A stretch of DNA of 64,000 nucleotides. It comes from Bacteroidia bacterium (lineage in GTDB: Bacteria > Bacteroidota > Bacteroidia > Flavobacteriales > Schleiferiaceae). This document shows, piece by piece, positions 1 through 64,000 of the stretch. A program made the translations under genes and the position numbers. Every line of letters begins with the position of its first letter. Positions within the stretch are counted from its first letter, which is position 1. Where the stretch lies: NCBI GenBank assembly GCA_030424545.1, contig JAUHWL010000003.1, forward strand, positions 248,001 through 312,000. Reading direction: 5' to 3'. Under the pieces are notes generated by a model. That model saw only the letters and a program-made list of their open reading frames with translations, had not been told where the DNA came from and searched no databases.

Positions 1-960
1 GAAGGAGGCGATTTAGAAGAATTTATTGATAAAAATGTTGTTTACGCTTGCCTACATAAAAAAGGTTTGACGGATATTGTAGGGTTAAAAAAACTTAGAA
101 AGTTCATTCTAGAAAATAACATCACTGTGATACATGCCCATGGTTCTTCTGTTTTTTGGGCTATGTTTATGAAGCTACGTAAACCAAGCTTAAAAGTGGT
201 ATGGCACGACCATTTTGGCATGGTAGAACAGGCAGAAGTTAGACCGAGAGAATACCGTTTACTTAAATATGTAAAGTCATTTTTACACCATTACATTGTT
301 GTGAATGATATGATCAAAACCTGGGGCATGAACAATCTCGGAATCAAAGAAAAAAACATTACCTATTTAAGAAATTTTGCCGCATTAGAAAGTGGCAATA
401 ATGTTTTAAAAACAGAAATTCCTGGAGTAGAAGGAAAGAGAATAGTTTGCCTAGCCAATTTGAGATTTCAGAAAGATCATCTGTTTTTGGTTCAAATCGC
501 CAAAGAAGTGGTGAAGAAAAATCCTGATTGGACTTTTTTATGCGTTGGAGGAATATTTAATGATGCCTATAGTGACAGTATAAAAGAGGCTATTGCAGCA
601 AATAAGCTAGAAAACAATGTTTTTTTATTGGGCACAAGAACAGATGTAAGTGGCATATTATCTCATTCAACTATTGGGATTCTAACATCTATGTCAGAAG
701 GGTTGCCCGTAGCTCTTTTAGAATATGCAAGTTATAGTCTCCCCGTTGTTTGTACCAACGTTGGGCAATGCAAAGAGGTTGTTGCCGAAAGTGGGTTTGT
801 TATAGAAAACAAAGATGTAAATGCTTTTGCAGATGCATTGCAAGTGTTAATTGAAAATGAAAAAGCAAGAGGCGATTTTGCAAAAAGTTTGCACAATCGT
901 GTTATTGATTTGTATTCAGAAAAAGGGGCAATAAATACCTTGCTTGAAATTTATAAGTAG
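1..960 (+). CDS. Glycosyltransferase family 4-like, 5' end missing
   Basis: The reading frame is open from the first base, so the gene starts to the left of the window; a start near base 67 would be artificial. The visible 319 residues are the C-terminal part of a GT-B glycosyltransferase that moves a sugar from a nucleotide donor to a growing lipid-linked glycan at the cytoplasmic membrane. The donor half carries a strand reading RIVCLANLRFQKDH and the EX7E-type nucleotide-sugar motif SEGLPVALLE, followed by PVVCTNVG. The sulfotransferase gene follows after 3 bp. Donor and acceptor cannot be read from sequence. Family assignment is firm. Confidence 0.85.
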   Translation, partial: EGGDLEEFIDKNVVYACLHKKGLTDIVGLKKLRKFILENNITVIHAHGSSVFWAMFMKLRKPSLKVVWHDHFGMVEQAEVRPREYRLLKYVKSFLHHYIVVNDMIKTWGMNNLGIKEKNITYLRNFAALESGNNVLKTEIPGVEGKRIVCLANLRFQKDHLFLVQIAKEVVKKNPDWTFLCVGGIFNDAYSDSIKEAIAANKLENNVFLLGTRTDVSGILSHSTIGILTSMSEGLPVALLEYASYSLPVVCTNVGQCKEVVAESGFVIENKDVNAFADALQVLIENEKARGDFAKSLHNRVIDLYSEKGAINTLLEIYK

Positions 961-963
961 AAA

Positions 964-1794
964 ATGAATAAAATAAAAGATGCAATCATCTTAAACGGAC
1001 CTGGACGTTCAGGTACAACATTAATTTCTCAAATCTTAGCATATCATGATGAATTAGGTTGGGTATCCTCTTGGAATAATGCGTTTCCCAATCAGTCTTT
1101 TTTAGGGGTGTTAAGCCGACCTTACAGCGCTAAATTGTTTGGGATTGATTGGCATTCAGTAAAAAAATCGCCTAAACCTTCAGAAGCATACGATTATTGG
1201 AAACACTTTTTTGGTCATTTTAACAACAGCAACACCACCGATAAAAACCGTTTAGAAGAAATTGAAAAAAATGCAGAAAAAGTTGCAACTAATATTAAGG
1301 GTGTTTTAAAATGGCAGGGAAAACCAAGGTTTATAACCAAAATTACTGGACCAGCAAGAAAGGAATATTTGGATGCTATATTTTCTGATTATAATTTGGT
1401 ATGGATAGAACGTGACCCTCGTGTAGTGGTTTCTTCATACATCAAGCAAAAATGGTTTTATAAGGACAAACCAGAAGAATATGCACGTTTATCGGAAAAA
1501 GAAAAAATAGAGTTTTATACGGCCTATTATTTAAGGCTTCGTGAGGAATCTAAGAAGTATGAAAAATCAATTTTAGTACGCTATGAAGATTTAACCAATG
1601 ACAAGGTTACTTTCTTTAAAAAACTATGTGCCGATTTAAATCTTCCATACACCAAAAGGTTTGCGAAAATTGTAGAAAATTGGCCCATTAAAGAAATTGG
1701 ATGGGAGTTTTACAAGGACCGTTATTCAAAAGAAGGAAAAGAGTTGATGAATAGTATTCTAGAAAAAGAATTAAAAGATTTAGGTTATAAATGA
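964..1794 (+). CDS. Sulfotransferase family protein
   Basis: A 276-residue protein with the two PAPS-binding signatures of sulfotransferases. The N-terminal 5'-phosphosulfate loop reads GPGRSGTTLISQIL (about residues 12-25), and the 3'-phosphate motif reads WIERDPRVVVSSY (about residues 147-159). It would transfer a sulfo group from PAPS to a hydroxyl or amine. Within this locus the acceptor is probably a glycan residue, though that is inference. It lies 3 bp after the preceding glycosyltransferase, and its last 4 bp overlap the next gene (ATGA), so all three are probably co-translated. No signal peptide is visible, so it should act in the cytoplasm. Confidence 0.82.
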   Translation: MNKIKDAIILNGPGRSGTTLISQILAYHDELGWVSSWNNAFPNQSFLGVLSRPYSAKLFGIDWHSVKKSPKPSEAYDYWKHFFGHFNNSNTTDKNRLEEIEKNAEKVATNIKGVLKWQGKPRFITKITGPARKEYLDAIFSDYNLVWIERDPRVVVSSYIKQKWFYKDKPEEYARLSEKEKIEFYTAYYLRLREESKKYEKSILVRYEDLTNDKVTFFKKLCADLNLPYTKRFAKIVENWPIKEIGWEFYKDRYSKEGKELMNSILEKELKDLGYK

Positions 1795-2915
1795 ATTTTT
1801 TAATTGTATCGCATGTGCAGCATGTTTTAAATAATAAAGGACGTGTTGCAGGTTATGCCCCTTATGTGAAGGAAATGAATCTATGGCTGAAATATTGCGA
1901 TAAAGTAACCATTGTTGCGCCTTTGAGCAATCAACCTTTTTCACCAATAGATTTAGCATATGCACACAAAAACATTGATTTTGTACAGGTACCGTCATTT
2001 CAATTAACGTCAAAAAAAGAATTGTTAAAGGCAATAATGAAATTGCCCTATATTTTCATGATGGTTTTTAAATCTATGTTTCGCGCAAATCACATTCATT
2101 TGCGTTGCCCAGGTAATATGGGGTTAATAGGTGCATTTGTTCAAATTTTATTTCCATCTAAATTCAAAACGGCCAAATATGCGGGTAATTGGGATTGGAA
2201 CAGCAATCAACCATGGAGTTATCGTTGGCAACAAAAAATATTGCAAAACACATTTTGGACGAAGAATATGCAGGTTTTGGTGTATGGTAATTGGCCAGGG
2301 GCAACAAAAAATATCAAACCTTTTTTTACGGCAAGTTATTCTCAAAATGAAATTGAAAATACCCCGCCAAGAAATTTATCATCCTCTCCAATAAAATTAA
2401 TTTTTGTAGGAGGATTAACAGAAGGAAAACAACCATTGATTTCAGTAAAGGTTTGTGAGGCTCTTTTGAAACACTTTCCTGTTGAATTAAATGTTTATGG
2501 AGATGGTGCTTTAAGACTAGAAGTTGAGAATTATATTAAAGTCAACAACCTAGAAAATAATGTTTTTCTGCACGGAAATAAAGGGGCTGATGTTGTGAAA
2601 AAAGCATATCAACAAAGTCATTTTTTAATTTTTATTTCAAAATCAGAAGGGTGGCCTAAAGTGGTTGCAGAATCTATGTTCTGGGGTTGTTTACCCATTA
2701 CCACGGCCGTAAGTTGTGTGCCAGAAATGGTTGGCAATGGCTCGCGAGGGAGCATTGTAAAAGATAATTTGGATGAAATAGTAAACGTGATTTTGGCCTA
2801 CTATAATAATGAAGATGACTATGTATTGAAAGCACAAAAAGCCATGGATTGGAGCCGTGAGTTTACATTGGAGAAATTTGAATCGGAAATAATAGTGCTG
2901 CTTGAAAACGAATAA
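1791..2915 (+). CDS. Glycosyltransferase family 1/4
   Basis: A 374-residue GT-B glycosyltransferase. The C-terminal half has the conserved start of the donor domain (KLIFVGGLTEGKQP), the G-D-G turn (VYGDGALR) and the EX7E motif SEGWPKVVAES near residues 288-298. The N-terminus (MNFLIVSHVQHV) fits the first Rossmann strand. The start overlaps the sulfotransferase stop as ATGA. It is expected to add one sugar to the lipid-linked glycan on the cytoplasmic face of the membrane. Substrate is unknown. Confidence 0.88.
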   Translation: MNFLIVSHVQHVLNNKGRVAGYAPYVKEMNLWLKYCDKVTIVAPLSNQPFSPIDLAYAHKNIDFVQVPSFQLTSKKELLKAIMKLPYIFMMVFKSMFRANHIHLRCPGNMGLIGAFVQILFPSKFKTAKYAGNWDWNSNQPWSYRWQQKILQNTFWTKNMQVLVYGNWPGATKNIKPFFTASYSQNEIENTPPRNLSSSPIKLIFVGGLTEGKQPLISVKVCEALLKHFPVELNVYGDGALRLEVENYIKVNNLENNVFLHGNKGADVVKKAYQQSHFLIFISKSEGWPKVVAESMFWGCLPITTAVSCVPEMVGNGSRGSIVKDNLDEIVNVILAYYNNEDDYVLKAQKAMDWSREFTLEKFESEIIVLLENE

Positions 2916-2943
2916 TAACTTGAATCAACACATTTCCTAGTTC

Positions 2944-4716
2944 GTGGTTTTCGTAAAGTTTTTAGTCGCGCTTTTCATCATCTTGAGTTTTGCAAAACTC
3001 GGAGGGTTGGTTCGGGCTGTATTCCTAACAAAACAGCAATCTTCATGGTATTTTGATGCTTTCGTTGGATTGGTGATTAGTTCATTCCTGCTCGTTGTGT
3101 TAAGTTACACAGGGTTGAGCTGGTGGGTTTTGGGTTTCACTTTATCCGCAAGTTGGGCGTTTTCATATCAGCAAAATAACAATCTAAAAACGCATATTTC
3201 TGTTGGTCTTGTTTTCTTCGTCAGCAGTTTTCCTTTGCTTGTACAATCGTTTTTAACGGCTAAAAACTTTGCGTTTGCAGAAGCATTTTTTAACGTAGAT
3301 ACACCCTTTACGCTAATGATTGCAGAAAGTATATTGCAAAATGACAACTACCCTGTTAAATTATTAGAAAATGAAGGAATGGCTTTGGCGTATCATTATG
3401 GCTACCATTCTATCTTGGCGTTTATCTCTTATTTCTCCGGGTTAAGAACACATGTTGTTCATGCTTTTGTGTTGATGCCTTTTTTGTATTTCTTGTTGTC
3501 AGGTCTTGTTTTAACTTTACTAAAAAAGGTCAGCGAACTAAAATTAAAATGGTTAGCAATTGTATCGGTGGTTGTATTATATGGCCATCAGCTTTATGTA
3601 TTTAATTATTTTAATCCCGCAACGCTTAAAAATTTAATTGTCTTGCCGGGGAGATATTTAGCTACATATCCTTTGGCACCAAGTTCATTTGAGCCACTTT
3701 TTATTTTGGCTGTTTTTTGGCTTTTACTACTAAAGACGAATAAATCTTACGGATTAGCGGCCATATTAATTGGTTTGATTCCTGTGTTTAAAATTCCGTT
3801 AGCCCCCGTTGTTGGCCTTGGATTTGGACTGTTTTTCGTGGCTCGTGCCATAAAAAACAAAAGTATTAAGCCATTGGCTTATCCATTGTTTACGGTTTTG
3901 TTCATGGCTGTTATTTATCGGGTTTTTTCGGCATCCTTGGTAGAAGCGCCTCCTATAGAATTGTTGAGTCCAAGTCATGTGCAAAAAGACCATTTGTTTT
4001 CTGCATTTGTTCCATTATTTATATTGTTGATCGTTCATTTTGCGACAAACAAAAAGTTGCTAATGAGAGGTAATTCATGGATGTTTTTCTTTGTGATTCC
4101 CATGCCTCTATTGCTTGCATTTATAAAAATTGATGACGTGAACAGTTGGCAATTAATAGCGGTAATTCCGTTTACAGCCTGTTTAATGGCCACACTTTTA
4201 TTGGTGAACAACTGGCCGTCTATCAAAAAAAAAGTAAAAGTAATGGTTGTAGGAAGTGCAGTTTTAATTGCGGCTATTCCTGTTGCTAACGCTATCTATT
4301 ACGCAAGTAATTTGATAAGGAATCCGGAGTTAGGTCACGAGTATTGCAATAATGTTTTATTAGCAGAAACACTTCAAAAGATTCCGGTAAAAAACACGGT
4401 CTTGGCCACTAACGATTTGCGTTATCCAGCAGATGGTTTTTCCAGAGATGGTAATCAATTTCAATTTTCAGCATTGTTTGGGCATCAAATGAAGGTGAGT
4501 AATTTATCTTACCTAGTAACCAAAGAATTTGTGAAGAAATCGTTAGACTTTCAGCGTAAATTACCTAATAAAGCACCAAGCACTTCTGATTTTGAAATGA
4601 TGAAAAACGAAGGGGTAACACATTTTGTGTTGGCGATTTCAGACTCATCAAAAGCAGAGATTCCTGTGGTAGCATATCGCATTTTTAATGTAAACAAAGG
4701 ATTAGAAGTTGAGTAG
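2944..4716 (+). CDS. Polytopic membrane protein, GT-C-like, unknown
   Basis: A 590-residue protein with roughly a dozen hydrophobic segments and a soluble C-terminal tail of about 120 residues. GTG at 2944 is the first start after an in-frame stop at 2938; no better start is visible. The loop after the first membrane segments holds NVDTPFTLMIAESILQN and AYHYGYHS, the layout expected of a GT-C-fold enzyme using a polyprenyl-phosphate sugar. No named family is certain. It sits between a glycosyltransferase and a GT-B-like protein, and its stop overlaps the next start. A flippase or polymerase role is also possible. Confidence 0.6.
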   Translation: MVFVKFLVALFIILSFAKLGGLVRAVFLTKQQSSWYFDAFVGLVISSFLLVVLSYTGLSWWVLGFTLSASWAFSYQQNNNLKTHISVGLVFFVSSFPLLVQSFLTAKNFAFAEAFFNVDTPFTLMIAESILQNDNYPVKLLENEGMALAYHYGYHSILAFISYFSGLRTHVVHAFVLMPFLYFLLSGLVLTLLKKVSELKLKWLAIVSVVVLYGHQLYVFNYFNPATLKNLIVLPGRYLATYPLAPSSFEPLFILAVFWLLLLKTNKSYGLAAILIGLIPVFKIPLAPVVGLGFGLFFVARAIKNKSIKPLAYPLFTVLFMAVIYRVFSASLVEAPPIELLSPSHVQKDHLFSAFVPLFILLIVHFATNKKLLMRGNSWMFFFVIPMPLLLAFIKIDDVNSWQLIAVIPFTACLMATLLLVNNWPSIKKKVKVMVVGSAVLIAAIPVANAIYYASNLIRNPELGHEYCNNVLLAETLQKIPVKNTVLATNDLRYPADGFSRDGNQFQFSALFGHQMKVSNLSYLVTKEFVKKSLDFQRKLPNKAPSTSDFEMMKNEGVTHFVLAISDSSKAEIPVVAYRIFNVNKGLEVE

Positions 4717-6109
4717 AGAAAAGAAAACACTTGCATTGGTTTTGCCAGATGGCATAACACTCCGGAATTTCGTGTATTCCTCATTTATTGAAGAAGCTTC
4801 TAAAGATTTTAGACTCGTTATTTTTCATTTTGTGGATAAATCAGTTTTTAAAGAGATTGATGAAAAATTAACAAACCAGATAACGTTCTATAAAATTGAA
4901 ACATTTAGGGAAGGCATTTTGGCCAAAGTGTATCGATACGCCAAATTGAAAGCAAGCTTGTTGTTGAACTTTAAATCAGATCCGAACCCAACATTTTTAA
5001 ATAATTTCCCGGCCTATAAAAAGTATGCCTTTCCAGAACGCATGCTCTTTAGGTTGTCAGAATTATTGGCAACTAATGCAACCCAAAAAAAAGTTGAGAG
5101 CCTAGAGAAGCTTCATGTAAAGTGGTTTGATACAGGTAACAAGAGCGAAATACATAATGCCAGAGAAATTATTACAAAAGAAAATGTAAGCATCGTATTG
5201 AATGCACACCAGCGCGATGTAAAGAGTTTACCCGTAATGCGTGCTGCACAGTGGCTAAACATCAAAACCGTGAATTTTATTTACAGTTGGGATAATTTAC
5301 CTAAAGGAAGAATGGCCGTGCCTGCAGATCATTTTTTTGTGTGGAGTGATCATATGAAAAGCGAGATGAACCGGTATTATCCTGATATAAAAAACGAACG
5401 CATTTCAGTTACGGGAACTCCCCAGTTTGAATTTTATCATCGTTTTACGAAAACACCAAGAGAGAAATTTGCCGCAAAGCATGGGTTAGACCCAGATAAA
5501 AAATGGTATCTCTATTCGGGGGATATGACAGATGCCTCTCCGTTTGATCAGCATTATTTAGAAGATGTGTATAACGCATGGTGCGCCTCAAACGAAAAGG
5601 AAAACACACAATTGGTTTTTAGAAGAGCGCCAACTGATAATACAGGAAGGTTTAATGAGGTGTTAGCAAAATGCCCTGAAATTGTTGCGATAGAGCCACT
5701 TTGGAAACAATTTGGAAAGCACTCCATGACCTTTGCGGTGAGCAAAGAAGATGTGCAAATGCTAGTTGATATAATAGAGCATTGTTATACAGCGGTGAAT
5801 TTTGGAAGTACTATGGCGCATGATTTTGCCCAAAGGAAAAAACGTGTCTTTTACATAAACTATGAACACCCTCTAAATAAGCATGATACATGGACTTCTG
5901 CCTTTTTTTATAGATACACACATTTTGAAAGTTTAGAAGGACTAAATGCTGTGGAATGGGTCTATGATAAAAGTGAAATTAGCCCCATATTCGCAGCAAA
6001 TTTTAAAGACGCTGGTAACGGGCATATGCAATGGCATAATAAGATTTCCAAAGACACAAATAAAGCTGTAGTGAATATTGTGAACAACCTTAAATTACTT
6101 ACAGAATAA
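4709..6109 (+). CDS. GT-B-like surface carbohydrate protein, family uncertain
   Basis: A 466-residue soluble protein starting with TTG inside the last codons of the membrane-protein gene (8-bp overlap), which suggests translational coupling. The segment INAHQRDVKSLPVMRAA-like (near residue 170), then WDNLPKGRMAVPADHFFVWS and ISVTGTPQFEFY, resembles the inter-domain region of 2-epimerase, UDP-glycosyltransferase and CDP-glycerol-transferase-type GT-B folds. The C-terminal part has VNFGSTMAHDFA, where those families bind the donor phosphate. No signal peptide is visible. Transfer of a sugar or polyol phosphate is likely, but the exact reaction is not readable. Confidence 0.5.
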   Translation: MSREKKTLALVLPDGITLRNFVYSSFIEEASKDFRLVIFHFVDKSVFKEIDEKLTNQITFYKIETFREGILAKVYRYAKLKASLLLNFKSDPNPTFLNNFPAYKKYAFPERMLFRLSELLATNATQKKVESLEKLHVKWFDTGNKSEIHNAREIITKENVSIVLNAHQRDVKSLPVMRAAQWLNIKTVNFIYSWDNLPKGRMAVPADHFFVWSDHMKSEMNRYYPDIKNERISVTGTPQFEFYHRFTKTPREKFAAKHGLDPDKKWYLYSGDMTDASPFDQHYLEDVYNAWCASNEKENTQLVFRRAPTDNTGRFNEVLAKCPEIVAIEPLWKQFGKHSMTFAVSKEDVQMLVDIIEHCYTAVNFGSTMAHDFAQRKKRVFYINYEHPLNKHDTWTSAFFYRYTHFESLEGLNAVEWVYDKSEISPIFAANFKDAGNGHMQWHNKISKDTNKAVVNIVNNLKLLTE

Positions 6110-7477
6110 ATGATTAAATACCTACTTCTTAAACGTCTGGAAGTAATGTGGCTAATCGTTCATGTTATTCTGGGTATTTTATCAACCTTTACACCGTATT
6201 TTCTTGTTTTCTGGGTATTGGGCGTTATGGGTACGTCATTTTTACAACTTCTGTTAACGAGAAACAAAGATGGCATAATGACTTTTACGCTATCCTACTT
6301 GCTTGGTGTAGAAGTTTTTTCTCGTATGGCACGTGCGCCATTAACTGGGTTGTTGCCAGATGAAATTGGAAAGTATTTTCCGCTTTTTGTATTGTTTGCC
6401 ACTTTTCTACTGGAGGGAAAAATTAGAAATAGAGGCATCGGCTGGTGGATTATCTTGCTTACCATTCCTTCTTTATTTGTTATAGAAGGTCAGTATTTGA
6501 GGTATGGAATAGTGTTTAACTATCTGGGTATTTTTAACCTGGCTTTGATGATTCTATATTTCAGTGAAAAGGTTATCACCTTTGATCAATTGAAGGATAT
6601 GTTCCGGATTACACTTTTCCCATTGATTTCTGTTCTTGTATTTCTCTTCATAAAAACGCCTGATTATGATGAAGTAGAGTTTACACTTGGACGTGGATCA
6701 ATTTTCGAAACATCTGGTGGGTATGGGCCTAATCAAGTATCAACAGCCTTGGGGATTGGCATTTTTATACTTGGATATTTTTTGTTGATAAAGCAAAAAA
6801 TGTTTTCCATTAAATATCTAGATCAAGCATTATTGTTCTTCTTTTTAATACGTGGTTTATTGACCTTTTCAAGAGGTGGAGTAATGGTGCCTATTTTATG
6901 TTTGATTGTTTTTTATGTAGTAAACAACTACGTAAGGGGGGTGAGAAGAACGAAAATTAAACTTAAGAAAATAAAATCTACCCATATCATGATTGCGTTG
7001 GGTGGATTGGTGGCTATTTTTCTTTACGCTAATATTATTACCAACGGAGCTCTTTTATTGAGGTATCAAGGAGAAACAGCTGGTACCTTGGCTGGTACTA
7101 GAGAAAAAGATTTAAACCACTTTACATCTCACCGTTTGGAAATTGCAACCATGGATATTCAACTTTGGCTAGAGCATCCATTGCTTGGGGTAGGACCAGG
7201 AATGTCTAAGTTTACAGAAGGAGGGCATTATGGTTTTGGTAGCCACGTAGAATATAGCCGTATTCTGGCTGAACATGGTATCTTGGGAGGGATAGCCTTA
7301 TTGATTATTACGATTTACCCAATAATGTATTATAGAAAATTAAGAGATCCTTTCCAGAAAGGTTTATTTGCAGCGTTTATCCTGTTGGCAATTTTAACAT
7401 CTTTTCATGCCGCCATGAGAACAATGGTTACTCCATTTTTTTACGGTCTTGCGTTTGCCAAGTTTAAATTCGATTAG
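6110..7477 (+). CDS. O-antigen ligase/polymerase (Wzy/WaaL-like)
   Basis: A 455-residue integral membrane protein with about ten to twelve transmembrane helices. Near residues 350-400 is a large periplasmic loop with the family hallmark GVGPGMSKF, then HVEYSRILAEHGILGG. It should either polymerise glycan repeat units (Wzy) or ligate the polymer to its acceptor (WaaL); the sequence does not separate these. It starts directly after the preceding stop codon. It is the only such protein in the window, so it is the best candidate for the locus polymerase. Confidence 0.82.
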   Translation: MIKYLLLKRLEVMWLIVHVILGILSTFTPYFLVFWVLGVMGTSFLQLLLTRNKDGIMTFTLSYLLGVEVFSRMARAPLTGLLPDEIGKYFPLFVLFATFLLEGKIRNRGIGWWIILLTIPSLFVIEGQYLRYGIVFNYLGIFNLALMILYFSEKVITFDQLKDMFRITLFPLISVLVFLFIKTPDYDEVEFTLGRGSIFETSGGYGPNQVSTALGIGIFILGYFLLIKQKMFSIKYLDQALLFFFLIRGLLTFSRGGVMVPILCLIVFYVVNNYVRGVRRTKIKLKKIKSTHIMIALGGLVAIFLYANIITNGALLLRYQGETAGTLAGTREKDLNHFTSHRLEIATMDIQLWLEHPLLGVGPGMSKFTEGGHYGFGSHVEYSRILAEHGILGGIALLIITIYPIMYYRKLRDPFQKGLFAAFILLAILTSFHAAMRTMVTPFFYGLAFAKFKFD

Positions 7478-7482
7478 GTAAA

Positions 7483-8511
7483 GTGAACATTTTATATTTC
7501 GGAAACAGATCCGGTAAAGAAGGTAAGTATCCTACCGTCCAAGACGAACTTACCCCTTTGTTTGGCGAGATGTACTCCATCATTTCTGTATCAGACAAAA
7601 AAGGGAGCGTAAAGAAAGCCATAGATATGTTTTTTACGTTTTGGAGGCATATTTGGAAAACAGATGTGGTTCTAATTGATACGTTTAGCACAACCAATTT
7701 CTATTTTGCTTTAGCTATTGGAAGTTTTTGTAGAATGCTAAACAAACCATTCATCAACTTTTTGCATGGTGGAGATTTGCCTTTGAGGTTAAAAAACAAC
7801 CCCTTTTTATCAAAACTTACATTTAAATATTCATACAAATTGGTAGCACCTTCCAACTTCATGAAAGTAAGTTTTGAAAAGTTTGGATATAATCCTGTAT
7901 TAATACCAAACATGCTAAACATTAAAAAGTATAGCTATAAGCAAGCAAACTTTGCTGAAGTAAAGTTGTTTTGGTTACGCAGCTTTAGGAAGCATTACAA
8001 TCCGTTATTAGCTGTGCAAGTTCTAAATTACTTAAGGCAAGAAGGTTTTCAAGCGGATTTAATTATGGTTGGCCCAGATAGCCATGATGGTTCTTTAGAA
8101 GAAGTAAACAGTTTTGTTAAACATCATAATCTTGAAGATTTTGTTCAAATTCCTGGGGTTTTAACCAAACCAGAATGGATGGCATTGAGTAAAGATCGAA
8201 ACATCTTAATCAATACAACCAACATAGACAATACCCCGATTTCTGTTATAGAATGTATGGCTCTTGGCCTTGCCATTGTATCTACCAAAGTTGGTGGCAT
8301 CCCTTACTTATTAGATCACAATCAAGACGCAATTCTTGTAGAACCAAACAATACAGAAGCTATGGCATCTGCCATAAAAAAATTGGTGGCTCATCCGCAT
8401 GACACCGAAAAACAAGTTTTAAAAGCTAGGGAAAAAGTAGCTGCATTTGATTGGAATGTTGTGAAGAATAAATGGGTTGATCTTTTAAACAATGCAGCAG
8501 GCACTCAATAA
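7483..8511 (+). CDS. Glycosyltransferase family 4
   Basis: A 342-residue GT-B glycosyltransferase starting with GTG 5 bp after the ligase gene. The N-terminus MNILYFGNRSGKEGKYP gives the glycine-rich acceptor-domain turn. The C-terminal donor domain has NTPISVIECMALGLAIVST, with the conserved glutamate, and then VGGIPYLL. The last 20 bp overlap the next gene, a CapK-like ligase, so the two are probably translated together. Sugar specificity is unknown. Confidence 0.86.
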   Translation: MNILYFGNRSGKEGKYPTVQDELTPLFGEMYSIISVSDKKGSVKKAIDMFFTFWRHIWKTDVVLIDTFSTTNFYFALAIGSFCRMLNKPFINFLHGGDLPLRLKNNPFLSKLTFKYSYKLVAPSNFMKVSFEKFGYNPVLIPNMLNIKKYSYKQANFAEVKLFWLRSFRKHYNPLLAVQVLNYLRQEGFQADLIMVGPDSHDGSLEEVNSFVKHHNLEDFVQIPGVLTKPEWMALSKDRNILINTTNIDNTPISVIECMALGLAIVSTKVGGIPYLLDHNQDAILVEPNNTEAMASAIKKLVAHPHDTEKQVLKAREKVAAFDWNVVKNKWVDLLNNAAGTQ

Positions 8512-9808
8512 ACAACTTTATTTTCTAGCGCAGCGTTGGCGAAAAGAACCGGTTAAAAGTGCACTACTAGATTTAGAAAAATCTTTGTATTGCAGTTTAG
8601 ATGAATTGGAAAACATTCAGAATTCTAGGTTGATTGCACTTCTTAATCATGCCATAGAAACCGTTCCGTTTTATAAAAAACATTATGCTGAGTATAGTGG
8701 AGTTATTAAAGATGCGAAGGCTGATACAGTAAAGGAAATATTTACTTCATTGCCCATTCTGTCAAAAGCGGACATTCTTAAAAACCGAGATTTGTTTTAT
8801 TCGTCTAAGACCTATTCTTGCTATACAAATGTTTCTTCAGGTACAACAGGAGAACCATTTACTTATCCGTGCGATCATACATCATGGGCATACAGACATG
8901 CATCGTTGATAAGGCTAATAGAGTTTTACGGAGTTAAATTTGGAAGTAGATATGGCTATTTTTTTGGGCAACATTGGAAGTCAGAATTTCAATTAAAGAC
9001 CAAACTGAAAGATTGGTTTTTTAATAGGGACAGGGTATCTGCCTTTAATATAAACCCATCAGCAGTAGATGCGCTATTAAAAGCGTTTAAAAGAAACCGT
9101 ACGGTATATTTATTAGGATACCCATCTGTGTTAGTAGAATTCTTTAAAATAGCCATTGAAGAATTGAATTTTAATTCCCAAGAGTTAAATATTAAACTGA
9201 TTATTGCCACAGGAGAAACATTAGAGTCATTTCAAAAAATATATTTAGAGAGTATTTTTAATTGTCCAGTGGTAAATTATTATGGATCATCAGAAGGAGG
9301 ATTTGGCGGCTTTGTAGGTGCAGAAGGATTGATGCAAGAAAACATGGAAACGAGTGTTTTAACGATTGAGAAGCATGATAAAATTTCTAAAACCGATTTG
9401 TTTTTAAGACAGTTTCCACTTATTAAAATACAAACAGACGATGTTTGCAAAATATCTCTCGGTAACCCAAATACTAAATTAAAGCATAGAGTATTAGGCG
9501 AAATTTCGGGTAGAACAGGGGATAAGATTATGTTACCATCGGGCAAACAAGTTCATTCTGTAATTCTAGATTATTTTTTCGATTTGTTTATTAATGATCC
9601 CAATGTTTTAAAATTTAGATTTGAGTTTTACACAGACAAAGTTGAGCTATTAATTAAAAGTCAGAAAGCAGCTTTAGATGTAAAATTTGTAGAAAGAATA
9701 TTGCTGGAGTTTAAAAATTTATTCCCAGACGATAGTTTAGACGTAAAAAAAGTTGATGAAATTCCCTATATGGCTAACGGAAAGAACCGGCCCTGGGTAC
9801 AATTCTAA
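8492..9808 (+). CDS. CapK-like adenylate-forming (phenylacetate-CoA ligase-like) protein
   Basis: A 438-residue protein of the PaaK/CapK branch of the adenylate-forming superfamily. It has the phosphate-binding loop SSGTTGEPFTYP (near residue 117), NYYGSSEGG as the aromatic-glycine motif, and a C-terminal NGKNRPWVQF resembling the catalytic-lysine end. Members next to capsule genes are named CapK, but their substrate is rarely known. Activation of a carboxylate for acylation or amidation of a sugar is a reasonable inference. It overlaps the upstream glycosyltransferase by 20 bp. A second member of the family lies at 11012. Confidence 0.8.
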   Translation: MQQALNKQLYFLAQRWRKEPVKSALLDLEKSLYCSLDELENIQNSRLIALLNHAIETVPFYKKHYAEYSGVIKDAKADTVKEIFTSLPILSKADILKNRDLFYSSKTYSCYTNVSSGTTGEPFTYPCDHTSWAYRHASLIRLIEFYGVKFGSRYGYFFGQHWKSEFQLKTKLKDWFFNRDRVSAFNINPSAVDALLKAFKRNRTVYLLGYPSVLVEFFKIAIEELNFNSQELNIKLIIATGETLESFQKIYLESIFNCPVVNYYGSSEGGFGGFVGAEGLMQENMETSVLTIEKHDKISKTDLFLRQFPLIKIQTDDVCKISLGNPNTKLKHRVLGEISGRTGDKIMLPSGKQVHSVILDYFFDLFINDPNVLKFRFEFYTDKVELLIKSQKAALDVKFVERILLEFKNLFPDDSLDVKKVDEIPYMANGKNRPWVQF

Positions 9809-9820
9809 TTGCACAACCTT

Positions 9821-10999
9821 ATGACCATATTAATCTTCCACCAATACTTTTCAACCAATAAAGGTTCTTATGGAACAAGACTTTATGAATTTGCTAACTA
9901 TTGGGTACAGAAGGGTTTTAAAGTAAAAGTTGTTACGAGCCTTTATTACAAAAGCGATTTAAGACAAAATAAGCTAGGTAATAGGTTTGAAATGGACGGT
10001 ATAGATTTAATTGTGTTAAACATCCCCGTGAGTAACAAGCACAATCTCTTTAAGCGTATTTATCATTTCTTTTTGTATTCCATCTTTTCAATAAGACACG
10101 CGTTACGCGAAGATTGTGATTTGGTACTGGCTTCATCTGGACCAATTTCTACGGGAATACCAGCTTTAATTGCGAAGAAAATTAGAAAAAAACCCTTTGT
10201 TTTTGAGGTAAGAGATTTGTGGCCTGGCGTTGTAGAGGAGATTGGCGTAATTAGAAATAAGCTTATTTTAAATTTCGCCTATTGGTTTGAGAAATATTGC
10301 TACTCAAATGCCGATGAAATTGTAGCCCTTTCTCCTGGAATGGAAAATGATATAAAAGTTAGGTTTAAAAATGTAAAAACCAATTGTGTATACAATACAG
10401 CAAATCCAGATATTTTTAAAGCAAATGATTCTATTGTAAACCCGGAAAAAAATGTAATCTATACGGGGAATATTGGTTTGGTAAATAACACGTTGCTTTT
10501 AATAAAGGCAGCACATTTGCTAAAAAAACAAGGCAGAACGGATATTAGCATCGTTATTATTGGAGATGGACAATTAAGAGATTTGGTTCAAGATTTAAAA
10601 CAAAAACTAAACTTGTCTAACCTAATATTAATTAACTCTGTACCTAAAGAAGAATTAATAGAATATCTACAAAACGCTACGGCAAGTGTAATTCCATTAA
10701 TGGATAAAGAAATTTTAAACACAAGTTCTCCAAACAAATTGTACGAATCTTTAATGACGGGTGTTCCCGTTATACAAACAACAAGTGGTTGGATTAAAGA
10801 TATGTTAGAAGAAAACAAATGTGGAATAAGTGTTTCTCCAACGAACGAAATTGAACTTGTTAATGCTATATTAAAACTAATTGACGATAAAGAAGCCAGA
10901 GATATTATGTCTAAAAATGCTAGGAAAGTGGCTTTAGACAACTATAACACAAAAAAACAAGCATCCATATATATAGACATATTTAATAGCTATAAATAA
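9821..10999 (+). CDS. Glycosyltransferase family 4 (WbuB-like)
   Basis: A 392-residue GT-B glycosyltransferase. ATG at 9821 (MTILIFHQYFSTNKGSYGTR) is preferred over an upstream TTG at 9809 because the protein then begins with the first beta strand. The acceptor domain has FVFEVRDLWPGVVEEIG, a segment typical of WbuB/FucNAc-transferase relatives. The donor domain has VIYTGNIGLVNN, IGDGQLRD and SSPNKLYESLMTGVPVI. WbuB-type enzymes commonly add an N-acetylated amino sugar. A second member of this subfamily is at 13487. Confidence 0.86.
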   Translation: MTILIFHQYFSTNKGSYGTRLYEFANYWVQKGFKVKVVTSLYYKSDLRQNKLGNRFEMDGIDLIVLNIPVSNKHNLFKRIYHFFLYSIFSIRHALREDCDLVLASSGPISTGIPALIAKKIRKKPFVFEVRDLWPGVVEEIGVIRNKLILNFAYWFEKYCYSNADEIVALSPGMENDIKVRFKNVKTNCVYNTANPDIFKANDSIVNPEKNVIYTGNIGLVNNTLLLIKAAHLLKKQGRTDISIVIIGDGQLRDLVQDLKQKLNLSNLILINSVPKEELIEYLQNATASVIPLMDKEILNTSSPNKLYESLMTGVPVIQTTSGWIKDMLEENKCGISVSPTNEIELVNAILKLIDDKEARDIMSKNARKVALDNYNTKKQASIYIDIFNSYK

Positions 11000-11011
11000 G
11001 TTTCTTAAAAA

Positions 11012-12397
11012 ATGTTTGAAAAATTATACGCATTATCGCCCGTTTTTTTACAAAACATAATGATTTCGGCATACGGTTATAACTGGAAGTCGAGACGTTT
11101 TGGTGGTGTTTTTAATGAGCATGTAGAGGCCTTTAAATCTAGAGAATTCTATACCAAAGAGCAATGGAACAATTACCAAGAAAACGCGTTAAGAAAGCTA
11201 TTGCTACACTGCCATCAAACCGTGCCATATTACCAAGAGGTATTTAAAAATATTGGTTTAACAGTAGCTGAGATAAACGTATTTAAGCTAGAAGATTTGA
11301 ATAAGATTCCACCTCTTACAAAAGAAGACTTTAGAAAATACGGCACTACTACGCTTATGTCTACAGCCTATAATAAAAAAGGCACTTTTTTAAGTACTAG
11401 CGGAAGTTCAGGCACCCCAAGTAAAATTTATTTTAGTGAAGAGTTTCATCAAATTTGGCAAGCCAGTATAGAAGCACGTGTAAGGAATTGGGCTGGTGTT
11501 GATTATACTATGCCACGTGGTATGATAGGTGGTAGAAAAATTATTACCAAAGCCAGTGCTTCTCCTCCTTTTTATCGTTACAATTATTTTGAAAAGCAAA
11601 CCTATTTTTCAGCTTATCATATAAGTCCAGAAACCGTTCAAGGTTATGTGGATGGAATGTATAAAAACAAAGTAGAGTGGATGAACGGCTATACCGTTTC
11701 TAATTATTTATTAGCAAAATTTATCAATGAGCTAGGGATAAAAGCGCCACGGCTAAAAGCGGTAATTACAAGCTCGGAAAAACTATTACCAGCCATGCGC
11801 CAAGAAATGGAAAAAGCATACGGATGTAAAGTTTACGACAGCTATAGCGGTAATGAGGCTTGCGGCTTAATATCAGAAACACCAGAGGCCCAATTGTTAT
11901 TTAGCCCAGATACGGGTATTATGGAAGTTGTTGATGAAGCATTGAATCCTGTAGAAAATGGTATTGAAGGTGAAGGAATTTTTACTGGATTAATCAATAC
12001 AGATCAGCCACTAATTAGATATAGAATTGGTGATAGTATTAAAATGGCGCAAAATCAAACATCAATCTGTAAAAGAGAAATGCCAGTAGTAGAAGAGATT
12101 ACAGGCAGAATAGAAGATAAAGTAAAAACCAAAGACGGAAAAGTAATGGTTAGGTTCCATTCGCTTTATTATGAAATTGCAGGTATAAGGAGAGCACAAA
12201 TTATACAAGAATCGTTAACGTCTTTTGTTTTTAACATAGAAATTGATGAGAGCTATAATGTCGAAAAGTCAGAACAATTAATTACTGATAGATTAAGAGT
12301 TCAAATAAGATATGTAGACTCCATAAAATTTAATTACCCAGAATCTATCCCGAATGAAAAAAGCGGGAAGTTTAAATCGGTTATATCCAAAATATAG
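11012..12397 (+). CDS. CapK-like adenylate-forming protein, second copy
   Basis: A 461-residue member of the CapK/phenylacetate-CoA ligase-like family. Visible motifs are the P-loop-like STSGSSGTPSKIYF (near residue 130), DSYSGNEACGLISET, and a C-terminal NEKSGKFKSVISKI with a candidate catalytic lysine. The two CapK-like proteins of this locus differ strongly in sequence, so they are not a recent duplication and may act on different acyl groups. The gene starts 12 bp after a WbuB-like glycosyltransferase and ends 4 bp before the 2-epimerase. Substrate is unknown. Confidence 0.78.
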   Translation: MFEKLYALSPVFLQNIMISAYGYNWKSRRFGGVFNEHVEAFKSREFYTKEQWNNYQENALRKLLLHCHQTVPYYQEVFKNIGLTVAEINVFKLEDLNKIPPLTKEDFRKYGTTTLMSTAYNKKGTFLSTSGSSGTPSKIYFSEEFHQIWQASIEARVRNWAGVDYTMPRGMIGGRKIITKASASPPFYRYNYFEKQTYFSAYHISPETVQGYVDGMYKNKVEWMNGYTVSNYLLAKFINELGIKAPRLKAVITSSEKLLPAMRQEMEKAYGCKVYDSYSGNEACGLISETPEAQLLFSPDTGIMEVVDEALNPVENGIEGEGIFTGLINTDQPLIRYRIGDSIKMAQNQTSICKREMPVVEEITGRIEDKVKTKDGKVMVRFHSLYYEIAGIRRAQIIQESLTSFVFNIEIDESYNVEKSEQLITDRLRVQIRYVDSIKFNYPESIPNEKSGKFKSVISKI

Positions 12398-12401
12398 AGA
12401 A

Positions 12402-13484
12402 ATGAAAATTGTTACTGTAATAGGGGCTCGCCCTCAATTTATTAAGGCTGCAGCAGTTTCTAGAGCAATTGCGAATCATCAACATAAGATTGAGGAAATT
12501 ATAGTGCACACCGGCCAGCATTATGATAAAAACATGTCTGACATTTTTTTTGATGAATTAAAAATTAAAAAACCAACCTATAATTTAGGTATATCTGGTA
12601 CAGGTCATGGCGAGATGACTGGAGATATGTTGAAAGGAATTGAAAAAATATTATTGGAAGAAAAACCCGATGTAATTTTAATATATGGTGATACCAATAG
12701 CACTTTGGCAGCTTCTATTGCTGGGAGTAAACTTCATATCCCAATAGCGCATGTAGAAGCCGGATTGCGCAGCTTTAACATGCACATGCCCGAAGAAATT
12801 AACAGAATTCTGTCTGATCGGGTAAGCAAATACCTATTCTGCCCTACAGATACCGCAATTAAAAATTTAAAAACAGAAGGCTTTCCATTTAAAAACCAAC
12901 ATATGGTAAATGTTGGCGATGTTATGGAAGATGCTGCACTTTTTTATAAACACATAGCCGCAGAAAATTTAGCCGTTTTAAATACGAATAATATAGAATC
13001 GGGTAACTATAATTTAGCCACAATACACAGAGCAGAAAATACAGACAACCCAATTCACCTAAAAAATATGGTAGAAGGGCTAAATGAAATTAGCAAGCAA
13101 AAACAGGTTATCGTTCCTTTACACCCAAGAACAAAGAAAAAGCTACAGGAGCAAAATCTTAAAATAGATTTTACGATAATAGATCCTGTGGGTTATTTAG
13201 ACATGATTAATTTAATTAACCATTCTTTTCTTGTAGTAACAGATAGCGGAGGATTACAAAAGGAAGCATTCTTCTTTAATAAATTTTGCATTACCATGAG
13301 AGAAGAAACGGAGTGGGTAGAATTAGTGAATGGTGGTTTTAATATGCTTGTTGGTAGTAATAAAAATAAAATGGCAAAAGCATATGCGGAGTTTTCTAAA
13401 AGAGAATTTAAGAAAACAGAGAATTATTATGGTGGCGGAAAGGCAAGTGAAAATATTGTTGAATATTTATTGAAGCATAATTAA
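12402..13484 (+). CDS. wecB: UDP-N-acetylglucosamine 2-epimerase (non-hydrolysing)
   Basis: This 360-residue enzyme interconverts UDP-GlcNAc and UDP-ManNAc, or the corresponding uronic-acid pair if it is WbpI-like. ATG at 12402 is chosen because MKIVTVIGARPQFIKAAAVS is the exact family N-terminus; a longer frame from 12354 would overlap the CapK-like gene. Other family signatures are HTGQHYD, YGDTNSTLAAS, HVEAGLRSFN, TIHRAEN and TDSGGLQKEAFF. The WlbA-like gene 1.3 kb downstream makes a di-N-acetylated mannuronic acid route possible, with WecB versus WbpI unresolved. Confidence 0.9.
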   Translation: MKIVTVIGARPQFIKAAAVSRAIANHQHKIEEIIVHTGQHYDKNMSDIFFDELKIKKPTYNLGISGTGHGEMTGDMLKGIEKILLEEKPDVILIYGDTNSTLAASIAGSKLHIPIAHVEAGLRSFNMHMPEEINRILSDRVSKYLFCPTDTAIKNLKTEGFPFKNQHMVNVGDVMEDAALFYKHIAAENLAVLNTNNIESGNYNLATIHRAENTDNPIHLKNMVEGLNEISKQKQVIVPLHPRTKKKLQEQNLKIDFTIIDPVGYLDMINLINHSFLVVTDSGGLQKEAFFFNKFCITMREETEWVELVNGGFNMLVGSNKNKMAKAYAEFSKREFKKTENYYGGGKASENIVEYLLKHN

Positions 13485-13486
13485 AA

Positions 13487-14734
13487 TTGAGAATTTTATT
13501 ACTTACCCAATATTATTTACCAGAAAATGCTCCGGGTGCTCATAGGCTTTCTAGTCTTGCACAAAGTTTATTAAATCAGGGTCATGAAGTAGAAGTGCTT
13601 ACTTCTTTTCCAAATTACCCAAATCAAGAGTTGTTTGATGGATATAAACTTAAATGGCACACGGTTGAAGATATAAAAGGAGTTAAAGTAAATCGGTGCT
13701 ATACATTTATAAAAAAAAGTAGGAGCCTATTTTCTAGAGCGCTTGGTTTTGTTTCATTTCAAACTTCATCAGCCATTATTGGTGCAACAAAAATTGAGAA
13801 GCCAGACTTAATAATCTGTTTATCACCACCCATATTTTTAGGCGTTACGGGAGTTTTGTTAAAATGGTGGTACAAAAGCACAATGATCTTAAATGTTGCA
13901 GATTTATGGCCAGAAAGTGGAATTAAGCTTGGAGTTATAAAAAATAAAGTGATAATAAAAGCATTAGAATATTTAGAAGTGTTTTTATATAGAAAGAGTG
14001 ATGGAGTTGCAGGTCAAACACAAGGAATTGTCAAACACATCAATAATAAAATACCGAAAACACCAATTACATGGTTTAAGAATGGGGTAGACTTTAGCAC
14101 TTTAAAAACGTTAACCAATCAGGAACTAACAGAAACAGAAAAAACAAATGAGTTTGTTGTTGGGTATACTGGCCTAGTTGGCTACGCCCAAGGCTTAGAA
14201 GTATTGGTTGAAGCGGCCAATCTATTAGCAGAAAATAAAAACATTAAATTTTTGGTTGTTGGAGATGGTCCTAAACTTGAAGAAGTAAAGGCACTAGCTA
14301 ATAAGTACCAACTTACAAACATGGAGTTTACTGGCAACGTGCCGAAAAGCGAAATGCCTAAATATTTAAATAAAATGGATATTACGGTTGTGCCTTTAAA
14401 AAAGAACGAACTCTTTTTAGGTGCAATTCCATCAAAAATATTTGATTCTTTTGCCAATAAAGTTCCCGTTATACTTGGAGTCTCTGGAGAAGCTAAAGAG
14501 CTTTTTTGCGACACATATAATTGCGCATATTACTTTGAACCTGAAAACGTAACTAAATTAGTAGAAGTATTATTAGCGTGTAGCAATAATATTAGTGATG
14601 TAAAAATGAAAGGTGAACACGGGTTTCAAGTTATATCCACCGACTTTAATAGAGAGAAAATAAATAATGATATTATTTATTTTATTGAAAATGTATTTAT
14701 CACCAAACTAGAACTAAGCTTACTAACAAAATAG
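13487..14734 (+). CDS. Glycosyltransferase family 4 (WbuB-like)
   Basis: A 415-residue GT-B glycosyltransferase with a TTG start 2 bp after the epimerase gene. The N-terminal loop QYYLPENAPGAHRLSS and the segment NVADLWPESGIKLGV are typical of the WbuB subfamily, whose characterised members use UDP-activated N-acetyl deoxyamino sugars. The donor domain shows VGYTGLVGYAQGL, VGDGPKLE and IPSKIFDSFANKVPVI. Its place between an epimerase and a WlbA-like oxidoreductase suggests that an N-acetylated amino sugar is the donor. Confidence 0.86.
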   Translation: MRILLLTQYYLPENAPGAHRLSSLAQSLLNQGHEVEVLTSFPNYPNQELFDGYKLKWHTVEDIKGVKVNRCYTFIKKSRSLFSRALGFVSFQTSSAIIGATKIEKPDLIICLSPPIFLGVTGVLLKWWYKSTMILNVADLWPESGIKLGVIKNKVIIKALEYLEVFLYRKSDGVAGQTQGIVKHINNKIPKTPITWFKNGVDFSTLKTLTNQELTETEKTNEFVVGYTGLVGYAQGLEVLVEAANLLAENKNIKFLVVGDGPKLEEVKALANKYQLTNMEFTGNVPKSEMPKYLNKMDITVVPLKKNELFLGAIPSKIFDSFANKVPVILGVSGEAKELFCDTYNCAYYFEPENVTKLVEVLLACSNNISDVKMKGEHGFQVISTDFNREKINNDIIYFIENVFITKLELSLLTK

Positions 14735-14738
14735 CAAA

Positions 14739-15713
14739 ATGAAAAACTTTTCCCTTATAGGCGCTGCGGGCTACATCGCTCCGCGCCACATGAAAGCTAT
14801 ACAAGACACCCAGAATGATTTGGTAGCTGCATACGACCCAAATGATAGCGTTGGTATTATTGATAGTTATTTTCCAAAGGCCGATTTCTTTGTTGAATTT
14901 GAAAGGTTTGAAAGGCACGTAGAAAAGCTAAAAAGATCGGGTAACCAATTAGACTATGTTTCCATCTGCTCGCCAAACTATTTTCATGATAGCCATATTA
15001 GGTTTGGCCTGCGCAGTGGTGCCGATGTAATTTGTGAAAAACCAATTGTACTTAATCCGTGGAATATTGATGCGCTTTTAGATATTGAAAGAGAAAGCAA
15101 TAACCGCATTTATTCTATTTTACAATTGCGTTTGCATCCCTCTATCATAGCTTTAAAGCAGAAAATTGAAAATGGCCCTAAAGACAAAATTTATGACGTT
15201 GATTTAAGCTATTTAACTTCTCGGGGTAATTGGTATTACACTTCATGGAAAGGTGACACGCATAAATCTGGTGGCATAGCGACTAATATTGGCGTGCATT
15301 TTTACGATATGTTGGCATGGATTTTTGGCGATTTAAAAAAGAATGACGTGCACGTTTTAACCCATGATAGAGCCGCAGGTTATCTTGAATTTGCCCAAGC
15401 ACGCGTGCGCTGGTTTTTAAGCATCAACTACAACACCATCCCCGATGAAATTAAGAAACAAGGCAAACGCACGTTTAGAAGCATAAAAATAGAAGGTGAA
15501 GAGCTGGAGTTTAGTGATGGCTTTACAGATTTGCATACCGTGAGTTATCAGGATATTTTAGATGGTAAAGGTTTTGGCATTGCTGAGACCAGAACGTCTA
15601 TCGAGATTGTGCACGACATCAGGCATCAAACGCCAAAAGGGCTTACAGGTGATTATCACCCGTTTGCCAAATTGCCTTTAGAAAAACATCCGTTTAAAAA
15701 TGTTAACAAATAG
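14739..15713 (+). CDS. wlbA: Gfo/Idh/MocA oxidoreductase, UDP-GlcNAcA 3-dehydrogenase-like (WlbA/WbpB)
   Basis: A 324-residue NAD-dependent oxidoreductase. The N-terminus MKNFSLIGAAGYIAPRHMKA and the following YDPNDSVGIIDSYFP match the WlbA/WbpB signature closely. EKPIVLNP carries the conserved EKP lysine, and GGIATNIGVHFYDML the catalytic histidine region. WlbA oxidises C3 of UDP-GlcNAc-uronic acid ahead of a transamination and acetylation that give UDP-2,3-diNAc-glucuronic acid. The 6-dehydrogenase (WbpA) and a dedicated 3-aminotransferase are not in the window and may lie to the left. Confidence 0.85.
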   Translation: MKNFSLIGAAGYIAPRHMKAIQDTQNDLVAAYDPNDSVGIIDSYFPKADFFVEFERFERHVEKLKRSGNQLDYVSICSPNYFHDSHIRFGLRSGADVICEKPIVLNPWNIDALLDIERESNNRIYSILQLRLHPSIIALKQKIENGPKDKIYDVDLSYLTSRGNWYYTSWKGDTHKSGGIATNIGVHFYDMLAWIFGDLKKNDVHVLTHDRAAGYLEFAQARVRWFLSINYNTIPDEIKKQGKRTFRSIKIEGEELEFSDGFTDLHTVSYQDILDGKGFGIAETRTSIEIVHDIRHQTPKGLTGDYHPFAKLPLEKHPFKNVNK

Positions 15714-16690
15714 TGTATTCTGAATTCATGTTTGTACTACTACTGCTTTTAACATTCTTCTTGATAGAAGTAGTTTATTTTAAAATAGCCGACCGTTTTA
15801 ACATCATAGACAAACCTAATGAGAGGAGCTCACATAGCACGATTACTATTAGGGGCGGGGGATTGGTATATGTTTTTGCAGGTTTGTTCTCATTTGTTTT
15901 TCTAAATTTTCAATTGCCGTTTTTATGGGTTGGTTTTTTAATCATATCTATTCTAAGCTTTATAGATGACATAGTAACGCTCTCAAGCAAAGTAAGAATG
16001 CCATTTCAGTTTTTAGGAGTGGCGCTTATGGTTTTACAGCTTTTAGCCAATTATGATATGCCCGTTTGGTATTGGATAATTGCAGTAATATTAGCCACCG
16101 GCATCATAAATGCCTATAATTTTATGGATGGTATAAACGGTATTACCGTAGGCTATAGTTTAATTGTGCTCTTATCCATTTACTATTTAAACATAGAATT
16201 TGCCTTTGTAAATCAAGAAATTATAGTAGCCTTTGTACTAGCCAATTTGGTTTTTGGGTTCTTTAATTTTAGAAAAAAAGCAAAAGCATTTGCGGGAGAT
16301 GTGGGAAGCGTTTCCATTGCGTTCGTAATTGTTTATCTATTGTTTGCATTAATCTTAAAAACCCAGAATCTGTTTTACATTTTGTTGCTTGCAGTATATG
16401 GTGTAGATAGCGTACTAACCATTGTGTATAGGTTAAAGAGAAGAGAGAACATCTTTTTGGCGCATCGTAGCCACTTGTACCAATGGCTTGTAAAACCAGG
16501 ACCGTTTAGTCACTTACAAATGTCAGGTATATACATGGCCACGCAGCTACTAATCTCCGTTGGCGTTTTTTACTTAAAAGATGCAAGTATAATAATTCAG
16601 TTGACCTATGCGGGCATAGTATTGCTTTTATTGGCGAGTACTTATGGTATTATTAAAAGTAGATATGCAAAAAAGTATGAACTTGTATAA
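15713..16690 (+). CDS. Undecaprenyl-phosphate sugar-1-phosphate transferase (WecA/MraY family)
   Basis: A 325-residue polytopic membrane protein with about ten hydrophobic helices. GTG at 15713 overlaps the upstream stop by 1 bp; ATG at 15728 is an alternative. Family motifs are DKPNERSSH near residue 35, FIDDIVTLSSKVRM, the catalytic NAYNFMDGINGI near residue 139, AFAGDVGSVSIAF, and a histidine-containing HRSHLYQWL. It loads the first sugar-1-phosphate onto undecaprenyl phosphate. A second, unrelated initiating transferase overlaps its 3' end. Confidence 0.88.
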   Translation: MYSEFMFVLLLLLTFFLIEVVYFKIADRFNIIDKPNERSSHSTITIRGGGLVYVFAGLFSFVFLNFQLPFLWVGFLIISILSFIDDIVTLSSKVRMPFQFLGVALMVLQLLANYDMPVWYWIIAVILATGIINAYNFMDGINGITVGYSLIVLLSIYYLNIEFAFVNQEIIVAFVLANLVFGFFNFRKKAKAFAGDVGSVSIAFVIVYLLFALILKTQNLFYILLLAVYGVDSVLTIVYRLKRRENIFLAHRSHLYQWLVKPGPFSHLQMSGIYMATQLLISVGVFYLKDASIIIQLTYAGIVLLLLASTYGIIKSRYAKKYELV

Positions 16691-17267
16691 GTCATATATA
16701 AAATCGCTTTTCGATTATTTTTTTGCTGTTTTCTTTTTAATACTTCTTAGCCCAATTTTATTTGTTTTATGGATTGTAAACAGTATAGTCTTTAAATCAG
16801 GGGTTTTTACTCAGCTCAGAATCGGTAAAAACGAAAAGCCATTTTACTTTTATAAATTCAGAAGCATGCAGGTAGATGGCGATGAAAAAACAATGCCCGC
16901 ATGGGGAAAATTTATTCGAAAATCATCGTTAGATGAGCTCCCTCAACTCATTAATGTTTTGCGGGGCGAAATGAGTATTATTGGTCCTAGGCCTCTTTTA
17001 CCAGAGTATTTGGGTTATTACAACGAAAGACAAAACACAAGGCACAATGTAAAACCCGGCATTACGGGACTAGCGCAGGTAAGTGGAAGGAATAAGCTAT
17101 CGTGGAAAAAAAGTCTTGAACTTGATGCCATTTATGCGGAAACGGTAAGTTTAAAAACAGATATTTCAATATTATTGAGAACCATACCGCAATGGCTTAA
17201 ATTTAAAGAGGTTCATAAAAGCGAAGATGTGTCTAGAGAATCGTTTATAAAAGGAAAGAAAAAGTGA
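16677..17267 (+). CDS. Monotopic phosphoglycosyl transferase (PglC-like bacterial sugar transferase)
   Basis: A 196-residue enzyme with one N-terminal hydrophobic helix and the compact C-terminal domain of small PGTs. ATG at 16677 (MNLYKSYIKSLFDYFF) is chosen; an upstream GTG at 16644 would lengthen the overlap with the WecA-like gene. Motifs are FYKFRSMQVDG, the catalytic-type KSSLDELPQLINVLRGEMS, GPRPLLPEY, and HNVKPGITGLAQVSGRN. PglC-type enzymes transfer diNAcBac-1-phosphate to undecaprenyl phosphate. The next genes look like pglD, pglE and pglF, which supports that substrate by context. Confidence 0.87.
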   Translation: MNLYKSYIKSLFDYFFAVFFLILLSPILFVLWIVNSIVFKSGVFTQLRIGKNEKPFYFYKFRSMQVDGDEKTMPAWGKFIRKSSLDELPQLINVLRGEMSIIGPRPLLPEYLGYYNERQNTRHNVKPGITGLAQVSGRNKLSWKKSLELDAIYAETVSLKTDISILLRTIPQWLKFKEVHKSEDVSRESFIKGKKK

Positions 17268-17896
17268 AAGTAGTAATTGTTGGTGCTGGTGGATTTGGTA
17301 GGGAGGTTTTAGCAATGATTAAAGCCATCAATCTGCAGCGTAAAACATTTTCAGTTCTTGGGTTTATTGATGATAACATTGCTAAAGGAACCCAAATACA
17401 CGATTTAACTATTTTGGGTAAAGTTGCTGATATTGAGCAAACAAAAGCCGAAGGCGTTGTGTTGGCAATTGGAAACTCTAGCATTCGGGAGCAGGTTGCG
17501 AAAGCATTGCCAGCAAATGTAAAGCGGCCCAACATCATTCATCCGCAAACGCAATTTTTAGATAAAGATAGAATTTTAATGGGTGAAGGATGTATTGTTT
17601 GTGCCGGCAACATCTTTACTACCGACATAAAAATGGGTGATTTTTGCATCGTTAATTTGCAATGTACCATTGGGCATGATGCCGAACTAGAAAATTTCGT
17701 TTCAGTAATGCCGGGTGTAAATATTTCGGGCGGAGCGAAACTAAAAACGGGTGTTTACATTGGTACAGGAGCAAAATTAATTAAGGCCACCGTTATTGGT
17801 GCGTATAGCAAAGTTGGCGCTGGTGCGGTTGTAGATGCAGATATAGCAGCCCATGATATTGTGGTTGGTATACCCGCTAAATCCATAAAAAAGTAG
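17264..17896 (+). CDS. pglD: Sugar O/N-acetyltransferase, PglD/NeuD family
   Basis: A 210-residue acetyltransferase. GTG at 17264 overlaps the upstream stop (GTGA). Residues 1-90 form a small Rossmann-like domain beginning VVIVGAGGFGREVLAMI. The rest is a left-handed beta-helix of hexapeptide repeats, including the catalytic-type histidine in IGHDAELENFV and the acetyl-CoA-binding end VVGIPAKSIKK. PglD acetylates the 4-amino group of UDP-4-amino-4,6-dideoxy-GlcNAc to give UDP-diNAcBac. NeuD-type O-acetylation is the alternative, but the neighbouring aminotransferase and dehydratase favour PglD. Confidence 0.83.
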   Translation: MKVVIVGAGGFGREVLAMIKAINLQRKTFSVLGFIDDNIAKGTQIHDLTILGKVADIEQTKAEGVVLAIGNSSIREQVAKALPANVKRPNIIHPQTQFLDKDRILMGEGCIVCAGNIFTTDIKMGDFCIVNLQCTIGHDAELENFVSVMPGVNISGGAKLKTGVYIGTGAKLIKATVIGAYSKVGAGAVVDADIAAHDIVVGIPAKSIKK

Positions 17897-19042
17897 ATGT
17901 CCGAATACAGAATATACCTTTCTCCACCCGCACAAAATGGTTCGGAAGCAGCGGCTTTGCTTCAAACCTTAGAGAGCAATTGGTTGGCGCCTGTTGGCCC
18001 AGCTTTACAAAGGTTCGAAGAAGATCTAAAACACATTCAAGGTGATAAAGAAATTTTAGCGCTAAACAGTGGAACATCAGCCATACATCTTGCCTTAAAG
18101 CTAGCCGGAGTGGGTGCTGGCGATGAAGTTTTAGTAGCAAGCTTAACGCACAACGCAACTATAAACCCCATTATTTATCAGGGTGCTACTCCAGTTTTTG
18201 TTGATAGTGAGATTAATTCATGGAATATTTCTCCTGCATTTTTAAAAGAGGCCATAGAAAATAGAGTTGCTAAACAAAAAAGGGTTAAAGCAATTCTTAT
18301 TGTTCATTTATACGGCATGCCCGCAAATATGAATGCCATTGTAAAAATTGCTCAAGAATACGGTATTCCTGTAATTGAAGATGCCGCAGAAGCACTCGGT
18401 TCTTCCTATAACAATGTGCCTTTGGGTTCAATTGGTGAGTACGGTATACTATCTTTTAACGGTAATAAAATTGTAACCACAAGTGGGGGAGGAGCTTTAA
18501 TTCTTCAATCAAACGAAGAAAGAGAACATGCACTTTATTTAGCAACACAAGCAAGAGATCAAGCGCCTCATTTTCAGCATTCAGAAATTGGATACAATTA
18601 CAGATTGAGCAATGTATTGGCTGCATTGGGTAGTGCGCAGCTGCAAAATCTAAACGAAAAAGTAACCAAAAGGAGAGATGTTTTTAACCAATATTTGGAG
18701 GCGTTTTCTAAACTAAACAATAAGTTTAATACAGAAATTGTAACCACATCCATTGAGCGTAATTCAGATTTTTCCAACCGGTGGCTTTCAACATTTTTAG
18801 TACATCCGTATAATGAGATTACTGCAGAAACCTGGCGTTTAGCATTACTAAAAGCAGGAATAGAAGCTAGACCATTATGGAAACCGATGCATTTACAACC
18901 AGTGTTTCAATCGTTTCCGTTTTATGGAAATAAAACATCCAATCAAATTTTTGCCAACGGTATTTGTTTGCCTTCAGGCACAAACCTTACATCCAAAGAG
19001 GTTTCAGAAATTACTGAAATTATTTCTTCTTTATACACGTAA
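17897..19042 (+). CDS. pglE: DegT/DnrJ/EryC1/StrS aminotransferase (PglE-like)
   Basis: A 381-residue PLP-dependent aminotransferase starting directly after the PglD-like stop. Motifs are ALNSGTSAIHLALKLAGV (about residues 54-71), VIEDAAEALGSSY with the PLP-ring aspartate, and LSFNGNKIVTTSGGG carrying the Schiff-base lysine near residue 190. PglE aminates the 4-keto intermediate from UDP-GlcNAc 4,6-dehydratase; the acetyltransferase just upstream would act next. A hairpin without a strong U tract follows the stop. Confidence 0.87.
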   Translation: MSEYRIYLSPPAQNGSEAAALLQTLESNWLAPVGPALQRFEEDLKHIQGDKEILALNSGTSAIHLALKLAGVGAGDEVLVASLTHNATINPIIYQGATPVFVDSEINSWNISPAFLKEAIENRVAKQKRVKAILIVHLYGMPANMNAIVKIAQEYGIPVIEDAAEALGSSYNNVPLGSIGEYGILSFNGNKIVTTSGGGALILQSNEEREHALYLATQARDQAPHFQHSEIGYNYRLSNVLAALGSAQLQNLNEKVTKRRDVFNQYLEAFSKLNNKFNTEIVTTSIERNSDFSNRWLSTFLVHPYNEITAETWRLALLKAGIEARPLWKPMHLQPVFQSFPFYGNKTSNQIFANGICLPSGTNLTSKEVSEITEIISSLYT

Positions 19043-19054
19043 ACCGCGTATTTC

Positions 19055-19078
19055 AGACTTTATTCATCTATAAAGTCT
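19055..19078 (+). terminator. Hairpin after the PglE-like gene, weak terminator candidate
   Basis: A 9-bp perfect stem (19055-19063 with 19070-19078) and a 6-base loop lie 12 bp after the stop codon. No run of T follows, so termination is uncertain; partial attenuation between the upstream operon and the dehydratase gene is possible. Confidence 0.35.
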
Positions 19079-19136
19079 TCAACATTTATTTATTATTAAC
19101 TCTTTTAATTTAAGGCGAAGCTTTGTTCGCTTTGGT

Positions 19137-19144
19137 TATTTTTG
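19137..19144 (+). promoter_or_regulatory. Candidate -7 box for the PglF/CapD-like gene
   Basis: TATTTTTG fits the Bacteroidota -7 consensus TAnnTTTG, 20 bp ahead of the start codon. A TTG -33 box at the usual 17-23 bp distance is not seen; the nearest TTTG is only 11 bp away. Confidence 0.3.
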
Positions 19145-19164
19145 TGCAATCCAATATTCAGTAA

Positions 19165-21084
19165 ATGATAAGAAAACTACTCCAACGCTATTCAAATAAG
19201 TTTTTATCAAAGTGGGTTGTTTTAGCATTTGATGTGCTTACCACAATGATAGCTTTTGTAATGGCCAGCGTTCTTCGTCATAATTTTGAGTATGAGCGCA
19301 TGGACCCGTACACGTTAGAATATCAAATGATATTTATAGCGCTTATTTATCTCATTGGTTATTTACTTACACAAAGTTATTCTGGTATCATTCGCCACAC
19401 TTCTATCAATGATGCCAATAGAATTTTTAGATCTAGTTTTTTTGCGTTTTTAGGCTTAATAGTTATGAGCTCTATTTACACCTTTATAGATCATGAAAGC
19501 TTATTCAATATCTCGAGATCAATTCTCATCATCCATTTTATTTTAAACATCTTTTTCTTGCTTGGTAGCCGCTTTGTAATAAAATCTATTTATCACTCTG
19601 CATTGAGAAAAGATAACTTTAGAAAGCAGCGTGTAATGGTTTATGGGTCAGGGACTTCAGGGATGATTACGAAAGGCTCTTTGCTACAAGATACTTCTAG
19701 AAACTATGATATAGTTGCCTTTATTGATGACAATAAAAATAAAGTTGGAAAATCATTAGAAGGTATTCCGGTTCTAAGTCCAAAGGTTGCACTTTCTGAA
19801 GATTATGTTAGAAATAATAAAGTGAAGCAATTGGTGATTGCCATCCAACAAATGGACATTAACCTAAAGCGAAAAATTGTAGAAAAAGGACTGGCTTTAA
19901 ACTTAGAGGTAAAAGTTGTGCCTGCTCATGAAAATTGGATTAATGGTGAATTAAGTGCTAAACAATTACGTTCTGTAAGCATTGATGAGTTGCTAGGAAG
20001 AGAGCCTATTAACTTAAATGATTCAAAATTAAAGCACGAACTTAAAGATAAAACTGTGCTTATTACTGGCGCAGCAGGATCTATTGGGAGCGAAATTGCA
20101 AGGCAAGTAATGATGTTGGGAGCATCGAAAATTGTGCTTTTAGATCAAGCAGAATCTCCTTTATATGAATTAGAATTCGAAATTAGAAACTCACACTTAA
20201 GAAAGCATGCGCATAAAGTAGAATGTATTGTAGCGAATATTAAAGACTATTTGCGCATGGAAATGATATTTACGGCTTACAAGCCTCATTTTGTATATCA
20301 TGCTGCGGCATATAAGCACGTGCCATTGATGGAAATTAATGCTTACGAAGCTGTTTTAGTAAATGTGTTTGGTACCAAAATAGTAGCAGACTTAAGTGTA
20401 GAATACAAGGTAGAAAAATTTGTTATGGTAAGTACGGATAAAGCCGTAAACCCTACCAATGTTATGGGAGCTACAAAAAGAGTAGCAGAGATTTATACGC
20501 AATCACTCAACGGTATGAAGAGTTCAAACACTCGGTTTACCACAACGCGTTTCGGAAATGTATTAGGGTCTAACGGATCTGTCATTCCTATTTTTAGAAA
20601 ACAAATTCAGAATGGTGGTCCAGTAACCATTACTCACCCAGATATTACAAGGTATTTTATGACCATACCTGAAGCGTGTAATTTGGTTTTAGAAGCGGGC
20701 TCTATGGGCAATGGAGGAGAAATTTATGTATTTGATATGGGCGAAAGTGTAAAGATTATAGACCTCGCCAAAAAAATGATAAAGCTTAGTGGATTAGAGT
20801 TAGGGAAAGACATTGAGATTTTAACAACAGGTTTGAGACCTGGCGAAAAACTTTATGAAGAACTCTTAAATGATAAAGAGAACACCTTAAAAACGCATCA
20901 TAAAAAAATAAAAATTGCGCAAATAAGACCATACAACCTAGAGGATGTACAATTAAATTTAGACGAACTAAGTGCATTATTGATTCAAAATAACGATATG
21001 AATATTGTGAAAAAGCTTAAAGAAATCGTTCCTGAATTTATTTCGCAAAACTCAATTTATTCTACACTAGATAATCCTTCCTAA
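19165..21084 (+). CDS. pglF: UDP-GlcNAc 4,6-dehydratase, PglF/WbpM/CapD type
   Basis: A 639-residue membrane-bound dehydratase. Four hydrophobic helices fill residues 15-130. A Rossmann domain follows (RVMVYGSGTSGMITKGS), then the catalytic extended SDR domain with VLITGAAGSIGSEIARQV near residue 294, the SxD-type motif VSTDKAVNPTNVMGATKR, and a C-terminal LRPGEKLYEELL. It converts UDP-GlcNAc to UDP-2-acetamido-2,6-dideoxy-4-hexulose, the entry step for diNAcBac or related sugars. With the three preceding genes it completes a PglC-D-E-F set. The active-site tyrosine is replaced by methionine (NVMGATK), as in WbpM and PglF. Confidence 0.88.
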   Translation: MIRKLLQRYSNKFLSKWVVLAFDVLTTMIAFVMASVLRHNFEYERMDPYTLEYQMIFIALIYLIGYLLTQSYSGIIRHTSINDANRIFRSSFFAFLGLIVMSSIYTFIDHESLFNISRSILIIHFILNIFFLLGSRFVIKSIYHSALRKDNFRKQRVMVYGSGTSGMITKGSLLQDTSRNYDIVAFIDDNKNKVGKSLEGIPVLSPKVALSEDYVRNNKVKQLVIAIQQMDINLKRKIVEKGLALNLEVKVVPAHENWINGELSAKQLRSVSIDELLGREPINLNDSKLKHELKDKTVLITGAAGSIGSEIARQVMMLGASKIVLLDQAESPLYELEFEIRNSHLRKHAHKVECIVANIKDYLRMEMIFTAYKPHFVYHAAAYKHVPLMEINAYEAVLVNVFGTKIVADLSVEYKVEKFVMVSTDKAVNPTNVMGATKRVAEIYTQSLNGMKSSNTRFTTTRFGNVLGSNGSVIPIFRKQIQNGGPVTITHPDITRYFMTIPEACNLVLEAGSMGNGGEIYVFDMGESVKIIDLAKKMIKLSGLELGKDIEILTTGLRPGEKLYEELLNDKENTLKTHHKKIKIAQIRPYNLEDVQLNLDELSALLIQNNDMNIVKKLKEIVPEFISQNSIYSTLDNPS

Positions 21085-22692
21085 ATGAAAAAAATCTTTA
21101 CGCTTTTTATACTCTTATTGGCCGTAAGCAGTGTAAAAGCCCAATATGAGTTTATGCCTTTGTCTTATGATTATACAAAGCTTTACGAATCTAGTTTATA
21201 TGGCAAAAGTGTTGATTTACACACCAGTGTAAGGCCGTTGAGAAAATCGGAAGTAGATAGTGTTGTAAATGTAGATAGCACGTTACTTGCGCTACAATAT
21301 AAAGGCAAATTTTTTCAATCTTGGATGGGAAGAGCTCTATTCTCTCATCACTTTATAGAGGTAAGAACAAAAGATTTTGATTTAAGCATAGACCCGCTGC
21401 TAGATTTTAGAATAGGAAAAGAAAAAGGTTCTAGCAATAAATATCAATACACCAACACAAGAGGTTTTTATATTCAAGGTAGAATTGGCAAGCAAATTAC
21501 ATTCATGACAAGCTTTGCCGAAACGCAAGCAAGGTTTCAAGATTATGTAAATGAATTTATAGATTCTAGTCAGGTTGCGCCAGGTCAAGGTTTTGCCAGA
21601 GATTTTAAAGATAATGGTTACGATTTTGCCAACGCTTTTGGTTCAATTTCTTACACACCCAGCAAGTATTTTAATATTGCTTTAGGGCAAGGCCGTGTAT
21701 TTATTGGCGAAGGGCACAGATCATTGTTTTTAGGCGATGGAACTTTTAACTACCCGTATGCGAAAATTGAAACAACGGTTTGGAAGATTAAATACGTGAA
21801 CGTTTGGACCCAAATGCGCGATATTAACAAAGATTTAGAAGTGAACCAACAATACCGCAAAAAGTGGATGAGTGCACATTATTTAAGCTACAATGTTAAT
21901 TCTAGACTTAACTTAAGCTTGTTTGAATCTGTTACGTATGGTAGTGATACAAATAATAGAGGCATAGAGATAAGCTTTTTTAATCCAATAATATTTTTTA
22001 GACCAATAGAATTTGCCAACGGAAGTGATAACGCCAACGTTGTAATAGGATTTGGTGCATCTTACAAATTGGCAGAAGGTTTATTGGCTTACACACAGTT
22101 TGCGTTAGATGAATTTGTTAAAGCTGAATTGTTTTCTGAGCCAGGAAGCTGGCGTAACAAATATTCTGTACAACTGGGATTAAAATATGCTAATGCCTTT
22201 GGCGTAAAGAATTTGTTTTTGCGGGGCGAGCTAAATGCGGTAAGGCCGTATATGTATCAACACGTAAGAACTTTAACCAATTATGGGCATTACAATCAAT
22301 CCTTTGCGCATACTTGGGGCGCCAATTTATATGAGGCAATTTTTCAAGCTCATTATCAATACAAAAGACTTGTAGCAGATTTGCAAATAAATTTGGGTTC
22401 AACAGGTTTAGATACAAACAGCTCTAACTGGGGAGGTAATATTTATATTTCTTATAACGATAGAGAAAGTGACTCAGGCAATAAAATAGGCCAAGGTATA
22501 GGTGTAAAAAGGGTTTATGTAGAAGCTAGATTGGCCTATTTGGTAAACCCAAGTTACAACATGCGCATAGAAGGTGGCGCGGTTTATAGAGCTCAAACCT
22601 ATGATGTGCCTAAAAATGGTACAGACTATAAAAGGCCTTATTTATATGTAGGATTGCGTACCTCTCTCTTTAATAATTATTACGACTTTTAA
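21085..22692 (+). CDS. RemB/Wzi-like outer-membrane beta-barrel protein
   Basis: A 535-residue exported protein, starting directly after the dehydratase stop. The signal peptide is MKKIFTLFILLLAVSSVKAQ. The mature part is rich in alternating aromatic and polar strands and has no cytoplasmic motif, as in capsule-assembly Wzi-type barrels and the flavobacterial gliding protein RemB. A role in holding or exporting the surface polysaccharide made by the upstream genes is inferred from position. It overlaps the XrtF start by 1 bp. Confidence 0.68.
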   Translation: MKKIFTLFILLLAVSSVKAQYEFMPLSYDYTKLYESSLYGKSVDLHTSVRPLRKSEVDSVVNVDSTLLALQYKGKFFQSWMGRALFSHHFIEVRTKDFDLSIDPLLDFRIGKEKGSSNKYQYTNTRGFYIQGRIGKQITFMTSFAETQARFQDYVNEFIDSSQVAPGQGFARDFKDNGYDFANAFGSISYTPSKYFNIALGQGRVFIGEGHRSLFLGDGTFNYPYAKIETTVWKIKYVNVWTQMRDINKDLEVNQQYRKKWMSAHYLSYNVNSRLNLSLFESVTYGSDTNNRGIEISFFNPIIFFRPIEFANGSDNANVVIGFGASYKLAEGLLAYTQFALDEFVKAELFSEPGSWRNKYSVQLGLKYANAFGVKNLFLRGELNAVRPYMYQHVRTLTNYGHYNQSFAHTWGANLYEAIFQAHYQYKRLVADLQINLGSTGLDTNSSNWGGNIYISYNDRESDSGNKIGQGIGVKRVYVEARLAYLVNPSYNMRIEGGAVYRAQTYDVPKNGTDYKRPYLYVGLRTSLFNNYYDF

Positions 22693-23243
22693 TGTTAAAC
22701 GAGTTTAAACCAACCATTTATTTTCTGCTAAAATTTGCTGTAATATTCGGCATTGGTAGCCTTTTATATGGAAACTATATTAATAGTTACAGAGAAATTG
22801 AACCACCCATTCCAGATAGTTTTACCAATTGGGTAGCAGAACAAACCAACGCTGTTGTAAGAGCCTTTGGCAATGATGCACATATGTGGTATCCAGAAAA
22901 TGAGCCCATTGTAGTTGTCTATATCAAGGGTTATGAAGATGATAACATTTCGTTTTACGAAGGTTGCAATGGACTGAACATTATGATTTTGTTTGTAGCG
23001 TTTGTATTTGCTTTTGGGAATAGATATAAACAAATGCTGTGGTTTATTCCAGTAGGTATATTGGCCATTCATATTTTTAATCTGGCTCGTTTATCAAGCC
23101 TATCCATCATGGCAACATTATCAAGTAGTGTATTTCATTTTTTTCATAAATACGCATTTACGGCCATTATTTATGTTTTTGTACTTGTGTTGTGGTATAT
23201 ATGGGCAACAAAATTTGGTAAACCAATAAAAGTTGAGAAATAA
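22692..23243 (+). CDS. xrtF: Exosortase family protein XrtF
   Basis: A 183-residue membrane peptidase-like protein with about four or five helices. The three exosortase active residues are visible in order: the cysteine in YEGCNGLNIM (about residue 97), the arginine in FNLARLSS (about residue 135), and the histidine in FHKYAF (about residue 153). Exosortases cleave and re-attach C-terminally tagged proteins, often next to EPS loci. ATG at 22692 shares one base with the RemB-like stop. The usual XrtF partner gene follows, overlapping by 11 bp. No tagged substrate is evident in the window. Confidence 0.82.
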   Translation: MLNEFKPTIYFLLKFAVIFGIGSLLYGNYINSYREIEPPIPDSFTNWVAEQTNAVVRAFGNDAHMWYPENEPIVVVYIKGYEDDNISFYEGCNGLNIMILFVAFVFAFGNRYKQMLWFIPVGILAIHIFNLARLSSLSIMATLSSSVFHFFHKYAFTAIIYVFVLVLWYIWATKFGKPIKVEK

Positions 23244-23655
23244 AATTTACGTTCTTCTGGGTATGCTTGGGTTGGCCATTGTTTATGTGTTTCAAGAGCA
23301 ATTGTTTTACAATCCGTTTTCAGATTATTTATACAATCCAAATAAACCGTATATACCTGAATACAATACTTTACTATTTTGCTTATCTAAAGCCTTTAGG
23401 TATATTTTAAATGATGGATTTGCATTGCTTGTTATTTGGGGGCTGTTTAATAACCCCAGATACATCCGCTTTGCTGTAATCGTATTCTTTTTTGGTTTCT
23501 TGGTATTGCTTCCCATCTACCTGTTTTTGGCGGTAAATTTCTTTATAGAAACACAATCTTTCTTAAACCATTTGCACCGGCTAGTTTTAAACCCCGTGTT
23601 AATGATGTTGCTTATTCCGGCCTTTTACTACCAGAATTCATTACAAAAAAAATAG
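23233..23655 (+). CDS. Exosortase F system-associated membrane protein
   Basis: A 140-residue protein with about four hydrophobic helices, TTG start, overlapping xrtF by 11 bp. The segment FLNHLHRLVLNPVLMMLL near residue 110 is characteristic of the small partner encoded after XrtF in Flavobacteriia. Its biochemical role is unknown. Assignment rests on size, topology and position rather than on a catalytic motif. Confidence 0.72.
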   Translation: MRNKIYVLLGMLGLAIVYVFQEQLFYNPFSDYLYNPNKPYIPEYNTLLFCLSKAFRYILNDGFALLVIWGLFNNPRYIRFAVIVFFFGFLVLLPIYLFLAVNFFIETQSFLNHLHRLVLNPVLMMLLIPAFYYQNSLQKK

Positions 23656-23734
23656 GGATATTTCTATTTTCTTGTATTGTTTTAACAACTCTTTCACCTA
23701 TTAAAACGTTATAACAACGTAATTTCACCGCCAT

Positions 23735-24421
23735 ATGATCGAGTTAAGAAATATCAATAAATCGTACCAAACGGGTAATAATTCACTGCACGTTTTAAAG
23801 GGAGTAAACCTTGTCATTAATGAAGGAGAGTTTGTTTCTATAATGGGCTCTTCTGGTTCTGGAAAAAGTACCTTGCTTAATATAATTGGCATTTTAGATA
23901 ATTATGATACGGGCGAATACTGGTTGGCAAAAAATAAAATAGAAGACCTTTCTGAGAAAAAAGCCGCCATATATCGCAATAGGTTTTTAGGTTTTGTTTT
24001 TCAAAGTTTCAATCTAGTCTCTTACAAAACAGCACTAGAAAATGTGGCGCTTCCGCTTTATTATCAAGGTGTTTCTAGAAAAAAGCGCAACGAAACAGCG
24101 TTAGAGTATTTAGAAAAAGTAGGTTTGGCGCAATGGGCAGATCATTTGCCAAATCAACTAAGTGGAGGGCAAAAGCAACGTGTAGCCATCGCAAGGGCAA
24201 TCATCACCAACCCAAAAGTTTTACTGGCTGATGAACCTACAGGAGCTTTAGATTCTACAACCAGTGATGATGTAATGAATGTACTTACTGAAATTAATAA
24301 ACAAGGTATGACCATTGTTGTAGTAACTCACGAAAAGGATATTGCCGAAAAAACAGAACGTATTATTTATTTTAAAGATGGTATTATAGAAAAAGATGAA
24401 AAAACTTTACTAGCCGTTTAA
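23735..24421 (+). CDS. ABC transporter ATP-binding protein (LolD/MacB type)
   Basis: A 228-residue nucleotide-binding subunit. It has Walker A GSSGSGKST (about residues 37-45), Q-loop VFQSFNLV, signature LSGGQKQRVAIARA, Walker B VLLADEPTGALDS, and the H-loop histidine in VVVTHEKD. It would power the two FtsX/MacB-type permeases that follow directly. Such systems act mechanically on periplasmic substrates or lipoproteins rather than moving solutes through a pore. The stop overlaps the first permease start by 1 bp. Confidence 0.93.
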   Translation: MIELRNINKSYQTGNNSLHVLKGVNLVINEGEFVSIMGSSGSGKSTLLNIIGILDNYDTGEYWLAKNKIEDLSEKKAAIYRNRFLGFVFQSFNLVSYKTALENVALPLYYQGVSRKKRNETALEYLEKVGLAQWADHLPNQLSGGQKQRVAIARAIITNPKVLLADEPTGALDSTTSDDVMNVLTEINKQGMTIVVVTHEKDIAEKTERIIYFKDGIIEKDEKTLLAV

Positions 24422-25638
24422 TGGAAGTCCTCAATGAAATATTGGCTACCATGTCTAAAAATAAACTCCGCACAGTTTTAACAGGGTTAAGCGTTTCTTG
24501 GGGAATATTTATGTTGGTGATACTACTGGGCGCTGGGAATGGTTTGCTTAACGGTATTTCAGATCAATTTAAAGACGATGCTTTAAACTCCATTTGGATA
24601 AGAACGGATATAACATCTATGGCTTATAAGGGGATGAATGCTGGTCGTAGAATTGAAATGAAAAATGAGGATTTTGATCATGTAAAAAATAATTTTAATG
24701 AGGTAGAACGAATTACAGCAAGATTTGCCAGTTGGAGTGTTCCAGTAAAATTTAAAAATGAATTTGGCAATTACTCTTACCGAGGCGTTCATCCAGACCA
24801 TCAGTATTTAGAAAATTCTATGATGGTTCATGGCCGGTACATTAATGATGAAGATATAAAAGAAAGTAGAAAAGTTGCTGTGGTTGGCCAGGCTTTGGTT
24901 AATGAATTGTGTAAAGGAGAAAACCCAATTGGGCAAAACATTGAAATTTCTGGAGTAGTTTACAAAGTTGTTGGTATTTTTAAAGATGATGGCAACGAAC
25001 GTGAAGAGCGGGTATTATACATGCCAATATCTACCGCGCAGCGCGTATATGGCGGGGGGAGAACAGTAAGCAATATCATGTTTACTACAGGAGACATTTC
25101 TCTTGAAGAATCGAGAATAATTGCAGATAAAGTGAGACTGGATTTTGCTAAAAGGCACCAATTTTCTCCAGAAGATACAAGGGCGATATCTGTAAGAAAT
25201 CTACTTGAAAACTTTCAAGAGGTAACCAATATACTTGGCGGTGTAGCCATTTTTACTTGGTTTATCGGCATCATGACCATTATTGCCGGAATTGTAGGCG
25301 TAAGCAACATCATGTTTATTGTAGTTAAAGAACGGACCAAAGAAATAGGTATTCGCAAGGCATTGGGAGCAACACCCAATAGCATTGTTTATATGGTGCT
25401 TATAGAAGCATTGTTTGTAACGGGTGTTTTTGGTTGTCTCGGCCTTGTTGCCGGAATTATGTTGTTAGAAGGCATTGGTCCTAACATTCAATCAGACATG
25501 TTTGCAAACCCAGAAGTTGATTTAAGAATAGCTTTTTTAACCACTTTGGTGCTCATTATAGCCGGAGGAATTGCCGGATATTTTCCGGCAAGAAAAGCGG
25601 CAAGCATCCGGCCAATTGAAGCGCTTAGGGATGAATAG
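24421..25638 (+). CDS. MacB/FtsX-family ABC permease 1
   Basis: A 405-residue permease. One N-terminal transmembrane helix (about residues 20-45) is followed by a large periplasmic MacB_PCD domain with GRYINDEDIKESRKVAVVG, and then three C-terminal helices with VVKERTKEIGIRKALGATP near residue 300. The coupling end SIRPIEALRDE is typical. It pairs with the ATPase upstream and the second permease downstream, giving a probable heterodimer. Substrate is unknown. Confidence 0.9.
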   Translation: MEVLNEILATMSKNKLRTVLTGLSVSWGIFMLVILLGAGNGLLNGISDQFKDDALNSIWIRTDITSMAYKGMNAGRRIEMKNEDFDHVKNNFNEVERITARFASWSVPVKFKNEFGNYSYRGVHPDHQYLENSMMVHGRYINDEDIKESRKVAVVGQALVNELCKGENPIGQNIEISGVVYKVVGIFKDDGNEREERVLYMPISTAQRVYGGGRTVSNIMFTTGDISLEESRIIADKVRLDFAKRHQFSPEDTRAISVRNLLENFQEVTNILGGVAIFTWFIGIMTIIAGIVGVSNIMFIVVKERTKEIGIRKALGATPNSIVYMVLIEALFVTGVFGCLGLVAGIMLLEGIGPNIQSDMFANPEVDLRIAFLTTLVLIIAGGIAGYFPARKAASIRPIEALRDE

Positions 25639-25639
25639 A

Positions 25640-25672
25640 GTTGGCAATAGGCAATAGGGAGTAGGCAAAAAT
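25640..25672. repeat. Short GGCAATAGG-type intergenic repeat
   Basis: The 70-bp gap between the two permeases opens with tandem copies of GGCAATAG and a variant GGGAGTAGGC. This looks like a slippage-prone low-complexity repeat; no coding or hairpin signal is seen. Confidence 0.45.
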
Positions 25673-25708
25673 CTATTTTGTAAATACTAAAATTTCAATA
25701 CAAAAAAA

Positions 25709-26962
25709 GTGTTTGATAAAGACAGGTGGCAAGAAATATTTGAAGCGTTAGGCAAAAACAAAGTGCGTACCGTACTAACCGGTTTTGGCGTTGGTTGGGG
25801 TATGACTATGCTCATCTTAATGATGGGGGCTGGCCGTGGATTAGAGAATGCCGTAACAGCCGGTTTTGGTGCTTGGGCCACAAACAGCATGTTTCTTTGG
25901 ACACAATCTACCTCAATGCCTTATAAAGGATTTAAACAAGGGCGTAGGTTTAATTTAGAAAATGAAGATGCGGCTTTGCTTCGCCAAGAAATACCGGAAT
26001 TAGACCTTATTTGCCCTAGAAACCAGTTGGGCGGTTATCGCGGTGGAAACAACGTAGTTCGTGGAAAGAAAACAGGAGCATTTAGCATTTATGGCGATGT
26101 ACCCGATTATTTTAAACTAGAAAAGCGCATCTTACTTAAAGGCCGATATTTAAATGAAGATGATATGGACCAAAAACGCAAGGTTTGTGTAGTTGGGCAA
26201 ACGGTTGTTGATATGCTATTTGAAAATGGAGAAGACCCTCTGGGGGACTACATCCGTGTGAATGGTGTTAATTTTAAAGTTGTTGGCGTTTTTGATTCCA
26301 AGCGTAGAGGAGAAGACGCGGAGGAAGACCTGCAAAGTGTAATGATTCCGAATAGCACGTTCCAGCAAACATTTAATTACGGAAATATTGTAGGATGGTT
26401 TAGCATTTCTGCCAAAGAGGGTTACTCAATAGCTTCTTTAGAAGAACAAGTATTTTCTACCCTACGCAAAAGGCACTCCGTCCATCCAGATGATAATCGT
26501 GCTTTTGGCTCTTGGAATTTAGAGGAAGAATTCACGAAAATGACGGGGCTTTTTACCGCGATAAACGCTTTGAGTTTAGTCGTGAGTTTGTTCTCACTTT
26601 TTGCCGGAGCCATTGGAATTAGCAACATTATGTTGGTTGTGGTTAAAGAGCGTACCAAAGAAATCGGCATTAGACGAGCCATTGGGGCAACACCTTGGAA
26701 CATCAAAGGACAAATAATATTAGAAGCCGTTTTCTTAACAACAATAGCGGGAATTATCGGTATTGTATTTGGCGTGTGGGTAACCCATTTAGTGGATGTA
26801 AACTTTGGTGACAACCCACAATTTTTGCATCCTGGCGTAGATTACGTTTTGGTGCTTATAGCTTTTGCAATTTTAATTTTTGTAGGAGTAATAGCCGGAT
26901 TGCTGCCTGCATCTCGTGCAACACAACTAAAACCGGTTGATGCCTTAAGGGCAGATGGGTAA
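25709..26962 (+). CDS. MacB/FtsX-family ABC permease 2
   Basis: A 417-residue permease with the same layout as its neighbour: N-terminal helix, MacB_PCD domain (KGRYLNEDDMDQKRKVCVVG), and three C-terminal helices with VVKERTKEIGIRRAIGATP. GTG at 25709 is the start. It has diverged well beyond permease 1, consistent with an asymmetric permease pair. No HlyD-type adaptor or TolC-type protein follows, which is unusual for MacB-like pumps and leaves the export route open. Confidence 0.9.
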   Translation: MFDKDRWQEIFEALGKNKVRTVLTGFGVGWGMTMLILMMGAGRGLENAVTAGFGAWATNSMFLWTQSTSMPYKGFKQGRRFNLENEDAALLRQEIPELDLICPRNQLGGYRGGNNVVRGKKTGAFSIYGDVPDYFKLEKRILLKGRYLNEDDMDQKRKVCVVGQTVVDMLFENGEDPLGDYIRVNGVNFKVVGVFDSKRRGEDAEEDLQSVMIPNSTFQQTFNYGNIVGWFSISAKEGYSIASLEEQVFSTLRKRHSVHPDDNRAFGSWNLEEEFTKMTGLFTAINALSLVVSLFSLFAGAIGISNIMLVVVKERTKEIGIRRAIGATPWNIKGQIILEAVFLTTIAGIIGIVFGVWVTHLVDVNFGDNPQFLHPGVDYVLVLIAFAILIFVGVIAGLLPASRATQLKPVDALRADG

Positions 26963-26967
26963 GTGTG

Positions 26968-27006
26968 GGTTGAACGTTCAAAGATGAACGTTGAATGTTC
27001 AAGGTT
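26968..27006. repeat. Copy of a GAACGTTCAA-type intergenic repeat
   Basis: The stretch contains GAACGTTCAA, GAACGTTGAA and TGTTCAAGG in quick succession. Related words recur at 29976-30045. This fits a dispersed intergenic repeat family of the genome. Confidence 0.45.
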
Positions 27007-27011
27007 TAAAA

Positions 27012-27467
27012 ATGACGAGAAAATATTTTAATATTCTGATTGTTACCCTTCTAATCCCATTAGCTTTTTATTTGGGAATTAAATTTGAGCAAGAATTTAG
27101 TTTATTAAACGATTTTGGAAAACCCAATTACAAAATGGAAACAATCCATTTTCCATCAATTGAAGTAGGCACCTCTTTGTATTTAAAATCAAAAACGTGG
27201 GGAATAACGGGAAACCACAGCGTATCGGTTATTTCTACAAATGGCAATTATGAATTTGAGCCAGACACATTATCTGATTTTTGTTTTTATGATTTTGACG
27301 AAATTGTATACAAAGTAGAAGCGGATACACTAAAGATTTTTACGTTAAAAGATTTACAATTACCTCCTAAATTTAATTCGAAAGTTAATGTTGACATTAT
27401 AAAACTTAAGCATACGGATTATGCAGCTTTGAGAAAAGAAATTAAATCTGGCTATTTTATATTTTGA
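27012..27467 (+). CDS. Hypothetical membrane-anchored protein
   Basis: A 151-residue protein starting at ATG 27012 (MTRKYFNILIVTLLIPLAF); an earlier TTG start would run through the upstream repeat. One N-terminal hydrophobic segment (about residues 8-26) suggests a signal anchor, with the rest outside the cytoplasm. The remainder is rich in K, E, D and F and shows no motif I recognise. It follows the ABC permease by 49 bp but is separated from it by a repeat, so operon membership is doubtful. Confidence 0.6.
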   Translation: MTRKYFNILIVTLLIPLAFYLGIKFEQEFSLLNDFGKPNYKMETIHFPSIEVGTSLYLKSKTWGITGNHSVSVISTNGNYEFEPDTLSDFCFYDFDEIVYKVEADTLKIFTLKDLQLPPKFNSKVNVDIIKLKHTDYAALRKEIKSGYFIF

Positions 27468-27609
27468 GTAAACGATGAGAAAAATTACTACCCTGTCTTT
27501 GATTTTCTTCGCATCAAATCTACCCTTACTTCACAGAGGGGGTGCGTAAGTACCCCTAAGGTACGATATACAAACATCCTTTACAGAGAGTTATATAAAC
27601 ATCGTTTAC
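27468..27609. repeat. Structured intergenic stretch bounded by a 10-bp perfect inverted repeat
   Basis: GTAAACGATG at 27468-27477 is exactly complementary to CATCGTTTAC at 27600-27609. Between them is a 5-bp hairpin (27550-27554 with 27560-27564). The first arm begins at the base after the stop codon of the preceding gene. A long-range hairpin or the ends of a small element are both possible. The rest of the gap, to 27683, shows nothing clear. Confidence 0.4.
27475..27549 (+). other. 24-codon signal-peptide-like ORF, possible gene remnant
   Basis: ATG at 27475 opens a 24-codon frame whose product starts MRKITTLSLIFFASNLPLL, which looks like a secretion signal, and stops at a TAA in 27547-27549. 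It may be the 5' stub of a lost exported-protein gene, or chance. It lies inside the 27468-27609 inverted repeat. Confidence 0.3.
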
Positions 27610-27683
27610 ACTTTTTAGCTTGCAATTAGAACCAAAATTCAAAATGTTCCTCTTGACCTATAGATTTTAATCGAACAACTTTT

Positions 27684-28316
27684 TTATTTTTTGTTTAAAA
27701 CTTTTAAAAGCTCTTTCACACTGGGGCGTAATCTATAGTTGTAATCGAAATCGACATATTTAATCACGCCATCTTGACCAATAATATACGTAGCAGGTAC
27801 CGGTAAATTCGCATCTTCTTGTCCGTTTAAAACCGCGATGTCTTTATTCATTTTGGTTTTAATTTTGTTTTGATAGTTTTCATTTACTCGAAAAAGTACA
27901 TCATAATTTTTCATAATTTTTTCATCACTATCAGAAATCAACGTAAAAACGGCTCCCGATTTATCGTGCATGATTTCAACATTCTCTACCGTTTCTGGTC
28001 CAACAGCAATTACGGTTGCACTGCTTTCAAGCAATAAATTTAAAGAATCATTTACTCGGCTTAAATAGCGGTCGCAATACGGGCACCATTCTCCGCGGTA
28101 AAAAATCAGAATAATCGAATTGTCTTTGAGAACCTTTTTGGAATCAATTGTATTTCCCAAATAATCTTTGGCTTTGATGTGTGGCGCTTTTTCCCCAACT
28201 TTTAACCCTTGAGGTACATAGTAACTTGTGTCGATGCCATTTTTATCAAAATCTGTTTGACCAAAAAGTGAAGTTGAGATTAGTATGGTAAGCGAGACGA
28301 GTGCAATTTTTAACAT
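27684..28316 (-). CDS. Exported thioredoxin-fold peroxiredoxin-like (AhpC/TSA) protein
   Basis: A 210-residue protein with signal peptide MLKIALVSLTILISTSLFGQ. The mature domain begins with the redoxin lead GLKVGEKAPHIKAKDYLGN. It has the active site YRGEWCPYCDRY (CxxC near residues 77-80), and the cis-proline region is VPATYIIGQDG. It should act on thiols or peroxides in the periplasm. It is transcribed in the same direction as gmhA but begins 80 bp beyond its stop, so a separate role is likely. Confidence 0.82.
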   Translation of the reverse strand: MLKIALVSLTILISTSLFGQTDFDKNGIDTSYYVPQGLKVGEKAPHIKAKDYLGNTIDSKKVLKDNSIILIFYRGEWCPYCDRYLSRVNDSLNLLLESSATVIAVGPETVENVEIMHDKSGAVFTLISDSDEKIMKNYDVLFRVNENYQNKIKTKMNKDIAVLNGQEDANLPVPATYIIGQDGVIKYVDFDYNYRLRPSVKELLKVLNKK

Positions 28317-28396
28317 TAAGTATACATTTTTAATAAAGTAAAAGTATAGAACAGCCGAAAGGACAACTTGTTTTACTGATTTAAAAAAAGTATACT

Positions 28397-28999
28397 TTAT
28401 TTCACTCTTTCATCATACGTCCCGCCCATGCTCGGGTTTTCGCCCATGAGGCGCGCCATCATTTCTTTTTTCACGATGTTAAAAATCACCATATGAATAT
28501 CTTCAGTAACTTCCATATCCATCACCGGAGCGTGAACAGAAATCGTGGCTATTTCTTTAATTTTTCCGCCATTAAAACCGGTTAAGGCAACGGTGGTAGC
28601 ACCTTGCTCGTTGGCGAATTCTAAAGCTTTTACAACGTTTTTAGAATTTCCACTGCCTGAAATGCCAATCACCAAATCGTGAGGTTGTAAAAAGTTTTTG
28701 AGCGGCTCAACAAAAATATCATCCCAACCAATGTCGTTGGCAATGGCCATCATGCTGGGGAGGTTGTCGTTCAGGCAAATCATTTTAAAGCGTTTGTCTA
28801 AACCGTAACTAGCACCTTTTAAAAAGTCGCCTGCCGCGTGACTGGCACTTGCGCCACTGCCGCCATTGCCCATGGTGTATATGTTTCCACCGTTTTGGTA
28901 GGTGGTGTAAAACGCTTCAATAAGCGCGTCAATTTCGGTGATGCTTAAGTTGTCTAGCGTTTCTTTTACCAGATTGATGTATGCTGTTGCTTTAGTCAT
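28397..28999 (-). CDS. gmhA: Sedoheptulose-7-phosphate isomerase (phosphoheptose isomerase)
   Basis: A 200-residue SIS-domain protein. The sugar-phosphate-binding loop is MGNGGSGASASHAAGDF (about residues 43-59); further signatures are LVIGISGSGNSKNVV and the C-terminal TEDIHMVIFNIV with the catalytic-type Glu-His. GmhA converts sedoheptulose 7-phosphate to D-glycero-D-manno-heptose 7-phosphate. The start overlaps the hddA-like gene stop by 8 bp, so both are co-translated. The remaining steps are in the 34155 fusion gene. Confidence 0.9.
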   Translation of the reverse strand: MTKATAYINLVKETLDNLSITEIDALIEAFYTTYQNGGNIYTMGNGGSGASASHAAGDFLKGASYGLDKRFKMICLNDNLPSMMAIANDIGWDDIFVEPLKNFLQPHDLVIGISGSGNSKNVVKALEFANEQGATTVALTGFNGGKIKEIATISVHAPVMDMEVTEDIHMVIFNIVKKEMMARLMGENPSMGGTYDERVK

Positions 29000-29975
29000 T
29001 TGTGTAGTGAATCAGTTTTGAACCGTCTTGTTCAAAGGTAAAATCAAACTGGCGAATACCGCTTAATTTTTCTTTCAATTTGGCCTGCTTTTCTTTTGGA
29101 CAGTAAAAGAGCATAAACCCGCCACCGCCTGCGCCCAAAAGTTTTCCGCCCAGTGCACCATTTTGTAATGCCATTTGGTAAATCTCGTTGATAGTTGGGT
29201 TTGTAATTCCGGCTGCCATGCTTTGTTTTAAAATCCAGTTCTCGTGTAGAATGCGGCCCATTTCGTTTAGATTTCCGCTAACCAAATTGTCGCGCAATTC
29301 GTAGACTAATTTTACCATTTCTTGCATGGATTTAAACTTGTCTTCCGCACCAATATTTTTGCGCTGTTCGCTGAGTATGGCACTGGCACTGCGAATATTG
29401 CCGATGTAAAACATCACCAAGTTTTCTTCTAAACGCGTTCTATTTTCGAGGCTCATGTACACAGGGTCTACATTTACATGGCCGTTGGGCAAAAATTCAA
29501 TCACGTTTAATCCGCCATAAGCCGCGGCATATTGGTCTTGCTTGCCAATGGGTTCTTTCAATAAATCAATCTCAATTTCGCAGGCACCTGCCGCCAAACT
29601 TTCTTTGCTGGCCAGCTGATTTTTAATGGCGTGCATATTGTGCAACAAACCCACCGTAAAACTACTGCTGCTGCCCATGCCGGTACCGCCCGGCACATCG
29701 GCAATAGAGCTAATTTCTATGCCGCCCGTGATATTAAATTTCTCTAAAACCGTGCGTAAAATCGGGTGCTTCAAGTCGGCCAACTTATCAACCGTTTCTG
29801 TCTGGGAATATTTGGTTCTGATTTTATCCGGCTCAAAAAACTTATGGCTACTGATGTACATGTATTTGTTGATAGAAGTGCTAAGAACCGCGCCAGTACT
29901 GCGTTCGTAAAACGCTGCCAAGTCGCTGCCGCCACCAACAAAACTTATTCTAAAAGGTGTTTTTGTTATAATCAT
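28992..29975 (-). CDS. hddA: D-glycero-alpha-D-manno-heptose 7-phosphate 1-kinase (GHMP family)
   Basis: A 327-residue GHMP kinase. ATG at 29975 (MIITKTPFRISFVGGGSD) is preferred over a TTG two codons upstream. The substrate loop is PFRISFVGGGSDLAAFY. The ATP loop VPGGTGMGSSSSFTVGLL lies near residue 97, and the C-terminal GHMP motif is KLLGAGGGGFMLFYC. HddA makes the alpha-1,7-bisphosphate and so leads to GDP-heptose, not ADP-heptose. That matches the guanylyltransferase-type domain encoded at 34155-36029. Confidence 0.88.
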   Translation of the reverse strand: MIITKTPFRISFVGGGSDLAAFYERSTGAVLSTSINKYMYISSHKFFEPDKIRTKYSQTETVDKLADLKHPILRTVLEKFNITGGIEISSIADVPGGTGMGSSSSFTVGLLHNMHAIKNQLASKESLAAGACEIEIDLLKEPIGKQDQYAAAYGGLNVIEFLPNGHVNVDPVYMSLENRTRLEENLVMFYIGNIRSASAILSEQRKNIGAEDKFKSMQEMVKLVYELRDNLVSGNLNEMGRILHENWILKQSMAAGITNPTINEIYQMALQNGALGGKLLGAGGGGFMLFYCPKEKQAKLKEKLSGIRQFDFTFEQDGSKLIHYTND

Positions 29976-29990
29976 GTTCAAGGATCAATA

Positions 29991-30034
29991 TTGAATGTTG
30001 AAGGTTCAAAACAACATTGAACTTTCAACATTTA
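29991..30034. repeat. REP-like inverted repeat upstream of hddA
   Basis: Arms at 29991-30009 and 30017-30034 pair over about 18 bases with two mismatches around a 7-base loop, built on TTGAATGTTGAA words. Related words occur at 26968-27006. The element sits between hddA and the toxin gene on the minus strand. Confidence 0.5.
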
Positions 30035-30038
30035 ACGT

Positions 30039-30434
30039 TCAATCGCCAAAGGCGATGTGCTGCGAAAATAACGCGTTTGATTGTGATTTATTGAAAGGAT
30101 TATACCTGCCTTTTAAATCGTTTCTCAGCTGTGCCAAAAGTTTTTTAGGATTTTGTCGGTTGTCCCAGAAGGCAAGAATTTTAATAGAATCTTCATTTAT
30201 TCTGAAGTACAGACTGTAATGTCCCAATGATGAAGTTCTTATCTCACCTGAAAATATGGGCCGTGAAGAATTTGGATTACGTGAAATAAAATCAACTTGT
30301 TTAACAACAGTCTTCGATAGTTTACTTGAATAGCTTCGCGATAAATTTCTTCTATCCCAATATTCTAAAATATCGGTCAATTGATATTCGGCAATTTTCG
30401 TCCATTCAATTTTTAATCTTCGTGACTCAGCCAT
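30039..30434 (-). CDS. RelE/ParE-family toxin
   Basis: A 131-residue toxin-like protein. The N-terminus EWTKIAEYQLTDILEYWDRR and the core SLGHYSLYFRINEDSIKILAFWDNRQNP are typical of the RelE/ParE fold. The last ~21 residues (NPFNKSQSNALFSQ and after) extend past the usual fold end and are encoded by a 57-bp repeat that recurs at 30767. ParE members poison gyrase and RelE members cut mRNA; which applies is not readable. The gene overlaps the antitoxin by 22 bp. Confidence 0.78.
   Translation of the reverse strand: MAESRRLKIEWTKIAEYQLTDILEYWDRRNLSRSYSSKLSKTVVKQVDFISRNPNSSRPIFSGEIRTSSLGHYSLYFRINEDSIKILAFWDNRQNPKKLLAQLRNDLKGRYNPFNKSQSNALFSQHIAFGD
30059..30116. repeat. 57-bp repeat, copy 1 (inside toxin gene 3' end)
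   Basis: This stretch encodes the C-terminal tail of the toxin and matches 30767-30823 in the same orientation with about six mismatches by eye. The normal ParE/RelE core ends before it, so the repeat has probably added or replaced the tail. Confidence 0.65.
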
Positions 30435-30670
30435 TTATCAAGATTTTTCTTCAAATCTTCATGAGAAATCATGCGGCCATATTTTACATCTTCTTCTGCC
30501 AAACGGAGCATTTCTAATTGCTCGGGGGTTAATTCAATGGCATCGTTTCCTATATATTCTTTCGAAGTAGTTGACGAAATAATTTTTTCAATCGATTGTA
30601 GCACATCGAGATTAGAGATTGAAAGAATTTTTTCAATCAGCTTGTTTTTTAAAATTTCTTCTTGGCTCAT
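30413..30670 (-). CDS. Antitoxin of the RelE/ParE pair
   Basis: An 85-residue acidic, helical protein encoded just upstream of the toxin and overlapping it by 22 bp. The C-terminal part MISHEDLKKNLDKWLSHED fits the toxin-wrapping tail of small antitoxins, with ELTPEQLEMLRLAEEDVKYGR before it. No clear ribbon-helix-helix or HTH DNA-binding motif is visible, so autoregulation is uncertain. Assignment rests on size, charge and pairing. Confidence 0.72.
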   Translation of the reverse strand: MSQEEILKNKLIEKILSISNLDVLQSIEKIISSTTSKEYIGNDAIELTPEQLEMLRLAEEDVKYGRMISHEDLKKNLDKWLSHED

Positions 30671-30720
30671 GTTGTAAAATTAGAAAACAAATTCGGCAAA
30701 TTTTATCTGTTTTCAGAATG

Positions 30721-30755
30721 TAGCCCTAACAGGGTTTCAAACCCTGTCAGGGCTA
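30721..30755. repeat. 17-bp near-perfect REP-like palindrome
   Basis: TAGCCCTAACAGGGTTT and its complement AAACCCTGTCAGGGCTA pair over 17 bp with one mismatch and a single central base. The form CCTGACAGGGTTT is a common intergenic repeat type in this phylum. It lies 50 bp ahead of the antitoxin start on the minus strand and could bind protein or stop transcription. Confidence 0.6.
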
Positions 30756-30766
30756 GATTGGCCTTA

Positions 30767-30823
30767 GCTGCGAAAATAACGTGTTTGATTGTGATTTATT
30801 GAATGGATTTTAATTGCCTTTTA
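30767..30823. repeat. 57-bp repeat, copy 2 (degenerate toxin tail)
   Basis: On the minus strand this copy still reads NPFNKSQSNTLFSQ in one frame, but with a stop codon two codons before that segment. It is therefore either the decayed 3' end of a second toxin gene or another copy of a mobile repeat. The rest of the 30671-30937 gap shows only this and the palindrome. Confidence 0.6.
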
Positions 30824-30937
30824 CAGAGCAAAATATCTCTCGCTCTTAGAGCGGTTGTGGGGTCGGTCTAAAAACTATCAAGATGCAGTACCAAACACCA
30901 CTTGCAAAGCCAAGCCCGCTTTTCTATTTTTAAACGC

Positions 30938-33280
30938 ATGAAAAACAGGGCTCTTATTCTTTTTACTTGTTTGGCGTTGTTTGCTCAGGCGCAATTTGAC
31001 ACCACCTTTGGCAGCGGCACGTTTTACGCGGTAGACACTGCAAGTGGAATGCCTATTTCTGGAGCCGCGTTGAATTACAAAGCCATAGCCATAGACGACA
31101 CCCTGTTTGCTACTGCCTATACAGACACCACCAACCCCTTGGGCGAAGTGAACTTTACCGTACCCACCCACTTTAGAATAACCATTGGCATGAACGAATG
31201 GAATGCCCAACAAGGCATTTTTTACCCCAACCCGGCAACCGACTTAAATGTGCTGCTTACCACCAAAGACGACTACACTTTAATGCTCTACGATGTAAAC
31301 GGAAAACTTGTTTTGCAACACCACGCTAAACAGACCGAACACCTTTATGTAGATTTAGAACATTTGGCAGATGGGCTGTATGTGGCTGAAGTGCGCGGCA
31401 CACAAACCACAAGTACCACTGCAAAAATTTACAAACGCACAGGTAAAAAAACCGGTAAGCTAAAGCTTGATGTAGCAGAAGGTTTTGGCAAAGTAGCCGG
31501 AAATGGCGCCATTTACCGCGTGTATGTTACCCCGCCTTTTGGCTATAAAAGAGACAGTGTAGAGGTAACCCTGCAAGATGGTGCCAACGGAACAGTGCCC
31601 ATTGCCGTGCAACGGTACGATACCCTGCGCACCGCGGTGCAATTTCAAGTGTTACCGGCCGTGGAAGGTGTGCAGGTGCATTTGCAACCCAAGCAAGTAG
31701 CCGACCTGCTGCCAAATGTGTTGTACCAAGATAGTACGGCTGCCAATGGACAAACACCGCCTATACATGTAATTACAGCCATAGATACATTAAACCCCGT
31801 ACCCAGTGCCCCAAGTTTTGTGTATGATGTTACCCTTTTACCGCCCAAAGGGTGGGTGCGCGACACCTTAAGCATAAGCGCTGGCGGGTTGCACCAGGTG
31901 AGTTTAAATGCGTGGGATACGGCAACTGCAAATCAGCCAATCAGAACAAGAAATACAATAACTAATTCAACAATTCCAAATATCCCTCTAAACATCGAAG
32001 TACAAATCGCTGAAGATGTTGCAGATACTGTTTTTATAAACTATACTACTAGTGTTGCAGGCGTTGCAATAGCAACAGAAAATAATGAAATAGACACTAC
32101 GGGAACAAACACATTTTCAAACAACGGAACTACATGGATAATCAGTTCACCATATGTACATACCATGTCTGCAAGCGACAGCCTTAATCCGAATTTACAA
32201 TATACAGGTTTTGATACGGCAACAGATATTATAACTGTTTTCAATGGAACTAATCCAACATTTAATCATTTCAAAAACCCAACACCAGTTCCACAATGGC
32301 ACGGCAAACAACGAATAGGAATTACAGCAGGGCAGTTTGATAAAGATTTTAATAGAACAGCAGCAGACAGCGCATTAGTAGTATTCTATAACCAAACACA
32401 AAACACAACAGACACGGTAACACTTGATGTAAACGGTGAAGGGAAAGGACCATGGGCAAACAATGGCGACACAATTTTTGTTGGAAGCGGCTACGTTGGT
32501 GGCGTTGGAACAAACGGTGAAAACCTAAAAATGATTAAAGGTGTTGAAATAGATATTGCAGGTGCAACATTTGCAAACCCAGACACCATCACAGAGTTAA
32601 AATACAATTTCTTACCAGATAGTGTAAACGTTTCTGCACTTGGCGTTACTGAAGGAATCAGTGATCAAGAATTAAAATGGATGCATAAACGTCCAGCAAT
32701 TGAGAACCAACTTGATACAGTGACAATTTATATCAACCCCTCTGGTTTCACATCACTAGAACTAGGTAGTATTCAAAGTGTTATCGATTCTGCAAATCAA
32801 ATTTTTCCGATTTATACCAAAACAGTAAGCTCTCCATTATCTAATCCAAACCCTCCATCAGGTTATCCAACATTTAATCAGTGGATAGATTCGAATTACT
32901 CAAATAGTCTCTACGGAATGAACGTTTCGCAAGGGAGTAATAATCTAACTAATGTAAAGAATGTGGTATCAAACATTATTGGTGAGGGTTTGAATTTTGT
33001 TATTGCAGATTCACAAGTTTCAGCGGCTAGAGCAGAGCTATGGGCTGAGATGTACTATAATCGATTTGCATTCGGAGGAATTCCTGCAAGCTACCAACTA
33101 AGTGTAACTAACGGAGTTAATCCAACACTTCCAACCACATGGGACTTTGCAAATTTCATCCTTAAATATCATTTCGAACATGAAATGTTTAAAGGAACAA
33201 CACCTGCATCAACAGGAACGCCAACGCAAAACATCAGTGTTAACTTTTACTATGATGATAACAACATCACGGCTCAGTAG
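30938..33280 (+). CDS. Secreted protein with T9SS type-A sorting domain near its N-terminus, mosaic
   Basis: A 780-residue protein starting at ATG 30938, with signal peptide MKNRALILFTCLALFAQAQ. Residues ~95-170 (FYPNPATDLNVLL, YDVNGKLV, LADGLYVAEVRG) match the T9SS C-terminal sorting domain, yet 600 more residues follow. From base ~31930 the DNA turns visibly AT-richer and codon choice changes; the first third is GC-richer than its neighbours. The C-terminal part has no motif I recognise. A fusion of an older T9SS gene with a later-acquired segment is the best reading. Function is unknown. Confidence 0.7.
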   Translation: MKNRALILFTCLALFAQAQFDTTFGSGTFYAVDTASGMPISGAALNYKAIAIDDTLFATAYTDTTNPLGEVNFTVPTHFRITIGMNEWNAQQGIFYPNPATDLNVLLTTKDDYTLMLYDVNGKLVLQHHAKQTEHLYVDLEHLADGLYVAEVRGTQTTSTTAKIYKRTGKKTGKLKLDVAEGFGKVAGNGAIYRVYVTPPFGYKRDSVEVTLQDGANGTVPIAVQRYDTLRTAVQFQVLPAVEGVQVHLQPKQVADLLPNVLYQDSTAANGQTPPIHVITAIDTLNPVPSAPSFVYDVTLLPPKGWVRDTLSISAGGLHQVSLNAWDTATANQPIRTRNTITNSTIPNIPLNIEVQIAEDVADTVFINYTTSVAGVAIATENNEIDTTGTNTFSNNGTTWIISSPYVHTMSASDSLNPNLQYTGFDTATDIITVFNGTNPTFNHFKNPTPVPQWHGKQRIGITAGQFDKDFNRTAADSALVVFYNQTQNTTDTVTLDVNGEGKGPWANNGDTIFVGSGYVGGVGTNGENLKMIKGVEIDIAGATFANPDTITELKYNFLPDSVNVSALGVTEGISDQELKWMHKRPAIENQLDTVTIYINPSGFTSLELGSIQSVIDSANQIFPIYTKTVSSPLSNPNPPSGYPTFNQWIDSNYSNSLYGMNVSQGSNNLTNVKNVVSNIIGEGLNFVIADSQVSAARAELWAEMYYNRFAFGGIPASYQLSVTNGVNPTLPTTWDFANFILKYHFEHEMFKGTTPASTGTPTQNISVNFYYDDNNITAQ

Positions 33281-33289
33281 TTTTATATA

Positions 33290-33514
33290 ACCACTCGGTC
33301 TTTCGTTGCTTTGCACGAAATCCACCTCTCCTTAGAGAAAACAACCACTCCGACTCCTTCGGAGCCACTTCTCCTTTAAAAGGAGAGGACATGAAAAGGA
33401 TTAAATAGGAGATTTTATTTAGAAAAACAAAAACATTTTTGACCCCACGGTCATGTCTCCTCCTAGTAGGAGGAGTACCCAGACGAAGCGAAGCTGGTAT
33501 GGGGGAGGTGGTGG
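33290..33514. repeat. ~225-bp direct repeat, left copy, flanking a DUF559 gene
   Basis: It begins ACCACTCGGTCTTTCG and ends GGGGGAGGTGGT. It holds a short palindrome TCTCCTTTAAAAGGAGA (33370-33386) and a hairpin CTCCTCCTAGTAGGAGGAG (33457-33475). About 87 percent of positions match the copy at 33901 by eye. It starts 10 bp after the stop of the mosaic T9SS gene. Confidence 0.85.
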
Positions 33515-33541
33515 TTTTTCAAGAATCACTATTTTTAAATT

Positions 33542-33898
33542 ATGCGCCTACACAATAGAAAATACCTGAAAACCAAACGGCAAGATCTCCGTAATCACGC
33601 AACCCCTGCAGAATCTTTTTTATGGAAGTATTTAAGAAAAAGTCAATTAAAAGGCAGAAAGTTTAGAAGACAGCACAGTATTGAAAACTACATTGTTGAT
33701 TTTTATTGCCCATCAGAAAAACTGGTTATTGAATTAGACGGTGCTGTGCATGAATATGAAAAACAAGCCGAAAAGGATGAAAGAAGGGAAGAGCGTTTAA
33801 ATGAACTTGGTATTCAGGTTTTGCGTTTTGAGAATCAATTTGTGTTTGATAATCTGCAATTGGTATTGAATTGTATTTCTGATGCGTTTAAAGATTAA
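33542..33898 (+). CDS. DUF559 endonuclease-domain protein (PD-(D/E)XK fold, Vsr-like)
   Basis: A 118-residue protein covering a whole DUF559 domain. The leading helix holds ATPAESFLWKYLR with the conserved glutamate. KFRRQHSIENYIVDFYCP supplies the first catalytic aspartate, and KLVIELDGAVHE the ExD pair. The C-terminal IQVLRFEN is also typical. The fold is related to Vsr-type very-short-patch nucleases; DUF559 activity itself is not established. The gene is the only one between two ~225-bp direct repeats, which suggests a mobile or repeat-maintaining unit. No partner gene is present. Confidence 0.85.
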   Translation: MRLHNRKYLKTKRQDLRNHATPAESFLWKYLRKSQLKGRKFRRQHSIENYIVDFYCPSEKLVIELDGAVHEYEKQAEKDERREERLNELGIQVLRFENQFVFDNLQLVLNCISDAFKD

Positions 33899-33900
33899 CA

Positions 33901-34127
33901 ACCACTCCGTCTTTCGTTGCTTCGCACGAAATCCACCTCACGTTGGAATGCAGCAACCACTCCGACTCCTTCGGAGCCACCTCTCCTTTATAAGGAGAGG
34001 GCATGAGAAGGTTTAACTAGGAGATTGTATTTAGCAAAACAAAAACACTTTTAACCCCACGGTTATGTCTCCTCCTGGCAGGAGGAGTACCCAGACAAAG
34101 CGAAGCAGGTCTGGGGGAGGTGGTAGA
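33901..34127. repeat. ~225-bp direct repeat, right copy, flanking a DUF559 gene
   Basis: It begins ACCACTCCGTCTTTCG only 2 bp after the DUF559 stop and ends GGGGGAGGTGGT. Its two hairpins (33992-34008 and 34070-34088) keep their stems relative to the left copy even where bases differ. A short direct repeat GAGGTGGTAGA follows at its end. It stops about 28 bp before the 3' end of the heptose fusion gene. Confidence 0.85.
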
Positions 34128-34154
34128 TGCGGAGGTGGTAGAAAACAGTAGAGA

Positions 34155-36029
34155 CTAAAAAACTAAATCGGCAAATTTCACTTCCATGGCAATCAAATCA
34201 TATTCGGTGGGTTTTCTTTCGGCATACAATTTTTCAATGGCTTCGGGCGAAAATCCTTTCCAATCGTAAAATGTGGTTACGCGAGATTTTAAGGTTTCTT
34301 CATCAATCTGCTTGAAGATTTTTAAATCGGCCAAACTGCGCAGATGTTCTGTGCTGAGCGCTACAATACCTTCTAAAATAATGACATCGTGGTCTTCCAA
34401 TTTGTAATCTACTTGCTGAGCAGTGCGCAATGGATGCCGTGCGTAGCCAGATGCCGCAACTTCATTGCCGTGTAAAATGGCTTCCACATCGCGCTCTAGC
34501 TTGGGCAGTTGGAAGTTGTGAAAAACGTCAACCTCTGTTTCCCGCTCTGATTTTGGCAAAATCCAATCGTCTAATTCCACTTTTAAAACTTTGTGGCCAT
34601 TGGCTTCAAGGGTGTGTTGCAAGTAGGTGGCCAAAGTGCTCTTTCCAGAACGGGTATTTCCTGCCACGCTAATCACAAATGGGCGTTTGGCCGATGCCGT
34701 AAATGCATCATAGATCTGGGTAATTTCGTCTTCAAGTGGTTCATCAAGAATAAAATCAACCGCCTCTTGCATGTTGCCCATAAAATAGTCGGAGAGGAGT
34801 TTGGCGTTTTTTACGCCATGGCCTGTTTTTACACCAATGGTTTTGCAACCTGCTGCTTTGCCTGCCAAACCATCGCGTTCACTGTCTCCAATCATCCAAC
34901 TTTGAGATAGGTCGATATTAAAACGCTCGGCCGCTTGCAGCAGCATGCCGGGTTTGGGTTTGCGGCAATCGCACACCACTTTAAATTCGGGCACTTCGCC
35001 TGGAAAACCGCCATCAGGGTGGTGCGGACAGAAGTAGATGGCATCTAAGAATGCGCCATCGTGGCCGAGTTCGGTTTCTAGTTTTTTAAATATTTCGTTG
35101 AGGCCGTCTAAATCTGTGAGGCCGCGGGCAATTACGCTTTGGTTGGTAATCACTACCGCCAAATAGCCCGATTTATTTATTTTTTTAATCACATCTGCGG
35201 CAAACGGATAAAGCTTCAATTCGTCTGGATGCTTGATTAAATCGGTGTCGTAGTTGATTACGCCATCGCGATCTAAGAAAATGCACTTCTGTTTGTTGTG
35301 CAGATTTCGGGCTTCAATTTTGCCCGAAAGCAAATCGCCTTCTACTTTTTGCAGGCGGCCAGGCGTGCCCATATCTTTTAAATATTCGGGTGTATTGTAG
35401 CCATAAACATTTAGCTCGTGTACAATCTTGGGGAAAATGTCTTTGCCAAAATCTGCTTTTACGCCTGCTTGCAAATGCTTAAAAATGCTTGGCGAAAAAA
35501 TATAAGTCGCGGCATTCACCACATTTCTGTACCGGAAATCTTCGGTGTGCGGTTTAGGGTAGAAGTTGGTCACGCGGCCGTCATCAGCAAGGGCCAATAA
35601 ATCGCTATCGTACGGATGATCATTCGGATGGACAACCAACGTGGCTTCGCTGCCTTTTTCTTGGTGGAATGCATATAATCGGTCGATGTCCATATTGACC
35701 ATGACATCTCCATAAAGCACCAAGAAGTCTTCTTGCAATTCGGGCTCGAGAGCTTTTACACCACCCACGGTGCCCAGCGGTTGGGTTTCTTCGTAATATT
35801 TTATGGCTACGCCAAAGTCTTTGCCATCGCCAAAATAGTTGATGATGCTTTCTTTGAGGTGATTTACGGTGAGCCAAATTTCGGTGATACCGTGCTGTGC
35901 GCATAGCTCTACCAAATAGGCGAGGAGCGGTTTGCCAGCGATGGGCATCATCGGTTTGGGAATATCTTCACGAACGCCTTGTAGGCGCGTGCCTTTGCCA
36001 CCGGCAAGAATGACTGCTTTTTTAATCAT
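34155..36029 (-). CDS. Trifunctional: heptose-1-phosphate guanylyltransferase (HddC) - heptose bisphosphatase (GmhB) - uridine-kinase-like domain
   Basis: A 624-residue three-domain protein. Residues 1-~235 are a nucleotidyltransferase (VILAGGKGTRLQG; PLGTVGGVKAL; LYGDVM) of the HddC type. Residues ~245-425 are a HAD phosphatase of the GmhB type (FLDRDGVINYD; zinc loop CPHHPDGG with CDCRKPKPGM; IGDSERDG). Residues ~440-624 are a P-loop domain with SVAGNTRSGKSTLATYL and LDDWILPKSERE, as in uridine kinase. With gmhA and hddA it would complete GDP-D-glycero-alpha-D-manno-heptose synthesis. The substrate of the kinase-like domain is unknown. Confidence 0.85.
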   Translation of the reverse strand: MIKKAVILAGGKGTRLQGVREDIPKPMMPIAGKPLLAYLVELCAQHGITEIWLTVNHLKESIINYFGDGKDFGVAIKYYEETQPLGTVGGVKALEPELQEDFLVLYGDVMVNMDIDRLYAFHQEKGSEATLVVHPNDHPYDSDLLALADDGRVTNFYPKPHTEDFRYRNVVNAATYIFSPSIFKHLQAGVKADFGKDIFPKIVHELNVYGYNTPEYLKDMGTPGRLQKVEGDLLSGKIEARNLHNKQKCIFLDRDGVINYDTDLIKHPDELKLYPFAADVIKKINKSGYLAVVITNQSVIARGLTDLDGLNEIFKKLETELGHDGAFLDAIYFCPHHPDGGFPGEVPEFKVVCDCRKPKPGMLLQAAERFNIDLSQSWMIGDSERDGLAGKAAGCKTIGVKTGHGVKNAKLLSDYFMGNMQEAVDFILDEPLEDEITQIYDAFTASAKRPFVISVAGNTRSGKSTLATYLQHTLEANGHKVLKVELDDWILPKSERETEVDVFHNFQLPKLERDVEAILHGNEVAASGYARHPLRTAQQVDYKLEDHDVIILEGIVALSTEHLRSLADLKIFKQIDEETLKSRVTTFYDWKGFSPEAIEKLYAERKPTEYDLIAMEVKFADLVF

Positions 36030-36137
36030 TTGGCGAAAATAGGGTTGAGCAATGGAAATATGAAGGTGGGGTTTTTATTTATCGAATAAAGAAAAGGTTT
36101 TTACATTTTAAGTGTGTATTACCTGTAAAATTTTCTG

Positions 36138-36217
36138 AGACCTGACAGGTTTCTCTTCCAAAAGCGAATCTATTTTAATAAATCTACGGACTCATTTTGG
36201 CAAAACCTGTTAGGTCT
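36138..36217. repeat. REP-like inverted repeat, AGACCTGACAGGTTT type
   Basis: AGACCTGACAGGTTT at 36138-36152 and AAACCTGTTAGGTCT at 36203-36217 are complementary over 15 bp with one mismatch, around a 50-base spacer. This is a widespread Bacteroidota intergenic repeat type. It fills most of the 260-bp gap at 36030-36290 together with a terminator. Confidence 0.55.
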
Positions 36218-36237
36218 TCAACAAACAAAAAAATATA

Positions 36238-36269
36238 AAAAGCTCCTTCGCCAACGCAAAGAAGCCTTT
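36238..36269 (-). terminator. Rho-independent terminator of the TonB-C-like genes
   Basis: Read on the minus strand, 14 bp pair fully if three G-U pairs are allowed, with a 4-base loop (36252-36255) and a T-rich tail. It lies 22 bp after the stop of the 36291 gene. Confidence 0.75.
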
Positions 36270-36290
36270 CTATTTTTAATGAGAATTTAT

Positions 36291-37031
36291 TTAACAACCG
36301 CCCGCGCCAAAGGTTATCACCAATTCTTGGTCAACATTTTGGCCTTGTGCATTTTGGGCGGGCGTCCATTTGCCAGGGGCATTGGTGAGTAAATTTAAAA
36401 TGGCAGCATCAATCTTTTTGTACCCCGAAGTGCGGTCTAAATAAATGTTTGACAACAAGCCGTTTTTGGTTACTGTAAAATAGAGTTTTGCAAATTGAAG
36501 TTTACTTTCATCAATATCAGCCGTGTTTTTTAGGTTTTCTATTTTCAAATAATCGATCAGTGCATTTTCACCTTCATTATATACTGCTTGCTTTTCTGGA
36601 ACTACCGTAAAATGTGGTTCTGCTACAAAGTACTCTACTTCTCCTGTTTCTTGGTTTGTAGTGTGATAAGGAGCTCGAATGATAAAGTGATTAGAATAAT
36701 CTAAGTTTTCTAGCATAAAATGCTGCTCTTTAGAAAGTTTGTAAAAGTTGCTTTGTACGCGCTTATCCGTCTGTTTGTCGTTTTCAACAATAACTACTTC
36801 CAAGTATTCATAGTTCATTAATGGTTGAAGATGCTTGTCCTCAAAAAAATCGGCCACTGTAGCTGCTTGTTGCAATTTACTTTTGGTAATAGGTTCAAAC
36901 CTAGGAGTAAGAGAATACGTAAAGTTGACATATCGCACCTCATTTTTTGTGGTTGAATTGCCATTGTTTACAAAGGCCATTAAAAAAAGGCCGAGGATAA
37001 CTGCGCTAAAATTTAGAATTTGCTTTTTCAT
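36291..37031 (-). CDS. Exported TonB-C-like domain protein, paralogue 2
   Basis: A 246-residue protein starting at ATG 37031 (MKKQILNFSAVILGLFLMAF), since an earlier start at 37082 would overlap the upstream gene. After the signal segment, the C-terminal ~70 residues (LYFTVTKNGLLSNIYL, YKKIDAAILNLL, GKWTPAQNAQGQNVDQELV) follow the pattern of the TonB C-terminal fold. It lacks the proline-rich spacer of true TonB and is not followed by ExbB/ExbD. It ends in Gly-Cys. It is a diverged tandem copy of the 37060 gene, 28 bp upstream. Confidence 0.65.
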   Translation of the reverse strand: MKKQILNFSAVILGLFLMAFVNNGNSTTKNEVRYVNFTYSLTPRFEPITKSKLQQAATVADFFEDKHLQPLMNYEYLEVVIVENDKQTDKRVQSNFYKLSKEQHFMLENLDYSNHFIIRAPYHTTNQETGEVEYFVAEPHFTVVPEKQAVYNEGENALIDYLKIENLKNTADIDESKLQFAKLYFTVTKNGLLSNIYLDRTSGYKKIDAAILNLLTNAPGKWTPAQNAQGQNVDQELVITFGAGGC

Positions 37032-37059
37032 GTTTGTGTGTTTTATGTTTTTAAAAAGT

Positions 37060-37836
37060 TTAGCAACCGCCCATTTTTCCAAAAGAGAAAACCAATTCTT
37101 GGTCTATGTTTTCACCTTTATCATTTTTGGCGGGAAACCATTTTCCTGGAAAACTTGCAATTAATGCCACCATTTTTTTGTCGATAGAAAGATATCCCGA
37201 AGTGGATTCTAGATAAACATCTCCAATTTCTCCATCTTTAGTTACAACAAAATTTACCCTTCCAAACCAAAGTTTACGTTCGTCTACCCCAGCGGTTTCT
37301 GGCATGCTGTTTATTTTTAAATACTCTAGAAAAGCTTCATTACCATCAATATAGGCAGCTTTTTTTTCGGGTACAATAGAGATGTAATAAATAAACTGGT
37401 AGTTATATTTTATATTTTCGGTACACGCTGCTTCAATAACAAAATTTGTAGAGTAATCAACAGAATGAAGTAATGCAAGTTGTGCTGTGTTGAATACTTC
37501 GGTTTTTCCAAATTCACTTTCGCCAAGACTCGTTTTTGTTTCTCCTGGAGGTAGTACAGTAACCCGCACATTTTTAAATGTAGTTAAACCTTCAATTTCT
37601 TCAGGCGAAAAAAGGTCATGAATCGTTTTTGCATTCTTTAATTGTGATTTTGTTAGTGTTTTCTTAAAACGAGAATCAAGTTCGTAATTGAATCTTGCGG
37701 TCTTAAAATTTTCAAGAATGGGCGTGTTATCTTTTTCGCTTGTCATGGTTTCATTTTGTGTTTGCGGAAGTAAGCTGAAAGCCATTAGCACAATGGCTGC
37801 GAGCGTTGAGTAAAGTAATAACTTGTTCTTTTTCAT
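37060..37836 (-). CDS. Exported TonB-C-like domain protein, paralogue 1
   Basis: A 258-residue protein with N-terminal membrane segment KLLLYSTLAAIVLMAFSLL. The middle region has ELDSRFKKTLTKSQLKNAKTI, parallel to TPRFEPITKSKLQQAATV in its paralogue. The C-terminal TonB-like fold is VNFVVTKDGEIGDVYLESTSGYL then GKWFPAKNDKGENIDQELV, ending Gly-Gly-Cys. A periplasmic role in contacting an outer-membrane or surface partner is inferred. A promoter with good spacing lies just upstream on the minus strand. Confidence 0.65.
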   Translation of the reverse strand: MKKNKLLLYSTLAAIVLMAFSLLPQTQNETMTSEKDNTPILENFKTARFNYELDSRFKKTLTKSQLKNAKTIHDLFSPEEIEGLTTFKNVRVTVLPPGETKTSLGESEFGKTEVFNTAQLALLHSVDYSTNFVIEAACTENIKYNYQFIYYISIVPEKKAAYIDGNEAFLEYLKINSMPETAGVDERKLWFGRVNFVVTKDGEIGDVYLESTSGYLSIDKKMVALIASFPGKWFPAKNDKGENIDQELVFSFGKMGGC

Positions 37837-37858
37837 ATTCTTTTGTTTTTGTGATCAT

Positions 37859-37892
37859 CAAAACTATGCAAGGTGTTTCCTTACATCATCAA
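37859..37892 (-). promoter_or_regulatory. Promoter of the TonB-C-like pair
   Basis: On the minus strand TAGTTTTG (37866-37859) fits the -7 consensus TAnnTTTG, with TTG (37892-37890) 23 bp upstream, inside the usual 17-23 bp spacing. The start codon is about 22 bp downstream of the -7 box. Confidence 0.45.
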
Positions 37893-37994
37893 CATAAGTG
37901 TAAAACAATGTAAACGTGTTGTAAATTTTTTACACGTACTGATTTTACAGCAATTCTTTAAATAATTCGTTCACGTTTGTACCCGCTATACCTT

Positions 37995-38002
37995 TAAGTT
38001 TG
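37995..38002 (+). promoter_or_regulatory. Candidate -7 box for the beta-helix surface protein
   Basis: TAAGTTTG fits TAnnTTTG and lies 19 bp ahead of the start codon. A TTG at 37977-37979 is 15 bp upstream, slightly closer than usual. The divergent gap also holds a complementary pair ACGTGT / ACACGT around 37912-37936 that might be an operator. Confidence 0.35.
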
Positions 38003-38021
38003 CGCGACTAAAAATGTTGAT

Positions 38022-40868
38022 ATGAAAAAGTTCCTTGCGGTGTTGGTTTCAATTTTTGTGTGGCAATTTAGCCATGCCAATACTTTGCTGGTAGCCAACA
38101 CCAATGATGCCGGAACAGGATCTTTTCGCGATGCCGTAACCAATGCCGTAGATGGAGATACCATTCGGTTTAATCCAGCTTTGCTGGCCAATGGGAACGA
38201 TACTATAAAGTTCGGTACTTCTGTTTCCATATTCAAAAAGATTACTGTAAAAGGCCTTTATAGCAGCACCGATACCTTGTTTTTCAGCGGGCAAAACTTC
38301 TGCAGACCGCTTGTTGTTGATATTGCCCAAACAGCCGCAAGTCCGAAGAATATTACTCTTGATAGTTTAGTGATTATTGATGGTAATGTAGGCACGCTAC
38401 ATGGTGGTTGTCTTTACGTTGGCAGTGGATTGGATACACTTTTTTTAAGCAATTCGATCTTGCGAAATGGACAAGCTAAATACGGGGGAGGCATGTACTG
38501 CGCCTCAACAAACCTCTCTACAGCAATTGCACCTTTAGTTATTATTTCTAATTCAAAATTTGAAAACAATGATGCCACAGAATTTGGTGGAGGAATCTGT
38601 ACGTATTTCGCTAAAATCAGAACAATAAATTGTAGTCTAAAAAACAATTCTGCTGATCGAGGAGGAGGAATTTACTTTCATTCAAAACATCTTTCAGAGA
38701 TGTTTTCTACAAGTGTTACTAATAATTCGGCATTGGCATATGGCGGTGGATTTTACTCGCACTTTACAGACACAGTACTTGTAAAAGGTTCTAACTTCCA
38801 GTACAATTATGCGTTTTACAATGGTGGTGCCATGAACTCGGCTGGCAAGTTAGATGTGGTTAAAACTGTAATTGATAGCAACAGCGCAGGCACTCGTGCA
38901 GGCGGCATTTACTTTGCGTATTTCGGTACAATTATGACGGTAGACTCATGCTTGTTTACCCGAAACGATGCTTCGTTTGGTGGAGCCGTAAATGCCCAAA
39001 GTGCCATGAATTTTAATTATACAACCTTCGATAACAATACAGGATCGCAGGGGCCAGGCCTTTATTTTACATCGGCTACGGTTAATGTTTTGGGGTGCAC
39101 GTTTAGCAACAATGTGGGCAACACCGGTGGCGGAATAAATGTGGGGCAAAACGGATCAATTGTGATTGATAAATCTACCATTGTAAACAACACAGCTGCA
39201 GGTTTGGGTGGTGGAATTTATTGTTACAACGTGTATAATAACGGTACGTTTGCCATCAGCAATTCTACGGTTTCTGGCAATTCGGCACCTTTTGGCGGGG
39301 GAGTTGCTTTTCGAACAAGCAACACATATCCGCTTAACGCAACATTTCAAAGCAGCATAATTGCGGGCAACGGGCCACTAAATATTAGAGCTTTTAACGA
39401 TACCATTACCAGTTTGGGCTACAACGTATTTGGCGATACAACGGTTTTTAACAGCCAGCCAACCGATCAAGTATTTGTATCAGATTCTGCCTTAAGCTTA
39501 GGAATGTTGGGCATTTACGGAGGGTTTACACAAACGGCTCCACCTAGTTTGGGCAGTGTGGCCATCAATGCGGGAAACCCGTTGGATTTGTCATCGGCAC
39601 AAAATGGCGCTTTAGCTGGCGTGCGCGATGCCGGAGCAGCAGAGGCGGTGGGCATTTTTTACGATACGCTTGTTGCTTGTACACAACAAATTTGGTACGG
39701 AAATGTATATTCTTCATCTGGCGACTATGTAAAGCTTTTGCCGAATGGTGATACTGTTGCCACACTGAATCTAAGTATCATTCCTTTTACAACAGGAGTT
39801 GATGTGGTTACGACCTGTGGAGCCTATACGTGGATTGATGGGATTACATATACTTCTAGTAATAGTACAGCCACAGATACATTGCAAAATGTCATTGGGT
39901 GTGATTCTATTGTAACCTTGAATCTAACAATTGCCCCTGCTACAACGGGCACAGACGTAATTACCGCTTGTGAGAGCTATACATGGATTGATGGGATTAC
40001 ATATACATCTAGCAACATTACAGCCACAGATACATTGCAAAATGTAAACGGGTGTGATTCTATTGTAACCTTGAATCTAACAATTGCCCCTGCTACAACG
40101 GGCACAGACGTAATTACCGCTTGTGAGAGCTATACATGGATTGATGGAGTTACATATACTTCTAGTAATAGTACAGCCACAGATACATTGCAAAATGCCA
40201 TTGGGTGCGATTCTATCGTAACCTTAAATCTTACTATAAACGCTGCTTCAACAGGTGTTGATGCTATTACGGCTTGTGGCCCTTATACTTGGATAAATGG
40301 CATAACGTATACTTCCAACAACTCAACGGCAGTAGATACATTGCAAAATGTAAATGGGTGCGATTCTATTGTAACATTAAACCTGTTTATCCATACGGTG
40401 AATATTGGCGTAACGGTAACAGAACCTACACTTTTGGCAGATGCTGCTTTTGCGAGTTACCAATGGTTAGATTGTAACAACAATTATGCAAAGATTCCGG
40501 GTGCAACGGCACAGATTTATGCGCCAACTTCAAATGGAAATTATGCAGTAGAAATTACCGAGCTTAATTGTCTAGATACATCGGTTTGTGTAACAATTTC
40601 AACAATTGGCCATAGCGAAGGCCTGCAACATAGCATTAACGTTTATCCGGTGCCGGCAAAAAATAAATTGCATATCTCAAACCTTTGGCAAGATGGTTTA
40701 AAGCAAATTTTGCTTTTTAACAGTATAGGGCAACAAGTTTACTATTTAGAAACAGCAGCTACGGATGTAGAGTTGGATTTGATAAGTCTTGCAGAAGGTG
40801 TATACAGCTTACAAGTTTTATCTCAAAATAGAAGTTTCCAAAGGGCAGTCCTTATTGCCAAAGAGTAA
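38022..40868 (+). CDS. T9SS-exported cell-surface protein with beta-helix and four 51-residue repeats
   Basis: A 948-residue secreted protein with signal peptide MKKFLAVLVSIFVWQFSHA. Residues ~30-530 are many short repeats with GGGI/GGG turns (YGGGMYCAST, FGGGICTYF, RGGGIYFHS), typical of a right-handed parallel beta-helix. Four 51-residue repeats (CGAYTWIDG, GCDSIVTLNL) follow at residues ~590-790. The last ~80 residues (INVYPVPAKNKLHISNL, FNSIGQQVYYLE, LAEGVYSLQVLS) are the T9SS sorting domain. An adhesin or sugar-binding surface role is likely; the ligand is unknown. Confidence 0.85.
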   Translation: MKKFLAVLVSIFVWQFSHANTLLVANTNDAGTGSFRDAVTNAVDGDTIRFNPALLANGNDTIKFGTSVSIFKKITVKGLYSSTDTLFFSGQNFCRPLVVDIAQTAASPKNITLDSLVIIDGNVGTLHGGCLYVGSGLDTLFLSNSILRNGQAKYGGGMYCASTNLSTAIAPLVIISNSKFENNDATEFGGGICTYFAKIRTINCSLKNNSADRGGGIYFHSKHLSEMFSTSVTNNSALAYGGGFYSHFTDTVLVKGSNFQYNYAFYNGGAMNSAGKLDVVKTVIDSNSAGTRAGGIYFAYFGTIMTVDSCLFTRNDASFGGAVNAQSAMNFNYTTFDNNTGSQGPGLYFTSATVNVLGCTFSNNVGNTGGGINVGQNGSIVIDKSTIVNNTAAGLGGGIYCYNVYNNGTFAISNSTVSGNSAPFGGGVAFRTSNTYPLNATFQSSIIAGNGPLNIRAFNDTITSLGYNVFGDTTVFNSQPTDQVFVSDSALSLGMLGIYGGFTQTAPPSLGSVAINAGNPLDLSSAQNGALAGVRDAGAAEAVGIFYDTLVACTQQIWYGNVYSSSGDYVKLLPNGDTVATLNLSIIPFTTGVDVVTTCGAYTWIDGITYTSSNSTATDTLQNVIGCDSIVTLNLTIAPATTGTDVITACESYTWIDGITYTSSNITATDTLQNVNGCDSIVTLNLTIAPATTGTDVITACESYTWIDGVTYTSSNSTATDTLQNAIGCDSIVTLNLTINAASTGVDAITACGPYTWINGITYTSNNSTAVDTLQNVNGCDSIVTLNLFIHTVNIGVTVTEPTLLADAAFASYQWLDCNNNYAKIPGATAQIYAPTSNGNYAVEITELNCLDTSVCVTISTIGHSEGLQHSINVYPVPAKNKLHISNLWQDGLKQILLFNSIGQQVYYLETAATDVELDLISLAEGVYSLQVLSQNRSFQRAVLIAKE
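39788..40399. repeat. Four tandem 153-bp repeats in the surface-protein gene
   Basis: Units start near 39788, 39941, 40094 and 40247, each 153 bp (51 codons). Units 2 and 3 are almost identical at DNA level, while 1 and 4 differ more, which points to recent expansion in the middle. Copy number may vary between strains. Confidence 0.85.
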
Positions 40869-40907
40869 AAATTTTACAGAAAAACTCAACCAATTAACTA
40901 GATGTGT

Positions 40908-41117
40908 CTATGGTTTTTTTGTTTTACAGGTTTTAATGCCAAGAATTGCATAAAGAGGGCAAAAATTTATCAAGCTTGTCATTAGAAATAAGAATGCTGC
41001 AATTAATAAAATAAGTCCTAGCGATCCAGGAAGCGCTTTTAGTAAATACAATCCAATTAAAACTACAGCAAGTGTTAACCGAATAATTTTATCTCTAGAC
41101 CCAATATTTTTCTTCAT
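40908..41117 (-). CDS. DUF2892 small membrane protein (YgaP-TM-like)
   Basis: A 69-residue protein starting at ATG 41117 (MKKNIGSRDKIIRLTLAVVL). The family opening N-x-G-x-x-D-x-x-x-R is clear, followed by two hydrophobic helices and the conserved FCPLYAILGIKT end with its cysteine. These proteins often accompany rhodanese or Crp/Fnr genes; here the Crp/Fnr gene is 77 bp upstream in the same direction. Function is not established. Confidence 0.8.
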   Translation of the reverse strand: MKKNIGSRDKIIRLTLAVVLIGLYLLKALPGSLGLILLIAAFLFLMTSLINFCPLYAILGIKTCKTKKP

Positions 41118-41194
41118 CACAAGCAATTATTTTGGTATTCATATTTCGCGATATCAAACCTATTGAGATATTTAGGTTATTGATGTAACTAAAG

Positions 41195-41818
41195 TCACGA
41201 AAGAAGCATTTCTATTTGCCCAGGTCTTTGTTTTAATTTTCCTTCTGCTTCTAGTTTTTTCATAACGCGACTAATTACTTCTCTTGCTGTGCCCAACTCA
41301 TTGGCAATTATTTGATGCGTTATTTTTAACTTGTTGGTTTCTGTAAGCCTAGCTTTTTCAAGCAGATAATCTTCTAAACGTTTATCTAATTTATCTGAAA
41401 TTACATGTTGTACGGTTTCTAACAAATCTTGATAACGCAAATTAAATTGCTGAAAAAACAAAGTATTTAGTTGTGGATATTTTTTAAGTAAGCTTGGAAT
41501 CTTTTGAGAAGGGAGTAATAGAATCTGAGAATCCTGTTCGGTAACGGCAAAAATTTTACAAGGTTGATTAAAATTGCTGGCAGAAAAAGACATGATGCAA
41601 CTCTCTGTAGGTTTTATGTAATACAACAAAAGTTCTTTGTCTTGGAAACGGGTAAACACTTTTATAAGTCCGCTAATAACCAAGGGAAGGACTTTAATAT
41701 ATTGGTCTTCTCTTAAAATTTCAGTGTCCTTCGGGATATCTTCAATTTTAGAAATGTTTAGGATTTCTGTTGTAAGATCTTCACCCAAAAAGGCTAGTTT
41801 TTTACGTATTTCGTTCAC
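41195..41818 (-). CDS. Crp/Fnr-family transcriptional regulator
   Basis: A 207-residue regulator with GTG start. Residues ~20-125 form the cyclic-nucleotide-binding-type jelly roll (VLPLVISGLIKVFTR). The C-terminal winged HTH is clear: THQIIANELGTAREVISRVMKKLEAEG near residues 164-190. No Fnr-type N-terminal cysteine cluster is seen, so the signal is probably not an iron-sulfur centre. It is the likely regulator of the downstream DUF2892 gene. A redox or stress signal is inference only. Confidence 0.85.
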   Translation of the reverse strand: MNEIRKKLAFLGEDLTTEILNISKIEDIPKDTEILREDQYIKVLPLVISGLIKVFTRFQDKELLLYYIKPTESCIMSFSASNFNQPCKIFAVTEQDSQILLLPSQKIPSLLKKYPQLNTLFFQQFNLRYQDLLETVQHVISDKLDKRLEDYLLEKARLTETNKLKITHQIIANELGTAREVISRVMKKLEAEGKLKQRPGQIEMLLS

Positions 41819-41891
41819 GGATTATTTATATACAAGTGTTCAAATATGTTTCTCAATATAACATGATAAAGTTAAGATACGATATGGATTC

Positions 41892-42176
41892 CTATTGTTT
41901 TTTAGTTTCAATTTGTTTTGGATATCTCGATTTATAAGGTATTGAGTATTTATCAGTATAAATGAATTTTTTTAATCCCACGGCATCAATAACACCTTTT
42001 ACATCAATCGTTGGGTTATTAATAAAATCGCCTTTTTTTAAGCCTTTATAAGATCCTTTTGTGGTATATATTTTAAAAATAGATTTCGTTTTTGATTTGT
42101 ATTTATTCTGTTCATTTAAAAATAATACACGCACCTTTTTCTGATTTTCAAACCCTAAAATTAGCGTAAGATTCAT
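41892..42176 (-). CDS. Hypothetical 94-residue protein
   Basis: A small lysine-rich protein (NEQNKYKSKTKSIFKIYTT and so on) with no motif I recognise. Its start codon lies inside the last codons of the upstream lipoprotein gene (29-bp overlap, different frame). Either it is a translationally coupled partner, or the two are one gene broken by a frameshift. It has no signal peptide of its own, which favours coupling to, or continuation of, the lipoprotein. Confidence 0.45.
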   Translation of the reverse strand: MNLTLILGFENQKKVRVLFLNEQNKYKSKTKSIFKIYTTKGSYKGLKKGDFINNPTIDVKGVIDAVGLKKFIYTDKYSIPYKSRYPKQIETKKQ

Positions 42177-42408
42177 TTTTGGAAAGAGGGCGGTTTAAAA
42201 AAAGTTGTCTTTTGGCTTCTAAAACGACTGCATCTTTAGAGAGTCCACCAATTCCAAAAAAATGATTGGTTTGACTTACACCAAATGCTATATCTTCATA
42301 CACATAATCTTCGTCTAACAAAGGGGTGCTCATTGATCCAAAATGTGTGGAACAAGAAGATATTAACACGGCCAATAAAATTGACAAACCCATTTGAATT
42401 AACTTCAT
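42148..42408 (-). CDS. Small lipoprotein, unknown, possibly truncated
   Basis: An 86-residue exported lipoprotein. The signal peptide MKLIQMGLSILLAVLISSCS has a lipobox-type LISSC with the acylated cysteine at residue 19. FFGIGGLSKDAVVLEAKRQL followed by PLSKNESYANFRV resembles short Bacteroidota lipoproteins with a GIGG...AK...PL...AN pattern that usually continue past this point. The early stop, together with the overlapping downstream frame, makes a frameshift plausible. Function is unknown. Confidence 0.55.
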   Translation of the reverse strand: MKLIQMGLSILLAVLISSCSTHFGSMSTPLLDEDYVYEDIAFGVSQTNHFFGIGGLSKDAVVLEAKRQLFLNRPLSKNESYANFRV

Positions 42409-42454
42409 AAGTAGTTTTTTTAAATCACAAAAAAGTCTAATGCTTGTTTCTATT

Positions 42455-43987
42455 TTATTTCGAAGCGGTTTTCCTCAAATCAAAAATATCTTTTCTTCTG
42501 TCTTTTAAATTTCGTACGCTACCAAATCTATTCAACTCACGCAGTAAATCAATATCCACATCACATATTAAAATCATCTCTGTGTTGGTGGTGGCTTCGG
42601 CTTTAATTCCGTTTGCCGGAAAAGAAAAATCGCACGGTGTAAATACCATAGATTGGGCAAACTGGATGTCCATATTGTGAACCTTTGGTAGGTTGCCCAC
42701 ACTACCCGCAATAGCCACATAACACTCATTTTCTATGGCGCGGGCTTGTGCACAATGGCGCACTCTAGAGTATCCGTTTTGTGTATCGGTTAAAAATGGG
42801 ATAAACAAAATGTCCATACCTTCATCAGCCAATAATCTGCTTAATTCTGGGAATTCAGAATCGTAGCAAATAAGTACGCCCACCTTGCCGCAATCAGTAT
42901 CAAAAGTTCTTAGTTCATTTCCGCCTTGTAGGCCCCAAACTTTGGCTTCGTCTGGCGTAACATGTAACTTTTCGTAGCGTTCTGTAGTTCCGTCTCTTTT
43001 GCAGATGTAGCCCACGTTGTAAAGCAATTCGTCTCTAATTTCGGGCATGCTTCCGGTAATTACATTGATGTTGTATGAAATGGCCAATTCGGAGAATTTC
43101 TGCACAATTTCTGGGGTGTATTTTGCTAATTCACGAATGGCTTCAGACTCTGGCAAATGATTGTTATCGGCCATTAAAGGCGCATTAAAAAATTCTGGAA
43201 ACAAGGCAAAGTCTGAACGATATGCAGAAACGGCATCAATAAAATACTCAGCTTGCTGCATTAATTCTGTTAAATCTTTATAGAGTCTCATTTGCCATTG
43301 AATAAGCCCCAAACGAACTATCTTCTTCTTTGTCGCTGCCTTTTTAGATTTTTTTTCATAATAAATGTTATCCCATTTCAGCAAAACGGCAAACTCATTG
43401 CTTGCTTCATCACCTTCTAAATAACCTTTTAATATTTTAGAAGGATGAAAATCGTTAGACATTTGAAAGTTTAAAACAGGATCATTTATTTCCTTTCTTT
43501 TTACCTTTTCTATATATTGTTTTGGCGTTAATTCTTGTGCGTATTTGTGATAATTGGGTATTCTACCACCAAAGGCAATGCCTCTTAAGTTTAGTTTTTC
43601 AGCCAGCTCTTTTCTATAATCATATAATCTACGGCCAAGGCGTAATCCTCTAAATTCAGATTTTATAAAAACATCAATTCCATAAAGGGCACTTCCGTTA
43701 ATATCATGAGTTTCAAACGTATAATTCCCTGTGATGTCTTTGTAGGTATGGTGTTCGTCAAAATCGCTATAGTTCACCACAATAGACAATGCGCATCCGG
43801 CTAATTCTCCGTTAATTTTAATAACAACTTGTCCTTCTGGAAATTTTTCGATGAGCGACTTTATATGAGATTCTTTCCAGTAGGAATTTGGCATATTAGA
43901 GTAGGCTTCAATCATAGCCGCTTTTAGTTCTTTATAGTCTGTAAGCGTTAAGTATTGTAGCTCTATGTTTTCTATATTTTCAATCAT
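42455..43987 (-). CDS. GNAT N-acetyltransferase / carbon-nitrogen hydrolase fusion
   Basis: A 510-residue two-domain protein, ATG at 43987 rather than the TTG four codons upstream. The N-terminal ~200 residues are a GNAT domain (SEFRGLRLGRRLYDYRKELA is the acetyl-CoA loop). The C-terminal ~290 residues are a nitrilase-type hydrolase with the catalytic triad in order: Glu in FALFPEFFNAPL, Lys in RYEKLHVTP, Cys in VGVLICYDSEFPE. This fusion is known in many bacteria but its substrate is not settled; amide hydrolysis linked to acyl transfer is likely. Confidence 0.88.
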   Translation of the reverse strand: MIENIENIELQYLTLTDYKELKAAMIEAYSNMPNSYWKESHIKSLIEKFPEGQVVIKINGELAGCALSIVVNYSDFDEHHTYKDITGNYTFETHDINGSALYGIDVFIKSEFRGLRLGRRLYDYRKELAEKLNLRGIAFGGRIPNYHKYAQELTPKQYIEKVKRKEINDPVLNFQMSNDFHPSKILKGYLEGDEASNEFAVLLKWDNIYYEKKSKKAATKKKIVRLGLIQWQMRLYKDLTELMQQAEYFIDAVSAYRSDFALFPEFFNAPLMADNNHLPESEAIRELAKYTPEIVQKFSELAISYNINVITGSMPEIRDELLYNVGYICKRDGTTERYEKLHVTPDEAKVWGLQGGNELRTFDTDCGKVGVLICYDSEFPELSRLLADEGMDILFIPFLTDTQNGYSRVRHCAQARAIENECYVAIAGSVGNLPKVHNMDIQFAQSMVFTPCDFSFPANGIKAEATTNTEMILICDVDIDLLRELNRFGSVRNLKDRRKDIFDLRKTASK

Positions 43988-44196
43988 GTTTTTTATCAAA
44001 AAAATTTAATGCTTTAGTGCTAGCTCTATTGTTTTAAAAGCGGAATCTAGTTTCAATTTCGCGATGTAAACATAAATAAATCGCATTGTATTTGTGTGTT
44101 TTACCCAAAAAGAATATACACGTTAAAAGGTTTGATTATGCCCTTGTGAAAACCAGAAAATAAAGGCATTCTATTAATCCAGATATATATTTACGG

Positions 44197-45477
44197 TTAC
44201 GCTTCTATACCTATTTTGTAGGTCTCTAAAGCTCTTTTCCGGGCAAATTTGTGTTCAACAATTGGGTTAGGGTAATCTAGTGTATTTAATTCTGGAATCC
44301 ATTTTTTTACGTAAACACCTTTATTATCAAACTTCTTTAATTGTTCTATAGGATTAAAAACTCTAAAATAGGGTGCTGCATCGCAACCTGTACCCGCTGC
44401 CCATTGCCAGTTTCCGTTGTTAGAGGCCAATTCAAAATCTAAAAGTTTTTTTGCAAAATAAGCTTCGCCCCACCGCCAATCTATTAGCAAGTGTTTGCAT
44501 AAAAATCCGGCTGTAATCATCCGCACCCGATTATGCATATAACCGGAAGTGTTTAGCTGTCTCATGCCAGCATCTACCATAGGGTAGCCTGTTTTTCCTT
44601 GGCACCATTTGGCAAAATGTTCATCATTATTTAACCAAGTAATGCCATCATATTTCCGTTTAAAATTATGGGTAACCACATCAGGAAAATGAAACAAGAT
44701 TTGCATGAAAAATTCTCGCCAAATCAATTCACTTAAAAACGTTTTATTTCTATCATTAAGCTCTTTAATAATAGTTCTTATGCTTACGGTGCCAAACCGT
44801 AAATGCGGACTTAAATAACTGGTAGCATCTACATCGGGAAAATCTCTTTTCTCATGATAGTCTTCAACAATAGCCAAGTTATAATCACGCACAATGATTT
44901 TAGATTCAGTAAAACCAAATTCCGCTATGCTAGGAAAACGTTCAGTTTCTTGTCTTAAGTTTTGCGGTGCCACTAAAGGTGATGGTTTTTGGGGATGATA
45001 AACGCTTAACCATTTATTTTTGTATGGCGTAAACACGGTGTAAGGTGTGCCATCATTTTTAAGTACCTCATGTTCTTCATGTATAACTTGGTCTTTAAAA
45101 GAAAAAAATGCAACGTTGTGTTCTTTTAATAGATGTTCAACCTGTTCATCTCTTTGTCTGGCGTAAGGTTCATAATCTTTGTTAACGTATACGTTTTTAA
45201 TGTGATGTTCTTTTAATAATTCTTTCCAAACGTGCAGAGGGTCTCCCTTAAGGCATAAAAGAGAAGAGCCATATTCTTTTAACCGGCCGTCTATTTTTTG
45301 TAAGTTTTTATAGATAAAACTTATTCGAGCATCATCATTTGGGAGGTCTAAAACAATTTGATCGTCAAAAATAAAGAGTGGTAAAACGTTGCTATTTTGG
45401 GCAAGTGCTTTGTTAAGGGCAGTGTTGTCTTCCAGTCTTAAATCTCTTCTAAACCAAAAAATAGAGATGCTCTTCAT
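44197..45477 (-). CDS. phr: Deoxyribodipyrimidine photolyase (cryptochrome/photolyase family)
   Basis: A 426-residue photolyase that repairs UV-induced pyrimidine dimers with light. The N-terminal antenna domain starts SISIFWFRRDLRLEDNTAL. The FAD-binding domain has TFLSELIWREFFMQIL, GYPMVDAGMRQLNTSGYMHNR-type sequence, and NNGNWQWAAGTGCDAAPYFR, which includes the electron-transfer tryptophans. It is the last gene of a three-gene minus-strand run, after SRPBCC and TspO, 3 bp from the TspO stop. Confidence 0.93.
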   Translation of the reverse strand: MKSISIFWFRRDLRLEDNTALNKALAQNSNVLPLFIFDDQIVLDLPNDDARISFIYKNLQKIDGRLKEYGSSLLCLKGDPLHVWKELLKEHHIKNVYVNKDYEPYARQRDEQVEHLLKEHNVAFFSFKDQVIHEEHEVLKNDGTPYTVFTPYKNKWLSVYHPQKPSPLVAPQNLRQETERFPSIAEFGFTESKIIVRDYNLAIVEDYHEKRDFPDVDATSYLSPHLRFGTVSIRTIIKELNDRNKTFLSELIWREFFMQILFHFPDVVTHNFKRKYDGITWLNNDEHFAKWCQGKTGYPMVDAGMRQLNTSGYMHNRVRMITAGFLCKHLLIDWRWGEAYFAKKLLDFELASNNGNWQWAAGTGCDAAPYFRVFNPIEQLKKFDNKGVYVKKWIPELNTLDYPNPIVEHKFARKRALETYKIGIEA

Positions 45478-45480
45478 AAA

Positions 45481-45939
45481 TTAATTGTAAAGTAAGATAT
45501 ATGCGTTTAATGATGTGGCTATGATAAGCCAAATAAAATAGGGGGCAATTAAGAGGCTTTTTATGCCGAGGTCTTTTTTAAACTGAAATAAAAAGTAGCC
45601 TACTAAAAATGTAAGCGAAACAATGATGAATAAGCCTGCTGTTATGTTGTTGTAATAAAAGAAAACAGGGTTCCAAGCAACATTTAAGATCCATTGGATG
45701 ACAAAGAGGGAAATGATTTTTTTACCCTGATTTGATTGAGAAATTAAATAAGCCATGTAAATGGAAAAGCAAATCATGATGAGCGTCCAAGCGCTACCAA
45801 ATATCCAGCCCGGAGGTGTCCAAGGTGCTTTGTGCAGATTCTGATACCATTGCGAAGCAACACCAGACCCGGTAAACAATCCGCCTAAAGCCAAGGCGGT
45901 AAAATTTAAAATAAGGAAGAGAAAGGTTTTTTTAAGCAT
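45481..45939 (-). CDS. tspO: TspO/MBR family protein
   Basis: A 152-residue membrane protein with five hydrophobic helices. The family signature is in the first loop: GVASQWYQNLHKAPWTPPGWIF-type sequence, then GSAWTLIMICFSIYMAY. The later WNPVFFYYNN keeps the conserved W-N-P-x-F. TspO binds porphyrins and related molecules and is linked to light and stress responses. Its place just upstream of a photolyase fits that theme. The upstream SRPBCC gene is 42 bp away. Confidence 0.88.
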   Translation of the reverse strand: MLKKTFLFLILNFTALALGGLFTGSGVASQWYQNLHKAPWTPPGWIFGSAWTLIMICFSIYMAYLISQSNQGKKIISLFVIQWILNVAWNPVFFYYNNITAGLFIIVSLTFLVGYFLFQFKKDLGIKSLLIAPYFIWLIIATSLNAYILLYN

Positions 45940-45981
45940 CTTTAAATAGGGCGATTTTCAGTATTTAACAACACGTTTGGT

Positions 45982-46437
45982 TTAAAAAATTTCATTCAGG
46001 GCTTTTGTTCTGTAATCAAATATTTCTTTGAGTTTATTTTTAATAATGAGCTGATTTGCAACACTACCTAAAATCCCCAAAGGAGGTTGGTAGCTCACAA
46101 TATCTGTCATTAATGTACCATTTTCTGTTTTCTCAAGAAAATGTTGGTGATGCCATAATTTGTACGGACCTATTTGTTGCTCATCCACAAAATATTTCTG
46201 GTTTTTTACATGGGTAATTTCTGTAACCCAAGTGGTTTTTATCCCCAATAGAGGAGAAACTTTGTAGCAAACAATCATACCTTCATACATCTTATCGGGC
46301 AAATCTTCAGTGGTAATATCAAACCCCATATACTTTGGTGTAATGCGTTTTAGGTTTTTCGGGCTCGAGATAAAATCCCATAGTTCTTCTACCGAATTAT
46401 GAAAGAGTTGTGTTTTTTTAAATTGATAAAAACCCAT
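45982..46437 (-). CDS. SRPBCC (START-like) family protein
   Basis: A 151-residue protein with the START/Bet-v-1-like pattern: FKKTQLFHNSVEELWDFISSPKNLKRITP at the N-terminus, then GPYKLWHHQHFLEKTENGTLMTD and the C-terminal helix. It probably binds a hydrophobic ligand in the cytoplasm. It is the first gene of the SRPBCC-TspO-photolyase run, which recurs in this phylum and points to a light- or stress-related role. No signal peptide is seen. Confidence 0.8.
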   Translation of the reverse strand: MGFYQFKKTQLFHNSVEELWDFISSPKNLKRITPKYMGFDITTEDLPDKMYEGMIVCYKVSPLLGIKTTWVTEITHVKNQKYFVDEQQIGPYKLWHHQHFLEKTENGTLMTDIVSYQPPLGILGSVANQLIIKNKLKEIFDYRTKALNEIF

Positions 46438-46685
46438 AAAAAAATGCTTTAAAAATCATTTAATATTTTAACCTGATGAGGTGTATATAGCTCCTGCCAA
46501 AGACTTTCAAACACAATGCTTTTGCAAGGCCATTTTTTAACAACATTGTGAATTAAATGTTCTAATTATAGAGAGATTTATCTTTTGATATAGTAGGGTT
46601 GTTAGTACACGGCATTAAAAAAAGTAATCAATATCATTTTCAATTCACTAATAACAAGTGTATTTTCGGTATTCTTAAAAACTAA

Positions 46686-47609
46686 ATGTCAAACACACAC
46701 CACACCCATAATCACGATCATCATTCGCATAGCATGAAGGGCAAACCCTTGGTGATTGCAATACTGCTCAATTTAGCCATCAGCATTGCGCAATTTATAG
46801 GAGGCTTGTTATCGGGAAGTTTAGCGTTGATGGGTGATGCATTGCATAATTTTAGTGATGTTTTATCGCTAATCATTAGCTATACGGCAAATAAATTGGC
46901 GGCCAGAAACCAAGACGAAGAGCGAACTTTTGGGTTTAAAAGAGCACAAATATTGGCTGCATTTATAAATGCATTTGCGCTTATAGGCATTTCTATTTAT
47001 TTAATTATTGAGTCTATTGGGAGGCTTTGGAATACCGAACCCATTTTAAGCAATTATGTTATTTGGCTTGCCATTGCGGGTATTGTTGTAAACGGTGGCA
47101 GTGTACTTTTACTTTCTAAGGTAAAAGATGGCGATAGCAACATGAGCGCGGCATACTTACACCTTATTGCTGATTTAGCCACAAGCATTGCGGTGCTAAT
47201 TGGTGGATTGGCCATGCACTTTTTTCAAATTTATTGGGTAGATAGTGCCATTACCATTGTTGTTAGCGTGTATTTAATCTATATGTCGAGCAAACTTTTT
47301 TTACACACTACCTCTGTATTGATGCAGTTTGCGCCTAGCCATTTAGCCATTAAAGAAATTTGCGACAGGCTGTGCAAAGTTTCTGGTGTAAAAGCAGTAC
47401 ACCATGTGCATTTATGGCGATTAGATGATGAGGCTATTCATTTTGAAGCACATGTTTTACTTGAAGAAGATGTACAAATTAGCAAATTCGAACTTATAAA
47501 AGCTGAATTGCAAACCGTGTTAAAAGCTGAATACGACATCATACATTCCATTTTTCAACCCGAAATAAGTGGAAATGCCGATGAATTGCTGGTCTTTCCT
47601 CAAGAATAA
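46686..47609 (+). CDS. Cation diffusion facilitator metal exporter (CzcD/ZitB type)
   Basis: A 307-residue transporter with six helices. The N-terminus is histidine-rich (HTHNHDHHSHS). Metal-site motifs are GDALHNFSDV in helix 2 and HLIADLATS in helix 5. The C-terminal cytoplasmic domain (VHHVHLWRLDDEAIHFEAHV) also carries metal-binding histidines. It exports zinc or similar divalent cations with proton exchange. It converges on hutH with a 10-bp overlap of the coding ends. The 248-bp gap upstream shows no further gene. Confidence 0.92.
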   Translation: MSNTHHTHNHDHHSHSMKGKPLVIAILLNLAISIAQFIGGLLSGSLALMGDALHNFSDVLSLIISYTANKLAARNQDEERTFGFKRAQILAAFINAFALIGISIYLIIESIGRLWNTEPILSNYVIWLAIAGIVVNGGSVLLLSKVKDGDSNMSAAYLHLIADLATSIAVLIGGLAMHFFQIYWVDSAITIVVSVYLIYMSSKLFLHTTSVLMQFAPSHLAIKEICDRLCKVSGVKAVHHVHLWRLDDEAIHFEAHVLLEEDVQISKFELIKAELQTVLKAEYDIIHSIFQPEISGNADELLVFPQE

Positions 47610-49108
47610 AGAATCTCAGGATCTATGTCTAAATTCTCAATGAAGTTGTTGCTTAGAATAATGTCTTCATGTAGGTAACGATCTACTTCTACAAACGGAA
47701 CGGTGTCCCTATAGATATCAACAAATTCGGCTAAAAACTCAGAAGTATTTCCGTCTCTAAAATGCAGGGCTTGAGATGCGTTTAGCAATTCGATACCCAA
47801 AATCTGTTGCACATTGGTAATTACCTTGTGTAGTTTGGTTGCGCTATTGGCTCCCATGCTTACATGGTCTTCTTGGCCATTGCTGCTTTCAATACTATCT
47901 ACACTAGCCGGGGTGCAAAGCTGTTTGTTCTGACTAACAATGCTGGCCGCGGTGTATTGAGGAATCATCAACCCAGAATTTAGCCCGGGCTCTGCAACCA
48001 AAAACGGAGGTAATCCGCGCAAACCATGTATAAGTTGATACACTCTGCGTTCTGAAATATTTCCAATTTCGGCCATGGCAATGGCCATAAAATCTAGCGT
48101 TAACGCCAATGGTTGTCCGTGAAAATTTCCGCCAGAAATAATCTCATCTTCATCGGGAAAAATAATTGGGTTATCGGTAACAGAGTTGATTTCTGTTTCT
48201 AAAACACTTTTTGCATATGCAATGGTGTCTTTGCTGGCACCATGTACTTGCGGCATACAACGAAAAGAGTAAGGGTCTTGTACGTGTTTTTTGGGGCGCT
48301 CTATAAGCTCGCTTCCGGTTAAAAATTCTCTTATGTTTTCGGCCGTTTGTACTTGTCCATTATGTGCCCTTACGTTATGGTATTTAACATCAAACGCTTC
48401 TTTACGACCATCAAAGGCCTCTAAAGAAATCGTGCCAATTAAATCGGCAAGGTAATTTAGCTTGTAAGATTTTAGCAAGCTCCAAATGCCGTAAGCACTC
48501 ATAAATTGGGTGCCGTTAAGCAAGGCCAAGCCTTCTTTGCTCTTTAATTTAATTGGTGCTAAGTTTAACTTTTCTAAAGCTTTTTCCGTAGGCATTCTTT
48601 TGCCTTTTAAATACACTTCGCCCATGCCCAAAAGTGGTAAGCTTAAGTGCGCCAACGGGGCTAAATCGCCCGATGCCCCTAAAGAACCAAGCTGATAAAC
48701 AACCGGAAAACAATCTTCGTTAAAAAAAGTAATCAGTCTGTTCACCGTTTCTAGCTGCACGCCAGAATGCCCAAAAGCCATGTTTTTTATTTTCAACAAA
48801 AGCATGATTTTTACAACGTCTAGTGGAGCTTCTTCGCCTGCACCACACGCATGACTCATCACCAAATTTTCTTGCAATTGCTCCAGCTGAGAAGAATCTA
48901 TCTTAATGTTATACAAACTACCAAACCCTGTATTAATTCCATAAATAGGATCTTGGTGTGCCAACATTTTTTGGTCTAAATATTCTCTACACTTTACCAC
49001 TGCATTTTCGGCCTCAGGGCTCAATGCAATTGTTCTGTTATTCTGTATAATATCAGCAACTTTTAAAAGCGATAAAGTTTGTGTTCCTATGAATATGGTT
49101 GAGCTCAT
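47600..49108 (-). CDS. hutH: Histidine ammonia-lyase
   Basis: A 502-residue lyase that turns histidine into urocanate and ammonia. ATG at 49108 (MSSTIFIGTQTLSLLK) is preferred over an upstream start at 49159. The MIO-forming Ala-Ser-Gly is visible in GSLGASGDLAPLAHLSLPL near residue 145, with YGINTGFGSLYN and the C-terminal SNGQEDHVSMGANSA also matching. No hutU, hutI or hutG lies nearby, so the pathway is scattered or the enzyme has another role. Tyrosine-specific relatives have other residues at the substrate loop, which I cannot settle by eye. Confidence 0.9.
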   Translation of the reverse strand: MSSTIFIGTQTLSLLKVADIIQNNRTIALSPEAENAVVKCREYLDQKMLAHQDPIYGINTGFGSLYNIKIDSSQLEQLQENLVMSHACGAGEEAPLDVVKIMLLLKIKNMAFGHSGVQLETVNRLITFFNEDCFPVVYQLGSLGASGDLAPLAHLSLPLLGMGEVYLKGKRMPTEKALEKLNLAPIKLKSKEGLALLNGTQFMSAYGIWSLLKSYKLNYLADLIGTISLEAFDGRKEAFDVKYHNVRAHNGQVQTAENIREFLTGSELIERPKKHVQDPYSFRCMPQVHGASKDTIAYAKSVLETEINSVTDNPIIFPDEDEIISGGNFHGQPLALTLDFMAIAMAEIGNISERRVYQLIHGLRGLPPFLVAEPGLNSGLMIPQYTAASIVSQNKQLCTPASVDSIESSNGQEDHVSMGANSATKLHKVITNVQQILGIELLNASQALHFRDGNTSEFLAEFVDIYRDTVPFVEVDRYLHEDIILSNNFIENLDIDPEILYS

Positions 49109-49258
49109 GTAATTTTTTTTTAGGGCCGTAAAGGTATTTAATGAAAACTGTTTTTTCACGAAAAAAGAAGGCTAAAGCTTCGTGGTTGGTAAGGGTAAAT
49201 AATTTTCTTTTTTAGTAATTATGCACGTTTGCCAAAAGAAAAATAATAAATTCGGCCA

Positions 49259-50215
49259 ATGCCAATAATCTTTGAAAATTACAAGCCTAGTCTGTTTTTT
49301 AAGAATGCACACGTTCATACCATTTACCCTGCATTGTTTAGAAAACCTAAACGCATAGCTTGGAAAAGAACACGTTTAGAATTACCCGATGGCGATTTTT
49401 TAGATTTGGATTGGCACAATCAAAACGCTGAAAAATTGGTTGTGCTCGGGCATGGTTTAGAAGGTAGTTCAAACTCATCTTACAATTTGGCGGCTGCCCA
49501 CTTATTTTTTCAAAATGGTTTTGATGTGCTCGCGTGGAATCATAGAGGATGTAGCGGAGAAATAAATAGATTGCCCAGAATGTATCATCATGGCGTGTCT
49601 GATGATTTGCAGGAAGTGATGAAACAAACGTTGCATTATAAAGAGGTACACTACATTGGTTATTCTTTGGGTGGAAATGTTGTTTTGAAATATTTAGGAG
49701 AAGACTGGAATAAACCAAGTAATTTAAAAAGTGTGGTGGCCATTTCTAGCCCCATCGATTTATTTAGTTGTGTGGAAGAAATTCACAGACTAAGAAACAA
49801 ATTATATCACAATAATTTTTTGCGTACGCTTAAAGAGAAAGTAAAGAAAAAGGCTTTAGTGATGCCGAATCAAATAGATACAAGGCATTTAAAAAATGTA
49901 AAAACATTAACAGATTTAGATACATATTATACCGCACCATTACACGGATTCTTAAGTGCAAAAGATTATTATCAAAAAGCCAGTAGCAGACCGTATTTGC
50001 CAAGCATTACCTTGCCTACTTTGTTAATTCAGGCAAAAGATGACCCCATGCTGGGAACAAACTGTTATCCATACGAAGAAGCAGAGAATTCAGAAAATTT
50101 AAAATTGGTCATTACTAATTTTGGTGGCCATGTAGCCTTTACACAACCCGGCAGCAAATGGCATTGGATGGAAGAACAAGCCTTAAAGTTTATAACTGAA
50201 CACTCAATAAAATAA
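49259..50215 (+). CDS. YheT-like alpha/beta hydrolase
   Basis: A 318-residue hydrolase with the YheT/ABHD1-3 pattern: VVLGHGLEGSSNSSYN at the oxyanion region, AWNHRGCSGEINRLPRMYHHG, the nucleophile elbow GYSLGGNVVLKYLGE, and the late histidine in FGGHVAFTQPG. It probably cleaves esters or lipids in the cytoplasm. It is divergent from hutH and 2 bp ahead of the OsmC gene, so those two are likely co-transcribed. Confidence 0.88.
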   Translation: MPIIFENYKPSLFFKNAHVHTIYPALFRKPKRIAWKRTRLELPDGDFLDLDWHNQNAEKLVVLGHGLEGSSNSSYNLAAAHLFFQNGFDVLAWNHRGCSGEINRLPRMYHHGVSDDLQEVMKQTLHYKEVHYIGYSLGGNVVLKYLGEDWNKPSNLKSVVAISSPIDLFSCVEEIHRLRNKLYHNNFLRTLKEKVKKKALVMPNQIDTRHLKNVKTLTDLDTYYTAPLHGFLSAKDYYQKASSRPYLPSITLPTLLIQAKDDPMLGTNCYPYEEAENSENLKLVITNFGGHVAFTQPGSKWHWMEEQALKFITEHSIK

Positions 50216-50217
50216 AC

Positions 50218-50622
50218 ATGACAAGCAAAGTAATTTATCTTGGGAATTTAAGAACAGAAGCAACACACCTTAATTCCGGAGACAAAATTGTAACGGATGC
50301 ACCCTTAGATAACAATGGTAAAGGAGAAGCTTTTTCTCCTACCGATATGGCTGCAACATCATTGGCAAGCTGCATGTTAACCATTATGGGCATTAAAGCA
50401 AATAATGTAAATATTGCTTTGGGCAAGATAGAAGTTGATGTAGAAAAAATAATGGAATCTAATCCCAGACGCATTGCAGAAATTAGATTAACGCTACACA
50501 TTTCGGGGGTTTATTCAGACAGTGAAAAACGTCAATTAAAGGCAGCTGGTTTAAACTGCCCCGTGGCAAAAAGCTTGCATCCAGACTTAATCCAAACTAT
50601 AAAATTTGTTTGGCTAGGCTAA
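50218..50622 (+). CDS. OsmC-family peroxidase-like protein
   Basis: A 134-residue OsmC/YhfA-like protein. The two redox cysteines are present in SLASCMLTIMGIKA (about residue 57) and GLNCPVAKSLHPD (about residue 119), and an N-terminal GEAFSPTDMAA is also conserved. Members reduce organic hydroperoxides or act on acyl thiols. The gene starts 2 bp after the YheT-like stop, suggesting shared expression. Confidence 0.88.
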   Translation: MTSKVIYLGNLRTEATHLNSGDKIVTDAPLDNNGKGEAFSPTDMAATSLASCMLTIMGIKANNVNIALGKIEVDVEKIMESNPRRIAEIRLTLHISGVYSDSEKRQLKAAGLNCPVAKSLHPDLIQTIKFVWLG

Positions 50623-50663
50623 TTACAATGCATACATTGGTTAACTTAAAAATACGGTAAAGT

Positions 50664-50975
50664 ATGTTGTTTGGTAAAAGAACAAATAGGTCTGTAAGTG
50701 CCAGAAAAATGAGGGAATGGGTAGCAAACCAACGCCTAAACAAAGTAGTTGCCTTGCTTGAAACAGGAGACATAGATACAAAGCTAAATGCCATTGGTAT
50801 TTTGGCTACAATAAATATGATTAATGTAAAAAGGGAATTGCTAAAAAGCTTAAATGATTCTACAGAAAGCGTTGCACTAAAAGCAGCCGATAGCCTAGAT
50901 TATATGGGGGTAACACCAGCAGAAAGAGAAGAGGTTACAAAGTGTCGAAATTATTGGAAAAAAAAGAGTAATTAA
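50664..50975 (+). CDS. Small HEAT-repeat-like protein
   Basis: A 103-residue helical protein. The segments NKVVALLETGDIDTKLNAIGIL and ELLKSLNDSTESVALKAADSL look like one or two HEAT-type repeats. No signal peptide or catalytic motif is seen. It lies between the OsmC and PepD genes on the same strand, 41 bp after the former. A protein-protein interaction role is the most that can be said. Confidence 0.6.
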   Translation: MLFGKRTNRSVSARKMREWVANQRLNKVVALLETGDIDTKLNAIGILATINMINVKRELLKSLNDSTESVALKAADSLDYMGVTPAEREEVTKCRNYWKKKSN

Positions 50976-51034
50976 TAAACGATTAAATGTCCCTATACAA
51001 AAGGGACATTTTACATTTTAGAAATCAGATATAC

Positions 51035-52501
51035 ATGAGTACAGAAGTAAGAAACTTAGAGCCCAAAAGTGTTTGGGGGCATTTTGCCGATTTAAATGCA
51101 GTGCCAAGACCAAGTAAAAAAGAAGAAAGAGTAATAGAGTTTGCCAAAAATTTTGGCGAAAGTTTGGGCTTACCTACCGTAGTAGATCATGTGGGTAACG
51201 TCATCATAAAAAAACCAGCTACCCTAGGTATGGAAGATAGGGTAACGGTCGCGTTGCAAAGTCATTTGGATATGGTTCATCAAAAAAATGCAGACACCAA
51301 CTTTGATTTTGAGAAAGAGGGAATTAAAATGTATGTTGATGGAGATTGGGTAAAAGCAGACGGTACAACGCTTGGAGCAGACAATGGTATGGGTGTAGCC
51401 GCTATCATGGCTTTGTTAAAGTCTACAAATATTCCTCACCCACCACTGGAAGCCCTTTTTACCATTGATGAAGAAACAGGCATGACGGGGGCTATGGGAT
51501 TAGAAGGAGGTATGCTAGATGCAGAAATTATGCTGAATTTAGACACCGAAGATGATGATGAATTAAGCATTGGCTGCGCAGGAGGAATAGACATCACTAT
51601 TGCAAAAACGTATTTTCAAGAGAATGTAAAACCAAATTCTTGTGCCTATAAAATTGTTGTAAACGGTTTAAATGGTGGCCATAGTGGTATGGATATCCAC
51701 AGAGGTTTTGGAAATGCAAATAAAATAATGAATCGTATTCTGTATAACTCTCATGCCAATTTTGAATTGCATGTAAATGAAATTGATGGGGGAGGATTGA
51801 GAAACGCAATTCCACGAGAATCTTTTTCAACCGTTGTGGTAAATAAAGATAAAGCCCTGCAGTTTGAAGAACACATTATAGCCCAGGCGGCCATTATTAA
51901 GGCAGAGCACAGCACTACAGATCCGCATATACAAATAGTGGCAACACCTACAGAATTGCCAAAACGCGTGATGCAATCGTTAGGGCAAAATGAGCTAATA
52001 GCCGCTATTTATGCTTGTCATAACGGTATTTATAGAATGAGCCCGGACATACCAGGGTTAGTTCAAACATCTAACAATTTAGCGCGCGTGCTGGTTAGAA
52101 AAGGCGAAGTATCTATACTTTGTTTAACACGCAGTTCGGTAGATTCAGAAAAACTAGATTTAGTACAAAACATTGAAGCAAACTTTTCTGGCATTGGCGC
52201 AAAAATTACGGCATCCGGTTCTTACCCAGGCTGGACACCAAAGCCTGACTCTGCCATCGTTAGTTTAATGAGTGATTTATACAGAGAAAAATTTAACTCA
52301 GAACCTAAAGTAATGGCTTGCCATGCAGGTTTAGAATGTGGCATTTTAGGAACAAATTACCCAGAAATGCAAATGATTTCATTTGGGCCAAATATTCGTG
52401 GGGCACATAGTCCAGACGAAAAAGTTCAAATAAGCTCGGTGCAAAAGTTTTGGGATTATTTACTAGATACCCTAAAACGAATTCCCAAAAAAGCAGCGTA
52501 G
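51035..52501 (+). CDS. pepD: Aminoacyl-histidine dipeptidase (PepD, M20 family)
   Basis: A 488-residue zinc dipeptidase; ATG at 51035 (MSTEVRNLEPKSVWGHFADL) gives the usual family start, an upstream frame from 50987 being an extension. Metal- and catalytic-site motifs are LQSHLDMVHQKN, GADNGMGVAAIMAL, TIDEETGMTGAMGL, NLDTEDDDEL and CHAGLECGIL. It cleaves Xaa-His and other dipeptides in the cytoplasm. A strong bidirectional terminator follows 22 bp after the stop. Confidence 0.92.
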   Translation: MSTEVRNLEPKSVWGHFADLNAVPRPSKKEERVIEFAKNFGESLGLPTVVDHVGNVIIKKPATLGMEDRVTVALQSHLDMVHQKNADTNFDFEKEGIKMYVDGDWVKADGTTLGADNGMGVAAIMALLKSTNIPHPPLEALFTIDEETGMTGAMGLEGGMLDAEIMLNLDTEDDDELSIGCAGGIDITIAKTYFQENVKPNSCAYKIVVNGLNGGHSGMDIHRGFGNANKIMNRILYNSHANFELHVNEIDGGGLRNAIPRESFSTVVVNKDKALQFEEHIIAQAAIIKAEHSTTDPHIQIVATPTELPKRVMQSLGQNELIAAIYACHNGIYRMSPDIPGLVQTSNNLARVLVRKGEVSILCLTRSSVDSEKLDLVQNIEANFSGIGAKITASGSYPGWTPKPDSAIVSLMSDLYREKFNSEPKVMACHAGLECGILGTNYPEMQMISFGPNIRGAHSPDEKVQISSVQKFWDYLLDTLKRIPKKAA

Positions 52502-52523
52502 TACACATTATTAAATTAAAAAA

Positions 52524-52546
52524 GGCGCTCATTGAGCGCCTTTTTA
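52524..52546. terminator. Bidirectional Rho-independent terminator between pepD and the DUF3332 gene
   Basis: GGCGCTCATTGAGCGCC forms a GC-rich stem of 7-8 bp. It is followed by TTTTT on the plus strand and preceded by AAAAAA, which serves the minus strand. It lies between two convergent genes. Confidence 0.88.
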
Positions 52547-52563
52547 TATTCTCTTTTAAAAAA

Positions 52564-53154
52564 TTATTTGTTTGCAACAGTGCTAAAATCTACTGCATCA
52601 TTATATCTTTTTGCTATATCTGCTTTGTCTGTATTGTTCGCGTCAAACTTCACTTTGTCTCCAGAAGGTGTGTAAAGACTAACATATTCCATGTTTTCAT
52701 CTTCTTCAAAAGACATTACCGCAATCGACTTATTACCTTGTTCGTAAAACCACGTTTTTGTTTCAGTATCAAAACGCATAACATCAATTTTGCCAGCATC
52801 GGCACCACTTAACGTAATTATTTTAAACTGATTTTTTGTAGCCTCTACCTTATAATCAACGCCAGCATAAGTGTGGTGCTCAGATTCAAAATCACCTTCT
52901 TCCATGCTAATCGGGTTGCTTCCGCTCCAAAATTCAATTAAGTTTAAAATCACGGTATCTATCATTGCCGTAATAGTGTAAACAAAACTAAATGGAATCC
53001 AAAACAGTAAAGACTTTACAAACTTGTTGTCAAATGTAGAGTCGTGCCATTCGTAAAAATTTCTTGTTAGTTGAAAACTACCAAAACATCCTGTTGTTAC
53101 GGATGCCATACCGAAGATTACTGTAGCTGCTACTAAATTGCGTAAAAATTTCAT
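52564..53154 (-). CDS. DUF3332-like lipoprotein
   Basis: A 196-residue protein with signal MKFLRNLVAATVIFGMASVTTGC, where the cysteine at residue 23 is a likely lipidation site. FQLTRNFYEWHDSTFDNKFVKSLLF-type sequence, the hydrophobic FWIPFSFVYTITAMIDTVILNLIEFWSGSNP, and the later sheet-rich part agree with DUF3332. Function is unknown. It would sit at the inner or outer membrane. Confidence 0.8.
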   Translation of the reverse strand: MKFLRNLVAATVIFGMASVTTGCFGSFQLTRNFYEWHDSTFDNKFVKSLLFWIPFSFVYTITAMIDTVILNLIEFWSGSNPISMEEGDFESEHHTYAGVDYKVEATKNQFKIITLSGADAGKIDVMRFDTETKTWFYEQGNKSIAVMSFEEDENMEYVSLYTPSGDKVKFDANNTDKADIAKRYNDAVDFSTVANK

Positions 53155-53254
53155 ATTTATTTTGATTTAATGTTCGTTGTGAAATTAGGATTTAGAATAG
53201 AAAAAGCAAAAGATTAAATAAAAAAATTATCAACCATAAAAACCTTGCTATTGT

Positions 53255-53262
53255 TATTTTTG
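53255..53262 (+). promoter_or_regulatory. Candidate -7 box for ffh
   Basis: TATTTTTG (followed by CG) fits TAnnTTTG, 25 bp ahead of the ffh start. A TTG -33 box at 17-23 bp is not seen. Confidence 0.35.
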
Positions 53263-53287
53263 CGAACCTTAAAAATTTTATAGCCCC

Positions 53288-54616
53288 ATGTTTGAGAGTT
53301 TAAATGATAGATTAGATAAAGCGTTTCATGTTTTAAGTGGTAGAAACAAAATCACAGAGATAAACATTGCAGAGTCTGTAAAGGAAATTAGAAAGGCCTT
53401 AGTAGAAGCGGATGTTAGTTATAAAATTGCCAAAGAATTTACCTCTAAGGTTAAGGAGAAGGCCCTCGGGAGCAACGTTTTAACAAGCTTAAAACCAGGT
53501 CAGTTAATGACCAAGATTGTACGAGACGAAATGGCCTTGCTCATGGGTGGAAAAGCGGAAGAGTTGGTGCTAAAATCTTCTCCATCCATCATATTAATGG
53601 CGGGTTTGCAAGGGTCTGGTAAAACCACGCACTCGGCAAAACTTGCCAATTACTTGCATCGTAAAAAAACAAAAAAACCACTTTTGGTAGCGTGTGATGT
53701 TTATCGCCCAGCGGCCATAAACCAATTAAAAGTTTTAGGTGAGCAATTAAAGGTTGATGTTTTTAGCAAAGAAGAAAGCAAAAATCCCGTAGAAATTGCT
53801 ACCGAAGCTGTTGCGTATGCAAAAGCAAATGGCCACAATGTGGTTATTATAGATACCGCAGGGCGTTTGGCTATAGACACCCAAATGATGGATGAGATTA
53901 AAAACATCCATAATGCTGTAAAACCAGACGAAACACTGTTTGTAGTAGATTCTATGACAGGGCAAGATGCCGTAAACACAGCCAAAGCGTTTAACGATTT
54001 GCTAGATTTTACAGGCGTAATTCTTACCAAACTAGATGGAGACACCCGTGGTGGTGCAGCGTTAACCATTAATGCCGTAGTTACCAAACCCATAAAATTT
54101 ATTGGTACCGGAGAAAAAATGGATGCACTTGACGTGTTTTATCCAGACCGTATGGCCGACCGTATTTTGGGTATGGGCGATGTGATTAGCTTGGTAGAAC
54201 GCGCACAAGAACAGTTTGACGAAAAAGAAGCGCGCAAAATCAGTAAGAAAATTGCGCAGAATAAATTTGGGTTTGACGATTTTCTAGATCAAATACAACA
54301 GATTAAGAAAATGGGGAACATGAAAGATTTAATGGGCATGATTCCGGGTATGGGCAAAGCCATGAAAAACATTGATATTGATGATGACGCTTTTAAACAT
54401 ATTGAAGCAATCATTCATAGTATGACGCCTTACGAAAGAAAAAATCCGGAAGTTATTAATGGGAGCAGAAAGAAAAGAATATCTAAAGGTTGCGGACAGA
54501 ATATTACGGAGATAAACAAGCTGATGAAGCAATTTGAAGATATGCGCAAAATGATGAAGATGATGCAAAACCCCGGAGGCAAACGAAATATGATGAATAT
54601 GATGAAAGGTATGTAG
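53288..54616 (+). CDS. ffh: Signal recognition particle protein Ffh
   Basis: A 442-residue SRP GTPase that, with 4.5S RNA and FtsY, targets nascent membrane proteins. The N domain starts MFESLNDRLDKAFHVLSGR. The G domain has GLQGSGKTTHSAKLA (about residues 104-118), the DTAGR motif, TKLDGDTRGGAAL and the closing FIGTGEKMDALDVF. The methionine-rich M domain ends MMKMMQNPGGKRNMMNMMKGM-type. Length and order are normal. No 4.5S RNA gene was found in the window. Confidence 0.96.
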   Translation: MFESLNDRLDKAFHVLSGRNKITEINIAESVKEIRKALVEADVSYKIAKEFTSKVKEKALGSNVLTSLKPGQLMTKIVRDEMALLMGGKAEELVLKSSPSIILMAGLQGSGKTTHSAKLANYLHRKKTKKPLLVACDVYRPAAINQLKVLGEQLKVDVFSKEESKNPVEIATEAVAYAKANGHNVVIIDTAGRLAIDTQMMDEIKNIHNAVKPDETLFVVDSMTGQDAVNTAKAFNDLLDFTGVILTKLDGDTRGGAALTINAVVTKPIKFIGTGEKMDALDVFYPDRMADRILGMGDVISLVERAQEQFDEKEARKISKKIAQNKFGFDDFLDQIQQIKKMGNMKDLMGMIPGMGKAMKNIDIDDDAFKHIEAIIHSMTPYERKNPEVINGSRKKRISKGCGQNITEINKLMKQFEDMRKMMKMMQNPGGKRNMMNMMKGM

Positions 54617-54721
54617 GACTTTGGTTTTCCTGCCTAATATTGACACAAATCAGTTTTTAATAATTACATACCGAGTAAATTCCACGATTTTTAATGCATT
54701 AATTTTTTAACTCCACACATT

Positions 54722-55597
54722 ATGACAATACTTGATGGCAAAGCAACTTCTAAAGCAATAAGAGAAGAAATAGCAGTGGAGGTTGGAAAATTAAAAGCAA
54801 GTGGAAAAAAAGTGCCACATCTGGCAGCCGTTATAGTGGGTTCTGATGGAGCAAGCCAAACATATGTAAATGCAAAAGTTAAAGATTGCCGCGATGTAGG
54901 TTTTGAATCTACACACATAGAGTTACCGGAAGAAACATCTGAAGAAGATGTTTTAAAGCAAATAGAAGCTTTAAACAACGATCCTGAAATTGATGGCTAC
55001 ATTGTGCAGTTGCCTCTACCCAAACACATAGATGAACAACGTGTTTTGTTGGCCATAGATCCTGCCAAAGATGTGGATGGATTTCATCCTGCCAGTGTTG
55101 GCAAAATGGTGTTAGGGCTAGATACGTTTATTTCGGCAACCCCATGGGGAATAATGGAGCTTTTAAAAAGATACAACGTACCCACTTCAGGCAAAAATTG
55201 TGTTGTAATTGGCAGAAGCAATATTGTGGGCAGACCCATGAGTATTTTACTTAGCATGCCCACGGAGCCGGGCAATTGCACTGTAACCTTGGCGCACAGC
55301 CGTACAAAAAACCTAGTAGAACTTTGCTACAATGCCGATATTGTGGTAGCGGCTTTGGGCCGACCAGAATTTGTTACCGCCAACATGATAAAAGAAGGTG
55401 CCACCGTTATAGATGTTGGCATTACACGTGTAAAAGACGAAACCAAAAAATCTGGGTTTGCACTTAAAGGCGATGTTAAGTTTGATGAGGTAGCTCCCAA
55501 ATGTGCCTTTATTACGCCAGTTCCGGGTGGTGTTGGCCCCATGACCAGAGCCGCTTTAATGAGGAACACGTTAAAAGCAATTGATTTTAAAGATTAA
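54722..55597 (+). CDS. folD: Bifunctional methylenetetrahydrofolate dehydrogenase/cyclohydrolase
   Basis: A 291-residue enzyme that interconverts 5,10-methylene-, methenyl- and 10-formyl-tetrahydrofolate with NADP. Signatures are the catalytic-site [12 protein letters not shown] (with the tyrosine and lysine), [14 protein letters not shown], the nucleotide loop [17 protein letters not shown], and [13 protein letters not shown] at the end. It lies 105 bp after ffh and 10 bp before a small membrane protein gene. Confidence 0.95.
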
Positions 55598-55607
55598 GCA
55601 TTCAGAA

Positions 55608-55997
55608 ATGAGAATTAAATATAAAAACCGAGCGTTACAATTTAATCTGTTTTTTGGCATCGTTTGGCTTGCGTTTTTTGGTCTTAAGCTATTCTTTGCC
55701 GAAAACATGCATTGGTTAGATTACGGATGGTTGATTATTTCTGCCGCTTATTTTGCTATCTATTTTTATCACAAAAAATATGCATACAGAACCATAGAAA
55801 ATGGGTTTTTAAATGTGAATGGTCCTTTTGGGAAAACGTTAAACCTTACTGAAATAAAGCGGGTTAAAAAGTTTGCTGGCGATTACATCTTAAAAACAAA
55901 CAATAAAAAAGTAACCATACACACATTTGCTATAGATCCAGATTCTTCTGCTGCATTAAATGAAGCCTTAAAAGAACTGAATGTAGAGTGGGAATAA
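55608..55997 (+). CDS. Hypothetical two-helix membrane protein with PH-like tail
   Basis: A 129-residue protein; ATG at 55608 (MRIKYKNRALQFNLFFGIVWLAFF) is chosen over a longer frame that overlaps folD. Two hydrophobic helices fill residues ~12-55. The C-terminal half (TIENGFLNVNGPFGKTLNLTEIKRVKKF and on) looks like the strand pattern of bacterial PH-type domains. Family is uncertain. A terminator follows. Confidence 0.65.
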   Translation: MRIKYKNRALQFNLFFGIVWLAFFGLKLFFAENMHWLDYGWLIISAAYFAIYFYHKKYAYRTIENGFLNVNGPFGKTLNLTEIKRVKKFAGDYILKTNNKKVTIHTFAIDPDSSAALNEALKELNVEWE

Positions 55998-56024
55998 ATG
56001 ACCAATATAAATTTGTTGATAATG

Positions 56025-56048
56025 AAAGGCCATTTAAGCGGCCTTTTT
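56025..56048 (+). terminator. Rho-independent terminator after the folD transcript
   Basis: A 7-bp stem AAAGGCC / GGCCTTT with an 8-base loop (56032-56039) followed by a run of seven T. It is 27 bp past the stop of the small membrane protein gene. Confidence 0.82.
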
Positions 56049-56102
56049 TTATGGTTTGCCAACAAGAGAATTATTCACCATCAACGTGTTTATTTGCTAT
56101 AA

Positions 56103-56130
56103 TTGAGAAGAAAAACGCACTTTACATTTG
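56103..56130 (+). promoter_or_regulatory. Candidate promoter of the esterase gene
   Basis: TTG at 56103-56105 and TACATTTG at 56123-56130 are 17 bp apart, within the flavobacterial -33/-7 rule. The leader to the chosen start would be about 140 nt. Confidence 0.4.
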
Positions 56131-56271
56131 TTTAGATGATGTGAGTGAATAGCTGCCAATAAGGAATTCTTTTGGCTATATAAACAACAAAGAATTAACC
56201 TTAATCCTTATGAAACAGAGCGCTAATACATTCTACAAAAATTGAAGAATATAAACCTGCAACCCATAAAA

Positions 56272-57495
56272 ATGCAAATGAGAAAACATTACATTTTATT
56301 TTTCGTACTACTTCTTACAAGCGCTGTTAATGCGCAAGAATTCTCATCCTACAATAAGCCCATTGCAACACAGATTTATTCGGAAGCATTAAAAGACACC
56401 GTAAGTATAGAAATAACCTTACCCAAATCTCTTGCCAAGCAAACAAACACTGCCTACCCAATACTATATCTCTTAGACCGGCAGTTGCAAAATAATTACG
56501 CATATAACCTGTATACAATAGATTATTTAAGCACGTTACAGTGGATGCCCGAAGCAATTGTTATAGGTATTTCATTTCCTTGGAAAAACAGAAATTCTTG
56601 GACAAACCCTAATATTACTGGAGGACAAGCAGATGATTTTATACAATTTTTAGAAAAAGAGTTAAATAATGAATTGAAGAAAAATTACCTAATTGCTGAC
56701 TTTAATTTGCTGATAGGGCATTCGCGCACAGCTATTTTTTCTTCGTATGCCTTAACCAAAAGTCCAGATTTTTTTAACGGGACAATAGCAAATAGTGTAG
56801 CAAATTTCGATTTTGGAGATAAAAACCAACAAGCACAGTTTGAAGATTTCTTACAAGCAATTCCGTTGCGTTCGCATAAATACTTTTACTTTTTTTCGGT
56901 AGGAGAACACGCCTATGGCGACTTGCATGAAACGGCCGTAGATACTTTAAACGCGTATTTAATAGCGAGAAAATTACCTAAAAACTTAGAGTGGAAATTC
57001 TACAAGCATCAGGTAGCACATGATGTTACTCCGGGAGTAACTGTAAGCAATGCATTAAGCCAAATTTTTAAAGATTACGGCCGAAGAATAGACTTGTGTT
57101 TTGCCCTTGCAAAGCAATCTAGAAACAAAGTTCCGAGGGATGAATTTCATGAAATATATGAATCGTTATCGGTAGAATTGGGTTTTACCATACAACCGTC
57201 TGAGTTATTCTTTAACAGCATTGCTGCTGAGTATTACAATGATTATGACGGTATATATGGCCAAAATCGACTAAACTTTACACTAGAAATTTTGCAAAAG
57301 GCGCTAGAAAAATATCCAGAAGATTATAGCTACTACAGCTGGATTGGAGAAATTTACTACACGCAACAAAATTATAAGCGAGGCGAGCAGTATCTCAACA
57401 AAGCTATAGAGCTCATAAAAGCAGATGATTCCATCTCGGAAGCTGAGCGAACAAACTACCTTGATGAAATAGAAACATTTAAAAAAACAAAATAA
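56272..57495 (+). CDS. Exported esterase (Fes-like alpha/beta hydrolase) with C-terminal TPR
   Basis: A protein of about 407 residues; ATG at 56272 or 56278 both place the signal peptide MRKHYILFFVLLLTSAVNAQ at the front. The hydrolase part has YPILYLLDRQ near the start, the nucleophile elbow LLIGHSRTAIFSSYALT with serine near residue 157, and FYKHQVAHDVTP supplying a late histidine. The last ~70 residues (YYSWIGEIYYTQQNYKRGEQYL and so on) form TPR-like helices. Enterochelin-esterase relatives cleave siderophore or acyl esters in the periplasm; the substrate here is unknown. Confidence 0.82.
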   Translation: MQMRKHYILFFVLLLTSAVNAQEFSSYNKPIATQIYSEALKDTVSIEITLPKSLAKQTNTAYPILYLLDRQLQNNYAYNLYTIDYLSTLQWMPEAIVIGISFPWKNRNSWTNPNITGGQADDFIQFLEKELNNELKKNYLIADFNLLIGHSRTAIFSSYALTKSPDFFNGTIANSVANFDFGDKNQQAQFEDFLQAIPLRSHKYFYFFSVGEHAYGDLHETAVDTLNAYLIARKLPKNLEWKFYKHQVAHDVTPGVTVSNALSQIFKDYGRRIDLCFALAKQSRNKVPRDEFHEIYESLSVELGFTIQPSELFFNSIAAEYYNDYDGIYGQNRLNFTLEILQKALEKYPEDYSYYSWIGEIYYTQQNYKRGEQYLNKAIELIKADDSISEAERTNYLDEIETFKKTK

Positions 57496-57672
57496 CTACT
57501 TGTATCTAAACGCTTTTGCTTCACAAAACTTTTTGCGTGGTTTCTCTTTGTTACATAATGGCGGAATAACGCAGTAGCAACTGTAATGGTTAAAAGAAAA
57601 TTTTCCAATAAAAATCAATTGTACAAAGAGCAAAAACCAAAAGAGCGCATGGTTAAAATCATCATCAACCAT
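57496..57672 (-). CDS. Small cysteine-containing membrane protein, uncertain
   Basis: ATG at 57672 opens a 58-codon frame. The product has a hydrophobic helix (ALFWFLLFVQLIFIGKF) and a basic tail with three cysteines (HYSCYCVIPPLCNKEK then RKKFCEAKAF gives a fourth). The pattern looks protein-like rather than a shadow, and no other frame is open here. Its stop is adjacent to the esterase stop. It would be transcribed after the 57797 gene, through the 57695-57798 structure. Expression is unproven. Confidence 0.4.
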   Translation of the reverse strand: MVDDDFNHALFWFLLFVQLIFIGKFSFNHYSCYCVIPPLCNKEKPRKKFCEAKAFRYK

Positions 57673-57694
57673 TGGTAAATAAAAAAATAAAAAC

Positions 57695-57798
57695 AAAGAA
57701 GGTGTCTGAAAAAGCCCTTGGCCAATGGGTTTAACACCTCTGTGTTTCGTTTTACCCCAAATAGCACGGCTATCAAATTTCAGACACCTTCTTTTTTT
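57695..57798. other. Multibranch inverted-repeat element (17-bp outer stem, three inner hairpins)
   Basis: Arms at 57695-57711 and 57778-57794 are perfectly complementary over 17 bp. The 66-base interior can fold into three hairpins: 57712-57732 (6 bp with one G-U), 57733-57746 (5 bp, 4-base loop) and 57761-57773 (5 bp, 3-base loop). Seven T end at 57798 on the plus strand, and the other side is also T-rich on the minus strand, so it can serve as a bidirectional terminator. The inner structure is unusual for a plain terminator. It overlaps the stop codon of the 57797 gene. Confidence 0.7.
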
Positions 57799-58147
57799 AA
57801 TTAGAAAGCAGAACGCGTACGCGAATAGCTTCCTTGCTTTTTACATCAACCTTTTTTTCTTTAAAGTACTGATTAAGCATTTTTTGCAATCGTTCGTTCT
57901 CGGTTTCTACATCGGTAATATTCATGCTATTTTCATCTTTGGGTACAAGATTTAAATAAATAACATGCGTATTGGGGATGTTCCATTCTTCTTTTAAATT
58001 TTTAAACAGTCCTTTAATTTCTAAGTTAATAGATTTTGACTTTTCGGTTTCCGTAATCTTTTCTAGTTCTGCATGCGTACCTTTTGCGCTAACCGGTTTG
58101 GCTACATTTAGCAAAGCAAGCAAGATAATTGTGTGAAGTGTTTTCAT
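57797..58147 (-). CDS. Hypothetical exported protein
   Basis: A 116-residue protein starting at ATG 58147 (MKTLHTIILLALLNVAKPVSA is the signal peptide; an earlier start at 58174 would lengthen it). The mature part is charged (KGTHAELEKITETEKSKSINLEIKG and on) and shows no motif I recognise. Its stop codon lies in the structured element at 57695-57798. It is divergent from queE. Confidence 0.6.
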   Translation of the reverse strand: MKTLHTIILLALLNVAKPVSAKGTHAELEKITETEKSKSINLEIKGLFKNLKEEWNIPNTHVIYLNLVPKDENSMNITDVETENERLQKMLNQYFKEKKVDVKSKEAIRVRVLLSN

Positions 58148-58326
58148 TGATTTTTGATTTTTTGTTTGCGGCAAATGTCAGCTCATACTATTAGCACTCA
58201 GTAAACTACAGTTTAGTAAAATGTAAATTATGCGTGATTTACATCAACAGATTAAGAACATTTTTAGATGTGAAAAAAGCATACTTAAACTTATTATTAG
58301 TTTAAACACACCTCAAAAAGCTAACG

Positions 58327-58334
58327 TACATTTG
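58327..58334 (+). promoter_or_regulatory. -7 box next to the queE start, possible leaderless mRNA
   Basis: TACATTTG fits TAnnTTTG and ends 5 bp before the start codon, so transcription would begin at or very near the ATG. A TTAAAC / GTTTAA pair at 58285-58305 lies just upstream. No TTG is seen at the usual distance. Confidence 0.4.
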
Positions 58335-58339
58335 CCCTC

Positions 58340-58963
58340 ATGGCTTTTGAAAAAGAAATAGAAGCAGGTACCATGGTGCCGCTTATGGAAGAGTTTTATA
58401 CCGTACAAGGCGAAGGTTATCACACCGGTACGGCCGCCTATTTTGTGCGTATTGGTGGTTGTGATGTTGGTTGCCATTGGTGCGATGTAAAAGAAAGCTG
58501 GAATGCCGCTATGCATGCACCCACGGCTGTAGAGCAAATTGCAGAAAACACCAAAAAACACAGCGATACTGTTGTGGTAACCGGTGGCGAACCCCTCACT
58601 TGGAACATGGGACCGCTTACCAATGCGCTACAAGAAAAAGGTATTAGAATACACATAGAAACTTCTGGGGCTTACCCACTAAGCGGACATTGGGATTGGA
58701 TTTGTTTATCGCCCAAAAAAACAATGCCGCCACGCGATGAGTTTTATGCCGTTGCCGATGAATTAAAAATGATTGTGTTTAACACAAACGATTTAAAGTG
58801 GGCAGAAGAGCACGCCAAAAAAGTAAAAAGCAGTTGTAAACTTTTCTTACAGCCAGAGTGGAGCAAACGCGAAAAAATGATGCCCATTATTACAGATTAC
58901 GTCATGAAAAACCCGAAATGGCGCATCGGGTTGCAAACCCATAAATACATCGGCATACCGTAA
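58340..58963 (+). CDS. queE: 7-carboxy-7-deazaguanine synthase (radical SAM)
   Basis: A 207-residue radical SAM enzyme that contracts 6-carboxy-tetrahydropterin into 7-carboxy-7-deazaguanine for queuosine synthesis. FYTVQGEGYHTGTAAYFVRIGG leads into CDVGCHWCDVKESWN, the CX3CX2C iron-sulfur site near residues 38-45, and VVTGGEPLTWN follows. ATG at 58340 is directly behind a -7 box. The stop overlaps the next gene as TAATG. Confidence 0.93.
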   Translation: MAFEKEIEAGTMVPLMEEFYTVQGEGYHTGTAAYFVRIGGCDVGCHWCDVKESWNAAMHAPTAVEQIAENTKKHSDTVVVTGGEPLTWNMGPLTNALQEKGIRIHIETSGAYPLSGHWDWICLSPKKTMPPRDEFYAVADELKMIVFNTNDLKWAEEHAKKVKSSCKLFLQPEWSKREKMMPIITDYVMKNPKWRIGLQTHKYIGIP

Positions 58964-59934
58964 TGGCAAACATTGGTGTAGATATTTTGCATGCCGCAAC
59001 CTTGCTTGGCAATAATAATTTGGTTGCTATACCTACAGAAACCGTTTATGGCCTAGCCGCAAATGCGCTTAGCGAAAAAGCCGTTGTAAAAATTTTCGAA
59101 GCCAAAAACCGTCCGTCTTTCGACCCGCTTATTGTACATGTAGCCGATGTTGCTCAATTCGAAAAATACGCGCAAAACATACCCGACATTGCCCTAAAAT
59201 TAGCCGAAGAAATTTGTCCGGGCCCGGTAACCTTTGTTTTAGACAAACAACCAATCATACCGCATATTGTAACTTCTGGGCATCATACGGTGGGTTTACG
59301 CGTTCCAAATCATCCGCTTACGTTGCAACTTTTGCAAACGTTAAATTTTCCGTTGGCCGCGCCAAGTGCCAATCCGTTTGGGTATGTAAGCCCAACAATG
59401 GCCCAACATGTGCAAGACCAATTGGGCCAAAAAGTGCCTTATATTTTAGATGGAGGAAGTTGCGCAGTGGGCATAGAATCTACCATTTTAGATTTTAGCA
59501 AGGGCAACAAAAAAGTACTTCGGTTGGGCGGAATGAGTTTAGAGTTTTTAGAAGGAAAACTAAAAACCAAATTAGAGGTGCAAACGTCAAGCTCTAACCC
59601 AAACGCCCCGGGAATGTTGGTTTCTCATTATAATCCGGGAAAGAAAATTTTTGTTGGAGAATCAATTAACAAATTGCTTGATGAGCATGCGGGAGAATTT
59701 GCTGATGCACGAATTGGTGTTTTAGCATTTAGAGATTATCAGCCAGAAATTGACAAAAAGTTGCAACGGGTTTTATCGCCAAGCGGCAACTTAACCGAAG
59801 CAGCTTATAACTTTTTTACAATGTTGCGCGCGTTTAACACGCTTCCGGTAGATGTTGTGTTAGCCGAATGGTTGCCAGATGAAGGCTTGGGCCGCGCTAT
59901 AAACGACAGGTTGAAGCGTGCCTCTACAAATTAA
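58963..59934 (+). CDS. L-threonylcarbamoyladenylate synthase (Sua5/TsaC type)
   Basis: A 323-residue enzyme that makes threonylcarbamoyl-AMP for the t6A modification of tRNAs. The YrdC-type domain has IPTETVYGLAANALSE (about residues 22-37), KNRPSFDPLIVHV, and SANPFGYVSPTMAQHV. The linker PGMLVSHYNPGKKIF (near residue 208) and the C-terminal ~110 residues show the two-domain Sua5 form rather than short TsaC. It is coupled to queE, pairing two tRNA-modification genes. Its stop abuts the convergent GumN-like gene. Confidence 0.9.
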   Translation: MANIGVDILHAATLLGNNNLVAIPTETVYGLAANALSEKAVVKIFEAKNRPSFDPLIVHVADVAQFEKYAQNIPDIALKLAEEICPGPVTFVLDKQPIIPHIVTSGHHTVGLRVPNHPLTLQLLQTLNFPLAAPSANPFGYVSPTMAQHVQDQLGQKVPYILDGGSCAVGIESTILDFSKGNKKVLRLGGMSLEFLEGKLKTKLEVQTSSSNPNAPGMLVSHYNPGKKIFVGESINKLLDEHAGEFADARIGVLAFRDYQPEIDKKLQRVLSPSGNLTEAAYNFFTMLRAFNTLPVDVVLAEWLPDEGLGRAINDRLKRASTN

Positions 59935-60804
59935 TTATTTCACCGCAGTTACTTTTAACCCTTCTTTTCTCAATAGATTAATTACGCCTTTTTCTCCACC
60001 TAAGTGCCCTGCACCCACGGCAATAAATATGCTTTGCTTAGCTGTTTCGGCTTTTATCTTCGGTATCCAAGCACTATTTCTACGATATAACAAATACTCC
60101 AACCATTTTTCGTCTGGAAAATAACCGGCCATATATTGGTCCAGTTGGTTTAAATCTTCGGCCAAGTAAAGCGTTACTAATTCATCAAAGAGTTTTTTTA
60201 AATCTTCATCTCCACGCGCATAGTTCATCAGGTCTACCAATTGCTCATCAATAGATACTTCATCAAACATGGTCATTTGTTCTTCCATGGTTTCTAAAGA
60301 TAGTATGGGGTTTTCGGTTTCTTTGGCGATATCGGCAAGCACTATTTCGTACGAAGCTGTTTTATTGCCAATCATATTTTGCATAAAAAAAGATTCTATT
60401 ACAAAAGGTTTAAATGTGTTTAAAGCTTGTAAACCCATACCCGATGTGGCCAGTAGCGCAGAGTCTAGTGTGGCATAATCAGCGGTCGATAAATAGTCGC
60501 TTAATTTTTTTCCATCAGGCAACATGGCGTATTTCATCATTTCTACTTGCATATTGGGAGCGGTAATATCCAATTCAAGCATTAACGCATCACAAGTTTC
60601 CATAGCTGTTTTTGTTTTTTCATGAAAAACAAATTGGTCTTCGGGCATTAAATGGATGGTGCCAAACAGATAGGATGTTTGTATTCCCTTTCCTTCAATT
60701 TTCCAGAGTAAAGAATTATCGAGCTTAAATTTTTTAGTATCGGCTGTAAATGCAAAGGTTGTAGCAACCAATACAAAGTAGAGTAGGTGTTTTACGTTTT
60801 TCAT
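59935..60804 (-). CDS. TraB/GumN family protein
   Basis: A 289-residue exported protein. The signal is MKNVKHLLYFVLVATTFAFTA. TraB/GumN motifs are SYLFGTIHLMPEDQFVFH (GxxH near residue 50), LMLELDITAPNM, and the C-terminal IAVGAGHLGGEKGVINLLRKEG. Members are proposed metalloproteases; that is not shown for this one. The gene is 10 bp after the DUF58 gene on the same strand and may belong to its operon. Confidence 0.88.
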   Translation of the reverse strand: MKNVKHLLYFVLVATTFAFTADTKKFKLDNSLLWKIEGKGIQTSYLFGTIHLMPEDQFVFHEKTKTAMETCDALMLELDITAPNMQVEMMKYAMLPDGKKLSDYLSTADYATLDSALLATSGMGLQALNTFKPFVIESFFMQNMIGNKTASYEIVLADIAKETENPILSLETMEEQMTMFDEVSIDEQLVDLMNYARGDEDLKKLFDELVTLYLAEDLNQLDQYMAGYFPDEKWLEYLLYRRNSAWIPKIKAETAKQSIFIAVGAGHLGGEKGVINLLRKEGLKVTAVK

Positions 60805-60814
60805 GCTTTCTTTT

Positions 60815-62146
60815 TTATATCAATCCTCGAGCTTTAAATTCTAAGTATTTATTTAATGTGTCTATGCTTAAGTTTTCTGGTCGTGTAAATAAGGTGTGCA
60901 CGCCATGTTGCTTTAGCTCTTGCGTAAGAAACTTTTTATCATCATTCATGCGCAAGGCGGCACTTTGTAAATAGGCATCTGTAATGTCTTCGGCATTAGA
61001 TTCGCCAAACTCAGCCAGTTCTGTATTTTCAAAAAAGACAACCATCAAAAGGTGGTAGCTCGCCACGCGTTTTAAAATAGGTTTTATGCGGTCTAAGGTA
61101 TGCCGGCTTTCTATATTGGTGAAAAGAATAATCATGCTGCGCGTGCGCACAACGCTTTTCATGGCCTTGTAAAGCAATTCAAAATTGGCTTCTTGCAAAC
61201 TTTCTTTTTGGTTGTAAAGCGACTCTAGGATGCGTTTTAATTGCAGTGTTTTGTTTTCGGCTTTCAGTACAGTTTCAATTTTATCAGAAAAAGTAATCAG
61301 CCCTGCACGATCTTTTTTTTGCAGCGCTACATTGCTGATGATTAATGAGGTGTTGATGGCATAATCTAACAAACTCATATCCTTAAAAGGTAGGCGCATT
61401 TGTCGACTTTTATCAATCACGCAATAAATAGGTTGACTGCGCTCGTCCTGAAACTGATTTACCATAAGCTGGTTATGTCGGCTGGTAGCCTTCCAGTTTA
61501 AGCTGCGGTAATCATCGCCCTGAACATAATTTTTAATCTGTTCAAATTCGTAGCTGTGGCCAAGTCTGCGCATTTTTTTTACTCCTAAAAACTGAGATAG
61601 CCTGGGGTTAGCGGCAAACTCAAAACGTTTCATTTGGATGATGCTTGGATAAACAGGTACCATTTGCAATTGCCCGGCATTTATACGTCTGCTAACCAAT
61701 TTTAGTTTACTACGTAAATAAATAACGGTGTTGCCAAAATGGTACTCGCCACGCAAAACGGGCCGAATGGTATATGATATTTTTTTTACTTCTCTTGGTG
61801 CAAGAAATACAACTTGCCTAAAATCTCTTTTCTGTAGCTGAAAAGGAAGCTCATCTATAACTTCTATTTGCAATGAAATTAACGCATGATTTTTAAGTAG
61901 CAAATCAATTCTGTTTTCATCGCCTAGGGAGAATAAGTTGGCGGTTTTTCTTTTGGCCGAAATGTGAATATTTTTGTTAAACAACCAAAAAATATCGCCC
62001 AAACAAACCAGAAAGAGCAGCGCCAACAATACTTGCCCCACAATTAAAAACGGATGCCAAACAAACCCCATGAGCAACACCCCTATAACAATGGCAAGTG
62101 CAACGAAGAAAAAATTCTCGAGATATAGATTTTTAATAAATCGCAT
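60815..62146 (-). CDS. DUF58 / VWA-like protein
   Basis: A 443-residue protein with two N-terminal helices (residues ~10-55). The DUF58 core is RLGHSYEFEQIKNYVQGDDYRSLNWKATSR, followed by the VWA-like start YCVIDKSRQMRLPF and ALQKKDRAGLITFSD. Genes of this type are encoded with MoxR AAA ATPases and are thought to help assemble or load partner proteins. Its start overlaps the MoxR stop by one base. Confidence 0.88.
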   Translation of the reverse strand: MRFIKNLYLENFFFVALAIVIGVLLMGFVWHPFLIVGQVLLALLFLVCLGDIFWLFNKNIHISAKRKTANLFSLGDENRIDLLLKNHALISLQIEVIDELPFQLQKRDFRQVVFLAPREVKKISYTIRPVLRGEYHFGNTVIYLRSKLKLVSRRINAGQLQMVPVYPSIIQMKRFEFAANPRLSQFLGVKKMRRLGHSYEFEQIKNYVQGDDYRSLNWKATSRHNQLMVNQFQDERSQPIYCVIDKSRQMRLPFKDMSLLDYAINTSLIISNVALQKKDRAGLITFSDKIETVLKAENKTLQLKRILESLYNQKESLQEANFELLYKAMKSVVRTRSMIILFTNIESRHTLDRIKPILKRVASYHLLMVVFFENTELAEFGESNAEDITDAYLQSAALRMNDDKKFLTQELKQHGVHTLFTRPENLSIDTLNKYLEFKARGLI

Positions 62147-63237
62147 TAACGCGGTACGTCTATTTTGTTTAATATTTCTGTAATGACTTGCTTGCTATCA
62201 TAACCCTCCATTTCTCTTTCTGGAGATAACATAATGCGGTGATTGAGCACAGGAAATGCCACGCGTTTTACATCGTCTGGGGTTACAAAATAGCGCTGGT
62301 TTAATGCAGCATTTGCTTTTGCGGCTTTTAATATGGCCAAAGATGCTCTAGGCGAAGCACCCAAATATAGGTTGGGGTTGTTGCGGGTTTCTAACACAAC
62401 TTTGCCGATGTAATGGATTAGCCCGTCCTCTATTTTTATTTTTTCTACCAGAGTTCTAAAAGCCATTATGTCTGCGCTAGTAAGAACTGGTTTTACATCT
62501 TTTTTCTGCTCCTGGGTAAAATCGTTTTTAAACTTGTTTAAGATGGCAATTTCTTCTTCCAAGTTTGGGTAATCAATTAAAATGCGAAATAAAAAACGGT
62601 CTAATTGTGCTTCGGGCAATTTGTAGGTTCCTTCTTGCTCTAGCGGGTTTTGGGTGGCTAGAACAAAATAAGGTTCATCCATTTTATATGTTGTTCCATC
62701 AACCGTAACCTGAACTTCTTCCATCACCTCAAACAAGGCACTTTGCGTTTTTGCGGGGGCACGATTAATTTCATCAATTAAAACAACATTGCTAAACACG
62801 GGGCCTTTTTTAAAGCTAAACTCAGATGCTTTCATGTTAAAAACATTGGTTCCAACAACATCAGCAGGCATTAAATCAGGGGTAAACTGTATGCGAGAAA
62901 ACTCTACATCAAGCGCCTGTGCTATCAGTTTTGTGGTAAGTGTTTTTGCAATACCAGGCACACCCTCAACCAGGGCATGACCACCACACAATACAGAAAG
63001 CAGTAAAAAATCTATTAGTTCTTCTTGACCAACAATGAGCTTTTTAAGTTCGGTTTTTACGTCTGTTAATTTTTCGCCTAAATTTTTTAATTCGTCATTT
63101 AGCGGGTTTTCATCAAGTGCGGTTTCTATTATTTCGCTTGCGTTTTCTTGATCTCTTTCTGCCTCTGTTTCCAAGTTGTTTTGGCTAAAGCTGCCCTCTG
63201 GGTTTTGCGCTTCTGGGTTTTCGTTTTCTTCCATCAT
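62146..63237 (-). CDS. MoxR-family AAA+ ATPase
   Basis: A 363-residue ATPase with an acidic N-terminal tail of ~50 residues. Walker A is VEGVPGIAKTLTTKLIA (about residues 94-110), Walker B VVLIDEINRAPAKTQSAL, and sensor/arginine regions are FVLATQNPLEQEGTYKLPEAQLDRF and ASPRASLAILKAA. It works with the DUF58/VWA protein encoded next in the operon, probably as a chaperone. The gene lies between DUF4350-like and DUF58 genes with one-base overlaps. Confidence 0.92.
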   Translation of the reverse strand: MMEENENPEAQNPEGSFSQNNLETEAERDQENASEIIETALDENPLNDELKNLGEKLTDVKTELKKLIVGQEELIDFLLLSVLCGGHALVEGVPGIAKTLTTKLIAQALDVEFSRIQFTPDLMPADVVGTNVFNMKASEFSFKKGPVFSNVVLIDEINRAPAKTQSALFEVMEEVQVTVDGTTYKMDEPYFVLATQNPLEQEGTYKLPEAQLDRFLFRILIDYPNLEEEIAILNKFKNDFTQEQKKDVKPVLTSADIMAFRTLVEKIKIEDGLIHYIGKVVLETRNNPNLYLGASPRASLAILKAAKANAALNQRYFVTPDDVKRVAFPVLNHRIMLSPEREMEGYDSKQVITEILNKIDVPR

Positions 63238-64000
63238 TATATTTTGTCTATCAGTAATTTCGTGTAATTAAAGAGATTTATTATTTCCAAATCGCTCAAT
63301 GGTTTTTCTTCTATTGATTTTGTTCCTAAGTGTAAAACAATTTGAATTTCTCGGTTGTGTTCCGGAACCATTTTTAGAAGCAACGATTTTAATTCGTCAT
63401 TTATTTCGGTTTTTTGCCATCTGTTTTTCGTGCGCAAGTGGTACATAAAATGCTGCATAATTTCTTTGCCCTTTGCCGTATTGTCTTTGTCTTTTAGCTG
63501 TAAACTCCCAAACATTTTGGCATAAGCCAATGTAGTGTTCAGGTTTGGTTTAAGTATGGGGATGATGCGTTGTTTCCGTTTAGATTTAAAGGAGACAAAA
63601 AGCAAAACAGCAACAATTAGCGTGTACCAAGCCCATTTTAATGCTTCCTGACTTAGAATAAAAGACAAAGGGCTTTGGCCAAGTGTGCTTTTTGGCGAAA
63701 ACAAACTGTTGTCTGATTGGTATCTAGAAATATCATCAACCAAAAACGTAGCGGGAGTAGTGGCCGATAAAAGCTTGTTTACAAAAACAAAGTTTTCTTG
63801 TTTAAGCAAATAATAGTTAGAAAAAATAATGGGGGTGCTGCTAAAAATAATTTTGCCTTTGCCGTACTTGATGCTAACACAAGCTGTTTGGCCATCAGGG
63901 TAAATTGCCAATGGTTTCCCAGGTAAATTAAGAAAAGCCCATTCACGGCTTATGGTGTCTTTTCTTACCAATATATACAGCGGTATTTTACTGTGGTCAT
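63237..64000 (-). CDS. DUF4350-like membrane protein, 5' end missing
   Basis: The frame stays open to the right edge (reading DHSKIPLYILVRKDT upstream of any internal start), so the N-terminus lies outside the window. About 254 residues are visible. They hold a soluble part with ACVSIKYGKGKIIFSSTPIIFSN, one transmembrane helix (WYTLIVAVLLFVSFKS) and a cytoplasmic tail rich in K and R. Size, topology and place ahead of MoxR and DUF58 fit DUF4350 proteins of this operon type. Function is unknown. Confidence 0.72.
   Translation of the reverse strand, partial: DHSKIPLYILVRKDTISREWAFLNLPGKPLAIYPDGQTACVSIKYGKGKIIFSSTPIIFSNYYLLKQENFVFVNKLLSATTPATFLVDDISRYQSDNSLFSPKSTLGQSPLSFILSQEALKWAWYTLIVAVLLFVSFKSKRKQRIIPILKPNLNTTLAYAKMFGSLQLKDKDNTAKGKEIMQHFMYHLRTKNRWQKTEINDELKSLLLKMVPEHNREIQIVLHLGTKSIEEKPLSDLEIINLFNYTKLLIDKI

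Follow-up and report, generated by a model that had tools for sequence, protein, structure and literature searches.

The window, a stretch of 64,000 nucleotides of a Bacteroidia genome, holds a small nuclease gene of the DUF559 family bordered by two palindromic repeats. Judging from sequence comparisons, we consider it probable (roughly 0.6) that this is one unit of a palindrome-bounded, homing-type mobile class spreading by DNA cleavage and repair. In a unit of this class, REPIN-like palindromes would enclose a small nuclease gene of the EDxHD/Vsr-like DUF559 type. The compact form would run from an inverted end (e.g., GCCCCACC) through a hairpin, the ORF and a second hairpin to the inverted end GGTGGGGC; larger units, the window unit among them, would be flanked on both sides by complete palindromic repeats. 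Insertion would be either intergenic or in frame in conserved genes, as an extra, apparently unspliced domain with palindrome-encoded linkers. We strongly infer that the units are mobile, and DUF559, annotated as a protein of unknown function, probably drives a self-spreading element. The place of DUF559 in a homing-endonuclease family is already known, as are intragenic palindromes; the link between the nuclease and the palindromes, as well as the unspliced, site-specific in-frame lineages, appear to be new. In the literature searched for DUF559 together with palindromes or mobility, most subscription journals being outside the search, we found no account of such units.

The DUF559 ORF of the window is located at 33542-33898 on the forward strand and encodes 118 aa (PF04480, E = 6e-33 in the Pfam search). 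It lies between two direct repeat copies, at 33289-33512 (+) and 33900-34124 (+), with 88% identity over 225 bp; an earlier note on this DNA had claimed such copies, by eye with about 87% identity. The left copy, which is REPIN-like with AACCAC...GGAGGTGG(T) ends around several hairpins, is separated by 29 bp from the ORF start, and the ORF stop ends 1 bp before the right copy. The ORF coordinates also agreed with the note in placing the unit between the stop of a forward-strand gene, at 33280, and the 3' end, at 34155, of a reverse-strand gene (34155-36029). The ORF list and the Pfam search gave no transposase gene in the unit, as the note had said, and in particular no HUH Y1 transposase gene; DUF559 is its sole ORF. 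No Rfam family (ribozyme, group I or II intron, or other known RNA) reached the gathering score in the region 33200-34200. Elsewhere in the window, we noted two overlapping small ORFs of 131 and 85 aa at 30039-30670 (-), by eye resembling a RelE/ParE-type toxin-antitoxin pair, as well as adjacent ORFs of 263 and 258 aa at 36291-37836 (-), by eye resembling paralogues.

Compared to dinucleotide shuffles, the fold of the left copy had z = -4.2 and that of the right copy z = -4.9, and three of the five strong hairpins in the 64-kb window fall in the DUF559 unit. Each copy contains a tag-hairpin-CCA motif. In the left copy it was read from the sequence as GGTC-TTTCGT...ACGAAA-TCCA at 33297-33324 (+); its right-copy counterpart, CGTC-TTTCGT-TGCTTCGC-ACGAAA-TCCA at 33908-33935 (+), has the strict CGTC...CCA form and was found by the motif scan. 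Hairpin 1 is situated at 33368-33388 (+) in the left copy (sequence and folding) and at 33980-34000 (+) in the right copy (9-bp stem, hairpin scan). Hairpin 2, CTCCTCCT-AGT-AGGAGGAG in the left copy, is situated at 33457-33475 (+; folding and hairpin scan) and, with an 8-bp stem, at 34069-34087 (+; hairpin scan). The two hairpins per copy described earlier are thus real by fold z and scan, and those of the second copy had been slightly misplaced. The further claim that the stems stay paired despite base changes was overstated: nearly all differences between the copies fall in loops, and the stems show a central swap of A/T for G/C and an outer pair changed from T-G to C-G.

The exact window repeat has only two copies in the 3.4-Mb genome (3.38 Mb), both flanking the window ORF, and the genome-wide search found no solo copies of it. 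The earlier note had held that a repeat occurring nowhere else would refute the mobile element, and the two-copy count is literally that outcome. The criterion was ill chosen, as every unit has a repeat of its own. The window genome encodes five DUF559 proteins; all five genes have matching palindromic repeats on both sides, and the repeat sequence differs from pair to pair. For example, one gene (contig C14) lies in frame within methionine synthase, with a 102-bp repeat on each side (92% identity). Since the window repeat has no further copies, solo and with-ORF counts were made on the other repeat families. ORF-less palindromes related to the repeats of the other units were found in frame in HutU (two) and IleRS (two), and others are intergenic. 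The palindromes of HutU (urocanate hydratase) are REPIN-like and lie about 200 codons apart (C7:5110-5190 and 5713-5793). One of the two in IleRS occupies a DUF559 site and the second is at C12:217197-217273 (variable loop). A covariance model, R1, built from the repeats of the window genome, matched 11 distinct places in this genome and little elsewhere; with few matches outside, it was rejected as a general detector of units.

The DUF559 family was present in 170 of 296 sampled Bacteroidota genomes. Among the ~150 best matches listed, from 60 relatives and then from the 296 Bacteroidota genomes, at least 35 have open frames of 600 aa or longer; the hosts were identified by reading out most of these long frames and by a Pfam run on ten host proteins. 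MetH carries the domain at a single site in five genomes. In HsdR it lies immediately ahead of the helicase GxGKS motif in seven cases, all at one site, and at another site in one case, and in LeuRS at two sites (four and three). Further hosts are IleRS, RecG (four), MCM (two), HsdM (two), Eco57I-like modification enzymes and UvrD-type helicases, and in HemF the domain is attached N-terminally (three). An alphaproteobacterial locus (L037) holds a unit in the editing region of IleRS, a host named by eye. No stop codon interrupts the frame of these units, and in the ten host proteins Pfam found DUF559 and host domains only, with no Hint/intein or other splicing domain. Hosts recognised by Pfam were MetH, LeuRS, RecG, HsdR, HsdM, MCM, UvrD-type and HemF. 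Linkers with matching, mostly inverted, terminal repeats were present in 29 of the 39 in-frame units compared to 2 of 39 control windows, the typical ends being GCCCCACC-hairpin ... hairpin-GGTGGGGC. By this reading of the frames, the insert appears to stay in the host protein, unspliced, and the palindromes seem to render the insertion tolerable by being translated into short Pro/Gly-rich linkers.

Several of these sites were also found empty. MetH runs uninterrupted in 36 relatives, the window genome being the only one in which a unit splits it; in the phylum sample, a unit was present in three of ~130 genomes with this form of MetH. In eight more genomes the MetH site has additional or diverged residues that do not amount to full units, and two of these look like remnants. 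One IleRS site showed three states: empty in five genomes, including a congener of the carriers, occupied by a solo palindrome in frame in the window genome, and occupied by hairpin-DUF559-hairpin in two others (G021, G030). The HsdR site is empty in G052 and occupied in G006. This evidence comes from the MetH, IleRS and HsdR units, the window genus being represented by one genome, and the comparisons of filled with empty IleRS and MetH, also with a view to target-site duplications, ran between different genera or distant congeners. The solo palindromes are best explained as ORF-less derivatives of units, or as landing pads. In E. coli, ycjD (DUF559) was present in 3365 of 5426 complete genomes, and no clean empty site was seen, as the ycjD-less lineages examined have an efflux operon beside sapF (in the sapF-fabI interval). 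A 41-bp palindrome beside ycjD has matches elsewhere in E. coli genomes. A simple empty site was equally lacking for the S. meliloti and A. lipoferum DUF559 loci when plasmid records were compared.

In a tree of 71 nucleases, built on a short alignment and with many forks unresolved, the 11 insertion-site groups required 12 changes, compared to a minimum of 10 and a mean of 30.4 for shuffled labels (0 of 200 shuffles as low). MetH-site nucleases from four families fell on one side of a branch with support 86, with one ungrouped row inside, and those of two distant genomes had 63% identity. The five nucleases of the window genome were scattered over the tree. Vertical descent may explain a part of the clustering, because several site groups come from single families. 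The MetH and HsdR groups span families; HsdR genes themselves move horizontally. For three pairs of embedded nucleases whose dS could be estimated, being neither tiny nor near saturation, dN/dS was ~0.05-0.11, so the nuclease seems to be selected even as a passenger domain; judged by this ratio, the embedded nucleases are under purifying selection.

Ten columns were invariant in a 44-sequence alignment, including E24, D53, E64, D66, H70 and D79, all present in the window nuclease. The AF2 model of this nuclease (pLDDT 88.9; four database-record rows left out of the input alignment) had its best match in 3hrl, an uncharacterised DUF559 protein (Z 15.5). The match to the homing endonuclease I-Bth0305I (3r3p) had Z 11.3, rmsd 2.8, 93 aligned positions and 26% identity, and that to Vsr (1cw0) had Z 9.4. 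As modelled, the nuclease has the catalytic fold of I-Bth0305I and Vsr. The defence-system scan with PADLOC returned weak matches only, one of them to a homing endonuclease model at E = 3e-5, and membership in a defence system was rejected on these grounds. DUF559 has been assigned to the EDxHD homing family in the context of inteins (PMC9403480).

The DUF559 units thus resemble I-Bth0305I, an EDxHD (Vsr-like) homing endonuclease, in catalytic fold, in this family assignment and in sites empty in relatives (MetH, IleRS and HsdR units). They differ in having no self-splicing intron or intein, in being bounded by palindromes and in occurring also between genes; besides, I-Bth0305I has an extra DNA-binding region which the 118-aa window protein does not have. 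In the homing elements known to us, the insertion is hidden by an intron or an intein, unlike in the DUF559 units. With inteins that carry homing endonucleases the units share in-frame positions at conserved sites of conserved proteins, site-specific lineages and patchy presence. On the other hand, there is no Hint/intein domain in the DUF559 hosts, the insert is apparently kept in the protein, and the ends are DNA palindromes.

Homing predicts the pattern seen here: sites that are conserved, nuclease lineages specific to them, a patchy distribution, and a nuclease that is intact and belongs to a homing family. The nuclease would cleave or nick an unoccupied, site-specific target in the homologous gene or repeat, and host recombination would then copy the unit into the break. 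A solo palindrome would be what remains once the ORF is lost, or else it would be the landing pad, the direction of change being a matter of interpretation. The window unit belongs to the class by its architecture, which on its own does not separate homing from models where the enzyme acts on hairpins. One such model is structure-directed transposition, where the nuclease acts on its own hairpin ends in the manner of RAYT and REPs, possibly where DNA is single-stranded at replication forks, and places units and solos wherever insertion is tolerated, without recognition of a homologous target. It is consistent with the hairpins conserved at unit ends and in solos, with the solos at different sites of the window genome (twice in HutU and at the second IleRS site), with dispersed solos of the same family beside a unit in genome G048 and with tandem repeat arrays. 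The scatter of solo palindromes and the large units with complete repeats on both sides are the reason why it keeps some weight. Still, the hydrolytic PD-(D/E)XK/Vsr-type fold of DUF559 has no HUH or DDE strand-transfer chemistry, and the nuclease lineages track the host site, as predicted by homing but not by free transposition. We therefore regard this model as unlikely, and homing as the better supported of the two mechanisms that the earlier note had compared with the unit; the RAYT-REP comparison held for the anatomy and failed for the enzyme chemistry.

A second alternative is that the palindromes are moved by something else, such as an unlinked RAYT or host slippage or recombination, and that DUF559 genes merely sit between them or hitch-hike. 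In a wider comparison of flanks, 350 bp upstream were compared with 350 bp downstream at 104 DUF559 loci with enough flank, and other ORFs of the same loci served as controls. Matching flanking repeats (at least 27 bits) were found at 69 of the 104 loci, a sample of non-independent loci with clusters of related Clostridia, compared to 4 of 156 control ORFs; at 40 bits or more the numbers were 51 of 104 and 1 of 156. The effect was seen in Bacteroidota, in Clostridia, in other phyla and in the named records (A. lipoferum, S. meliloti, N. gonorrhoeae). DUF559 genes without such flanks in relatives, which the earlier note had named as contrary evidence, were not the rule, although at about a third of the loci no pair was detectable in 350-bp flanks at 27 bits or more. 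That the flank pair is not universal, that REPs near genes are common and that palindromes also surround GIY-YIG genes would all fit passive association. However, within an element the left repeat resembles the right one, elements of a single genome have different repeats, and the similarity of the nucleases covaries with that of the flanking repeats across loci (Mantel rho 0.25-0.43, p = 0.001). In two further units of the window genome, the closest nuclease elsewhere is accompanied by the closest repeat as well; with the window unit, the loci with the closest nucleases and those with the closest repeats form overlapping sets. Together with purifying selection on nucleases even when embedded in hosts, these observations make passive association improbable, clearly more so than transposition directed by hairpins.

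Least credible of all, a Vsr-like repair or defence nuclease fused purposefully to restriction, repair and tRNA-synthetase genes through GC-rich linkers would suit the many restriction or DNA-repair hosts (HsdR, HsdM, RecG, UvrD-type) and the Caulobacter DUF559 protein VsrA, needed for DNA-damage signalling in a methyltransferase mutant and proposed to act in mismatch repair (PMC12907096), but not the patchy presence at the same site, the hosts MetH, MCM, HemF, LeuRS and IleRS, the inverted terminal repeats at unit edges or the solo palindrome at a unit site. The claim of an undescribed, repeat-flanked mobile unit is well supported by the related units, the empty and solo sites and the site-specific lineages; as a whole, the interpretation of the earlier note is partly supported.

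Among known repeats, REPINs with RAYT are similar in that small palindromic ends flank a gene and solo ORF-less copies exist (here of the repeats of other units, not of the window repeat). They differ in their enzyme, RAYT being a HUH Y1 transposase and DUF559 a hydrolytic EDxHD-type nuclease. Among Rickettsia palindromic elements, some of the short palindromes are likewise read in frame in genes, as are two palindromes in HutU and those at two sites of IleRS in the window genome. CGTC-tagged REPs were reported without a dedicated enzyme in a 2013 survey (PMC3733652). The window unit and flavobacterial units hold CGTC-hairpin-CCA motifs, a likeness in the form of the motif. Unlike both of these repeat types, the DUF559 unit includes a nuclease gene as its part. 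The strict CGTC-stem-loop-CCA motif was found 18 times in 60 kb of DUF559 flanks compared to 6 times in 437 kb of background, mostly at flavobacterial units. Most other units do not have it and use other palindromes, and the motif was rejected as a feature common to all DUF559 units. E. coli YcjD (PRK09767) and NGO0050 (3hrl) belong to the same protein family as the window nuclease; they are known as uncharacterised proteins, and no mobile unit was found described for them in the literature searched.

According to a standard view, it is by travelling with self-splicing introns or inteins that homing endonucleases become free to enter highly conserved coding sequence (PMC3943268). Contrary to this view, a nuclease of a homing family appears to invade conserved genes (MetH, tRNA synthetases, RecG, HsdR and others) unspliced. 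DUF559 becomes a candidate enzyme for the palindromic repeats left without one in the 2013 survey (PMC3733652), the units would explain odd Pro/Gly-rich insertions in annotated proteins, and DUF559/YcjD gains a testable function. A broader proposal, to which we give somewhat less than even odds, is that orphan bacterial palindromic repeats (CGTC-tagged REPs and Rickettsia-type palindromic elements) have their missing engines in free-standing small nucleases, namely DUF559 and, in parallel, GIY-YIG. Jointly they would form a bacterial homing class which invades conserved coding genes without splicing, palindrome-encoded linkers replacing the intein or intron.

For GIY-YIG, a gene on the A. lipoferum 4B plasmid AZO_p3 lies between sufB and sufC (255374-255992; positions 583-1200 of locus L273). 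It has head-to-head CGTCATCCCCGC...GCGGGGATCCA repeats on both sides, a canonical CGTC pair, and three other Azospirillum records have no unit between sufB and sufC. We take this as a lead rather than a result: ends of one kind may serve several small nucleases. A Sphingomonas plasmid (L188) has a DUF559 gene in the sufB-sufC interval. Small GIY-YIG ORFs were also seen directly after tRNA genes, in the window genome at C16:53125-53590 (L284) and at four more loci (L278, L279, L282 and L291). There, the tRNA 3' end and the terminator are repeated on the far side of the ORF, as if it were homing to tRNA ends.
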